Shown here: positions 1 to 64,000 of the stretch, in pieces | How the letters are laid out: the number at the start of each line of letters is the position of its first letter | Position numbering within the stretch: the stretch's first letter is position 1 | Assembly: GCA_036936605.1 (NCBI GenBank) | Contig: JAUPFV010000005.1 | Location: 7,958,345-8,022,344 of the forward strand | Source: Limnanthes douglasii subsp. nivea | Taxonomy: Eukaryota > Streptophyta > Magnoliopsida > Brassicales > Limnanthaceae | Direction of reading: 5' to 3' | Length of the DNA stretch: 64,000 nt | The notes under the pieces: model-generated | Databases searched by the model: none | Told to the model about the DNA's origin: nothing | What the model saw: the letters and a program-made list of their open reading frames with translations, nothing else | Position numbers and translations under genes: made by a program

Positions 1-2175
1 AGTTCTCCTTTCATTAACTTAATGGCCCGTATGATAAAGTATGTGTATCTTTCTATCCTAATAAATGGTGAGTCTAAGGGGTATTTTAAAACTAAAAGAG
101 GTATCATGCAAGATGAAATTGTATCCCTCAGCCTTTTTATAATTGGAGAGGAGTACATGATCAGAGGTTTGAGAAATTTATTTGATGAGAACTCTGATAT
201 GAGATACAAATTCAAAAGCCATATGGTCATCTATTGTTTGACATTCACTGATGACCTTTTAATCTTCTCTAATAGTCAATCTTCTACCATAGACAAGTTG
301 GGTACTTTATTCTAGCACTACCAAGAGCTCTATGGTCAATCGATAAAGAAAAAGAAGACCAAATTCATCACATATTCTAAAGTTACACATGCCAATCATT
401 CTAATCTATAAATTTTGATTGGTTTTAAAACATGCATCCTTCAAACAACCTATCTGATAACTACCATCCATATTCACAATAAAGCCAGTACTTACGACAC
501 TCTAGTATCTACAATTAGGGATTTGATTAAAGAATGGGATGGGAAGCACATATGATTTGGTGGTAGGTTAGTATTAATCCAAACAACCTTAATGGCCTTT
601 CAAACTTATTGGATTCAATGTTGTCTTTTGCTTATGATTCTTTAGGATGGAAAAACAATTTAACAACTCCATATGGGATTCATCAGAAGAAAAGAACATA
701 ATTAAGTGGACTAAGTGGGCTAAAATTTGTAGACCATATGATAAAGGTGGCTTTAATATTAAGAAAATTTAGGATTTGCAAGACTCATTCTCTTGCAAGC
801 TTTGGTATAAATTCAGAGATCACAAGTCTATATGGTCCAAATTCCTTCACAATATTTATCGCAAAGAATATCATCATTTACAATTAAACTATTCTGGACA
901 CCCTCTCAGACCTAGAAAAAGCTCATACTAGTCATAAAGTTGGTTGAGCCTCACATATGGAGTTAGGAAAGGATGAGTTGTACTTTTGGACAGATAAATG
1001 GTGTTCTTACTCTTCCTTTATTATTCAAGATAGAAAAATGACAACATATGGTTCACTAAAGATAAGGTTAACTCCTACTTGGACTAAAATGATTGGAAGC
1101 TGGACAAGCTTCAAGAATCAATTCTACTTTCTGATATCCATATTAAAAAACAAAGATAATGAATAAGATTTTATCTCTTGGACCCTATCAAATGATGGTT
1201 GCTTTAAAACAAAAGAAACATGGAATTACAAGAAGCAAAACTAATAAATCTAATTTATTTAAAAAACTATAGAATACAATAAAACCTAAAAGATGTTCTA
1301 TCCTAACCTGGAGAATCCTAAATAATTGAATTTATGTTGACTATGTACTAATGAAAAGGAAATTTATCCTTATCTCCAAGTACCAGTTTTGTAACAACTT
1401 GGAGATTATAAACCATCTTTTTGTTTCATGTAAAACTACATGGGAAGTCTGGATTTACTTATCTAGTCTATTTGGTATTAAATTAGATAGATATATGACT
1501 ATTCCTCATTTGATAAGGTGTTGGTTCTGGTATGTTAATAAACATACTCATGCTAGAACTTATATCTCTGTTATGATATGATGGGACCTGTGATAGATAA
1601 GAAATCGACTAAATTCAGTGGTAGTACTCATTCAATTATATTTATTGTAAATTATATCAAACATATTATAATAGGCATTGGTCAGACCAATTTGCTAGGT
1701 AAAGCTCACTGGACTAATGACCTAAATATTTCCTCTGACATTGTTGTTATAATCATCTTAATAAAAAAAGTTCTTATATATAGGTGGAAACTCCCTACTG
1801 ATAATAGGTTTTATCTAAATATAAATGGATAGTAAAATCAATGGAGATGCTAGTGGTGGTGGTTTAGTCAGAGGAAGTTATAGAGAGATTATTATTGGCT
1901 TTGATATGCTATATGAGAAGTTTACTCTCATTTTAGCTGAAGAAATAGATTTACTAGATGGTTTAATAATTTGTAATAATTTGGGCATTAACAATTTAGA
2001 CATAGAAACAGATTCTCTAGTATGAGTTGAGATCCTTTCGAAAGGAAAAGCTCATTGAACTCTAGAACCTTTACTTACCTGTTGTAGGAAGCTCATTATT
2101 TCTAATATGGTTATAAATCATATCTATAGAGACCAAAATAAGGCAGTATTTGGCTTGCCAAATGGACCTTAAAAT
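1..2175 (+). mobile_element. Decayed LINE (non-LTR retrotransposon), 3' half of ORF2
   Basis: Frames broken by stops still read as the end of a plant L1-type ORF2. Around 22-315 is the reverse-transcriptase palm: an NGE..GYF motif, a GIMQDE segment in place of the usual GIRQGDP, and FTDDLLIF in place of the catalytic FADD motif. Around 1270-1450 a zinc-finger-like RVT domain is recognisable (KRCSILTWRILNN, then NHLFVSCKTTWEVW). From about 1825 to 2160 there is a C-terminal RNase H-like domain (NGDASGGGLVRGS, ETDSLV, then INHIYRDQNKA). The 5' part lies outside the window. The element is dead: several stops, frameshifts and an altered active site. I see no poly(A) tail or target-site duplication at its 3' end. 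Confidence 0.85.
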
Positions 2176-2184
2176 GTAAAATGA

Positions 2185-2210
2185 AGCTTGACTTCTACCG
2201 AAGTCAAGCT
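2185..2210. repeat. Small perfect hairpin at the LINE 3' end
   Basis: Ten-base arms, agcttgactt and aagtcaagct, flank a six-base loop just after the RNase H-like remnant. It probably lies in the LINE tail. No function is assigned. Confidence 0.5.
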
Positions 2211-2559
2211 CCTAATCCTCTAAGGGCTATAACGATTATAGAAAGTATAGGCTTAGAATACATAATGGTAGAAGATTGATAATATTTTCAAAATTCTTAT
2301 CTGGTCATTCATGCCTCAATATCTTTATATTCATTTTATAATATTTGTTAGATTGTATATCCACTAACCATCCCTAGCAGGTATACCTTAACTACTTATT
2401 TCTGTAAGATAATTGAATGTAGGTTAAATTAAAAGAAGATAAATTGCATCTAGTACTCATGAAAACATAAAGATGTGGATTATTGTTTTAAAGAAAAATA
2501 AATGCAATAGAGTAAAATGTCTACCTACATTGCAGAACTAAAAACAGATCCCCATCTAG

Positions 2560-4420
2560 CAGAATAAATTACTTGGTTGCATCAATTTACATTTGCTAAA
2601 TTCTTAAATCTCCTTCAAGTCGTTGGGAATCTGGATATCTGGCGAGGTTCATCTCCCCAGCCACCAACAGTCCAATGACACAACTCTTCTCAACTAGGTT
2701 TTAATTTTAGAATCAAGTGTAAAAAAAAGCGATGATAATAGTTCGGGTAGCTGCAAGGGAAGCAATCACAAGATCCTTGGTAAATTTAAATTTAATAACT
2801 TCATGTCAAGAGAAAGATGCCCTCCTTCAATCTTCTCTTATGCCTGGGTAAACTCTTGGACCAAATAAATTGACTTATTTCTGTTATATCCAAGTAAACT
2901 CTTGATAGATTTAAAAAAACGTTAGCCTAGAGAAGACCCATCTAGAAGATAGGAGTATTCCCCGCCAATCTATCTTATTGAGCTGCTCTTATCACATGGA
3001 CTACCAGTAAGTTCCACACACAAGCCAGCACCAGTTTTTTTCTTTAAAAACAACTTCTCTCCCTCGAGTTTAACATAATAATTGAGTGAAAAAAGATGCT
3101 TCACTATAACCTAGTAGTTGTGAGGGAGCGATTTACTGGTTTCCATGGTGATAAATGATATTCTTTAGAAAATATGAGATGTCTTGTATGAATTTGAAGT
3201 GAATAAGATTAATTTTCCTGAGCCTTATGTAGAGGAAGTTTTCCTCCCTCAATATTTTCTCTATTTGGATACATGGACCAAACATCGAATAGATTCAGTA
3301 ATTCAAATATGAGATCTAGATAGAAAAATGAGAATCTTGAAGAAACTCTGAATTATTTGAAATACTATACTTATTTTGATTGTAACATTCACAACCCCGA
3401 CTATCTAATATTATTGGTTACTAACAACTAATAGCAGGTTACTCATGACTTCTTGCTTTTAGAAAGATTATTGTTTGTAGGAATAAGACCAGGGTCACAA
3501 AAACCTAGAATTCTTGTTAATCAGTTCATAGTAAAAAATATTTGAAAGGTAATAACAGGAAGGAATGCAAGTAGAAATATAAAAAAATCACATGCGTTGA
3601 TATTCTCGAAGGAAATTGAGCTGCCTTGTTAGAATTCTGAGTAAATTCGAATGACTTCCATGAGCTTTATAAAGAGGAAGTTACCGTCATTTAATCTTTC
3701 TCTCTATCTGGATTAAATTCTTTACCAAATACATCAACATTGAAAGAAGGAATTGAAACTTAAGAAGACCAAACAAGAAGTAAGGAGTAATACCTGATGA
3801 ATTAACCTATTAATCAGCTCCTATCACCTGGAATACCAGTAAGTTCCGTTCACTAGCCACCACCAGACTCCTGACCGAACCACCCTCTCGCCCTCGATTT
3901 CAATTGAAGATTCGAGTGAAATAGTGAAGTTTGGATAAACCCAGGTAGCTATGAAGGAGCCATTCACTGATTTTCGTAGTAAAAGTTGATATTCTCAACA
4001 AAATCTGAGATGTCTAGAAGGACTTCTGAGTGAATTAAAATGACCTTCCTGAGTTTTATAAAGAGGAAATGTCCTTCTTCAATCACTCTCTTTGTCTGGG
4101 TCAAATAATGAACCAAATACATCGATTAACTTCAACATCTCCCATCTGAGCTCTAGATATAAAATTGAAAGAAGAATTAGTCTAGATAAGAACATACCAG
4201 AAGAAAGGCGTGTATCAGTGCAAAGAAGAATGGAAAGTAGATGGTATCTGGATTATTAGTAAGTCCCTCTCACGAACTACCACCAGTCGACTGACCAACC
4301 CTCGATTTTATTTGAAGAACATAGTGTAACGAGAAGCTTGGTTGTGACCGAGTAGTTGTGAGAGTCTGTTCACTGACTTTCTTGGTGAAAGACGCAAAGC
4401 GATTACGGTTTTAACATTTT
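2560..4420. repeat. Degenerate tandem array, ~420 bp unit, 4-5 copies
   Basis: Several landmarks recur with the same spacing. A block reading 'ccaccag..' after 'accagtaagt' appears near 2659, 3022, 3859 and 4277; the last two are 418 bp apart, and 3022 to 3859 is twice that. The block 'tataaagaggaa' followed by a 'tctctatctgg'-like stretch and 'accaaa' recurs near 2820, 3230, 3660 and 4055. 'gatattct..gagatgtct' recurs near 3155 and 3990. The copy near 3440 is badly eroded. No coding frame runs through the units. Confidence 0.65.
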
Positions 4421-5397
4421 CAAAGTTTGGTATCAATTGAATTGAGAAGCAATGTTGTAGATATATTAATTGTACTTCTAACTTGAGCCAATTACTATAA
4501 AGCTCAACAACCATGTATTGTTCTCAAATCACGATCACGTGATGTAGATTTAAAAAATGTAAAATTTTGAAAATTGAAATTAATTAAATATATTATAAAC
4601 CGTATTTGGGTATTAAAAATATTATCGAAAAATTTACGTTACAAAATCTAAAAAAATATATGTTACAAAATCTAAAAAATTATATGTAATTTAATTTTTA
4701 ATCCGACCACACTTCTTTTAATGCGATACATGTCTAAAGTTTGTACGGTTAATTAATAAATTTTACCTATCATATAAACTATATTATTTAATTAATAAAA
4801 TATTATATCCAAATAAATAAACGTGTATTTACAAACATATAAATACCTAGATATAGGTAGAATACAAATAGTCTAACACTCACTTAACTATAGATCATAT
4901 ATAGATAAGTATATTTAGTGACATATTGGATCTAAATGATTAGAGTTTTGATTTCGTTTTCTATTATAAAGATATATGACTTGAATAATATTATAATATA
5001 AATTCGTAGTATAGTAATAAAATAATCATTTTCTTCTTGACTATAAACTTATAATATTGTTTAGTTTTGTCTAAACTGAAACAAAATATAGAAAATTGAC
5101 TTCTTTTGGAATTTATTTTTCTTTATGTTGAAAAGTCGTGTGAAATGAATATACGCACTAAAAAAGGTATACATGTCGTATATAGTTATAAATGCTGCAT
5201 TTAGTACAACTAGATATATAAATGGCAACATTGCAACCGATGATGCCGACCTTGAAGATTACAACTATAGCTGTAGATTTGATTTTAAAAAAATTAAATG
5301 GTCTCAACTTTTAGATAACAAATTATATAGTTTTGTAACGGTAAATAGTTTTGATTATACATTTTCGTATAATTTTTTTATTAAAAATCGTCCGATT
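4421..5397. other. AT-rich interval, no feature recognised
   Basis: This is low-complexity AT-rich sequence. The 78-residue frame starting at 5173 has no recognisable domain. Confidence 0.5.
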
Positions 5398-5775
5398 TTA
5401 GTTTTTTGACTATCTAATTTTGTACATCTAGCCTCTCAACTAAAAGTCATACGGTTTTAGTTCTTTGACTATTCATTTTGGATTAAATTAGTCCTCCACA
5501 CATGTTTATGTAGAGGATTACTTTTATCGAAGTTTGATTGTCAAAAGTTAGATGTGTCGAAAATGGATAGTCAATGGACTACCTGTCATGAAAATGGACG
5601 GTCAAGTTTGATTGTCAAAAGTTAGATGTGTCGAAAATGGATAGTCGATGGACTATCTGTCATGAAAATGGACGGCCAACACACACGTGTAACTAATTTT
5701 ATCCAAAATATATAGTTAATGGACTAAAACTGAACATTTTTTAGTCGATGAATTATTTGTCATGATAAGAAATTA
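5398..5775. mobile_element. Foldback (MITE-like) element, copy 1
   Basis: The two ends are inverted copies. The left arm (about 5440-5515: actaaaag, ggttttagt, cattttggattaaattagt, cacacatg) pairs with the reverse complement of the right arm (about 5690-5765). The centre holds a 74-bp direct duplication at about 5530-5677 with only a few differences. The arms resemble those of the foldback at 17487-17793, so both belong to one family. No coding capacity. The outer ends are approximate and I could not define a target-site duplication. Confidence 0.6.
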
Positions 5776-6729
5776 AGTATTGTTCAAAAACCTCGTGACG
5801 CTGATAAGACATCCTCGCTAATGAATAAACTCACACTTGAGTTAGGTATAATTTATACAAAAAATTGTTTGTATATAATAATATAAAAATATATTTTTAT
5901 AATACTTAGCTCACAAAGATATTTTATACGTATATAAAGTAAAGTACTAATGTGATAAAAAAAATATTGAATATTAATTTTATAAATTGTTTAAAGCAAG
6001 TGTGAACACACATCTTTGTTATATCTTTTGGAATTGTTTTCAAACTATTTACTACGATAAATGCACGTAATATTATTATTTTCTCATGTGCAATATCAAT
6101 AATTATATTTATTAATTTTTATATTTAATATTTTTATCATTTTAATTTATATATATATGTAATAAAAATAACGATTTTTTTTTGTTATTAATAAATATAA
6201 TTTTGGATTTTGATGTTATTTATTTGTACGTGATAAAAGTTTGAATTAAATGACAATATATTTATTTATATTACATAATCATCACTATTTTTAATGACGA
6301 GCCGTATACTGGTATATCCTATAGATTAGTATATGCCTACTGAAGCGATAATGTTTACAGAATATAGCTAGTGCGGCCGATTTAAATTGAAGATAGTTAT
6401 AGATAAAAAAAAATACAATTGTTCATTTAAATTTATGGTATATTTTATAACATCCTATATAATATGTTATAACTATTTATTTAGAATACTATTCATTTAT
6501 CGTAAAACTGAAACTCAGCAAAGTAGATTGAGTCCACATTTATCTTTATCAGCGAAGCAACGTAAGCTCGTGTATGTCGATTTGAAGAACTGTAACTCCG
6601 ATAATGTTTTCAACATACGCAACACATAAAATATTGACATTAAAATGAAAATATTGAGATTATCGATCAATCATATATATAATATTAATTTTCTAAGATG
6701 AAGAAAATTAAATGTATCGTAGATCATAA
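5776..6729. other. AT-rich interval, no feature recognised
   Basis: The sequence is AT-rich, with runs such as tatatatatg near 6150. The 80-residue frame at 6387-6629 shows no domain and looks like chance. Confidence 0.5.
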
Positions 6730-6985
6730 GAGAATCGATAGATTCAATATGAACTTGGAGTTTATTTTCGTAAATCCTACAAAAATTTAGATTTTGTGCA
6801 TATTTATACATGTCTTTAGTATAAAGAACACTTACAAAACAAAAAAGTTTATCATTCAAATGAGAATCGATAGATTCGATGTGATCACGAATGTTTTTTG
6901 CGTACAACCGACAAATATTAAGATTTTGTGCATATTTTTTCTAGGTTTTTATTATGAACAATATTTATAAAACGAAAAGGTCGTT
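6730..6985. repeat. Degenerate direct repeat, 132 bp period, two copies
   Basis: The block gagaatcgatagattc occurs at 6730 and 6862. In each copy it is followed about 60 bases on by 'agattttgtgcatat' and then a related 'acaaaac/ataaaacg' stretch, so a whole unit is duplicated in tandem. Confidence 0.6.
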
Positions 6986-7859
6986 GTTCAAACATGTTAA
7001 TATCAAATCATAAAACAAGACATTTTATATTGTATTTATGGTAACGATTTTTGGTAAGTTTGAGAGCCACGCGTGAGAGTTAGCTTGTTTAAGGGTACTG
7101 ATGTTAGAGAATGAGTTTATGTTACAAAGTGTGTTCTTTTATAATATAAAAATATATTTGAACAAGCAATGGAGTATACATTTCGAACAGAAGTGCACAT
7201 GTTTTAAAAATGACATATTAATAAAAATATTCTTACCATTTCCAATATGATTTTCGTAAAAATAGAAAGTTTTGAAGTGTTTATGTATTTTTAAAATGTC
7301 ATAGTTTAATTTGTAACCGAAGATGAGTTAAAATCCAATTCATAAAAATGAAAGAATTATTTCGTGCTTCTTAAACCGACATTCTTTACGTATTAACTTC
7401 ACGAGTAAAATGTTTTGATAAAAAAATTTCCGCATCACATAATTAACAAAATTCATCATTGTGAGACAATAACCAATTTATAAAGTATATGTAGGGTTTG
7501 AAATCCGACAATGAGCCTCCTAAGACTGTCACGGAGATTGTATCTACATTCTTGTTGACAATTTTGAGTATAATGTTTTCAAAAGATAGGCATCTAGTGA
7601 TCATTTTCATGTAGGGCGATTAAAGACTACGAAAAATAAATTTATCAACTTGATAATTTCAAAATTATATTTGGGTATAGCTTCATTAGAAAGACTAAAA
7701 AAGATAATTAACATTAAGTGAAAACATATCTTATAATAAAAATAAGTTGGATTGATCCACGACATATGATGGTGTTTACTCAATCATAAACATATATAAT
7801 CAAAGCTTTTGCGTGTGATTATAGTAGAATTGATAAATGTATTCTTACGATATATAGGT

Positions 7860-8940
7860 GCACTCCATATTTTTTAAATAAATGGTTTCAAAGTATCAAC
7901 ATTTCACTAATTAGAAATTTGAAACATAATTATAAAGGTAAAGAGCCTACCTTATATCGTCGGTAAGACACTTCACAAGGTATAAAAAATCATGAGTCGA
8001 GTGATGTAATGGTCGTAGATTCATGAAATCGCTGACAAACTAGTTTTACTCCCGATGGTTAGTGATGGTGCGACAGACAGATACGTGAATCTTCGTTGAT
8101 GGTATAAAATATGTGCATATGTGTTGCGCACCACACAATTTTTTTGATAGAGATAACAAAATGGTATATCTATTTACACAGTCTCTAATATCTCTCTCTC
8201 TCTCTATCTCTCTCTCTCTCTCTCTAACATCCAAATTGATATCAAATCCACCATTTTTATAAATTTACTTCTTATACTCACACTATCATTGAATCGCTAT
8301 GAAAATCAAAATCTTCGATGTTCTAACTTAAGTCTTCGTATAAGTCCTCGTCACCGTCGCTATCATCTATGTCGCAATTGTAGTCATCACGAGTAGTATC
8401 ATTAAACTTTCGATTTCCAGTGTCATATTAGGAGGTTCCGGTGGGTATTCATTTATGACGAAGCCTTTAAAATAATATAATATATATATATATAATAATT
8501 TTAGCGTCTTCCACTAGAAAACATTTATAAAAATTATCAAAACTTATTTTTATGTATTTGGCAATAATCAAAATAAATGGTTTCAAACTTTCGATTTTGA
8601 ACAAGTTATAAATCATAAATTATATTTGAAAGATAAAAACCTACCTCATACCGCCAATGAGAAACTTTAGAAAAAGACGTAGATTAGGAGTTAACTAACG
8701 AGTATAGTCTTGCGTCTCACAATGCTGCTAACAAAAAAACTCTACTTGTGGATGTTAGTGATGGTACGACAAACTATATGTGTCCCTTTGTCACTAGTAG
8801 AAATATTATGAATATGCGTTGTGGTCAGATAGATAAGATTCGATAGAGAAAAAAAGCCTCTAAAATTGAAATCGGTCTACAATATGTTATGTCAAACCAT
8901 CACGTTCGTTCTTTCTCTCGTTGTGAACTTGCTTCAAATT
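7860..8940. repeat. Direct duplication, two ~380 bp copies offset by ~693 bp
   Basis: The order 'aaatggtttcaaa', 'cctacct.ata', 'gttagtgatggt.cgaca' and 'aatatg.g.tgttg' occurs from about 7880 to 8120 and again from about 8575 to 8825. The copies are diverged. They could be two insertions of one unknown element or an old segmental duplication. No reading frame is conserved between them. Confidence 0.55.
8190..8225. repeat. (CT)n microsatellite
   Basis: A near-pure CT dinucleotide run with one interruption (ctctat). The frame opposite it (8046-8234, minus) is only the translated repeat plus its flank. Confidence 0.9.
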
Positions 8941-8988
8941 TATTGTTGATAAAATATTTTCTCACATAAAAATCGATATTAAATCTAT

Positions 8989-10245
8989 TGTTAGCGATAT
9001 AGACCATAAGTTATTTGACCAACTAGTCCATTAGACTATTATTCTATATATTTGTGACTTAAGTTAATTTGTAAGATACACTATTTTAATTAATAAAATT
9101 TTAATTATATATTATTTCTCTTTATTTTCATACTATTGGTCTGTTACGCTTTTAGAAAAAGGTTATCTCAAGTCTATGGATGACAATGGGTTGGGTTCAG
9201 GCCAAATTCAAATCGATCCATTCGGGTTCACTTTTGTTTAACCCGATCCACTTTGACATTACTATTTTCAAACCCAAGCCCGATTTGTTCGTGTATGCGG
9301 GTCATTTTGGCTCAATCCAGACACAATTTTGTTATATTTTATGTTTTATATTATATATACTATTTTCATATTTAAACGATCTATACCAACTTTTTTATTA
9401 AAAAATCAGATCTTGTATGACATGCTTATGTGTTATAATTCTAATATTTGTAAAAAATTCGTTATATGTTTGGATTAAAAAAATATGACCGATAGAACCG
9501 GTTTGGGCCAATTCAGACCAACTTGGTCATCTTTACGCATGATGTATTTGATCTTATTTGATATTTGGTAAAGTTAAAAAAACAAGTTAAGGTTAAAAAA
9601 TATATTTATCACAAAACGTACAGGTTTGGAATTAATATAATTGGTTTTTTATTTACTTAAAATTTAGGAAAACCAGTTATATTTGAATTGGTTAATTATT
9701 TTTGTACACAAAGGTTTTTATTTGGATTTGCATGAAATTCAAGAAAACTGTTTCATTTGGCTAATTTATATTGTACTTTTATCTATTTTAATAAATAGAG
9801 GAATAAAAGGATTATTTGTTTATTATTTTGAAGAATCTAATAATATTTTGTTTTGAAAACAGGTTCGATCTTGCGGATTTTAAAATAGTAAAGTTTATTT
9901 TAATATATAAACTACATAAAATTCATTAAGACAAAAGATTTGAAATTCATCTCAAATTATTATTATAGAAAATAAATTAATTTGAAAAAGGGTGACGGAA
10001 ATAAATAGTGACAAAAAAGAGAGATTTAATCGCTTGATTTTATATTTGTATAAAAAATAATGAGTTTTTTTATTTGGATTTGATTCGGATTTTGAGTTTA
10101 GATTTGATTCAGATTTTGAGTTTGAGTTTGGATTTTGATTTGATTTGATTTTCCAATTTGAATTTGATTTGAATTTCGATTTGAGTATGAATTTTGATTT
10201 TGTTATTGGTTTGGATTTTGACTAATATTTTTTGATTGTTTGATT
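8989..10245 (+). repeat. 5' LTR of the copia element, interrupted by a MITE
   Basis: It aligns with 12778-13600. Shared blocks include 'ctattattctatatat', 'aattaataaaa', 'tatttctct', later 'aactacataaa' and 'gatttgaaattcat'-like text, and a TTTGATTTGAG-rich end. The extra ~360 bp in this copy is the inserted element at 9175-9535; without it the two LTRs have similar lengths of about 0.85-0.9 kb. Confidence 0.65.
9175..9535. mobile_element. hAT-like MITE inserted in the copia 5' LTR
   Basis: The segment is missing from the partner LTR. Its ends are imperfect inverted repeats: the left begins tatggatgacaatggg, and the right, read in reverse complement, begins taaagatgaccaagttgg. GATGACAA-type ends are common in plant hAT MITEs. 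It encodes nothing. An 8-bp target duplication is not clearly preserved. Confidence 0.5.
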
Positions 10246-10390
10246 CTGTTTGATTAGAGCTTGTGGATTCTTATTACAAATATAACATAAAAATATGACA
10301 TTCTACCGTCTATTAATATTCTACTTAATGAGATAGAACTTTATCATATTTACATCTGTATATCACTTAGGTATGGCCTTGTCATCCTTG

Positions 10391-12720
10391 TGGATTTTAG
10401 ATTTTGGTGCATATCGGCATATGTAACCTTAAATATCACACTTTTTTTCGTTGTCGCTTATTTCATCCATATCTGTTTTGTTGTCAGTGCTACAACAATG
10501 TTAGTAGAGGGTGTTGGTTTTATTGTTACCCATCACATATCGCTCTTTGATGTTTACCACACTTTCAAACTTGCTTTGAATCATGTTTTGTGTAGTCAAT
10601 TATATAAATATGTTCAATGGCTATTCATTTTAGGTTTTGTTTATGTTATACAAGATCAACATACTCGGACATTGATTGGGACAGACTCTAGAATGGTGGA
10701 ACTCTATGTTTTTGAAAACTTTATGTGAATGATATTAATGTAAATGATGTTGAATCTGTAAAAAACATGATATTCACAATGAAAATACATACAAGACTGA
10801 TGTCATTTGAATTTTATTTTTAGCATTCTTGTTTATGATACTTATATGTGTCACATTAAATTTTTTAGTCTCTATAAATTTTTTAGGTCATTGCAATACT
10901 TGTAGTATCTCGGATTATAATACTTATATACAAGGAAATATTTTATACCTTACCATTTAATACATGTGCCTTTTCTTATGTTTTTCATTTTGATATTATC
11001 CATTCTAATGTCTAGGTTCTATCTTCTATTTCTATAATAAGTGGTTCGGCATAATATGTATCTTTTATTAATGGTTATAATCATTATAAATAGTTTTATA
11101 TTATGAAACAAAGGTTTGATTTTCTCAAAATATACATAAATTTTAAAGCACTTGTTCAGGCTGAATATTGCAATCAAGTGCTTTAGGTGTGACTTATGGA
11201 GTGAGTATATCTCTAATTATATCACTTAGTTACTTGCATATGATGGTACCATACATCCGTCATCTTGTACAAATACCCCTCAACAGAATGGCATTTCATA
11301 AAGAAAACATGGTCACTTCATTGAAACGAATCATTTATTGCTCTTATCTATTAAAGTTCATCTGCATTTTAGGGACAAGCACTTTTGAGTGTTATATATG
11401 TGATTAATAAAATTCATAATGCATACAAGTCAGGAATGTATGTGTTTCAGAAAATATATAGATATCATCTTAGATTATTCTTCTTTACGAGTGTTTGGAT
11501 GTATATTTTTTGTCTTTAGTCTTCATGCCAAACGGAGCAAGTTTTTATTGAAACAACTATATGTGTTTCTCTTGGTTATGGTTTGGACAGAAAATATATC
11601 GTTGTTTTGATCTCAAAATTCAGCTGTTATATGTATCTCAACATGCCATAATGTTTTAGCACTTTTTGATTTATTTGATTCATAATCACAAGACATAAAA
11701 AAAGACAAATCTTCGAGTTATTGATTCATTTAGCAATAACAACGATACAACTATTGTTAATGATAACCATTTTATGAGACATCTACACCAACTGATACTA
11801 ATTATGCTCCATCAATTTTTGAGTCTGATTATTTTTATGGTTCACCTACGAATTCTCCACCACTTAGGAGATTTACTCAAACAAGTATGTCTACTAAACT
11901 GCTAGATTTTTCTTATTTAGTCTCGTTAACATCTTTCATAATAAATATACATGATTGTATGAACCTAAGTCATATAAATAAGATATTTATGATCCTTATT
12001 GGAAAAATCTTATGACCGAAAAGCTTACTACTCTTTATCAAACTCATATATGATATATAGTTCCACATGGTGCTATTTTATTAGACCTAATTTTGTATCA
12101 TAATCTTGTGAGGATCATTGTTTAATGTATAATTAATAAACTGAATATAACTCATGTTGTTTACGTGGTTATTCAGTTCATTACTGATCCTGTTTATGTC
12201 CATAAGGGAGTTATTTTTCGTATACAGTGATATCTTCATGACACTCGGTTCTAGAGCCTTTTGTTTCCTTCGACTTTTTGACTCATATTACATGTCTATC
12301 GTGATGTGTATTGGGATAGTGATCCTCATTATCATAAATCCACTATTGGTTTCTATGTTTTCTTTGGAGATTCATTAATCTCATGGAAAAGTAAGAAATA
12401 ATATGTTGTTTCCAGATCTTCTACCGATCCTGAGTACCGTGCTATGACATTGACTATATGTGAGATTATTTGGTTATGATGGCTTCTTGCAGATATGAGG
12501 GTTAACACTACTAAGTCCACTACCTTATGTTGTGATAATAAACACGCCATGTAGATTATAAAAAATTGTTACAGGATGAAGCACGTTTAAATTGATTGTC
12601 ACTTCATTCATCATCATCTTTAGCTCATGACCATTTCGCTTCTATATATTCAATTACCTTTGCAGGTTGCTGATATTTTCACAAAGGCTTAGTCGACATC
12701 TCGGTTTCCTTTTTATAGAA
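10391..12720 (+). pseudogene. Copia polyprotein remnant (protease, integrase, RNase H)
   Basis: The protease is marked by WILDFGAYRHM at 10391, where copia proteins have a DSGA-type active site, so the catalytic serine position is altered. A GAG-pre-integrase-like end, IGTDSRMVELYVFENF, follows near 10675 in another frame. Integrase C-terminal landmarks are TPQQNG near 11275, then RKHGHFIE, and VFGC near 11490. RNase H landmarks are ISWKSKK, then SSTDPEYRAM from about 12390, LCCDNKHAM near 12530, and ADIFTKA near 12670. RT motifs are not convincing between 11900 and 12380. Many stops and frameshifts make it non-functional. Confidence 0.8.
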
Positions 12721-12777
12721 CAAACTCTCAATGTGTAAGACTATTGTATTGTGAGTTTGAGAGAGGATGTTAGGAAT

Positions 12778-13600
12778 ATAGCCCATTAACTATTTGGCAC
12801 ACTAGCTTATTAGGCTATTATTCTATATATTTTAAAATATTCTATAAGATACATTATTCTAATTAATAAAACCTTAAACATGTTTTATTTCTCTCTTTTT
12901 TCATGGTAGCCTAGCGTTATTGGATATGTGTTTGATATGATCAGAGAAAATAAATTTATTTATTCGTTAAAAGTTTTGGAAAAGTTTTGGAAAAAAATTA
13001 TCGTTAGACAAGTTTGGTTTTGTTAGACATTTGATTAATTATTTATTGAAACAAAGTTCAAGGAAACATGTTAGGCTTTGATTTGATTAATTGTTGATGT
13101 ACACAAAGTTCGATGAACTATTTATCCCAAAACATACATGTTTGGGATTGATTTAGTTAATTGTTGTTATACAAAAACTTTCTCGTAGGTTTACACAAAA
13201 GTTTGAGGAAACTATTTAATTTAGTTAAATTTTATTATACATAAATATTTTTGTGGTTTATAGATATCAAGAAAACGAGATTTTGTTTTTGTTTATTTAG
13301 GAAAGGTCCAATAGTATTTTGTTTGTAACATGTTTAATTTTTTGTATTTTGAAATAATAGAGTTTTGTTTAATATATTAACTACATAAATTTAATAAAAA
13401 CAAGAAATTTGAAATTAATTTTCAAGCTACTATCATATGAAAAGAAATGATTTTGAAAATAAATTACGAAATTGATGATGTTAAAAAAAAGGCCAACGGA
13501 TTGGTTTTATATTTGTAGTCAAAGAATTAGTTTTCATTTTATATTTGATTTTGATTTGAGTTTGGATTCTATTATATTTTGATTTGAGTTTGAATTGTGC
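12778..13600 (+). repeat. 3' LTR of the copia element
   Basis: It begins TGTTAGGAATATAG immediately after the polypurine tract and aligns with the 5' LTR. The AATAAAACC stretch near 12865 is a possible polyadenylation signal. The end is set where similarity with the 5' LTR fades into a TTTGATTTGAG-rich stretch. Confidence 0.65.
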
Positions 13601-13745
13601 ATTAATCTTCTAAGGTAGAACACCAATGTCCATTAGTCTTCTAAACTAGAGTGTCAATATGTATTAGGCTTCCGAGTCAGAATCTCAATATGCATTAGAC
13701 TTCCGAACACGAGAATCAATGCTTGTTATGCTTTCAAGCCGGCGC
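13600..13745. repeat. 31-bp minisatellite, about 4.5 units
   Basis: A unit of the form 'cattagtcttc..a.ac.agagt.tcaatatg' starts at 13600, 13631, 13662, 13693 and about 13724. It lies directly at the end of the copia 3' LTR. Confidence 0.75.
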
Positions 13746-15253
13746 ATACAGCCGCTATGGTTAGGTTTGATCCATAAAATATAACATTGTCCTACATCCT
13801 AATTTGATGTCTCCCAAACAAAACAATATCTTCATTTCTTATCCATAAATGATAGTCCAATCCCTTAACAATTTAGGGATAATCGAGCTCAACGACTTCA
13901 TGTGGGTTCAATATTATTTGACGTTCTATGAAAACACACAAACAAATATAAGCAAACATTTCTTTTTACTCATCATGTACTCAAAGTAACTTCAAAGAAT
14001 ACATAAAGTAAATAAATAACGATAACGTAATCTGTTAAAATATTGAAGGTGTCAGATCTAAAAATATTTTTTTATTCAAAACAACAAAATTTTGATATCG
14101 TTCGGAGTGGAAATATAATAACGGGAAGCTAAGGAACCAAAAATTCTAAAGTAGTTTGGATAGATAAAAAGTATTATTCATAAGAAATGTACATCTCTCA
14201 TTCTTTTTTTACACTTACTAATAGTATTTTTTTTGTTGTCGCTTCGAAATACTCGAAAAGTTATCCACTTCGATAAAATTACCATAAAAATACATCAGTT
14301 ATATTAGTAACATACTACTTACTCATATACTATTTTCATTTTGATACAAATATAGTTTTTTCTCAATGGAGATTTTGGCCAACAAATAGTATTTAACAAG
14401 GCAAGAGTAGAGGCAGTACTAAACTAAGGCCTGCAGAGTCATGAAATTTTTGCCAAAAGTACATTGGCCGAAAAAGAAGAAGTAAGAAAGCTTGGATATT
14501 CGCTCAAGTAGCTCACACGATCGATCACATTGGCCTAGAACTTCAGAACTTAGAGGATCAGCTACCCGCTATACTGTACCCCAAAAGCTTGGTTATTTGC
14601 ATCAAATTATCTAGAATTCAAAATCTTGACGGTACAACACATTCCAAACCAAACTTCTTCAATAATACAAAGCCAACATTATGAATCAAGAACTTCAATT
14701 TCAAAAGTAACAATTTGGTTTCACATAGAATTTCAAAGCATAAATTTGTACTTCTCTCCCACTTTGCGTGGAAATACTAGGGATGTTGTTAACAAAGATC
14801 AACTACTTATACTTACCAAATATTAAATTAATTAAAAAAACTAATTTGAAAAAATATCATTCAAGATTATGTTTAAAATACGGAGAAAAAATAAAATAAA
14901 TCAACAATATGATATTTCATGTTTACGAATAAAACATATTCTTCTTTGATGCGAGAATTACGGTGCCATGCAATCAAACACTATATATAAGATCTCGTTG
15001 TATAAAAGAAAACTAACTTCATCATTCAAAAATTAAAACAATACATATCACATCTTTATTATTATATAATATCAAATGCGTTTTTATTCATTTTTTATTT
15101 TATAAAATATATCTCTAATTACTTATAAATCTAATATTTCAACTTGTTTTCATCCTATCAAATTTAACATCACCAATTATAATATGGATGAACTAACAAT
15201 TTTGTCAAAAACACCATTCACTTCAAAAAGAATTAATTAAAAATATTTCACAA

Positions 15254-15256
<3 letters not shown>
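13746..15256. other. No gene recognised
   Basis: This is unique-looking AT-rich sequence. Short frames such as 14626-14826 show no domain and no codon bias different from the background. Confidence 0.45.

Positions 15257-15298
<42 letters not shown>
15257..15298. repeat. (AT)n microsatellite
   Basis: An uninterrupted TA dinucleotide run of about 40 bases. Confidence 0.95.
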
Positions 15299-15299
<1 letters not shown>

Positions 15300-17486
15300 C
15301 GTTTTTTAATTACTCATCAAAACCGTGTATTGTATCTTTTGTCTTATATCCAAAAATAATTAGAGCAGGTACTCAATATTAGAGATTATTACTATCTTAT
15401 TCACCATAATCTTTGATAAAAAATGAGAATAGGATAATTTACTAATAACAACCCAACATCAAACTTATTTACTAATAACATACCAGATTTGATAAAGTAC
15501 GGATAACCACCTGGATCTGAACTAAAGTACTCACAACAACCTGCACTTTTTGTTAATATTAATATACTTGTAACAGTTTTTCTCTCTCATATTTTTTTGT
15601 TTTATTAAATGATATACCTTTGAAACCTTAGTCCTAAAAAAATCTGAAAATACAATTGATTTTGTTTTTGAAGACAAACAAAAGTTTATCCATGAAAGCT
15701 TTTTAAAAAAAAAAATCAGAATGCGTTCAGGTGCAATAATATCTGTAATTGAGGTGTGAAATTAGTCTGGAAAAGACAATTATGTTCAAGTTGGGTAATT
15801 ACGTGTATTTTGGTTACTAAAAAACTACTCTGTCCATTTGCGTAATTACGTAGAAATGAGTTGCGCAAATAAGAATATAAAAGGTTGCAAAAATAGAATC
15901 TTAGTTGCTCAATAAGTCCTTTGATGTGAAAAAAAAAATACAAACTTGTTTTGTGAAAATAAGTGTTAATTGAGTGTGAAACAACCAACTTTTTTACAGG
16001 TACGAATATACGTGCGCGCATTCTCGTGCTGAAAAAACTTTTTTTAAAAATTTAAACTGCGTCCGGAATACAAAATTTATTTGAAAAAATATTTTTTCCG
16101 AAATTATTATTCATAGATTTCGCTTTGTTAGTCATTAAAAAATAAAAAATTACGTATTTAAAAAAATTAAATTCGAATTAAAAAATATGAAGTTTCGTGT
16201 GTTGAATATAACTAATATTTGAGACCATACATACATATTATGTGTGCATAATTATCATTAAAAATATATGTTGCATATTATTTTCAATAAACTTTAACAT
16301 GAATAAACTTTAAAATTCAATTATGGCTAATTCTAATTTTCCCTAAATACTTGTAGATAACTATCCATAAAAAAAAAACCTACTAGAATAAAAATATATT
16401 TAAGACCTATTTGTTAATAGCCATTCCCCTAGTGTGGAATATCATTTTCACATGCAAACTGGAAACGGGATTCGTTGTGTGTACGCTCATGCAGAAAAGT
16501 TGATCCGTCGCACCATCAGTTAGGCGATGTGATCACATACCGTCGGCCCATTACTCGTCTGTCTTCAATTCAATACCTCAGCACTACGTCATTTATATTT
16601 TATATCTGTCTTCTAACTGCATGGGTTTCTAAAGTTACCATCTAAAATTTAACCTTTTTTTATTAATAAAAAACTTTAAATTAATGGTAAAAATTTACAG
16701 TGGTATATGAAGCCTTCTATCCTAACAGAATAGAGAAAATACATTATTAAAATAGGGATTACAATAGATTACAAATGGACTAAAATTTAACTGTTTGATT
16801 ATTATATAGTGATTTTATTATGTTAATGATTTAAAGTTACCATTTGAGAATGGAGAATTACTGTATCGTTTTAGATTTAGAATTATGTTTTAGTTTTATA
16901 ATTTTTAATCTTATATACAGATTTTAAAATAATAATAATTTTTTTTGTATAGATGTTAATGACATTATACTTGAAGTAATATCGATTTTTATAATTATCA
17001 AAACAAATAACATTTATAATTATTAAAAAAATAACATTATATAAGCGAATCTAAGGAATAGACTTTCAATTTTTGAGTTATAAATTTAAATTTTATAATT
17101 GATAAATTGTTTTTAGAAAATCATAACAAAACACAAAACCTATTAATAAATAAATAAAAAAAATAATCAAAACAAATGGATAGATGAAACAAGAAAATCG
17201 TAAATCAGCATGATTAAAATAAAAATAAAAATTACAGCATAGTTTATCTCCTCTCAAATATTTATAACATTTATAAGACACGATATTCATTATAAAGTAT
17301 TAAATACAAAATTTAAAAATTTAGATCAATTAGGTAGAGAAATTAATTAAAACAAGTGGATAGATCAACACGAAACAGCAAATGAGCAGGACAAAAAAGA
17401 TTGATCACCAGCGAATCTAAAAACCTAGAGATACGATAAAGTTTATGTCCTCTCGAACATTTAAGCTTTGAACAGTAATTCTTTAG
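15299..17486. other. No gene recognised
   Basis: AT-rich sequence. The 101-residue minus frame at 15716-16021 and the 65-residue minus frame at 17093-17290 lack domains, signal peptides or similarity I can recognise. Confidence 0.45.
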
Positions 17487-17793
17487 ACTATCGACTTTAG
17501 TGACAGATAGTCCATATCAAAAGTCTGTTAGTAGTTCCTGGGTGTTGGCTCTCAATTTTTATGACAAATAGTCCCTCAACTATTCATTTATCGATAAAAT
17601 TAGTTTTTTTTTTTATAAATTAATCCCCTTAATAAACATACGCATGAGACTAACTTTATCCAAAATGAATAGTTTAGAGACTATCAACGGATTTTTGAAA
17701 ATCCAAAAACTATATATCACCATAATAGATAATTCATAGACTACCTCCGGACTTTTGAAAATCTATAAACTATCTGTCACTAAAATCGATAGT
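17487..17793. mobile_element. Foldback (MITE-like) element, copy 2
   Basis: The left end actatcgactttagtgacag (17487) pairs with the right end, whose reverse complement starts actatcgattttagtgacag (ending at 17793). Pairing resumes further in, around aaaagtc and cattt.(t)cgataaa. The inner arms (attcattttggataaagttagt) match the arms of the 5.4-kb foldback, so the two belong to one non-autonomous family. No coding capacity. Flanking target-site duplication not resolved. Confidence 0.65.
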
Positions 17794-19250
17794 ATATGAA
17801 CGAATTACTACTTAAAACCCAAACATCTATAAAATGAGATATTCATTATAAAATATTTAATAAAAAATTAAAAATTAAATTCAAACTAATTATTTATTAA
17901 AATTTACATCTAAATAATTCATAATCATCATGACTGACCACCTCTATAAACAGCTATTTGTATTATATTTACACCAAAACGGTCAATTTTATTTTGCAGA
18001 AAACTTGAGTGGTTTTTTTATTTGGAGCAGCCACAAATAATACAAATACTATACTAGTTATTTTTTAAACAGATAATAAATTTTAATAACTAATCATGTT
18101 TAATATGGTCATTCCGAACTACATTTTTCTATTTATTTAGGAAACTTAAATCTCCTCTGTATATAGAAAAAATAGAAATGAATGACATACAGAAGAGCAG
18201 AAAGCAAAGGGTGGCTCTAGTAAGCCCTAGATAAGGCATGAGGTCCACGCGTAGACGACTAAAATGTTAGGAAACAAAACAATACTCCATTGGTTTAGTG
18301 GGGTGGGGTTTAGATCAGATTCGATGGCCATATTTATTTACTCACTATTATCACACTACACATCTCTAACTCTAACCCACCTCCACCCCCAAACTTCATT
18401 TATTTTTTTCGCATTAGTCGCCCTATATTCTTATTTATAAGTTCAATTATTGGTTTCTTTTGTAAATTTAGATACGGATTTTGATTTTAGTTTCCAAAAG
18501 TTGAAATGCGTAATTGATTAGCAACACAAGAATGATACAAAGCTTTTGTTTGGGGTAGATGTTTTAAAAACTATATAAATTACTTAAATTTTTTTTAGTG
18601 GGGATGGATTTTGGATGGATTTTGGATGGACATTTAATTTTGAATAAATTGTACGGATATATTTTATAGATAATAAATCCATTTGATTTGTATAGTTGTA
18701 AATAGGTGTTTAAATTTTTTTATACGTTTTGAAAATGATGAACATTTTAAGAATATTTTTTCGTTTTTTTTATGAAGGCGTCACACGCTCGAACTCCTCG
18801 CTAGCTGCGTTGACTAGGTCGATATAGTAAGCGGATGAATTCAAAGATCATCGATGACTCTGTATGTATGTGGGAAGAAACTTGTATTCAAATAGTGATT
18901 TTTTGAAACAATCAACATAAATTTGCTAGTTATTTTTACATTATGCTTAGAATTATGGAAAACCAAGACGAAAGTGAAGCTCCACGAGGGCCAAAATGTC
19001 TGAATCTGAAAGTGACTTGTGGAGCGGCCTTGGGAGTTTGACAGTTCCATCCAGAAATATATGGTTAGCCTCTCCACTTTCCAAATCTTTACTCCAAAAG
19101 TTATTAACCTCATGAGATCTATGAAGGCTCCAATCAACATCCCGGGTAGAATGACGTTGCTATGGGCACTTCCCAACTTCAAAGATAATAAGGTATTATT
19201 TGGTACATGATATTTTGGCATGATATTTGTATCATACGTTGCATTAGTAT
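17794..19250. other. No gene recognised; somewhat more GC-mixed than its surroundings
   Basis: Around 18180-18450 the sequence is less AT-rich and reads like single-copy flank, but no convincing exon is present. A 12-bp motif, ggatggattttg, is repeated near 18603-18630. The 126-residue minus frame at 18841-19221 overlaps a shorter plus frame and neither has a recognisable domain. Confidence 0.4.
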
Positions 19251-19254
19251 AAGA

Positions 19255-22200
19255 TGGACAAGTACGATTGGTTAGGAAATCCAGAGCATCATATTAAGCA
19301 TTTCAGAAACGTAATGTTCAGTTTTGGCACGGATACCCTATTATTTTGTCGGGTTTTTTTATATGACTTTCATAAAAATTGCCTTCACATAATTTGACCA
19401 ATTTCTCCCTAAATGAAGCTTTGAAGTACTATTATCCTTGTTCATGGATCATTTTATCGGGAGCAAAATTATTAAAAGGGATGGTGATTATACCACGCAT
19501 TACAATCAATAGTGAAATGAATGTCAGAGAGACTACACTTTATGGTTTGTGGAAACAAAAGATAGTCTTGAACATTGGAATAAAATTATAATATATACTT
19601 TTTTAGATAATGAATTTTATTGAGCTCATTGGTAAAAGGCATAATAAACAAGAATTCTCTGCTAGCTCAGTTTGAGTCACATATAAAGGTATATAAAATA
19701 ATGTATTTGAGAGTTAGGCCAACCGTCAACATGCTACTCATCAAAACTTGCTTCAACACCAACGGTTTTTTCCCATACTCTTGCTCAACAGTCAAATTAT
19801 GCTCAGCTGCTCACTTCAACTTCAGCACCTACTGAGCTAACTGAGAGTATAACGATAATCTATGGAAAAATTCGAAGACTTTGTACATTTTTAAAACTGT
19901 TGCCAGTGATCAAACCAAGTGAATAAAGGAACCCCAAAAGGCCATGTAACAATCATAACAGTGTTGAAAATTGTACAATATATTGTAGGCTCATAAGAGA
20001 AGAGATCCAAAATCTCATTAAAGATGAAAGTTGATTAAATCGTCAAGAGCCAATATTCTGGATGTTGAAGAGATGTTAATGCCAAACATAAATGATATGA
20101 GTCAAGACCATATGTTATAAGAACTGAATCCTCGATAGTTGAGCCGAAAGAAGAGAAAACCATGGTTATTTTGGATAATCTCTAAGGCAGTTTTGAAGAC
20201 CAAGCTGAGGATTATCAGGATTTGATGCTAACCAAGACATGGTAAAGACTATATATGGGAGTGATTTACTATCAAGCCTCACTGAGATTTTGAGAAATAA
20301 TCACGTTTCTAATCTTGAGTTACATTGCCAAGGTCATAAATCTGCTCAACTATACCAAACTTCTTACTCACTAATAATATTTATTGACGATGACCTTCAG
20401 AGGACTTTCATATCTCATCAGGATGTCGTCTTCGTAACTGCTTGCATTGTCGAATTTGAATTTATAAAATTTCTTATTGATAAGGGTAGCTCGACAAATA
20501 TAATATTCAAAGGAATTTATGATAAAATAATGATTCCCCCTACTTATTGGAAGCCCAAAAATACATTAGTTGGGTTCACGAGAGATAATGCCCTTTTGTT
20601 GGATAAGTTTAAGGTAATAAGTTACCTTGGGTAGAGGGAGTTTAAGAAGACGGCGAGTTTATCATTCATAGTGATTGATGCCTTATCTTCTTATGATTCT
20701 GTTATGGGTCAATTATGGATCGATATGATGCATGATATTGCATCCACCATTTACCAGTCCCCGATGATGAAACAAAATTACTTGAGCTAGCCAAGGGAAA
20801 ACGTTTGAAAATCAGAAGAAAAAAAAAATCTTTTAGATAGCATTCGAGCTTATTTATCATCTTTTTTATACTAAAAATATTAGATAGTTGTGTTTGGAAT
20901 TCTAAATATGTTACACAAGTGTTGTCTGATATCATTTTCCATAAGCTATCAGTCAATACAAATGTTCAGCCAACTATACAAAAGAGGCAGGGTTTCTCTT
21001 TTGCTAAATCAAAAGAGAATATGATTGAGGTTGATAAGCTATTAAGTGTCATACATATCCGTGAGGCTTAGTATCCTAAATGTACTTTAGCCCCAAATTT
21101 TATCCCAAAAAAGAATGAGAAATGGCTAATACGTATGGACTTTACTGATTTGAATATAAATTTGCTCAAAGACTTCTAAAGGAGATATTGGTTGTTAGAT
21201 TTAATGTCAGATACCAAACTTTTATCATTCATGAATGTATATTCAGGGTACAATAAAATCCAAAGGCACCCAATAAATCAAGATTGCACTACTTTTATCA
21301 TTGATCGAGGCTTTTATTACTACAGAATCATGTCCTTTAGATTGAGCAATGCAGGGGAAACTTACCAAATTCTTTCCAAGAAGACTTTGGTAAGTTTCCC
21401 CTCCATTGCTCAATTGGAATGACATTTCCAACAAGGCTTTTGCTAGCTAGATAAGCCAAAATATGAAGGTATACATTGATGACATGCCTGTGAAGAGTCC
21501 TAATGATACTAACTATATAAATTAATTGGTAGAGACATTAAAGAATTTAATGACCATTAACTTGAAGTTTAATCCAAAAAAAGTGAGATTTTGATGTTTG
21601 GTTAGGCAAGATTTTGGCTATTTAGTCAGTGAAATTGGGATAGAGATAGACCGATCGTATTTGGAAGCCTTAACATACATGCTCCCTTGAAAATCAATCG
21701 AATAAGTCTAGATTTTATCTAAGAGGTTGATAGCTTTGAATATGTTCATTTTTTTCAGATAAATGTTTTCACTTTTTCCAAGTGCTAAAGAAGGTCAGCA
21801 GTTAATTCGCACAAGAGTGTGATTATTCTTTCAACAAGATAAAAGATTATTCTTTTTCTCCAAAGGTTCTCTCAAAACCCTTACCAGACGAGATACTCTA
21901 TATCTTCTTTATGTATCCGGTTATGTTGTCAATGGAATGTTAGTCATAGAGATAAAGAGGAGTACGAACAAAATATACTATATAAGCAAGAGACGCATAG
22001 ATACATAGACAATATACCTACAACTATATAACTAGCCCTTGAATTGGTTGTAGCGGTCGGGAAAAGGAAGACGTACTTTCAAGGTTATTCGATTGTTATC
22101 CAAAATTCCTTCTGACTTTGGACTGTATAGCACAAACCGAATATATTTGGCTATTTACATGCTGGTCAGTGAAAATATAAGGTTTTGACATATCTTATTA

Positions 22201-22270
22201 TCCAAAGACAACCATCAAGGCTCAAGTAATGAAACACATTGATATAAAGCTGACAAAATAATTTATTTAA
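19255..22270 (+). mobile_element. Ty3/gypsy (Tat-like) retrotransposon remnant
   Basis: Domains appear in gypsy order, with frameshifts. Gag (from 19255) reads YDWLGNPEHHIKHFRNVMF, like the Tat-type 'DP.EHL..F...M' signature. Protease (20239-20700) has FLIDKGSSTNIIF, where the active-site D-x-GSS is recognisable, then LVGFT and FIVIDALSSYD. RT (about 20980-21700) has IPKKNEKWLIRMDFTDLN, LSFMNVYSGYNKIQ, MSFRLSNAGETYQ and YIDDMPVKS. RNase H (about 21850-22230) has LYLLYVSGYVVNGMLV, IYYISKR and TIKAQ. Integrase and LTRs are not identifiable. The element is inactive, with stops throughout. Confidence 0.85.
21341..21414. repeat. Inverted duplication inside the gypsy RT (near-perfect hairpin)
   Basis: A 29-base arm at 21341-21369 is the reverse complement of 21386-21414 with one mismatch, separated by a 16-base loop. 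Weaker pairing continues outward to about 21327 and 21432. As a result both strands encode a near-identical peptide (MSF.LSN.GETYQ), which is the RT palm segment duplicated in the opposite direction. Confidence 0.9.
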
Positions 22271-22350
22271 ATGAAATTCTAAAAGAAGCAATCTTTTTTT
22301 TAAATCACCCAATTATAAATAAATTTAATTAAATAACCATATCATAAGGA

Positions 22351-24200
22351 TGATAAATCGATCATCAAAACCATGGAAAGCATAATAACCCTTTGTGATT
22401 TCTTACCGAACAAAAGAAACGAATGAACTTACATGTTTGCCTTGAGTTCTATATTATTTTATTTCTTCAGAATCTACTACAACCTTTTGAATTCAAGAAC
22501 ACTTGTTGAAGAACTTTGAAAGAGAAAAAAAGAAATAAAGGCTTGAAGTCTTCTAATCACAGAGTTGGCTATCGATTGTTTAGCTTTTGGCTGAAGAAAT
22601 CCCAAAACCTATGCCTGTTATTTATAAGGTTTTACAACTTAAAGCCCTAAATTATAAAACTCAACTGTTTTACTATCTTGTGATCAGAGACCACGACCTA
22701 GTAAATTGACAATTCAATTTACACCTAAGTTTTGAGATTTTGGCCCTCTCCTTCGCAGTCTTCAAACTCAACATGGTTTCTACACATCCCTCGGTCCAAT
22801 TTATTTAATTACACAATTTAATTAACTCGATTACTTTTATTATTAGACTACCTTAAGACAATGACCGAAAACGTATATTTAGCATGTCGGTCCAAATTAT
22901 TGTCGGTCTGATTTACATTCAAGCATATAACATTTAATTCATAAATAAACATATAACATCTAACATGTCAAAAACATCATATTTGTGAATTAAACCCAAA
23001 ATTACATCTTAAATTAATTAAAAACTTAATTTAAAAATAAAAATTAATTTCAAATATTTAAAAAAAACGACTTAATGTTGTTGTTGTACGCACGCCCAAC
23101 AGACAGCACCAGCTGCTATCACTGAGCGTTTGCCCACCCAGTAACCCCACATTGTTGTCATCGTTATAGTAGTGGGTTTACAAATCTTTGCAAGTCACGG
23201 TGTTCACCACAACATCCGTGGTTCGATGACCATGTTTAACATCGATGGACGGTCTTCGATCAACGTTAACATCAGAGGTTAAGCTATCGATGAGCCACTG
23301 CTCCAATAGTTTCAAATTGATTCATCAACTTATGGTTGGTTTGATTCTGATTTTGATAAAACCAAAATTCTGAGACATCAAATCTAACCCTAAATCAATC
23401 AAACAATTCAACTCATATTTTTACATATCCTAAATTCATGGCCTAACCAGCTCAATCAACACATGCACCTAATGGCGTGGATTCTTTATAGTAATAAATA
23501 TACATGATACAATATACATGTTTTTCGATTATTTTAACAATCACAAATGTGTTTTATTGGCTCTAATACTAATTGATGAATCGCTCATCAAAACCGCAAA
23601 AAACATAACAACCCTGATTTCCTATTAAATAAACAAAAAAAAACGAAGAAACTTATATGTTTGCTTTAAGTTCTCCATTATCATGTTTCTTCAGAAATCT
23701 AAAGCAACCATTGGACTTCAACAACACTTGCTGAAGAAATTTGAAAGAGAATGAGAGAAAGAAAGACTGAATTCTTCCAATTACAGAGATAGGGGTTTTC
23801 TATCGGCTATTTAGATGTTGGTTGAAGAAATGTCAAAATCTAGGCCACCTATTAATAGGGCTTCACAACTTGAAACCCAATTGTTTTATTATCTGGTGAT
23901 CAGTGACCGTAACCCAATAAATTAACAATTCAATTTACACCATGAATTATTAGTTCAAACTTAAGTGTTGAGATTCATGCATTTTTATTCATAGTGAAGA
24001 AATTCAACCTGATAATCGCACTTGAATCCATAACATTTTTTCCACTCATAAATCCAAACCAATTAATTACATAAATTAATCAATTACTTTTATTGATGAA
24101 CTACCTTAAACAAAACAAAAAACAAAACGTGTGTTATTTCAAGTTATTACCCATTCATAAATATATCAAATAAATATATTTCAACGCATATAGATCCAAC
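22351..24200 (-). mobile_element. Small non-autonomous LTR retroelement (TRIM/LARD-like)
   Basis: Two direct repeats of about 0.6 kb start TGAT(A/G)AATCG at 22351 and 23574 and share blocks such as 'tcatcaaaacc', 'aagaacacttg(t/c)tgaag', 'tctatcg', 'gtgatcag.gacc', 'ttgacaattcaatttacac' and 'aattacttttatt'. Directly outside the right repeat, at 23557-23571, ttggctctaatact is a slightly mutated antisense tRNA-Met primer-binding site two bases from the LTR end. The element therefore reads on the minus strand. The internal part (about 22985-23556) has no coding frame, so it depended on another element for movement. The outer ends near 22985 and 24200 are approximate. Confidence 0.65.
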
Positions 24201-24685
24201 ACAATGTGAACTATTCTGTAATCAAAATCGGATAACATGATATAAATACACGAATAAAAATAGTACTAATACTAATATTTAAGAATAGATTTGCATGTAG
24301 TTGATTATGTTTATCCATAAAAGGAAAATGGTATGAATCGGATTCTTTTGACTTCATGTGCACCACGAGCGGAGCGACCACACTTTCCACAACCTAACCT
24401 CACTTTTTTTGTCTCCGTTCTCTTTCGGAATCATTTTCACACCAATTAAATAGGCATTGAAGAAGTGGTTAAGAGTAGGGGAGTAGAAATGAAATTTTGC
24501 AATATCAGTATTGTCTCTCTGGCGGTGGCAGCAAACCTAATAACTCTCTTAACAACAACAACAACAACCGATACTCACTTACTTACGTGGCATTTTTACA
24601 AAGGCTAGTCCAACTAGGAAGTAGTTCAACGATAAATCACTTTCGCAATATTTAAATTTTTATTATTCCACCGATTCAACGATAT
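24201..24685. other. No gene recognised
   Basis: The sequence at 24340-24600 is relatively GC-rich for this window, with CT-rich and (CAA)n stretches. It could be an old gene flank or promoter, but no exon is visible. Confidence 0.4.
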
Positions 24686-24764
24686 AGATTGACAAGATGT
24701 AAAAAAAAAAACAAAAAAAAAAACAAAAAAAAAAAAAAAAAAAAAAAAAAGATTGACAAGATGT
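24686..24764. mobile_element. Bare poly(A) insertion with 14-bp target-site duplication
   Basis: An A-tract of about 50 bases with two C interruptions (24701-24750) lies between identical 14-mers, gattgacaagatgt, at 24687-24700 and 24751-24764. This is the structure left by target-primed reverse transcription when only the tail of a polyadenylated RNA is copied. The minus-strand frame with a poly-Phe run across it is an artefact. Confidence 0.8.
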
Positions 24765-25170
24765 TATAAAATACAAAACTTCGATGAAAATGGTAAAAAA
24801 TATTGAGTCGCACATAAAATATAAATTACTTTTTTCATCGTTATCAGTATTAAAATAAATCATTGAGTATTTATTTGTTATTTTATCTATTTTAATAATC
24901 ATAAATTATTATTGAATTAGATTTTTTTTTATTTTTTCGTTTTATATTTTTCTTTTCCAACCTTGTTATTCGTTTTTATGTTATTAATAGAGTTAAACCA
25001 AAGATTTCGGAAACAAAAAGTAAGATTTGAGATTAACCTATCTAAAAAATAATCTAAAAAATAATGGATTGTTCAGAATAATAGGTTGAAAGAATGTTAT
25101 CATAGGTTACATAATACAATGTAATAGGTTTAGATGTTAACCTGATTGCATTATATCTTTATCTATCCAT
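24765..25170. other. No gene recognised
   Basis: AT-rich sequence between the poly(A) insertion and the probable copia 3' LTR. It may include the end of that LTR. Confidence 0.35.
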
Positions 25171-25437
25171 GTAACTAGTAAGTGGAGTGAGTTCTATTTA
25201 TTTAGTTTTTGAATTTATTTGTTCGATCTCAAGTGTTGATATTTTGACACAATTTTTGGGAAAGTTCAAATTCAATCCGATTTCTACATTTATACTTTCA
25301 TAATAGGTTTTCACATATGAGTCCAACTCTTATTTGATTATATATATTTATATGATTAATCTTATTCTTTATTAATTTATTATCTTATGGCGATGTCTAA
25401 ATATATCAATAGCGTACTAATCCATAAATTTCTAACA
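25170..25437 (-). repeat. 3' LTR (partial) of the minus-strand copia remnant
   Basis: It starts, on the minus strand, with TGTTAGAAATTTATGG at 25437, next to the polypurine tract. Its far end cannot be seen, so the LTR may be truncated relative to the right copy. Confidence 0.45.
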
Positions 25438-28400
25438 ATCTCCCATTTTGATCGTCGTATGTTATTAAAGAATATAGTAATTTACTTAATAGACGTCATG
25501 ATTTCATTGTTGATAGGTAAACTAAACACCCCAGTCCATGACAAAATGAAGGCTAAATGAGTAAAGACATATTCCTCGTAATGTGAACAGTTGGACAAAC
25601 AATAATCGTGTTATCTCCATCAATCAATTACATGGATCAATTATGTTATGTAACACAAGAATAATATGAAATATAATCGCTCATGTTTATTCTTAACTAG
25701 TACCCATCAACCGAAAATCTACTTAATGCGCTAGAGAAAATAATAAACTTTAACTCAGCCATATATTGCAATACACCAAAGTGTATATAATCAAATTGAA
25801 AATATATACAGGTTCTTATTACAAAACTTCCACTAAAATCAATGATCATCTAAATAAACAACACACATCTTAATGGTGTGTAACCTAAAACCATACGTAA
25901 TATTATTTTAGTAAGATGATTTGCTTTTATGAAGTATGTACTGATATGCTTTATACTGATTTGACAGCTCTGAACTCTATTTAATAGACATGAACTTGAT
26001 ATCTATATGCTTGTACTTAAATGTGTTCCTGCTACTTAACTGTAGATTAGTCATTTTACAGATTTAGAGAACTTTATGTTCCTTCTACACGGACTTAATT
26101 ATTTAACAATAATGAATGGTGGACACATTATAACACTCAAAAAAATCGTGTGTCATATAGAGGATGCAACTAGTGTTACTTTATACTTTTTCATAATTTT
26201 TTTATCTCTAACTAGTAGCAATATAGTCCCTGTTATATTACCAAATGTGTCCACATAACCTACTAAAATCTTGGTTAGAATAACCATTAATCTCCATATT
26301 ATTATGACTTTATATATGTCAACATGTGCCATTTGTTTGTTTATTATACCGAGAGTCCATTTTGACCATTTCTAATGGTCAATCTCTGACTTACTTACAT
26401 TATTTTCTAATAACTCGACAACACATTCAATGTTCTAATTTGCACAAACTTGAGCATGCATAAAGTTTATGACTGCCAAAGCATGTTCAACTGTTTTGCA
26501 TCTCCCTAATCTCAAAGTTTGTCTTTAGATATTGACTTACACTTAATTTGTTTCATTTTATAATAGATTTTTACAAGGGCTAACTAAAATTATGAATGTA
26601 CTCCCAGTAAACCTTTGAGCATATAGTCCTCTACCGAGTTTATCTCAAAACTAAAGAAGACTATTATCTCAATGAAATTTTAGTACCATTATCGGTAAGT
26701 CTGTTTAAACCCACAAATGAATTTCTTAAGGTTGTATACCATGGACTTTGAATGATCAGTTATAAAGTTCTCAGTTTACACCATATAGAATATTTTCCTT
26801 GATATCACGTTATAAGAAAAAAACAATGTTAACATTGAAGTTCTAGGTTAAAGTTTGCTTCTAGTTCCATGTAGTTTCTAAGTAAGTCCTTCATGAAACC
26901 TGAGAGAATTCATCTTGAAAGTTAATTAATTTAAAGTATGTATATTTTATTGGCACAAGTCACACTTTATGTCTTTTCATATTGCCTATAGAATCTCGAT
27001 TAGTTTTTGTAACCTTATTTACAACCAAGCAAATTCATTCCTTAAGGAAATGGGAGAGGCTTCCAGTCGTGTTATCTTGAATTGATTTATACTTTTCCTT
27101 TGTAATGTTGAAACACGATTAATCATTCACCGTTATGCACGTGAATATGATATATTGGCTTTTTTATCACTGTATCTTTGATTATCAATCCAACAACAAT
27201 CTTTCGTATATTTGATAATCATATCACCAAAATCTTATTTTCGGTCGATATGTTATCTTGATAACTTACTTATTTTTGTTAGAACCTTTATGTGTTTTTA
27301 CAGATTCTTTTCAAAATAAAAAATTTCTCTTGAATTCTTCCCCTCAAACTTAAAATCCTCAAAAAATCTTAATGTTCTCGTTCAAAACTATATTTATATT
27401 AGGAGAATTATAAAACTAAAAGCCCATTGAATGGTAAATGTATTCATGAAATAACGCGCAACCCTTTTATTGTCCATTTTTTTTAGATTCAGCTGATAAA
27501 ATTCCAAACATGCAAATTCTTTTAGCTAGGCTTGTGCCCAACCCAAATCTCTTTTTAAGTAGCGTGAGAAGCCAATTTATTAATTTTCCACAACCTACGA
27601 TGAGGAAAAATAAAATGCAAACCTTATTACACATTCTTTAGGAATGTCAATCTTAAGTGCCTTTAAGTTTGAGACGATCATTGACATCCCAAAACATGTT
27701 ATCTTATTGATCTTTTTTCATTCAAATTCATGGTGGACAGTTGCAACTACAACAACTTAATATCATAATTGTTAAGCATTAGCAAAAAATTTCTCAAATA
27801 CAATAAGAGACTCAATTGCATAGGCAATCTGAGTTGGGACAACCGTACGGAATTCCAAAGGTATTTACAATTTCCAAGCTTAACCTACGTGACGTTCTTA
27901 CCCCTTAACTTATATTTTCTCTTTATGAGCATTTTTTTTAGTGATGGTCGTGAGTTTTTTAGTCTTTAATGTCAGGTCATGATTGTAATATTTCAAATGA
28001 AATTTCATGACCTTCATTCATTGAAAAATTAACACATCAAAACTAAGGTTCAATTGCCTTAGAGTTTACATGTATTAATTTTACATATAATAAACAACAT
28101 ATACACACTTTAGTGACACACAAAACTAAATTAAATGTCTCATATACATGTAAAATATAACATACAATCATAATAAGATACTTTAGGATAAATAAACTAA
28201 CATGTATTTATGAGTTCGAAAAAAATTACTATTAAATTACTATTTTAATGGATTAAGTACCCATTAACCCCTTATTTGGGTTTATTCCATCTACTTTAAT
28301 TAAAAACTTTATGATTAATTTTCAGTTAATTTTCTTTATAATTGATCATGCCATGCTTCGGTCTTTTTTTTATTTCGGGATACTTACAATAAATTAATTT

Positions 28401-29990
28401 ATGAACCTTTCAGACATTGGACTCCTCAATCAACAAATTAACATTCCATCAGGATGATTAATTGATTTCATAATTCACCTACCGCAATCTGAAAACCATA
28501 CTCATGTCTATCCACATAGACATATAAACACATATATCATTTCAACCATATACACATAGAAATAAGTATACCCAAATATATATCACTGGTTCCAGGTTAC
28601 AAAAAGAAAAAATACCCAAGCCTAACAACCCTCGTGATACTGTTTGCTGCAACGAATAACTTATTCTCTTTAGCATCCTACGCTCACTGCGGCTCACATC
28701 GAGCACGAGCACTTCACAAAGATCACCATATGGCTAATCTTAGAGAACGTATGAAGTTTACCATAGTCAGCGAAGATCCCATTCGCCATTTGTGTCTTCG
28801 TTTTACCCTTTGACCTATGGTATTCTTGTGGCAAAAATATAATTTTTTCCATCAGCAAATGTAACCCTAAATAAGGGACAACACCCTAATTTAGTCCTTA
28901 AAAACATACAACACGAAAACATCAATCTTAAACATACTCATACGATTTAATATGTGTCTATTGGGCCCAAGTTATTCATTTAATTTGGTGTTTATTTTAT
29001 TCATAAATTGGGAGTTTTTTTGTAGTAAATAAACCCTAAACTAAAATGAAAACATTTAATTTTTATTCTAATTTATATACATCAATTCTTGAAACATCGT
29101 AATCATACTTCTATGAACAAATCACTTAGAACATGATTTTCATAAAACCATAAGTCCATATTCTAGCCAAGTCAATTAATCATATAATTCTAATGGTAAA
29201 GATTGTTTACTAGAACTAAACAATCACATGTTTCTAATTGACTTTATATATAAGCATACAATCTTAATATTAATTGACAAAGACTATGCCCATAGTACCA
29301 AATGGTCGAATCTATTGAATCATTCAATAGTATTATTAAATATAAAAAGTAAGGCATCTTTTTGTGTGTATTTTTCAACTACTGTAATAAATTACCGAAT
29401 ACTTACTTGTAAAGTTACCCATTCCGGTAACAATAGATTATAGTAGAACAATAGATCCAGACTTCTTGTATGTCATAGACATTCTCTTTGGTTTTGCTTC
29501 TCCAATATTTTTTTCGTTCATTTGTTCTTGAAAGAACTACAGTACAAAGTTAGAAGTAAATAAAGAGATAAAATAGAGTTTTTGGTGGCCAGTCTAACAA
29601 AAAAGTGACAAACTATTTTGTACGATAAATTGAAATAATATCTATTATAAGTCACACTTATATATGATAATATGATTAGTTTGAGACTTTAACCTAGTTT
29701 TATTATACCCCTTTATTTCACTTTTGATCATGAAACATAACCCACTAAATTAATTTCTATCAATTTAGTCCTTAAACTTATCGACTTTGTGTCAAATGTT
29801 GATATTTGTACCAAATCTTTCACATAACTCAAATTCAATATTATTTTTATACTTATACCTTCATAATTTGTTTCACTTATTAATCTAATTCATGTTTAAT
29901 TATATATTTATATAAATTATTTATTAATTTGATCGTCTTATAATAATATTTAAATATATCATCAGTATACATTTTAAGATATATTATTTT
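25170..29990 (-). mobile_element. Probable Ty1/copia remnant on the minus strand
   Basis: Text at 25215-25415 and 29790-29975 is similar (gttgatattt, then aattcaat, then tttatactt..accttcataat, then aattatatatttatat, then aaatatatca), as expected of two LTRs. At 25431-25449 the minus strand reads a polypurine tract, AAAATGGGAGAT, directly followed by TGTTAGA, the classical copia 3' LTR boundary. A mutated antisense tRNA-Met site (cgtgatactg) near 28632 may be the primer site, making the right LTR about 1.3 kb. A minus-strand stretch near 27490-27680 resembles copia gag (LKALKIDIPKECVIRF). Other domains are too decayed to place. Confidence 0.5.
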
Positions 29991-30689
29991 TAAAATATAT
30001 AAAATCATTAGTGATGTTATTGTAATTAAATTTCATATCAAATCTTGTAACTAGTTAAAATCAATTAATTGTTTATTCAAAATTTAATATATTTTATAAA
30101 AACACTTATATTATGAAAATACAAGTATGTAAAAAGCTTATCCAATTCCAGTTATTTATTTATTTATTTTTGCATCTAAAAAAAATAAAGTACTATCGTA
30201 TGTCTAACATCATATTTATATATTAATAAATTATTTCAAGTTTCATTTAGTATCATCTAATAAATAAATAGGTTAAATTAATTATTAACAATAATAAATA
30301 TTTAGAATTTTTTAAAACCCATGTTGTCGTTCTAATTTAGGTTTGGAATCTTATATTTTATTTTCTATTTACTTGCATCTCTTTATTCTATTATTTATGA
30401 TGTCATCTATTGAACTTTCTCTTTTTATTCTATTATTTACGACATCATGGATTTTAATTAATTTTGATAGGTGTTATATATTTAATTTTGAGATATTTTG
30501 ATAAATAATACATAATTTGACATTTTATTTTAGTATTTTATAGTTCAATTATTTTTTTGTTTCGATTTATACAAGTTGAATCGATTCTTGGTAAAAACAA
30601 TTGTTTGCAAAAAAAATTGGTTTTGACTTTGTTGTAAATTTATAGCGAATGTTTAAAAATAAAACTACAACGACATACAAATTGTATTT
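29991..30689. other. AT-rich interval, no feature recognised
   Basis: No frame of note and no repeat structure I can define. Confidence 0.45.
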
Positions 30690-31388
30690 TCTTAGTCTCG
30701 CGAATAAGCAATATCCTTTTATGTAATTTCACGAATACAACAAAAGCATTTATAAAAATATGTGTTTTTTGTGTATGTATTTGACTTGCGAAAATGTTTT
30801 GGTTTATAAGATGTTATCCACTTGCGAGAACTTGTACAATTAACTTGCAGAAACATAAAAGAAATATAAAAAAATTGTTAATCATTTATGAAAATATGTG
30901 TATTTTCACTTGTGTAAATACAATTATTTGTGTAAAAAATACATTTCACAAGTGAGAAAATAAGTTATTTTTTACTTGTAAAAATTGTACAATTTACATG
31001 CAAAAATAAAATTAATTCTTAAAAAAAATAATTATTAATCACTTACGAGAATACGTGTATTTTCACTTGAGAAAATATGTGTATTTTCACTTGCAGAAAT
31101 ACAATTATTTGTGTAAAAAAACATTTCACAAGTGAAAATACAAGTTATTGTCCACTTGCAGTAATACATGTAATTCACTTGTAAAAATAGAGTTATTTGC
31201 GGAAATAAGGCCATTTTTCAGAATTTCGTGTATTTCACTTGCATAGATACATTTACTTGTGAAACAAAGTTGTTTATATGCGAAAATATGTACAATTCAC
31301 GAGTGGAAATAAGGCAGTTTCACTTGTGAAAAAACACATTGTGAATCTCTTGCGAAAATACGTGTATTCTCATATGCAGAAACATATA
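30690..31388. repeat. Short-period degenerate array rich in CACTTG(C)GAAAATA motifs
   Basis: The motif 'cacttgc.gaaatac.tgtattt' recurs every few tens of bases on one strand, with caagtg counterparts. A larger unit (aaatacaattatttgtgtaaaaaa followed by acatttcacaagtga) appears near 30917 and 31097, about 180 bp apart. The array is broken at 31389 by a LINE and resumes after 33075. Confidence 0.7.
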
Positions 31389-33075
31389 TTTTTTTTTTTG
31401 TTGAAAAATGCATTAAATAAAAATGTATCTTACAAATACATGGGGTATACCCCGAGGAGTGGCTTAAGAGTCGTGAAAGAGGAAATGGAAGAAAATAACC
31501 TAAACTTGGTCAAACAAGTACAACAAGGCGTGTTAAAACCTATATGATCAAATAGACTGGTAACAGCGATGAAAGAGAGTAAAGACTGCAGACCAGTAGT
31601 GAAAATGGTTTCCTCAATCGAAACACACACAAATTAAGTAAGAGGATAAAAATGGTTAGATTGGCCTGAAACGTCCAAAGAGACAAAAAAGTGACTTCGA
31701 AAGTCAGCAAAGCAAGCATACCTGTACTGACAGAAGTCTCCAACAATCTAAAGACAAAACAACATTAACTTAGATATTTAAGGGATTTGTTAGGCCATAC
31801 AACCTTTGTACCATGAAATCTGAACCGCGGGTCAGAAAGCATGCAGTAAGATATTGTAGAGGCAAGAGTGGGAGAGGAGCTATAAATTATAGCATTCCTC
31901 TCACACCAGACATGGTAGACGATGACGTCAAAGCAGGTACGCCAAAGGTTTCGTAAACTAGATGGAGGAAAATTGGACACCTCGTGGATCCAAGAGTCCT
32001 AATTATTATTGTAACTTAAAGAAAACCCAAGCTTAGAGCTTGTGTAACCCCAGATACTCTTAGTGTAACTACAGTTATAAAGGAAATGATTAATGGTCTC
32101 AGAGGCATAATTTCATAAGACACGATTCTTGGGAGTGTTTAAATCCCCAGCTCAGAAGCTTATCACGAGTGTAAATTTTCCTTGGATAACAAGCCAAAAG
32201 ATAAATGAGTGGCGATGAATATTAAATTTATTCCATACTAATCTTGCCCACCAAACACTAGGGATAGGAGTACAGATAACATTGTAGGTGTCTTTGATTG
32301 TGAACTTGGGGACTCCTCTCTTAAGGATCCAGTAATGTTCGTCGTTGCAGAGGATGAAAGGGGGAGTGCGGGAGAAGATGAGATAGTTGATTTCTCGGAA
32401 AGTGCGATGGTTTCTAGCACTAGCAGTCCTTAAGTGAAGCGGTCAATTCCAAAGACCATCTCAGATGATGTTAGAAACCTTGAAGTTACACCTCAAAAGA
32501 AAATCTTGAATAATACTAAGCGCATAGTGGTTGACCAAAGAGGTTGATAAAAACCACGGGTCAAACCAAAATAAGGTATTCTTCTCGTTACCAATCGCCA
32601 CCCTATACAATTTGCTAACTAGATGACTAAGATTTTAAAAAAATCTCCAAGTCTATGAGGGAGAAGAGTCAATCTTAGAAGACCAAATTGTTTTTTCTTT
32701 TATCTTCTTAGAGTAAATCCAGTCACACCAGATTGAGTTTCATGTTTACTAACAATGAACCACAAATGTTTGAGGACGACCGTCTATTCCAAATATTTAA
32801 GTCTAGAATCCCAAGGCCGCCCTCTAACAAGGGTAAGGTCACTACAAACCAAGCTACTTTAGCACCATAAGCCTTTATCTCAGGCCTCCACCAAAGAAAA
32901 CGACGAAGAGACTGATAGAGTTTTTTAAGAACTCTACCGAGCAGGATGAAGATCGAAGACTAGTAAACATGTCCCGCAAAAAGCACAGACTTAATGAGTT
33001 GAAACATACCCGCATACGAGAGGTGTTTGGAAGTCCAAAAAATATCGGTTGTAATTTTGTCGAGAAATATATGTT
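31389..33075 (-). mobile_element. 5'-truncated LINE inserted in the tandem array
   Basis: On the minus strand, from 33075 downward, frames read as the last part of a plant LINE ORF2: WTSKHLSYAGMFQLIKSVLF (RT thumb), GGLGILDLNIWN near 32810, FTIKDTYN near 32290, WARLVWNKFNIHRHSFIFWL (zinc-finger RVT domain) near 32250, then NHFLYNCSYTKSIWG and finally VYHVWCERNAIIY near 31900. A T-run at 31389-31399 is the poly(A) tail on the minus strand. The element begins inside the RT thumb, so it is 5'-truncated. Stops and shifts make it dead. Confidence 0.85.
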
Positions 33076-33330
33076 TCGAATTATATACACTTTACTTCGT
33101 ACATACATTTATTTGTGAAAAACAAATACGAACACTTATTAGCATTCACTCGTAGAAATAAAAAAAAAAGCTTGCGAAAAAAAAATCCAAAAACAAAAAC
33201 ACAAACAATTATTTTATATAAAATAAAATAAAAATTATAAAAAAATCAAAATCAAAACTAAAACACTCATGACATAAACGTAAAAGTTAGGCCTATTTAT
33301 TTGCAAAAATAAAAACAAAAATTATATAAA
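33076..33330. repeat. Continuation of the short-period array
   Basis: Motifs such as 'acttgtgaaaa', 'cactcgtagaaataaa' and 'gcttgcgaaaa' match the array that ends at 31388. This shows the array was interrupted by the LINE insertion. Confidence 0.55.
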
Positions 33331-34314
33331 AAAAAACAGAACAAACCCTACAGCAACTATAAAAATACAAAAGTTACAATAGACAAAAATATATTAATTT
33401 CAAAAGCTAATTATAGAATTATAAATCAATAAAAACTTAAAGTTTAAAAAAGTATACAAATATTATAAAATTAAAGTTAAAAATTTGTTAAAAGAATATA
33501 TAAATACTAAAAAAATGTAAAAAATTATGGTTACATGAAAAAGACTATTCTTGGAATATAAATAATAGTCATATATAAAACAAATCCTTTACATGTAACT
33601 TTCAATTATCCCTTAGGCATGTGATACATGTTAACCTTAAGCTTTAAATTCTTTGAGATGCTTATTAGACAATGACTTTTCTATGTTTCTATGGTTGAAA
33701 TTTATGTTTTTATAACGACTTTAGCTTCGGATCCCCTATATACTGAGAAAATTAAATTGTTTATAATTAAATGTAGAGAAATAAATTTATTTTCTTGGTA
33801 GAAAAATAATCGAAGAGTTTGAAGGAGACAATTCTCTATATATTTTGTCATTTTTTGAGACAATTCTAATGAATATTCCACGAAGTTTAAGAGAGACAAT
33901 TGACTGAAATTTGTACTTACAAATATTAATATGCATGTGCTATTATATAAAGCTAATAATTGGACATATTTTGTTCTAGAAAATTGAAAAATTTAGACGT
34001 GATTGAATTATTTTTAAATGATTGGCATTAACTACACTCTATTTGAATATTTGTTGTCCTAGGATTTTCTAAATATGATAAGTGAGATTTTTTCAACTCA
34101 TATTCTATTATTTATTATGTATATATTAAGTTGAAGATTGGGTATTACGCAGATAGTTTTGGTCGAATTCTATGAATCCAACTATTTTCTTATAAGAAAA
34201 TATTAATTAAAGTAAATAGAATTTATATACATACTAAAAGAAATCGATTTGATCTGTAAAGTTATGTAAGTCTATGTCGTGGATATGATATTATATAATG
34301 TTATTAAATTATTA
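33331..34314. other. AT-rich interval, no feature recognised
   Basis: The minus frame at 33702-33899 has no domain. Confidence 0.45.
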
Positions 34315-34841
34315 TACAATTATCACAAAATGGTTCAAGTACAGAACATATGCAAAGGAAAGACTTAAATGAATACAATATTTAACGTGGTTGGATGTTG
34401 TCTACGTCTACGGGCACCGCTAGAGAAATGAGTTTCACTATGATAGCAGATTTCAAATTGTGTTTTGTGTAGTCCTAGTAGTCTATTTATAAGGAATTAA
34501 TAGACTTACTAGACAGTTAGCCTAATGGGCTCATATACACTAATAAGAAAACCATCCATTGCATTACCATTTAATGTGGTTCGACAATTGTCTACGTCCA
34601 CGGGCACCACTAGATAAAAGAGTTTCAGTATGATAGAAAAGGTTACAGATTTCAGATTGTGTTTTTTGTAGTCCTAGTAGTGTATTTATAGGGAATTAAT
34701 AGACTTAATAGACAGTGGACCTAATGGACTCATATACACTAATAAGAAAACCATTGATTGTATTACATCTTGTCAATGACACAAAACTGTATCGCCGAAA
34801 CACGGTACACTGTCAAGGCATTATTCGACTAATTCACAAAA
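34315..34841 (-). repeat. Rearranged LTR of the 39.6-kb copia family (inverted relative to it)
   Basis: The reverse complement aligns with 39617-39952. Shared landmarks include the TGTGAAT start, CAGTTTTGTGTC, a TATA-like stretch (ctatttata on plus), cccgtggacgtagacaa and the end ttttgtgataattgta. About 190 bases around gtctacgt..acgggcacc are duplicated in tandem (34401 and 34591), so this copy is longer than its relative. No internal coding region is attached on either side. Confidence 0.7.
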
Positions 34842-35460
34842 TATAACATAAAATAATAGTAGAATAAAGCAGTTCCGAAAAGGGTTAGCAGCAGATCTAA
34901 TGAGACCATCAGCAGAAGCGGGCAAGGAGCGAGACCGACAAAGTGAGAGGATGAATTTGTATAAGACAAACAAAATACAATTAATTAAACTATATAAAAT
35001 TATAAAGTTCATGTAACCGTAGTTTCGAGAAAATACGGTAAAAACCGTAGAGGCAATGGGAGGAAGAGAACCAAAGATTCTTGCATTCCTCTCCCACCGG
35101 ATGTGATAAATGACCACACCAAAACAAGAAAGCCAAAGATGACAGTTTTGCGAAGACGACTAATTTGACGCCTCGTAAACCTAAGATTTCCAACAGTGGG
35201 CATTAGTCAGGAACCCTAACTTGAAACTTGCATAGTTTCAAAGACTCTTAGTGAAAATACAATCGTAGGGGATATGAGCAGTAGTTTCAGAGTTCGAGTT
35301 GCACAAGACACAGTCTGATGGACAATATAGGCCCAACTCAAATGTTTGTCTTGCGTAAAAATCTTGCAAAGGATTGCAAGCCAAAAAATAAAGAAATAAC
35401 AAAGAATATTAAATGTATTCCATATTAACCTGGCCCAACCCACAAATAATAAAGATATGA
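34842..35460 (-). mobile_element. LINE 3'-end fragment, second copy
   Basis: The minus strand reads WARLIWNTFNILCYFFIFWL near 35430, then VIYHIRWERNARIFGS near 35110. Both match the zinc-finger RVT and C-terminal part of the LINE at 31389-33075 (WARLVWNKFNIHRHSFIFWL, VYHVWCERNAIIY). It is a shorter, more decayed fragment of the same or a related family. Confidence 0.7.
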
Positions 35461-35591
35461 TAAGGAATCCAAGATGTTTAAATATTAGATTTAATTTTAA
35501 TTAATTTATAAGTGTAAATTAATGAAAATATACAAGCAAAATGAATCCTAACACCTCATGACTTATATTAAGTTTTTATTTTTTAGAAAGA

Positions 35592-35593
<2 letters not shown>

Positions 35594-35636
<43 letters not shown>
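35594..35636. repeat. (AT)n microsatellite
   Basis: An uninterrupted TA dinucleotide run of about 42 bases. Confidence 0.95.
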
Positions 35637-35638
<2 letters not shown>

Positions 35639-36371
35639 GATCGTTTCACAATTTGAGGTTTTAAAGATATAATAATTTATGGTTGTATTCTCATATATTT
35701 TTTCAATAATATTCCCACGCGGAGATTATATATATATAATAATATATAAAATATACTTTAAAAATAGAAATTTATGTTGTGACACAAAAGAATACTCGCC
35801 GCGACATCTTATACTAAAATTTATCACAACAAACATAAGATTCAAGGTAGCAAAACGAATACATCACTATAGCAATACAATTGTTGCACTCCTATGGCCC
35901 ACGATCATTGCAACTAGGATCTATTGTGTAGTGGTGACATGAATTTATGATATAGAATATCTTAGATTTCTTTTTAAAACCGAATGAAGGATTTAACACA
36001 TTTATCATGTCGATCTTTGATGGATTTTTGATCTCAATGATATCTCATATGTTTTACCGTGTAATAAGATGTAAAAATACAATCATCAATCCATTACTAA
36101 TTAGTGTTATGCATAATTCACAGGTAAACAATTTAGATGATCGAATTATAAAGTTGTATTGACAACTCAAATAAATTACTAAAGTGATATCAATTAGTGC
36201 GGTGTACAAGGAAAATGTTTGAGTTGTTAAGACATAGGTCGTTGTTGTTTGTATAAGTTTTACCAAATGAATATTATGCGTATATTTGTAAATTGATAAG
36301 GCTATATCCTAGATATAGTCTATATCCTTAAAATGAACGAGGTAAATATGTATTAAAAAGGCTAATCAATA
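35637..36371. other. No gene recognised
   Basis: The 87-residue frame at 35679-35942 includes translated AT repeat and has no domain. Confidence 0.45.
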
Positions 36372-36471
36372 GTAAATAAGAACCATGTAATAAGAGACAT
36401 TGGAGTAAATAAGAACCAGGTAATAAGAGACATTGGAGTAAATAAGAACCAAGTAATAAGAGACATATGGA
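36372..36471. repeat. 33-bp tandem repeat, three units
   Basis: Units starting gtaaataagaacca lie at 36372, 36405 and 36438 and are nearly identical. A purine-rich stretch of related words (accaagtaagaag, gtgtaagacga) continues to about 36810 with less order. Confidence 0.85.
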
Positions 36472-36810
36472 TGATGAAGTAGAGCATACAAGATGAACCA
36501 AGTAAGACGGGGCAGAAGATAGACCAAGTAAGAAGCATAGGTCATGAATAGATGTAAGAAGAACCAAGTAGAAGATAGATCAAGTAAGAAGCAATGATCA
36601 TAAGAAGCAAAAGTCATGAAGAAGTGTAAGACGAACTAAATAAATCTAAATGAGGGTTTTAAAGAGATATGACACTAGCGTATTGATAAGAGACAGTTGG
36701 AAGACAAAGCAAAACATATGGGATAAACCAAAGTGGAAGCCACAAAGAGGTGTAAGACGAGCTAAATAAAATGTAAGACTGGCTAAATAAAGAGATACAA
36801 GACGATCATA

Positions 36811-37599
36811 TAAAAGGCTGAACAAGAGTGATCAAGATGTTATAACCGAACTATACGTGTGATATTGGTGATCAAGAATAATTGTTAGATGGTTATAACA
36901 TGAAGATTGTATAACCATATAATTGGTGGAAAACTTCATTTAAACTCTCAATATAAGGACCAAATTTCTCATTTAAGGGCTAATCACATTCAAAAACAAA
37001 AAAAAAATATAATAAATTCAAAGCAAATTGTTTCTCAAATTTTATTCATTATGTTGGTATTACATTTGAGAATATTCTTCCCTTATCATAATGGGTAAAA
37101 AATATAATATGGCGTTGTTGTAGTGCTCACATGTTTTATACTTATACGCAATTGGGACTTAACATTGAATGGTTTCATTCATAGGTCATAAAATAAACAA
37201 CTCATCTTAAAAGAATATTTAATTGTTTTCAAATGTGATAGTGAACCTAATTTTTTCTCTTTAATATTACATCTATAAGTAATTTATTTCACAATGACTC
37301 AAAATTTTATGCTAAAGAATTATAACGAGTCGATGTAAGTAAACACCATAAAGGTTTTTATATTTAAAATTTAGATTGTATGTCAACTGAATGTAATGTT
37401 TACATATGTTGTTTTGCTAATGTTTGTCATCTGTTTTTTGCTTTATTATTTCTTTATTATGCATTGTATAACACGTTGTGGACACAAATATCTTGTCTTA
37501 TATGTACCAATTTTTAAGAATCAATAAGATGTGATGTTCTTAATGAGCATGCATAATATAGATCAATAGGAACATGATGACCAATCCACCTCTTTTATG
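36811..37599. other. No gene recognised
   Basis: AT-rich interval upstream of the copia remnant. It may contain its lost 5' LTR, but no repeat of 39617-39952 is visible here. Confidence 0.4.
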
Positions 37600-39952
37600 G
37601 AAACAAATTATTCTAAAAAGAGGATAATATTTAAAAGATGGAAATAGACGAATCGATTGAGCATGCTCATGTTTCAAAAAATATATTCCAACTTATTTGT
37701 TTGTTATCAATAAATGTTAAGTTATCTAAAGATGTTATTGGTTATATAAAAAAGAGTCTTATGAAACTTGATCGAGTCAATATTAAAACTTGATTAAAAG
37801 CAAAAGGAAAGATCCAAGTACATATAATAAAAATGACTTCAATAAATATAAATATTAAGGAAATTAAAGTTAAGCTCTTTGAAAATGTCAATATGTCTTA
37901 TATCTTTATGTATCTTCATGATTAATTATGTGTATTTAAGGCTACCTATAATTTTTCTAAGTCAAATAAGCTCATTGTGAAACGTATGTATGAGAATAAG
38001 AAACATATTCAAGAATATAAGAAATCTAACGTGGTAACTGTCGATTAGAATAAACTCTAAGACTCATAGGTTTCAAACCCTAAAAAGGTAAATGATAACT
38101 CCAAAATAGTGTCTATTACCACTTCAAGAGCCTTTATCATTTTAAAAGGAATTACAATGAATAAAGATAATGGTTAGCCAAACATGGTAAACTTACATTT
38201 GTGGTATATTTAATATTTAATTTAGTTTTATTGCCTAAAGATACTAGGTAGGTTGGTACAAGTATAACAAATTGTGTTTTTATTTCTTTACAAGATAAAT
38301 ATCAAAATCAAAGCGTTAGGGATATTGAATATACATCTATATAGTGGAAGAGAAAACATGTTCGGTTGAATTTAGTTGTAGTTTTAGATTGATTTTAATT
38401 AGTGGGTACGCATTGGTATTGATTATGTATTTTTTGTAAATAATTTGATAGTTTTTTTTTCATTTTTTCATAAATTTGAATATTTTCTAATGTTTGAAGA
38501 TAAAACTTTTTATGTTTAAAAGGACTACTGTTATATTGGCATATGCATATTAGAATGTAATGGTAATTTTCATAAGTTAAGTAATGTATAAATTATAATA
38601 TAGTTATGCAAATAAGCATATATAAACATAAATTAACTTCTTAAATTAATATATCTTTGGGAGAAGTGTTTATGTCATACGTTTAAGAAAAGAATTGAAA
38701 AGCTAATTATAGAAGATTTTTTAGTTACACTTAATCATACCTACTTCAGAACATATACCATATAAATCAAAGGAAAATAAAGCAAATAAAAAAAGTTTAA
38801 TATTAGTGTGCAATATAAGTTTAAGAGTTTATTCATGCAAACATTTGTGGCACATTCCCTACACCATTATGGAATGGTAAAATAGAATTTATCTTGTTGA
38901 TTGATTATATTTTACGATACATGTATCCTTTTATTCTTCATGAGAAATCTGATACCATTGACAAGTATAAACTTGTGATGGTTGAAGTTGAATTATATCT
39001 TGGTAAATATATTAAAGTTTACATATCCGAGTATGGTGGTGACTACTATGATTAGTATGATAGATCATTCGCTCTTTACTTAGAGTAGTACAGTATTGGT
39101 AATCAATATAACATGTCAAGTTTGACAACTATAAATGGTATATATTAGAGACATACATATACCTAATAGAAAATGGTTAGGAATATCATATGCCATACAT
39201 TATTATTTACTTCACTATAAGTTAAGTGTAAATTATGTATTTTTAATTGATTATATTAAAGCATAAATATTTTTGTTTTATATTATAAGGAAAAATCATA
39301 GCTTAAAGTATCTACACATTTAGAGATGTTCAACTGAAGTAAAGCATATAGGCTTAGCGAACAAAAACTGAAATCTAAAATATTAAATTGTTATTTTATA
39401 TTATACTTAGACTATTCCATGTGTTACCAATTTTACTATCCAGCTAAATGTACAACGTTTGAGACAATTATTACCAAAACAATTAGCATATTAAGACAAG
39501 AGGAAGGATATAGATAAAAAATATTATATTTGAAGGAAAATTGGACACGATTCGTTTACTCTTGGATACTGATATTTTAGTTAATTTACCGGTCATCAAC
39601 TAGTTATGAAAGAGTTTGTTGTGAATGAGCCGAATAGTGCCTTGATAGTGTATTGTGTCCGGCAGTACAGTTTTGTGTCTGTGATAGTGATATTGTCCAA
39701 TCACTTGAGTTAGTCTTGTGGTATGAGCCCATTAGGCTCATAGTCTAGTAAGTCTATTAATTCCCTATATATAGATTACTAGGGCGACACAAAACACAAT
39801 CTGAAATCTGTAACCTTTTCTATCATAGTGAAACTCTTTCTCTGGCGGCGCCCGTGGACGTAGACAATTGTCGAACCACGTTAAATCATGTATTTCATTT
39901 AAATCTTTCATTCGTATATATTTTGTGCTTGAGCCATTTTGTGATAATTGCA
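37600..39952 (+). mobile_element. Ty1/copia remnant with 3' LTR
   Basis: The clearest domain is an integrase core at about 38850-39120, in one frame with two stops: IDYILRY, then HEKSDTIDKYKLVMVEVE, GKYIKVYISEYGGDYYD, and QYNMSS where copia has QYTMPG. This matches the copia integrase pattern, with the usual SDRGGEY aspartate replaced by glutamate. Upstream, to about 37600, weak gag-like text is possible. Protease, RT and RNase H are missing or unreadable; only about 500 bases separate the integrase from the LTR, so the 3' half of pol is deleted. The start is approximate. Confidence 0.65.
39617..39952 (+). repeat. 3' LTR of the copia remnant (336 bp, TG...CA)
   Basis: It begins TGTTGTGAATGAG and ends ATAATTGCA. 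It contains a TATA-like ccctatatatag near 39763 and the block cccgtggacgtagacaa near 39850. It aligns with the reverse complement of 34315-34841. The frame at 39765-39953 on the opposite strand is only this LTR. Confidence 0.65.
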
Positions 39953-40186
39953 TAGTATTTTATAACAGAGTTCAATGTCAAAAATATATGTACTATCACT
40001 AACTCAAACTTGATGTTTTTTTTCATAAATAAACTCAAACTTATTGAGAAATAGCGTAACCTAAAAATATATATGAGAGAGAGTCCTACTCTTTAGATTT
40101 TATGGCATTTTTACACCAATATAAAAAATCTAGGGTTCCAAAAGATTATCCAATTAATTTTTAGGATATCATGATTATATTTAACT

Positions 40187-40224
<38 letters not shown>

Positions 40225-42408
40225 TGAATTTTATAAATCCATAAACAAAATAGCTTAGTTTGGGATGCAAAACTCTAAAAGTAACATAAAAATATATAAA
40301 ACACGTATTATAGCAAAAAGTTATAATCGGGGCGAAGGTATTTACTAGTCTAAGATATTTTTCGCAATTTTATCAAAATTACTTGTTTAGGATAATCATA
40401 AATTTGATTTCGCATTTTGATATTAAGTTTCACCAAATAAATGTTAAGACTAAATTTTTCAATAAAGATATAAAGGAAACAATTTATATGTTGCAAGCTG
40501 AAAACTTTGTTTAGTAATTCAAATTCGATGATTTGTCAACTTAAAAATCTATTTATGAGTTTAAACAAGTATCTCATTAATGATATCGCATATTCTTCAA
40601 TATTTTCACCTCCTTCTGTTTTGATATAAATTATATAGAAGATTATGTGTATTACAAATTTAGTGGGAGTAAATTAACATATTTGATGTGGTATATTATC
40701 AAGACTTTCAAGCTACTAAAGATAAATGCTTATTGGATTCCCATGTGAGTAAAACATAAAAGTTATTTTTAACCAATGGAACCATAAATTTTAAAAAATA
40801 CAAGTAGCTAAATATACTTTGACCTTTTAAGTTTCAAGCTTCTCAAATATGTACCAAACCAAATATGTCATTAATGATAAGAGTGTCGGGTGGATACAAA
40901 ACTAAGCATTACGGATTGAAATGCATGATATTGGATACCTCAAAGATCATAACTAATTCGATGCAGAGTTTTTTGGTTGTGTGAACACTTGTAATACAAT
41001 GACTATATATGGATTAATTTTGGCAATATGTGCGCTTTTTTAGTAAAGTATAGCATAGAATTATATCGTAACTTATGTCATAACAACATAGTATTGGAAT
41101 CTTTCATAATTTCAAACCATGCATTATGGTCCAGAAAATAATTAAAACATCACTCGTTTCTTATTGTGATATTAGTTAACCAAACATGCTTTGTAACGAT
41201 AACGGTTTCTTGAAAATTAACACACGTATTCATCAAGTTTTTATTTTTTAATAATAAGATACAAACGTTATATCATGATAGAATATAGTAGCACAAACTT
41301 CATGGTCACAAATCATGTTACTAAGATATTGATGTTCGGTGTTTTTCACGAACACACTATTCATACATGTGTCTTTAATATGTAAGATATTTATTCAGTA
41401 TGACTTATTTCGATTTTAGTTTTTAGTTTTATTATAAGTTAATATTCTCATGTTTGCTAATTTTCCTATGTCACTTTGTACATTTGAGTTAGTGATCTCA
41501 ATTCAGATAAGCATAACCAATTATATTTTCGACAGGTTATGATTACAAGATCAAGAAATTCACATGATACATACCATGAAAAATCTAAATTTATTTAAAT
41601 GTATTTGTCGTCTTAAATATTAAATATTATTGAAACTATCATGTCTCATTACTAAAGAGCACACCATATCTAATGTTTTAAAGGTAATTGTCTAAAATTA
41701 TAAAACTTATTTCGAATATACTTAATCATGCACGCTTTTTTTAAATTTAATTATATATAGTTTATATACAATCAATCATCCAATTAGAGAAGTTGTAAAA
41801 GAAAATTTATTTAAGATTTTATCAAATTTCTATTTTAATTTAGTAATAAAATTTGATTTATGAACTATAAAGTAGTTGTTTTGAGTATGTTAATGGATAA
41901 TATTTATAGTGATTAAGACAATAAAAAATAAAAAATAAATATTATTTTTTTAAATTTTTTTTAGGTTTTTAAGTAAAAATAATAGAAAAATCAATAATAA
42001 AGACTAATATTATAGTCCAAATTAGGGTTGTCAATACTCAACGCGGCTGAAAAACATAATACGGACTCGTCATGAAAAAAATAAAATTATGAACACAGAC
42101 ACGTAGAAAAATAGATCGAGTTTGTGTCAACCCGTTAAACCAAAATTAACACAAAAAACATGCGACGCTTAAAAGTTGTAAGTTTTCGAATTTAATAAAT
42201 GTTTCGGATTTTTAGCTTAACATATTTTTTATGTTTAAACATGTTTCAAACTTAACAGGTAATTATATTTTTAAATTTAGTTGTATTTTCAAATAAAAAA
42301 ATTGTGTTTGTGATTTTTGTATTTGTACAAAAATTAATTCAAGTTTAACAAATTATAAATTTTTCGTATTTAAACCGCGTCAATAATAGTTTTGTTAAAA
42401 ATATAACT
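39953..42408. other. AT-rich interval, no gene recognised; holds an (AT)n run at about 40190-40219
   Basis: No long frame and no readable retroelement motif. The TA run near 40190-40219 is a microsatellite. Around 40560-41400 the sequence looks like eroded retroelement, but I cannot identify a domain. Confidence 0.45.
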
Positions 42409-43245
42409 CTCCAACTAATGTGATATTGTCTGATTTGGACTATAAGACCTGTACGGCTTTGTTTTTGGTTCGCTTCCGAAATGCTTCACAATCATTAAGA
42501 TAATTCTTTCATTTATATATTGTATCTTATTTTTATTTTTTTAAGCAAAAGAAGTAACTTTATTATAAAAGAATTGATGTGGGATAGAAAATCAAGTTAA
42601 CGTACCAGATATTTTAAAACTCCTCTTAAACTTAATATGCTCTAATGAGCACAATCACATTGAGACATGACTGAATGTTGGCTTTATTACAAAAGAATAT
42701 ATGTGTGATAGACGACCAAGTTAATGAATCGAATACTCTAACACTCCTATTTAAACTCGATCTACTGTAATGGACACAGTCATATTGAGACATGGCGGAA
42801 TGATAACATTTACAAAAGAATTGATGTGGGATCGATGACCAAGTTATGACACCGAGTACTCTAACACTCTTCATTAAACTTTATATATTCTAATGAGCAG
42901 GGCTTTATTGAGACATGGCAGAATGATAACATTTACAAAAGAATTGATGGAAGATGAAATACCAAGTTAAGGCACCGAGTACTCTAACATTCCCTTTTAA
43001 ACTAGATCCGCTCTAATGGACAACGAAACATGACGGAGTATTAACTTTATTACAAAAGAATTTGTGTGGGATAGAAGACCAAGGTAAAGCACCTAGTCAC
43101 AAGAGTTTGGAGCCTCAAAGCTCAACTAATGTGATATTATCCGCTTTAGGACATAAGACCTGCACAGCTTTGCTTTTAGTTCAATTCCAAAAAACCTCAC
43201 AATAATTAAGATAATCCATTCATTTATATATTGCGTCTTATTTTA
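42409..43245. repeat. ~123-bp tandem array (5 units) between two ~120-bp direct repeats
   Basis: Units carrying 'aaaagaattgatgtgggat..a.accaagtta' then 'ctctaacactc..ttaaact..at' and 'tctaatg..ca' have their gaat landmark at 42571, 42695, 42818, 42941 and 43058 (spacing 124, 123, 123, 117). The array lies between direct repeats at about 42409-42530 and 43123-43245, which share 'caactaatgtgatatt.tc', 'ataagacctg.ac.gctttg' and 'catttatatattg'. The unit frames on the minus strand (42632-42874) are repeat translation. Confidence 0.85.
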
Positions 43246-43572
43246 TATCTACACCACAACGTCGGATACAGGACCAAATTGAAACATCAAACTTTTTAAT
43301 GTAACATATTTTCACCAAAACCAAATTGATTATACAAAAACACTTATTATTACAAAGCAGAGTTTATTTAGAAAAACTAAAACAGATGGTAAAATGAAAA
43401 CTATATATTATATATAGTGTAGCAAATAAAATCGTATTTAATACTAAAAAATAAAATCGTATTTTACGATGCTGAGAAATCCCATCGAAATAAAATCAGA
43501 AACAGTTCACAGTTTGAAAACTTAACAGAATTATCAGCAGCCTTCCATGTGCTACCGTTAATAAATCCAAAA

Positions 43573-43582
43573 ATGACGTCAT
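43573..43582. promoter_or_regulatory. Palindromic TGACGTCA (bZIP/TGA-type) element upstream of the LBD gene
   Basis: ATGACGTCAT is a perfect palindrome about 50 bases upstream of the TATA-like box. TGACG motifs are known binding sites of plant TGA/bZIP factors. A second ACGT-core motif, ACGTGTC (43594-43600), resembles an ABRE. Function is inferred from motif and position only. Confidence 0.5.
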
Positions 43583-43621
43583 AATTCTAGACTACGTGTC
43601 ACTCTTCGTCTCCGTCACTTC

Positions 43622-43631
43622 TCTATTTAAA
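43622..43631 (+). promoter_or_regulatory. TATA-like box of the LBD gene
   Basis: CTATTTAAAC sits 56 bases before the ATG. A start site about 30 bases downstream would leave a short CT-rich 5' leader. Confidence 0.55.
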
Positions 43632-43686
43632 CATCATCCCTCCCGTTTTGCCATAACAAACCCCACCGTTCTCTTTCTTCTTTAAT

Positions 43687-44984
43687 ATGGAGTCCACTGA
43701 CACAACCGCTGTAACCAACAACAGCAACAGCAACAGCAACGGCACCACTCCATCTCTCTCTCCTTCTCCGTCGTCTTCTCCTCCTCCACCGGTGGTTCTC
43801 AGTCCTTGCGCCGCTTGCAAAATCTTGCGGCGGAGATGCGCCGCGAAATGCGTGCTGGCGCCGTATTTTCCTCCAACCGATCCGGCGAAGTTCACCATTG
43901 CGCATCGTGTTTTCGGTGCTAGCAACATCATCAAGTTTCTGCAGGTAAATAATAACCTATTTGAATGATTGAATCATCGATTCAAATTCTTTAAACTAGG
44001 TCAAAGGAATTGTTAATTAAGATCGGTTGTTTGGATTAGATGTTTAACTCGATGAAAATTGTAGTATGTATGCTGCTCCATGAATCATTTAACTGTGCTA
44101 TGGCGATTTGATCTCCTAAATCGCTGGTTTTGGATTCAAGTCCTGCTCACTCTTTGTTAAGATGCTAATTGTTGCTATAGATCATTCGAGAAGTGAACTT
44201 CGTCCCTCCGCGTACGAGAAATAGTATCAACAAATTTTATACTGCCTTCTATTAGAAGAATTTTGGATTGAATTAGGTTTTCCTATTGACTTTACCTTTC
44301 GCTATCAAGTAAAATACTCAGAAATGAATCTACTAAGTTCGTACCTGCAAGGTCTTGAACTCGATGGGAGAGTAGGAATGACCTTACCGATAATTTCAGT
44401 GGAGTTAGGTTTATTCCTTCTAATATGACTCTGCCATAGACTCTAGAACCATATTGACGCGACATGAAGTAGTAACAGAGCAGCCTCCAACATCTTGATC
44501 ATAGTCTCATCTCATAATTTTGCGGCATACTAATATTGCATCCTGAGCATCAAGAATACACATATAGATTTATCCAATCTTAGAAGAAATATATAGCGGT
44601 GTTCTCTATATTGACGTGATATGTTTTTCCGAAATGATTCTACAGGAACTTCCAGAATCTCAAAGAGCTGATGCAGTAAGTAGCATGGTCTACGAAGCCA
44701 GTGCAAGAATCAGAGACCCAGTTTACGGAAGCGCAGGAGCCATTTGCCAACTCCAAAGACAACTGAACGAGCTCCAAGCACAACTAGCCAAAACACAAGC
44801 AGAGCTTGTCCATATGCAACTCCAACAAGCAGACCTCATGGCTTTACTTTGCTCGGAAATGGCACAAAACAATTCTATGCTACCACCACCGGTGGACAAT
44901 AATTTCATCAGCAGTCCGGATAGCAATATAAGCTTTGGAGACGACATCAATCCGATGTCGTTATGGGAGACTCTTTGGACGTGA
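43687..44984 (+). CDS. LBD: LOB-domain transcription factor, LBD1/LBD11-like (two exons)
   Basis: Plant-specific LATERAL ORGAN BOUNDARIES DOMAIN protein, a nuclear DNA-binding regulator of organ boundaries and lateral organ development. Exon 1 is 43687-43944 (86 codons) and exon 2 is 44646-44984, giving 198 residues. The 701-bp intron has a GT (gcag/gtaaat) and an AG (tctacag/gaactt) and lies in phase 0. The N-terminus is rich in Asn, Ser and Pro. The C-block CAACKILRRRCAAKC fits C-x2-C-x6-C-x3-C, followed by the GAS block (FGASNIIKFLQ, then ELPESQRADAV) and the DPVYG motif. A leucine-rich coil (LQRQLNELQAQLAKTQAEL) follows, consistent with a class I member. After DPVYG the family usually has C, but here it is SAGAI. 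Exon placement follows the domain across the splice and is not supported by transcript data. The start is the first ATG after the TATA-like box. The exact orthologue is uncertain. Confidence 0.93.
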
Positions 44985-45300
44985 TCATATACCAATATAC
45001 GGTTAATTATATATATATACACACGTATAGCTATTACGAATGTTCCTATGAAACTCTGAAAAAAGAGAAGGGGAAAGAGAGGAGGAGGAAGAAGAAGAAG
45101 AAGCCGCCGGAAGAGATTTAGGTGTTAAATTTTTAACCGAGTATGAATTGATTAGCAAGTGAAGGTTAATTAGTTATGGAGGGAAAATATAAAGTTGTTT
45201 AGGATCTAATTAATCTTTATTAAAGCTAAATGTATTGTTTTTTTTTCTCTACTTGATTGAAATTCAATGTTGTTATTTCCTTGCTTTTTGGTAAAATAAA
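44985..45300 (+). other. Probable 3' UTR of the LBD gene
   Basis: After the TGA stop comes a GA-rich stretch (aggaggaggaagaagaag, about 45080-45105) and then AT-rich sequence. An AATAAA at about 45295 is a plausible polyadenylation signal. The true end is unknown. Confidence 0.4.
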
Positions 45301-45830
45301 TCATTTGAGTGACTTTTTATGGTCACCTAATTCCTAGTACTACTAGTCTACTATCATTTTGTTTGTAGTTGAAATTTTGCGTCAAACTAGCCTTTTTTTG
45401 CCCGTTTTTTATTTTAACTTTTTGCTACTATATATTACTAATCGTATTCATATGAGAGGTGTTTTTTTGACTTAAAAATGATAATAAAAAAAACTCGTCG
45501 AAGTGAAGTGATGGTTGACCTAAATATGATCATACTTAAGACCATAAACAATTGGTTACAAATTTGGTAAGCATCTTGAATCTGGATACTCAAATGTATA
45601 AAAGCATTAAGACACCTTCGTACAACTTCAATATATCCAATTAGTTGGGTTAAGATTTTATGTATGGTTATATATTTTTTTAATAATTATATAAATAAAT
45701 TATTTTTATTTAAGTACTAATATTTTGAAATGAATTATAAAACTAAAACTAAAGTAATTAGGATAATAATTGGATGTTGCCATTTAATATACTATGAAAA
45801 GTAATTTTTGATCGGTTGTATTTAAATTTT
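45301..45830. other. No feature recognised
   Basis: AT-rich flank between the LBD gene and the SINE. Confidence 0.45.
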
Positions 45831-45846
45831 AAAATTTTACATTTCT

Positions 45847-46075
45847 TTTTTTTTTCTTTTTTTTTCGGAGGGAACCCGCAGCCGCTACTCAGAGTGCAAT
45901 GAGTGCGCACAGGGTAAACCCTCAGTCTGACGCGATAGCCTGCAAACCAACGCCAGAAGGTAAACCACACAAGGTGACAGGCTCAGCCGAGAAAGCGTAT
46001 GTAGAGGGACTCGAACTCATGACCTTTTGGTTATAAGAATGCCGTACCCAACCAACTCGGCTACCCCTTGGGGGC
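45847..46075 (-). mobile_element. tRNA-derived SINE with perfect 16-bp target-site duplication
   Basis: Read on the minus strand, the element starts at 46075 with a tRNA-like head. It has an A box, TAGCCGAGTTGG (46052-46063), and a B box, GAGTTCGAGTCCC (46007-46019), 32 bases apart, which together form an internal RNA polymerase III promoter. A non-tRNA body of about 140 bases and a poly(A) tail with one G (45847-45865) follow. The 16-mer aaaattttacatttct flanks it exactly, at 45831-45846 and 46076-46091. The perfect duplication suggests a fairly recent insertion by a LINE's machinery. It is much more GC-rich than its surroundings. It is not a functional tRNA gene. Family name not assigned. 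Confidence 0.92.
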
Positions 46076-46124
46076 AAAATTTTACATTTCTAAAGCTATC
46101 GTCCAAAACAATATTTAAAAATAT

Positions 46125-46940
46125 TGTATTTTTTTCGTAATTCGTAGATTTGTAATAGGTTATGATATGTTTGTGCGATATATTTTAATGTGTGGTGTAC
46201 AATTTTTGGATTTGCAGTAGGTTATTATTTGTTTACGTGCTGTTTTGGGTTTTTTCAACTTGTTTTGAATTATTATTTGAAATTCGTATATTTGTAATAA
46301 GTTATGACATGTTATTGCGTTATATTGTGTTTTCGCAACTTGTTTTAAAAAAATCGTAACTTGTAAACTTAGAGTAGGTTCGACATGTTTGTGTTTTTTT
46401 TGTTTTTAAAAAAAATGAAATATTTTTTGCAATTCAAGGACTTGTAGTAGGTTATAAAGTATCTATTTTTTGTGTTTTTCGCATCTTATTTTGAACTATT
46501 TTTGCAATTCATAGACTTACAATAAGTTATTACATTTATATGTTGATTTGTGTTTTGACAACTTGTTTTAAATTATTTGTTTGCTACTCGTGGACTTCTA
46601 GTAGATTAAGACATGTTTGTGTGTTGTTTTTTTCGTTTTTACTATTCTTAACCTGATTTTTAATAACTCATAAACTTATAGTAAGTTAGGAGTTATTTAT
46701 ATGATTTTTTTGTTTACACAATTTATTTTAAACTGTTTTTGCACCTCGTGAATTTGGAGTAGATTATGACTGATTTATGTGTTGTTATTTATGTTTTCAA
46801 CTTATTTTGAACTATTTGTCACACCTCAGATAAGGTAGGTTATAATATGTTTGTGTTTGTTTTTTTGTGTATTCATAACTTATATTGAACTATTTTTTGC
46901 AACACGTGGGCTAGCAGTAGGTAAGACATATTTGTGTCTT
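46125..46940. repeat. Satellite-like array, ~76-bp period, about 11 units
   Basis: The landmark 'cttgtagtaggttatgacatgtttgtg' (variants) recurs near 46151, 46214, 46293, 46367, 46442, 46515, 46595, 46674, 46753, 46828 and 46910, with 'caacttgttttgaactatttttgcaattcgt'-like text between. Units are strongly diverged. The plus frame at 46851-47096 is translated repeat. Confidence 0.85.
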
Positions 46941-47250
46941 TTTTACAATTTATTTTTAAAAAATTGCACACCAACAAAAAACATAAAGCCAAACAATGTT
47001 AATTTCAACAGTTTTCATAACTCAAATAACTTTAACATTTACAACTTAAATATGGTTAATTTTCGCAACTTAAATAATCTAGTTTTCATAACTTAAATAA
47101 ACATTATTTTCACAAACTCAACCTACAATAATCACACACATCAAAAACATATTTTCAGAAATTAAAATACAATTTTTTTGCAAGTTAAATAGTTACAAAT
47201 ACAATTCAAAGTAGTATGTTTTCATAAATATAAAATATTTAATTTCAAAA
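46941..47250. repeat. Inverted continuation of the 76-bp array
   Basis: Beyond about 46960 the words reverse: 'cacaaactcaacctacaataatcacacacatcaaaaacat' (in short pieces) reads as the reverse complement of the unit 'atg..tgtg..tattgtaggtt', and 'cataacttaaat' recurs. This suggests a few units in opposite orientation. Confidence 0.4.
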
Positions 47251-48000
47251 CAAGGTTACATGTTGTCTTCCAATTGTAGGTTTTTTTCACAAATCGAATT
47301 CGTAGGTTAATTAGCATTCCATGTATTTATTTTAAAATTAAAAAAAAAATATAATTCAATTCAAAGAAAATGAAAAGGAAAAACTTAAAACTTAAAACCA
47401 TTATTGGTCCCAATTGTAAACCTAAAGAAAAAAAATAGGAATTGATTGAACCAAACAAAAAAACTTATATCAAAATTGATCCTAATTGATATTTGAAAAT
47501 AATGAATTCAAATTGAAACAAGCAACAAATATAAAAGTTAAAAAAATTTAACTAAAAATCATTCAAATTTAATAATATAATACACATGCGTGAGATTAAA
47601 AAAAATCAAAATAACTATAAAAAATATTAAATCAATGATTTAGATTAAAATTAAATCAAATTTTAAAAGAGAAAAAAATTGGTACGGGGTTATTAAGTGT
47701 AAGGATATAAAATTTTATTATACGATACATAAATAATGAAACAACTACGCTTCCGGTTATAGTAAAGCTAAGACTTTATAAAATATGAAATCTATAATCC
47801 TATACAATTAGAAAATCTAATGAAGTATAATATAATAATTTTAGTTATTCATATTTTTTTTCTTTTAGTTATGGTATTTTCCCAACTATTTTTTATTTAA
47901 CAATCTTTTTCAAGTTTGTGCAAAAATATTTGAATCTCATGTTTGAAGTTTGATAATAACACTCTACTTAAAACTTGAACATAAGTAGTTGAAGTGCAAG
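47251..48000. other. AT-rich interval, no feature recognised
   Basis: A-rich sequence without domain or clear repeat. Confidence 0.4.
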
Positions 48001-49699
48001 TTTGATTAAAAGAAAACCACACTCTCCCTAAAGTTGAGGAATATATATTAACTCTCCCTCAAGCTCAAACATATATGTGAAGCATACCTGTTTTCTTATA
48101 AATATAATTAACACGTGATCCATCAAATGATTTTAAAAAAAAATCACAAGTTGTCTCAATCTTCAATGGTCTTCTAACAGTCTTCTTCAAACGGTCTTCA
48201 AACAGTATATTTTTCATATCCTTCAAATGATTTCTTCATTAATGACTTATTCTTCATATTTTTCTTCACACGTCTTTTTTTTCTTCATATTTTCTTCATA
48301 TTTTTAATATTTTTCTTCACACATATTCTTCGCATCAATCACCCAATCTCCAATTATATAATCTCTCAATCCCCCAATTTTCATGAATGACAAGTTCCTT
48401 GTAACCGAGACAAGGACGTCATGTCAATGAAAATGAAGTAAAAGTTGCGGGTGCAGAAAACTAAGAGAAGAGGTATTGATGCAGCCAATTCCAAGTAGAG
48501 GGAATATGTGATTTATAAAATAAGTAGGGAGCTCACATTTAGAATATTGGTTTTTTTTGTAGTATATGAATCAGAACATATAGATAACAACTACCTCAAA
48601 GTACATAAGTAGAATCTCTTCTTGTATAGGTGTAACGTTCGCTTTCGCTTACAACTTTATCATCAAAGGTGTAAAAAGGTAATAATTCATCCCAATAGTA
48701 AAAAATGAGTATTTGAAGCATATGAAAGCCTTAGCCACCTCCTACAAGTTCCTCTTACGTCAGAGTTTGATACTCCTCATTGTAAAAGTATAAGCTTAGT
48801 CTAGTGGAACCGGGGTAAGGACGCGTTGTTTGCTCTTCTCATCATTATGAATCTGCAACACTATATTTAGCATATGTAGCACATATAATAAATGAATTGG
48901 AAACTAAATTTTAAAAAAATATCATGATCTTAGAAAAAATACAGCATTACGGACAAAAAATTGTATATTATATAAAAAAAATAGATCGCCTTCTTCCCAA
49001 TGAAGTACTCTCTTTTTTCCATTGGATTTACCTTGTTTACAGGTTGACCTCGTGGTAGGAAGAAAATATGATTTGTCCTTCATATATTAAAGAGAATAGC
49101 TTTAAAAATAGACTTTATTTATATTGCTAAATTTGAATCGAATTAGAAAATCATCAGTACGTATCATAGCGTTGAACATGGTTTCAGCATATGTCTCGAT
49201 CGTTGGCCATTAATAACATGCAGTAAAAATTCATATGTGAAAGGCTTTATATCCATAATGAGCCCATGTTTTTTGTTTGTGAGTTCTTCTACTACAAATG
49301 CAGATCTATAAGAGAGATCAAAGCATAAAAGAAAATGTATAATTAAACTACGGTGATATAATATTTCAGTAATATATACATAGTGAGCATATATTATTTT
49401 GATAATCTAGGCTTCTGTTTTATTTTTGGGCATATCCCTTCTATTTTCATTGACCATATTGTTAATTTTCTTGAAACGAGGGGATTCTAAAAGACATTTT
49501 GAAAAGGAAACGAAGTTCAGACGATAATTGTGTGATCCTAGAATAAGACTACATCTTTCTTACAACCACCACTACAACTACTACCAAATTTTCTATGTTT
49601 AAGTATCTCGTTGTAGCATTTATAAGAGATTTGCTAGCATAGTATATGGCTTAACATGTAACTTCTTCTTCTTTCACAAGAACTGCACTTATTGTACAG
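48001..49699. other. Probable flank or 3' part of the minus-strand gypsy element
   Basis: TTCTTCA/TTTTCTTCA-rich low-complexity text lies at 48170-48330. The rest has the texture of eroded gypsy pol on the minus strand, but I cannot place integrase motifs with confidence. Confidence 0.3.
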
Positions 49700-52600
49700 T
49701 GATAAATTTCTAAGTTTAAATAAAAAAGTCACATGGGTTCGACCATGTTAGAATTTCGGGAGATGTTAAGTGTTTTTTATTATTTTTAAATGTTTTATCA
49801 CGTATTGGATTCTATCTGAAAAGTCTGACCCATTTTAATACTTGAAAAAATAAAGGATTTTGTTCGATGATTTGGAAATAAATCAATTCAAAGTATCCAA
49901 TCTTCCTATTAATATATGAACGATATCGATTTTCAAGGTGGTTTTATGGATGCCAAGTTCGGAAATTGCTTCAGGTCTATCTCGGTACCTTTTTTATTAA
50001 CCAAATAACCCAAAAATATTCATAACCCAACCCCAAATGTGTATTTTTCTAGGTTTAGCTAATGATTTATTGTACGAAGTTTTTAAATATTTTCTAAAGG
50101 TCTACAAGATGATCCTTATCATCGTTATTTTTTACTAGTATATTGTTTATAAGTGCTTGTACATTTCTTCCAATTTGAGAGGAAACAATTTTTTGGCCGA
50201 ACTTTGATAGGTTTCTCCTGCATGTTTCAGACCTAAAGTTATTATTATCTTAACAATGTAATTTTTTTTCATTCATGAAAGTTATGTACTTCTCATCAAA
50301 TGAATTTATAGTTATCTAATTTTACAAAAAATATGTATTCATGAAGAACAATATCATGTTTTTCAAAATAAAATCCACGAGTTGATTGATATGTGATACT
50401 CGAAATGGATCTTTAGGAATTCTCTATTTAGTTTAGTGAAGTAAACACCAGATAAAGTGCTTCATTTATATGAACGATATGAGTTAAGAAAGTCACTTAA
50501 AAAATAATGACATTTGTTTTATCATGAAAGAAAGGTTTGTTGCTTTATTTTATTGACATGAAATTGCTTTTAGTGGATAAGCAATGGCATACTAATCTGG
50601 TTTGGACTCCGGTTACATTCTTCGCAGACTAAATAAATACTTTCGCGTTATGAGAAAGAAATTCTATAAAGCTAGTTCAGAGTACCCATTACAAGTCTTG
50701 ACCAATATAAACAATTCTTATTTCTCTCATTATGAATTATTATACTTCATCTCCTGGTTCCAGAACTTGGGGGGCTCTCTAGGATCATTCATGTCCTCTA
50801 AAGTGATTAGAGGCCTTATTGGTTACTATTTTGAAAGAAACCTAAAAGTAGTGTAGCATTCAAGGGGTATTAATTGTTTGTTGTGGATTTTACATATTTT
50901 GTCATTAATCATAAATTTGTTACATTGATGTACGATTGAAGCATGATTTAGCCATGAACATCATTGTATATCATGATGGGATGATAGACTATCCACCACC
51001 ATGAAGATGCACTGTACCTTTTTGTATGTTTTCCATGCCCCATAACCAAATCCAATTTTAGTTCCCCAAACTCATGAGTTTGGGCTCTAAACAAAATAGA
51101 TAACATCATATTTGATGAGATTTCAGTATTGATAAGAATTATTTTGATTTTTGCCTCAACGATTTTAGCAACAATGATCATTTCATCTCTACGAGACCCT
51201 ATTATCACTCTTAAATCATATTAAAAATATGGTAAGGTAAAGAATCATGTAAAGGTAACATGATGTTTAATTAATTTATTGAACCTCTGTATCATATATT
51301 TGACATTTCAGGGAGGATTTTATTATTCTTGAAAATGTATCATCCTAAAAATAAATCAACAATTTGTATGTTTAGATATAGATCTACATGTCTCATAAAG
51401 GAAACTTATTCTACTGTTTGGGGTTTCGAAGCTTGGTGTGCTTTTATTGAAACATCTATCTGAGGTTTTAGAATTTATTGTTATACATTGTTTTGTGGTA
51501 CCCCAGGGGCTCGACTATTAACAAATTGAATGAGTTTACTATCATTAATCAGAATTTGGATCTTACATTTCAAGGTACAACATTCTTTTGTATGATGGTT
51601 GGCTTAGTTATGATATTTACAACACCTATTAGGATTCATTTTCCCTCAAAGAGCCCATATTATATGGTTTTCAAAAAGAATCATATATTTGGTTTGGTCA
51701 TATATAATAGCTATAATTTTTTTGAGTTCGGTATATTGTATCTATTAAACCTATTATTTTTTCTATAAGGTCTTAAATCCATAGTCTGTTGGAATTTTAT
51801 CCTTTGTGACTAGTTGCGAGGTTGTTATTTTAACAGAACATGAAGAGGCTTGGCTGGACTATACAGATTATTATACGCAAGATGATAAAAAGGACATGCA
51901 GTAGGTTTACCTGGAAATCTCATGCACATGGTTACATCCACCTTTATCTATTGCTCTACCTGAGCCAAAACTTTTCTAAGATTTATATACTTGTTTCTTG
52001 ATATCATTTTCAAGTAGTTCAAGGAGGATTCATTGCATATAAATGGCGTATAACAAAAGATAGTGGAAATTCTAAAAAATTTCTTGCTTCAGAACGAACC
52101 TCCTTGTATAGTTTATGAGTATTTTTTTAACTTCATGTTTACAATAGATGTATAATCACCATCACCCTGTATGACATTGCTTCTAATGAATTGATCCTTG
52201 AAGAAAGTCCAAAATTCACCAAGTGTGTGGATTATGGATGAGGTAGTTAATTACACGAAGTCATAACACTACCCTAAAAATTTATAGATAATGATCTATA
52301 TAGAAGTCTTCATTGCCTTAAAACGTTAGCATCTTACTTTTGAACAATTCGAGGTGGTGCGTAAGATTGGTTGTTCAATCATACTTATCCATTTTGTATT
52401 GGTTGAATTGGAAATTAGATCCCCCTCCATTATTCTTTATGTTAATGAGGATGCAAATAAGTGATATTGAACTTTTCACATCCTCGATAACCATATCTTA
52501 GAATTCTTAAAACTTGAGGGTTTATCGATTGATCATGTCGATTTATTGATTAGAAATGATGGTTCAACTGTGGATACACATGGTTGACCAATTAAATTTT

Positions 52601-53110
52601 TTGGTTCATCGGTAGCTAACCCAAGGTTAGCTCACTAATGGGGAGGGTGGCTCACCGGTGGTAAATGATGGTTCATCGATGGAACTTAATGGTTTGTTTC
52701 TGCGATCTGCTGACGATACCGTCTTGACCGGTGGGGCTTTGAACATGCATTCTGAAGTGGTATTGATGATTCATCAGAGGAACGTGATTGTTATGTTTTG
52801 GCAACACATTTATTGTCATTGTTGGGTTCATCCTCACGATCGGGAGTTTCACTTTTTGAACATGAGTGATCTTGCATGTTGTGATAATGTTCTTCTCTTC
52901 CCACTGACGTTTTTCAGCACGATGGTCATGACGTTTTGTTCGGGATGAGTGGATAGTGGAAGCTTGATACCGTGATTTTGAAATAAAAGATGTGTCGCAT
53001 CCTTCATAGGCATTGAGTTGCCTACGATTACAATGGATTCCAAGTTGGTACCCTTGTCTTTCTTTTCTCCCAATATCATAGCTTGTTTGTGGTGGGCGTA
53101 CCTTCAATTG
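49700..53110 (-). mobile_element. Ty3/gypsy (Tat-like) retrotransposon remnant, minus strand
   Basis: The minus strand between about 50450 and 49950 reads as gypsy reverse transcriptase. LGLKHAGETYQ (near 50240) is the PFGLKNAGATYQ motif. Shortly after come QIGRNVQ and INNILVKN, where active elements have YVDDMLVKS; the catalytic aspartates are therefore lost. HLVDL and a KIFKNF segment follow in register. Sequence at 50390-50450 fits the upstream RT block that ends in the conserved LNKA/VDFT region. The span up to 53110 should hold protease and gag, but no motif is firm; the 144-residue minus frame at 52673-53107 is in the right place to be gag-adjacent but unrecognised. No LTR identified. 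Confidence 0.6.
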
Positions 53111-53153
53111 CCCATCATCTACTTGATGTCAAATATCTCTTCAGCCTAGTTGC

Positions 53154-53205
53154 GTTGCAAAGTATTTATTTGTAGTTATTGTAAAGTATTTATTTGTAGT
53201 TGTAT
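53154..53205. repeat. Short tandem duplication (aaagtatttatttgtagtt)
   Basis: The 19-base word occurs near 53158 and 53182, about 24 bases apart. Confidence 0.7.
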
Positions 53206-53930
53206 CTCATCTGCTTGATGTCTAATATCATTTCCTTGTTTGTTTTGTTTTTTATTTTTTAATTTAATATTTAAATATTGGTGAAATTTTAAAAAACATT
53301 GTTTCAAATCTTTTAAAAACTTTCGATTATTATATGCGTCAATAATGATAATTATAAAATTATTTTTATTATATTCAATGCTATATTATATTCAGTTGTG
53401 AGATTCTTTTATTCTATAATAAAAAAACTTATTTATAATTTGAGATTATATAAACCAAAGAATAAAAGAATTAATATTTTTATACAAAAGATATTTTAGT
53501 TTGACATAAATTCAAAAAAATATTAATCACAAATTTATAAACTAAAATTTGATTAAATTATATATTTAAGTATATATCATAAATAATTAACTAATCATCA
53601 ATTATGAGTAATTGTCTTGGACGGAAAATAGGCATACTACTGCTCCTAAAGTTGGACCACAACAATCCAAAACCATTTTGTAATCAAATAAATATATAAA
53701 TATTGTCCTAACCCATGATAATATATTTCTTATATAAGAGAGTCTCAATAGTCAAATATGAAATCATTTGTAAGTGAACTCGGTAGTCAAATATAAACAA
53801 TTTATATAGAAAGTGTTCCAAATAAATTTTGAAAAACCTTCTAAATTTATAAAAGCACTGAAGTTATGTTTCATCAAAACAAATGATTTTTTTATTTTTT
53901 TTTAATTTTTTATCATAAATTTTGAATTCT
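53206..53930. other. AT-rich interval, no feature recognised
   Basis: No frame or repeat of note. Confidence 0.45.
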
Positions 53931-54061
53931 GTAGGTTTTAGCGAAAAACAATTGATTCCGAGATGGTATCTCAGAATTAATGGTTCTGTGCAAAAACAAC
54001 TGATTTCGAGATACCACTTCGGAATCATGTGTTAGTCGCTAAAACCTGCACAAATCGGAAT
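53931..54061. repeat. Foldback with nested palindromes (cruciform-type)
   Basis: The left arm starts gtaggttttagcg (53931). It pairs with the right arm ending cgctaaaacctgc (54059 region), and inside this gattccg pairs with cggaatc. Each arm also contains its own imperfect palindrome of about 24 bases, gattccgagat/tatctcagaat (53954-53977) and gatttcgagata/cttcggaatc (54002-54025). The whole segment could fold either as one long hairpin or as two smaller ones. It may be a tiny MITE or a small-RNA hairpin. There is no evidence of expression. Confidence 0.75.
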
Positions 54062-54782
54062 TTGGGATTAAAAGTGTTTTTTAACATGGATTTTCAAGTT
54101 ACATGAATATACAACTTAAAAACAAGATTAAATTACATTGTTGGTTGATTGTGTGATGTTTTCCGGTGTTAAATCTTTGGTTTGGGTGTCTTCCTCCTCT
54201 ATGAATAATTTTTATCAAATTTATGATTTTTCTTTTGTTCTTGTAGTTTAATTTTATAAGTTAAAACAGATTAAATCGTGGTTTAATCTTTTTTTGTTGA
54301 TATAAGTTTTTGAAAAATGTTGACATAAAATTATAAATTAAAAAAATAAAGTGAAGATAAAATAATAAAAATAAGTGATGAATGTTTTTTTTTAAAATTT
54401 AAATTATAAAGAAAATAAAAAAAAAATTGGAAAAAATAACTTCATCCAAACATAAATTATATAAAACTAGATTCATATAAATTATTTTAAAAAAATATTG
54501 ACGTATCTAAACATAAAATACTACCAACTAAATTATTCAAAATTGTTGACAAATTGATGCTTTAAAATTTAGTTAATTACGTTTGGTACATTTTATTTTA
54601 TTTTTAAATTGTTATCAAGCAGGATGGTCAAAAGGGAATAATTTGGGGTCTTGAACTTGAATAATATACTAAAATTTATATGAAAAACATGGAAGTAAGT
54701 TTGAAGAACAGTAGTAGTGTAATGTCAAAAGCCACAAAAGTCGTAGTAAGAGACAATAAATAAGAAAAGTTTATAGTTGCCT
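54062..54782. other. AT-rich interval, no feature recognised
   Basis: A-rich and T-rich runs, no frame of note. Confidence 0.45.
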
Positions 54783-54852
54783 AACGAGAAGATAAGCATC
54801 CAAGACCAAATTAGCGAGAAGATAAGCATCTAAGACCAAATTAGCGAGAAAA
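54783..54852. repeat. 30-bp tandem repeat, about 2.3 units
   Basis: Units beginning cgagaagataagcatc lie at 54785 and 54815, with a partial third from 54845. Confidence 0.9.
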
Positions 54853-55202
54853 TATCGAGTAGACACTTATCTATTCAATTAGCTTTTTAAAACATGCTTT
54901 GTCCCCTTGCCCATGCAGTTTTAGCATTTTATTTAAGACTTGTGGTAATAGCTTAGACTAAAAAAATCACTATTAACATGGCGCTTTGCAATGGTGTCAA
55001 ATTGACCGTAAACGAGGGACGTGGGATATTTTGGATGATCGACGTGTGGTTCGGTGGATGTTTCTGCTGTAATTTTGTGGAATCGTTTTCGTGATTTGTT
55101 TCAAGACAATGCGAATTTTTATGTGTTTTTTTGGAATATGTGTTTAATAATATTTATTTGTGGGATTTTTTGTCGGTTTCTGTTTATTGTCAACACCTCA
55201 AT
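54853..55202. other. Host flank next to the endogenous virus
   Basis: Similarity to viral leader stops at about 55203. Sequence below that (for example 55000-55190) matches neither viral copy in this window. It could be host DNA or a viral part not represented elsewhere here. Confidence 0.4.
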
Positions 55203-55267
55203 ACTCTTTCTCGGTCACATAGATCTTTTCCGTATTTCTTACCCTCCTTCGAAAAATGTTTTTGTAT

Positions 55268-55281
55268 TGGCTCTGATACCA
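55268..55281 (-). promoter_or_regulatory. tRNA-Met primer-binding site of the viral minus copy
   Basis: On the minus strand TGGTATCAGAGCCA is the conserved caulimovirid/retroelement site complementary to the 3' end of initiator tRNA-Met, where minus-strand DNA synthesis starts. It lies about 430 bases downstream of the predicted transcript start, as in a 35S-type leader. Confidence 0.9.
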
Positions 55282-55672
55282 CTGAGGTAGGTAATAGTAT
55301 AAGACTGAGCTTTCCAGAGGTCGATCCGGATCGACACACTTTGCCGTCACGGATACTGTTTCTGGTCTCCAGTTCAATATACAAAACCAAGCGGAATCTC
55401 GAGACCGATACCAGCGGTTCCGATGATTCTTTCAGTTTTAGACCTAGAATCACTGTGTTATACTCAAGCTATTAGGACCACGGGAGGCTGCTTCAGCCAT
55501 ATATGGGTCCACTTTTTAGCTTCTGCTGTATAACACGATGACCTTAGGTAAGAACTCAAAGGTTCGGAACCACAGGATCTAAAGAACACATATTTTTTAA
55601 GAAGGAGGAGAATCCATACAGAAAGATTAAGAACTTTGAGAGAGAAGCACAAGAGTTTAGAAAAAAGACATG

Positions 55673-55678
55673 TTTATT
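55673..55678 (-). terminator. Viral polyadenylation signal AATAAA
   Basis: AATAAA on the minus strand lies about 40 bases after the predicted transcript start. Pararetroviruses pass this signal once and use it on the second pass, giving a terminally redundant RNA. Assignment is from position and motif. Confidence 0.55.
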
Positions 55679-55741
55679 GAGAGTAGTAGAGATGTTTTTG
55701 TATTGTGATCTTTACAGAGTGTAGGTTGCCTCTTTATATAG

Positions 55742-55803
55742 AGAGGAGCTTACTAGGGTGAGATCACAAGTCTTATCCTTATTCTCTATGTTACAGACAC
55801 GTG
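55742..55803 (-). promoter_or_regulatory. 35S-like viral promoter: TATATAAAG box and upstream G-box
   Basis: On the minus strand TATATAAAG (55742-55750) sits in the intergenic region between the pol stop and the PBS, the usual place for the pregenomic RNA promoter. A palindromic CACGTG (55798-55803) lies about 50 bases upstream. The predicted start is near 55715. If active, it would transcribe away from the pol frame, into the leader remnant and the flank below 55203. Confidence 0.7.
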
Positions 55804-55926
55804 GATAAGGGGAGAGCCACTTGGCGTCTCCTTACAAAAACAGACATGCAGAATAATACAAATTTACATGCATAAAAGACAAACTTATAATGGGCCCCCT
55901 TTTATTTTGTTGACTTGTTGACTTTA

Positions 55927-58900
55927 TCAGGCCCACTCAAATCTACTAGGCCCAGGGTTGTCTTTATAGGAGAAGTCCATTGGGCTTGGGCCTTGGATAT
56001 TTCTATCGTTCTCCAATTCTTCAAGTTCAGCCTCTATTGTTTCGAGTAAATCATTGTCTTTGATGTCCATGATTGATGGGCTGAATTTTCTTTCTTCTAT
56101 TAGGTTCGTTCTCTCCCAATCTATGATGGGATCAGGTTCTGATTCCTTTCGTTCTGCCCGGTCTACTTCCATTGTGCTGCCAGTGGATTCTTCACTGTTT
56201 TTGTTGTTTGATTCATTAGTGAAGATAAGGAACGTGCGAGTGTCATGGATGGGCCCAAGGGATGTATGTTCAATATGTAGTTCTTCCATGACCCCATTGT
56301 TTCGTATCAACATATCTTCTTGGAGTTGTCGAGTTAGACATTTACAAGTATCTAACATAGTTATTCGCGGAAAAGCACACCACATGTTGGTGTCATTTTT
56401 AGACCATAACTGATTAGTTTCTGGGTGATGGAAGTATGGTCGGTGGAATCCGTAGATGACTGCTAATCTTCCTGGAGGATCATCGGGTTCTTGACAATAT
56501 TGTGCATCGATCGTTCTGACTTCTTTGAGCTCATCTATCCACCATTGAATTGGGTTGAACCATTCTAAGAATGTCCAGAGAAGATCATTGGAGCGAGATG
56601 GTGTCTGGAGATTTTTTAACATAGGTTCCACCTCAAAAGCAATCGGTGCGTAGTACATTATTGTGAGACACCAAAGATACCATAGTTGAGACGGAAAAAG
56701 TCTCTTATCCGGGGTAAACCGGTAGATAGTAAGGTAAGGATGTTCTGGAAAAAACGTGCTCTCTCTTGGAAAGTACCCGGTATCCTTGAATGTCCTCATC
56801 ATCCAATAGAATAGATGATTTTTAGCGTAGTACTGACAATCAAATGCAGTTTTGATTGTAACTTCTGGTGGAAATTCCTTTTTAATAGATGCTCGAGGCG
56901 GTCTTTGTTGTGGAACAGGCCGGACCATGAAGATTAGTGGGAATTTCCGAGCTGAAGTGATAAGCTGTACCGCTGGTGGAGGTCGAGACAGAAGATCTGG
57001 GATTAAGTTGCGTTCTCCTTTTATATGTTGTACCTCAAAGTCGTATTTTGAGAACCAGGCTTTTAATCTGAGGAGCTGTTTCTCAGGGAGCGATTTGTTA
57101 CGAAATTCAAGAACTTTTGGGAATGAGGAATTATCGAGTTGCACCAGAAAATGATAGCCGAGTAGATGAAACTCGAATTTCTTGATTCCGTATTTGACAG
57201 CTAGTGTTTCTTTGTAGACGGTATGATAGTGTTTTTCAGCATCTTTGAATTGTCCACTCGCATGTCCACAAAAGTGTCTTTTGCCTTCAATTTCTTCGAG
57301 TAAAATAACTCCCCAGAATTCGTCACTCGCATCTGTCTGCAAAATTCTCTTACCCTCTCCAGGAATCTTTAAGGGAGGAGGATTTTGTGTTACCTCTTTT
57401 AAATTTTTTACCGCTGCTGTCTGCACTGGTCCCCAAGGTGGTGCTGTTTTTCTCAACATTTTTTATAACTGGCTCGTATCTCGGGAAGCGTGTGGTAGAA
57501 AGTCTTTCAGGTAGTTGACAATGCCCAGAAGCTGTTGTATCTGTTTTGTTGTCAGATCTTTATCTGGGAACTTTTGAAGTTCCTGAGCGATGTGTGGCCC
57601 AGGTTGGTATTTTCCGTTGGAAAACTGCATGCCTATGAAGTCTATGCTAGTTCTTCCTAGTTGGCTTTTTCTTTCAGATAGCATAATCCCATACTCCTGC
57701 ACAATTGACTGGAATTGTCCAAGCAAGACCAGGTGTTCTTTATCGTTTTTTAAGAATAACAGTATGTCGTCAATGTACACCAAAGCATGATGTAGTATGG
57801 GATGGAAAATCTTTGTCATTGTTTTCTGGAAGATGGAAGGAGCTACTTTGAGTCCGAAAGGCATAACTGTCCATTGGTAATGAGCATTGGGGATGCAGAA
57901 TGCTGTCTTGGATCTCTCGCTCGGATCTATCCCTACTTGCCAGAATCCTGCTTTTAGGTCGAATTTGGAGAAGACATGGGCTTCTTTGAGATGGATGAAT
58001 AAGGTGTTTATTTTAGGTAGCGGAAACTTGTCATCTCTTAGAAAGTGATTAAGAGGTTTATAGTCGATGACGAGCCTCTTTTTTCCCCTGGCCTTCTCGG
58101 ATCGTTTTTCAACATAAAAAGCTTGACAGGCCCATTCTGATGTAGTGGGCTCAATAAGTCCTTGCTGCAGAAGCTCTTGGCATTCTTTTTGTGCGAGGAC
58201 TAAATCAGATGGAGACATACCCGGATGTGTAGCCTTGGTCGGATTTAGGTCTTCATTAAGCTTGAATGGCAGATGGATAAAAAAGTCTTTGTTCTTCCAT
58301 AACGGGTTGGGATGTTGGAAATCTGCATGGGAGTCTGTGCATAGTGGAAGAAGCTTTGTCTTGATTTCTGAGTAGCTAGAAGAGGCTTCTGACAAGGAGA
58401 ACAGCTTGTGTATAGTTGTATATAGCTTCATCGACCTCTTGAATCTAACTCCTTCTGGCAAGATCTGAAGCCTTTTGGCTTGCTGATATACGTCAAAACC
58501 AACCAATATATCTTTTCCTGGCAGGTTTGTTCCCAAAACTTTTGTCCAGATGATGCAGTCAGGGAAGAACTGGATTCCAATTGGGTTCCTCGTGATTAAC
58601 TCAGTTTTAAAAACCTCTCCGTCAGCTGCTCGGAAGTATTCTGTATGCTTAACCCAATATTCTGAAGGAAGGATGGCTCGATTCATCATGCTTCTGTGTG
58701 CCCCGGTATCCATAAACCCAATCACGGAGATTGGTTTATCGTATTTAGAAGGAAGAATATGAATTTGTACCAGTGGAACTGCAGCCGTTGGTTGAGCCGA
58801 GCAAGCTTGGGCAGTATAAATAGGAATCTCGGTGTCACTTATTCCTGAGTCATCATCGTAAGAATCTTCTTCTGAGATCGAGTCTTCTGAGACATTTAGG

Positions 58901-59070
58901 GCAAACACTGTTTCCTCATTTGTCTCTTCTTGTTCTAAGAAGAGAGACTTGACGTCTGCGTCTCCTATTGGGAAACTGTTTTGCACTTGTTGCAACATTC
59001 GGGCCGCCTTTTCTGGTTTGTTCGGACAATTTCTTGAAAAATGTCCTTTTTGTCCACATACAAAACATCT
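55927..59070 (-). pseudogene. EPRV polyprotein fragment: zinc knuckle, protease, RT, RNase H, C-terminal region
   Basis: One frame broken by a single stop (TAA, 57463-57465). The CCHC knuckle CFVCGQKGHFSRNC begins at 59067. The retropepsin motif DTGA is at 58710-58699. RT (about 58150-57600) has LVIDYKPLN, FSKFDLKAGFWQ, MPFGLKVAPSIFQ and the catalytic YIDD (57766-57777). RNase H from about 57340 has QTDASDEFWG, ETLAVKYGIKKFE and PDLLSRPP. A ~345-residue C-terminal region without recognised domain follows to the TGA at 55927; its last third is acidic. The frame formally opens at 59280, but residues 1-70 are antisense leader and start of the other copy, so that ATG is not viral. The stop separates RT from RNase H, so the fragment cannot give a full pol protein. 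Confidence 0.93.
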
Positions 59071-59073
59071 ATC
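59070..59073. other. Head-to-head junction of the two viral copies (TATC microhomology)
   Basis: Left of the junction, the sequence is the antisense of the zinc-knuckle region, ending ...aaaacatcTATC. Right of it, the sequence is viral leader starting inside the PBS, TATCagagcca. TATC belongs to both. In the intact PBS (minus copy) two G precede it, and in the zinc-knuckle region TGATTTT follows it on this strand. Four shared bases are typical of microhomology-mediated end joining. Confidence 0.85.
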
Positions 59074-59080
59074 AGAGCCA

Positions 59081-59215
59081 ATACGAAAACATTTTTCGAA
59101 GGAGGGTAAGAAATACGGAAAAGATCTATGTGACCGAGAGAGAGTAGCCCACACAAACAATATGACCTCATAAACACCCACCACCTCAAACCAGCTTCTC
59201 CAGCTTTCTTCAACC
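59081..59215 (+). other. Viral leader with short uORF
   Basis: Sequence to about 59147 matches the leader at 55203-55267 in reverse complement. A three-codon uORF (ATG ACC TCA TAA, 59160-59171) precedes the movement-protein ATG at 59216. Short uORFs in the leader are usual in Caulimoviridae, where ribosome shunting or reinitiation is used. Confidence 0.6.
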
Positions 59216-61741
59216 ATGACCTTACCATCGTCATGTACTAAAACACAAACCTCTAAAATAGAAAACCTGATCGAATACACCCATGTACCAAAAAACTCCC
59301 AGGTTAATGAATCTTCATTACCTTTGGTAAGCCCTTATAACCTTTACCGGAAAAAAGGATCTTTGACAAAAAATATTCGAACTCTGATCAGTACTAAAAG
59401 ACCTCTACTAAAAGAATATGTTCAGTCTTCTAGACTGGATCAGTGTGTCCTGCATGCAACTACGGCAGAACAATATGTCACCATGGAGATACCAGAAGAA
59501 TTCATAACCCGGTGGAAAGAAGAAGGATACACGCACCTCCATCTCGGAGCTGTCCGGGTAGTCCTAACACACCATGGGAGGAAAGGGTTGCCGGTCACGG
59601 CGAGACTCGCTTTGTTGGACACAAGGTTCTTACAATACCAGCACGCGGTCATAGGCACGATCCTTACGACTCTCCATGCTGGAAGTGCAGTTCTGACGTT
59701 CTTCCCCAATTTCAATCTGTCACTTCGAGATCCAAATCTTGCCACCTTTTTAAAGGTTCAGGTCCAGATTACAGGAGCCGAGCAAAAACGATCTTCTATG
59801 CCGGCTACCTTGCACCACCAGATTGTCTATCGTTTGCAAGATCATGCTATGGATCTGCCATCAAAACAAGAATCCTCTAATGCTCTCTTGGTGCTAGCAA
59901 GCAATGATGAGCAAATCCCGACTATCGTCCAGATTCCAAGACAGATCCCAAAGGAAGAACTCCATAAGCTTATGCCATTGGAATGGATCACGAATTATGA
60001 GAAAACTCAAACAGAGACACATCTTCTCAGAGCAGCAGACCCTACTTTCCTTAGACAAGACAATGGAACAGTAAAAACGGTGTATAAACTTGAAGATGAA
60101 GAAGGGGCAAAAGTTCCAATCTTTCATTCTAATATGGTGCACCCGGTTTACAAGCCAAGAGAAAAACATATACCCATTTCCCGTTTCCACCCAGACGGAT
60201 CACATTCTTATACTGATAAGATAGACGGACACTTCATTTGGGATGCTGATCCCTCTATGTGCGATGAAGGGTGTACATGCTGGATGGAGGGCTCTGATTC
60301 TGATGACGACTCAGAAGAAGACGAGGAAAGGATCTTAGATCTCCAAGACATGAAAAGTACAGATAAAGATGATCCTCTCCATTCCTGTATGATGTTTTCA
60401 CCCGGATCAACATCATACGTAGATGAGTTTCCAAAACTAGAAAAGCACGTGGACGCACAAACAAAGGTTGTATCCAAGCCGTATGTACAACCTTCCTCGA
60501 TATTGCCAAGTGGAAAGATGGAAGAACCCAGCCAACAGGAAGCTGTCCTAAATTGGCATACAAACAACGCCATTGCTCAGAATATGGTTCTTCACAAAAT
60601 AGACCACAAGGTAGAAGAAGTCCTCTCCCAGAATAAACAAGTCGAACGTAACTTTGGAGAGTTGAACCGCCAAATTCAACAACTGTATCAAAAATTACGA
60701 TCGCAAATTGCTCAGCTAGATAAGGAGTTAAGGAGCATGATATTACAGAAAAAGACGGGACGGGAGTTTGACCAGAAGGAAGCAGAAATCAAAAAATTGA
60801 AAGCAGATATTGCTATGATCGAATCTGACATGATGATGTCACATATGCCCTTCCCTACGTATACTAATCCGGTACACGTTCCGAAAGAAACAAGTCCATC
60901 TTTCTTTCCTCAACTACCCGACTACTCGAGCCATTTTAAGATGACTCATGATATATTAAGGCCTACTCCAAAGCCCGTGCTAAAGAAAGAACAAAAGGGG
61001 AAAGAGAAAATCGAGGACCTACCCCAAAATATGGTTTTTCAAGTCCCAGACTGGAAGGAAAACTCTCCATCCACTGAAGGTGAGCTCACGGAAAGTGAAG
61101 AGCTGGGATCCGAAATGGCTGATATTACCAACCTACTTATGGCCAACTCTGTAGAATCAGATGCCCGAGCGGAGGACACGGAGAATATAGAAGAAGAAAC
61201 GGTTCCTCTGACATTTAAAAAGGATCCCCTCAAACCAACAGGAGGTCCTTGGTTCACTTTTGATGACGTTCTTCCTCACCAACGGAGAACAAGGCTGCAT
61301 GAGTTTGGAGCATGGATTGATCTCCAAATGACCAGGAACGGGGTCGAACTATCAGATGTCCTGAGAGAATTTGCCTCCCGAATGACGGGATCTCTTAGGG
61401 AATGGTTCCATACTTTGGGTGACTACCGGCAGCTACAGTTCTACCAAGTACAAGAGGCCTCAAGTATTCTGGGAACCATACATCAAGAATTTATCGGAGA
61501 CTATTCTCTGATAGATAGAAAGGCCCGACAAGAATACTTTGAAATGAAATGTTGTTCCTTAGAGGCCAAAGATCTTGAGTATCACTACCAGAGGATGTCC
61601 AAAAGGTATTATATGCTCAACGGGTATAATGACCCCAATTTGAGGCACACGTATATTGCATCTCTTCCTACAGAGGTTCAACCGGACCTACAGAAAGCTA
61701 TTGCAGCGACAGGAAGAGAAGTGGCCAGAATCACCTTATGA
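59216..61741 (+). pseudogene. EPRV movement protein - coiled coil - coat protein N-terminal frame (841 aa)
   Basis: This is the front part of the viral polyprotein. Residues about 80-217 are a 30K-superfamily movement protein, with the conserved LLDTRF at 133-138 followed by the beta-rich core; such proteins line plasmodesmata to pass virus between cells. Residues about 380-420 are acidic. A long coiled coil spans about 455-545 (heptads in LNRQIQQLYQKL and QIAQLDKEL). A second acidic stretch precedes the coat-protein (gag-like) domain from about 677 (PWFTFDDVLPHQRR, REWFHTLGDY). The frame stops at a TGA (61739-61741), yet coat-like and Lys-rich sequence continues in the same frame, so the stop is a disabling mutation. 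The ATG at 59216 is the first after the short uORF. Confidence 0.9.
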
Positions 61742-62821
61742 GAGATTCATCAACTAACTCTTTCGGTGATCGAGAAATTATGCGACCAACAAAGGCTTTT
61801 CAAGTCAATGATGAATAATAATAAATTACTCACTAAGGCTTGTCGAAAGCCTTACCTGGAGATCAAATGTAAAGGCAAAAAGGAGTGCACATGCTCTACG
61901 AAGAAAAAGACGCACTTCAAAAAATTTAAGAAGAAATTTCAGAAAGCTAAGAGGTATAAAAGGCCTTTCAAATTCTTCCAGAAGAAAAATTTCAGGAGAT
62001 CCTCAGCAAAATCAGATAGATGTTTTGTATGTGGACAAAAAGGACATTTTTCAAGAAATTGTCCGAACAAACCAGAAAAGGCGGCCCGAATGTTGCAACA
62101 AGTGCAAAACAGTTTCCCAATAGGAGACGCAGACGTCAAGTCTCTCTTCTCTGAACAAAAAGAGACAAATGAGGAAACAGTGTTTGCCCTAAATGTCTCA
62201 GAAGACTCGATCTCAGAAGAAGATTCTTACGATGATGACTCAGGAATAAGTGACACCGAGATTCCTATTTATACTGCCCAAGCTTGCTCGGCTCAACCAA
62301 CGGCTGCAGTTCCACTGGTATAAATTCATATTCTTCCTTCTAAATACGATAAACCAATCTCCGTGATTGGGTTTATGGATACCGGGGCACACAGAAGCAT
62401 GATGAATCCAGCCATCCTTCCTTCAGAATATTGGGTTAAGCATACAGAATACTTCCGAGCAGCTGACGGAGAGGTTTTTAAAACTGAGTTAATCACGAGG
62501 AACCCAATTGGAATCCAGTTCTTCCCTGACTGCATCATCTGGACAAAAGTTTTGGGAACAAACCTGCCAGGAAAAGATATATTGGTTGGTTTTGACGTAT
62601 ATCAGCAAGCCAAAAGGCTTCAGATCTTGCCAGAAGGAGTTAGATTCAAGAGGTCGATGAAGCTATATACAACTGTACACAAGCTGTTCTCCTTGTCAGA
62701 AGCCTCTTCTAGCTACTCACAAAGCTTCTTCCACTATGCACAGACTCCCATGCAGATTTCCAACATCCCAACCCGTTATGGAAGAACAAAGACTTTTTTA
62801 TCCATCTGCCATTCAAGCTTA
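61742..62821 (+). pseudogene. EPRV coat protein end, zinc knuckle and protease, broken
   Basis: It continues the movement/coat frame after the TGA. A Lys/Phe-rich nucleic-acid-binding stretch (about 61880-62000) leads to the CCHC knuckle (62021-62062) and an acidic linker (SEEDSYDDDSG). A TAA at 62321-62323 interrupts the frame just before the protease; the minus copy has a sense codon there. The protease motif DTGAH follows at about 62377-62391. Near 62719, a 10-base deletion relative to the minus copy shifts the frame, so downstream residues up to 62833 are out of frame. Three lesions thus disable this copy. Confidence 0.9.
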
Positions 62822-64000
62822 ATGAAGACCTAAATCCGACCAAGGCTACGCATCCGGGTATGTCTCCATCTGATTTAGTCCTCACACAAAAAGAATACCA
62901 AGAGCTTCTGCAGCAAGGACTTATTGAGCCCACTACATCAGAATGGGCCTGTCAAGCTTTTTATGTTGAAAAACGATCCGAGAAGGCCAGGGGAAAAAAG
63001 AGGCTCGTCATCGACTATAAACCTCTTAATCACTTTCTAAGAGATGACAAGTTTCCGCTACCTAAAATAAACACCTTATTCATCCATCTCAAAGAAGCCC
63101 ATGTCTTCTCCAAATTCGACCTAAAAGCAGGATTCTTGCAAGTAGGGATAGATCCGAGCGAGAGATCCAAGACAGCATTCTGCATCCCCAATGCTCATTA
63201 CCAATGGACAGTTATGCCTTTCGGACTCAAAGTAGCTCCTTCCATCTTCCAGAAAACAATGACAAAGATTTTCCATCCCATACTACATCATGCTTTGGTG
63301 TACATTGACGACATACTGTTATTCTCAAAAAACGATAAAGAACACCTGGTCTTGCTTGGAAAATTCCAGTCAATTGTGCAGGAGTATGGGATTATGCTAT
63401 CTGAAAGAAAAAGCCAACTAGGAAGAACTAGCATAGACTTCCTAGGCATGCAGTTTTCCAACGGAAAATACCAACCTGGGCCACACATCGCTCAGGAACT
63501 TCAAAAGTTCCCAGATAAAGATCGGACAACAAAACAGATACAACAGCTTCTGGGCATTGTCAACTACCTGAAAGACTTTCTACCACACGCTTCCCGAGAT
63601 ACGAGCCAGTTATCAAAGATGTTGAGAAAAACAGCACCACCTTGGGGACCAGCGCAGACAGCAGCGGTAAAAAATTTAAAAGAGGTAACACAAAATCCTC
63701 CTCTCTTAAAGATTCCTGGAGAGGGTAAGAGAATTTTGCAGACAGATGCGAGTGACGAATTCTGGGGAGCTATTTTACTCGAAGAAATTGAAGGCAAAAG
63801 ACACTTTTGTGGACATGCGAGTGGACAATTCAAAGATGCTGAAAAACACTATCATACCGTCTACAAAGAAACACTAGCTGTCAAATACGGAATCAAGAAA
63901 TTCGAGTTTCATCTACTCGGCTATCATTTTCTGGTGCAACTCGATAATTCCTCATTCCCAAAAGTTCTTGAATTTCGTAACAAATCGCTCCCTGAGAAAC
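62822..64000 (+). pseudogene. EPRV reverse transcriptase and RNase H, open to the window end
   Basis: The frame resumes after the 10-base deletion and stays open to 64000. It reads LVIDYKPLNHFL, FSKFDLKAGF, MPFGLKVAPSIFQ, the catalytic YIDD near 63302-63313, then DFLGMQFSNG, and RNase H from about 63740 with QTDASDEFWG and ETLAVKYGIKKFEFH. The nonsense codon that splits the minus copy at the RT/RNase H border is not present here. In the conserved 'GFWQVG' segment this copy has leucine for tryptophan. No start codon of its own is expected; in the virus this part is released from the polyprotein by the protease. The 3' end lies beyond the window. Confidence 0.9.

Follow-up and report, generated by a model that had tools for sequence, protein, structure and literature searches.

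Members of the Caulimoviridae replicate without an integration phase, and the discontinuities of their 7.1-9.8 kbp genomes sit at priming sites (PMC7660458). Junctions within clusters of endogenous pararetroviruses are rare records of how such DNA enters a chromosome without an active integration mechanism. In cotton, the eCPRVE locus on chromosome A04 of Gossypium hirsutum carries caulimovirid copies head to head on opposite strands, 98.98% identical to each other; the sections on this locus describe about 15 kb in which both copies are full-size and a TA gene is present, the plus copy being slightly decayed (PMC10458927). Rearranged endogenous caulimovirids of tomato, in inverted-repeat conformation, yield 22-nt siRNA (Valli et al. 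2023, as cited in the review PMC10377300). In rice, the ends of endogenous RTBV-like segments map to the intergenic region or to sites where the open circular form is discontinuous, and the passages on these ends describe no head-to-head pair (PMC526188). Finally, a florendovirus 1.2-mer in peach reaches the tRNA-Met site, after which another whole copy follows (PMC4241990).

We analyzed a 64,000-nt window of the Limnanthes douglasii subsp. nivea genome (GCA_036936605.1, contig JAUPFV010000005.1, 7,958,345-8,022,344; positions below are those of the window), which contains two decayed caulimovirid copies lying back to back on opposite strands at 55202-64000. The pair resembles eCPRVE in its head-to-head arrangement on opposite strands, with 98.5% identity here against 98.98% there. 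Whereas both copies are full-size in the description of eCPRVE, the minus copy here is partial and the plus copy is visible up to the window end.

The minus copy (55202-59073, minus strand) comprises the zinc knuckle, reverse transcriptase (RT), RNase H, a C-terminal extension, the intergenic region, the leader, the tRNA-Met primer-binding site (PBS) and 68 nt beyond it. The movement protein (MP) is absent from this copy, as is the CP region that precedes the zinc knuckle. From the zinc knuckle to the C-terminal extension it forms a single frame save for one stop, located in the RT/RNase H interval. The zinc knuckle, an aspartic protease match below cut-off and the RT occupy 57463-59069 (minus strand), and the C-terminal extension (55930-56967, minus strand) is in frame with the RNase H upstream; this frame continues unchanged down to 55927, without a separate ORF2 in another frame. 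By motif match, the viral intergenic region contains a TATA box (55734-55740) and an AATAAA (55673-55678), spanning 55673-55740 on the minus strand and pointing left, out of the locus. A motif search placed the single mismatch-free occurrence of the 12-nt tRNA-Met PBS motif at 55270-55281 (minus strand). The plus copy (59070-64000, plus strand) runs from the PBS interior through the MP, CP region, zinc knuckle and RT into the RNase H, and extends past the window end at 64000. From 59174 to about 62717 it is one frame interrupted by two stops, of which the one that ends at 61741 falls beyond the overlapping arms to which the comparison of the copies applies.

The left virus-host boundary falls at 55202, where identity to the plus-copy leader ends sharply and the G+C content rises from 0.29 (1-55201) to 0.42 (from 55202 on). 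No further viral copies were found in the 64-kb window by blastn, and tblastn with three viral pieces returned nothing beyond 55202-64000 except two matches of chance level (50070-50245, E 0.5). ARAGORN detected no tRNA in the window, and no Rfam match reached the gathering score. The window also holds a LOB-domain gene, whose protein matches are 60-72% identical (best 120 of 1512).

A Pfam scan of five pieces, with the plus-copy piece 62324-62833 lying outside them, matched the viral movement protein (PF01107, 66 bits against a cut-off of 23) and, above cut-off in both copies, the RT (PF00078), RNase H (PF17919/PF17917) and CCHC zinc knuckle (PF00098), while the aspartic protease of the minus copy (PF00077) scored 17.3 bits, below the cut-off of 20.7. 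Neither an integrase nor the TA family, a gene of which eCPRVE carries, was among the Pfam matches of these five pieces, the plus copy continuing beyond the window. To our knowledge, the absence of an integrase is a trait of the Caulimoviridae as a family. With MP, RT then RNase H, zinc knuckle and tRNA-Met PBS all present, the copies are, by these sequence features, endogenous Caulimoviridae. The best match of the RT/RNase H piece was 68% identical over 99% of its length (best 120 of 528 proteins, E <= 1e-20), so there is no near-identical annotated copy among the matches listed; no PVCV-labelled reference was among the best 120 of 528 either. A search of IMG/VR with the RT piece gave one pattern match, not confirmed as a relative.

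The order MP, RT, RNase H is shared with petuviruses, which have one ORF (PMC7660458). Florendoviruses arrange MP, CP with zinc finger, a protease, RT and RNase H in the order seen here, where the protease is a match below cut-off; most of them, in the passages on them, have a separate ORF2 and some lack it, while here the region after the RNase H stays in the same frame (PMC4241990). AcV1 has the PBS TGGTATCAGAGCCA, found here at 55281-55268 of the minus strand, but is described with three ORFs (PMC4411674). The two copies imply a viral map of 6740 bp, whereas AcV1 has 7122 bp, PVCV about 7206 bp and the family 7.1-9.8 kbp, a range outside which the map falls, but both copies are decayed and may carry deletions. 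The initial annotation had read the region as two partial endogenous pararetrovirus copies with a left end at 55203, the minus one extending from zinc knuckle to leader. The domains are those it claimed, the protease being a sub-cut-off match. Its left end was off by one, and the minus copy continues beyond the leader, crossing the PBS by 68 nt; since the plus copy leaves the window, 'partial' is demonstrated for the minus copy alone.

Over most of its length, the C-terminal extension shows ~31% identity to P0048 and P0064. A protein search with it gave none of 722 candidates at E 1e-5, and blastp of roughly the same part against the 120 best RT/RNase H relatives, a small set, returned eight at E < 1e-5. 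Its AlphaFold model is weak (mean pLDDT 62); in a structure search, one viral match stood out (A0A6B9KS65_2, E 7.4e-8). Separately, a minus-strand ORF at 57463-59334 was considered as a fusion of leader and zinc knuckle, similar to florendovirus component A, and was dropped because the N-terminal part of this ORF corresponds to the plus-copy leader read in antisense.

To compare the copies, we ran blastn with 55000-64000 as the query against the whole window; beyond the self-match it gave two inverted matches only, and a self-comparison of 50000-64000 returned the same arms. The long inverted repeat, of at least 1.99 kb, pairs 57078-59076 (minus strand) with 62012-64000 (plus strand, cut by the window end) at 98.5% identity over 1999 columns, with 20 mismatches and one gap. 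The second match is a leader repeat between 55202-55278 and 59070-59146, the latter being the start of the plus copy, with 75 of 77 nt identical. The copies meet at 59070-59073 in a 4-nt microhomology, TATC, that is compatible with both parent sequences. The head-to-head orientation, the near identity of the overlapping parts and the exact junction coordinate given in the initial annotation are all borne out.

The plus copy starts 3 nt into the PBS, or as many as 7 nt into it given the shared TATC. By after-the-fact estimates, a random end would fall <=3 nt from the PBS start with a chance of 0.1%, and <=7 nt with about 0.2%. The minus copy traverses the PBS unbroken and continues for 68 nt, so its donor was continuous at this site. 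When 100000 pairs of breaks were placed at random in this viral sequence, 1.8% shared at least 4 nt, a figure in favor of the proposed join. Taken alone, the 4-nt overlap is poor evidence.

Nineteen coding positions in 18 codons distinguish the arms, and the plus copy has a 10-nt deletion when set against the minus copy. These differences comprise 15 replacement, 2 stop and 2 silent changes, against 13.1, 0.8 and 5.1 expected without selection; two or fewer silent changes arise in 8% of neutral draws of 19. The arm differences show no purifying selection and appear compatible with neutrality, short of proof. Polarising against relatives covered 12 of the 19 coding sites: five side with the minus copy and five with the plus copy (one of them weakly, 14 of 88 relatives against 3), one is silent and one open. 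Private changes are thus present in both copies. The spectrum of differences indicates that the copies were near-identical at capture and decayed afterwards. An origin of most differences in two distinct donor strains was rejected, because purifying selection would leave mostly silent changes, and here only 2 of 19 are silent. The codon with two adjacent changes (58936-58937) could predate capture. With an arm divergence of p = 0.0096 and plant substitution rates of 1.3e-8 and 7e-9 per site per year, the age is roughly 0.37-0.68 million years (0.22-1.07 with Poisson limits), an estimate that would be too young if the arms underwent gene conversion.

The end of the plus copy suggests viral DNA that was open at the PBS discontinuity and linked to a second, PBS-crossing molecule. 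Of the two histories offered in the initial annotation, integration together or inversion after insertion, the position of this end favors joining at or before integration, but the 77-nt and at least 2-kb inverted repeats would allow a later flip. An end just inside the tRNA priming site, the 4-nt overlap and seemingly neutral decay together fit open replication DNA captured by end joining. We give joint capture a probability of about 60%. DNA of one virus population would have been captured in a plant chromosome, one donor being open at the tRNA-primed minus-strand discontinuity (the PBS) and the other, in opposite orientation, continuous across the PBS and broken at the zinc-knuckle region. 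The two donor molecules would have been linked through TATC, either by microhomology-mediated end joining or because the 3' end of the minus strand switched strands at the PBS, and inserted once, as a pair, both copies then decaying without selection.

It is quite unlikely, in our estimate, that the strand switch took place in a replication intermediate, in which the minus strand, with its 3' end at the PBS, primed in the zinc-knuckle region on another viral strand and gave a head-to-head molecule before capture, and that the inverted repeat could, with host read-through, act as a naturally occurring hairpin precursor of antiviral small RNA. A motif scan, which covered the minus-copy intergenic region, revealed no viral promoter directed from either copy into its partner, and transcription of a hairpin RNA would probably depend on read-through from the host. 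The inverted arms make the locus a candidate for the hairpin class tied to small-RNA defence.

On the viral map, the host end of the minus copy and the start of the plus copy are <=77 nt apart, a proximity with a chance of 2.3% if both ends were random and independent. This counts against joint capture as described, which would require a hot spot in common, or else one terminally redundant molecule and a later flip. Such a flip, in which the 77-nt leader repeats or the at least 2-kb arms underwent homologous recombination after insertion and inverted a segment of an older array, the present order being one of several isomers, draws on this proximity and on the inverted orientation of both repeat pairs; the published model for eBSGFV-7, as covered in a review, includes inverted-repeat recombination (PMC10377300). 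One isomer would place both PBS-near ends in one terminally redundant copy. We nevertheless consider a flip unlikely, as by reasoning the PBS/zinc-knuckle junction persists in every isomer, so that a step is added and none saved, and just one orientation is seen in a single assembly. A late event would fit the near identity and neutral-type differences equally well if part of one inserted virus had been copied in reverse alongside it by replication template switching; this has a slim chance, leaving the breakpoint just inside the PBS unexplained and requiring the plus copy to run on, outside the window, through a second PBS.

Amplification is known to generate artefactual inverted chimeras joined by short microhomology, and the locus was assessed from assembled sequence. 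That separate loci or a chimeric molecule were joined at 59070 in assembly or library is nonetheless improbable: the window contains no Ns, a 4-nt overlap is too short for a join by an overlap-based assembler, and the arms differ at the 19 coding sites and by the 10-nt gap, so neither is a simple assembly duplicate of the other. The exact junction 23-mer had no match in IMG/VR, which may omit records of the window's own genome, so this has little bearing on uniqueness.

Published precedents exist for a head-to-head pair, in cotton, as well as for inverted-repeat loci and for ends at discontinuities, and this locus adds a clean case that leaves the picture unchanged. With the tomato siRNA loci, as summarized in the review, it shares the inverted-repeat conformation, with arms of at least 1.99 kb, but it is known from DNA alone and its promoter motif points out of the locus. 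An end at a discontinuity is common to the described rice RTBV-like segments, in a different virus. The peach florendovirus locus is head to tail by our reading of the passage, in contrast to the head-to-head order here. For eCPRVE, the sections on it give no junction sequence (PMC10458927), whereas the junction here is set to four bases. The join at this locus is placed to four bases and sits at the start site of viral DNA replication.

Blastn of the window end against the whole window returned two inverted matches: a long inverted repeat pairing 57078-59076 with 62012-64000 (98.5% identity over 1999 columns) and a short one pairing 55202-55278 with 59070-59146 (75 of 77 nt identical). These matches confirm that two endogenous caulimovirid copies lie head to head and that, as the initial annotation had proposed, their overlapping parts are nearly identical. 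The same search found no third viral copy in the 64-kb window, and tblastn with three viral pieces was concordant. Read from the junction, the minus copy comprises, on the minus strand, a zinc knuckle, a protease match whose score falls short of the cut-off, reverse transcriptase, RNase H and a C-terminal extension to 55927. Its intergenic region contains motif matches to a TATA box (55740-55734, minus strand) and AATAAA (55678-55673, minus strand), followed by the leader and an exact 12-nt match to the tRNA-Met primer-binding site (PBS; 55281-55270, minus strand). The copy ends at 55202, where identity to the plus-copy leader drops abruptly; the annotated domain order from zinc knuckle to leader thus holds but the end point does not, since the copy crosses the PBS by 68 nt. 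The plus copy begins at 59070, inside its PBS, and encodes on the plus strand the movement protein, capsid region, zinc knuckle, reverse transcriptase and RNase H, within which it is cut by the window end. Because it continues past that end, the description of both copies as partial is demonstrated for the minus copy alone.

The breakpoint annotated at 59070-59073 was borne out: TATC at this position is compatible with both parents, while the adjacent base on either side is compatible with one parent only. At least four shared bases occurred in 1.8% of 100000 random break pairs drawn from the same viral sequence, which mildly supports joining mediated by microhomology. Where the junction lies, at the PBS, is more telling than its four-base overlap. 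The start of the plus copy lies within the PBS by 3 nt, or by as many as 7 given the shared TATC; with a target picked after the data were seen, the probability that a random end comes to lie 3 nt or less from the start of the PBS is 0.1%, and for 7 nt about 0.2% by identical arithmetic. In Caulimoviridae, tRNA-Met primes minus-strand synthesis and a discontinuity is left at the priming site (PMC7660458). Rice endogenous segments have been described with ends at discontinuities and within the intergenic region (PMC526188).

We prefer an account in which two molecules from one virus population were captured jointly. One would have been open at the PBS discontinuity, and the other uninterrupted through the PBS, with its break at the zinc knuckle; both would have been joined through the four bases and then inserted together in a single event. 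In a variant, the 3' end of the minus strand at the PBS would switch onto a different viral strand. The minus copy extends beyond the PBS, where one linear minus strand simply folding back on itself would stop, so that such a fold-back presumably does not suffice. Recombination through the inverted repeats after insertion could have flipped one part of the locus later: both repeat pairs are capable of recombining. On the viral map, no more than 77 nt separate the left host boundary from the internal junction (2.3% for independent random ends), and this closeness would be expected if, in another isomer, the two formed the ends of a single terminally redundant copy. We rank a flip second, however, because by our reasoning every isomer still requires the same abnormal junction. 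Joint capture is also preferred over two less likely origins of the pair, an assembly artefact and the duplication of a resident copy in inverted orientation.

The overlap between the copies contains 19 coding differences and one 10-nt gap, one junction mismatch being excluded. The differences (15 replacements, 2 stops and 2 silent changes) fall 6/10/3 on codon positions 1/2/3, two of them within one codon. Random mutation of the same codons predicts 13.1 replacements, 0.8 stops and 5.1 silent changes; among 5000 neutral draws, 8% had at most 2 silent changes and 18% at least 2 stops. Nothing in these few changes (n=19) suggests an origin in replicating virus. Twelve of the 19 sites were compared with the best 120 of 528 proteins matching the reverse transcriptase/RNase H piece (E <= 1e-20), with 77 to 113 informative per site: 5 favour the minus copy, 5 the plus copy (one weakly), 1 is silent and 1 ambiguous. 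Each copy carries one private in-frame stop in the overlap and, by comparison with the minus copy, the plus copy shows a 10-nt deletion. Beyond the overlap, the plus copy contains an additional in-frame stop ending at 61741. The two copies were nearly identical at capture, and each has since decayed independently. Plant substitution rates give a rough age of 0.2-1.1 million years, an estimate that is too young if any gene conversion occurred between the arms.

In the flanking DNA, the sole host gene recognised in the window is represented by an LBD1/11-like LOB-domain exon (44625-44981, plus strand). It is 60-72% identical to the 120 proteins listed out of 1512; those that carry names come from many eudicots, and the host is probably a eudicot. 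A 66-nt inverted repeat (53907-54073, 79%) is found some 1.1 kb to the left of the insertion, and a tandem repeat of 2.3 copies of a 30-nt unit (54785-54854) about 350 bp left of it. Further host tandem repeats occupy 34380-34766 (199-nt unit, 2.0 copies) and 42563-43022 (123-nt unit, 3.7 copies). The tandem-repeat results report no (TA)n run adjoining the left boundary, which differs from many published loci.

The minus-copy promoter motif is directed left, away from the locus, and the plus copy is devoid of the region upstream of its PBS. A motif scan of the minus-copy intergenic region revealed no viral promoter reading across both arms. For a hairpin transcript to be made, host DNA on the left or beyond the window would probably have to supply the read-through. 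In tomato and soybean, loci in which caulimovirid sequence is arranged as inverted repeats reportedly feed 22-nt small RNA (PMC10377300); small-RNA production is a possibility here.

The C-terminal extension (55930-56967, minus strand) is in frame with RNase H and about 31% identical to two proteins, P0048 and P0064. There was no Pfam family among its matches, and it has one strong structure match, the viral protein A0A6B9KS65_2. Sequence downstream of RNase H stays in frame here, whereas most florendoviruses have a separate ORF2 (PMC4241990); this leans towards a petuvirus-like genome. The viral map implied by arithmetic on 55202-62015, however, is about 6740 bp, with copies that may hold deletions, and is shorter than the Caulimoviridae range of 7.1-9.8 kbp (ICTV, PMC7660458).

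The head-to-head locus is real and of an already known kind, and the initial annotation captured its essentials well; its value is a clean join where the tRNA primes. The review PMC10377300 treats viral clusters that are tandem or rearranged, capture through microhomology or end joining, and recombination between viral repeats in inverted orientation. In cotton, the one head-to-head case found in the literature searched, a locus of about 15 kb holds two copies in this orientation that are 98.98% identical, and it is found in all upland cotton genomes its authors analysed (PMC10458927).
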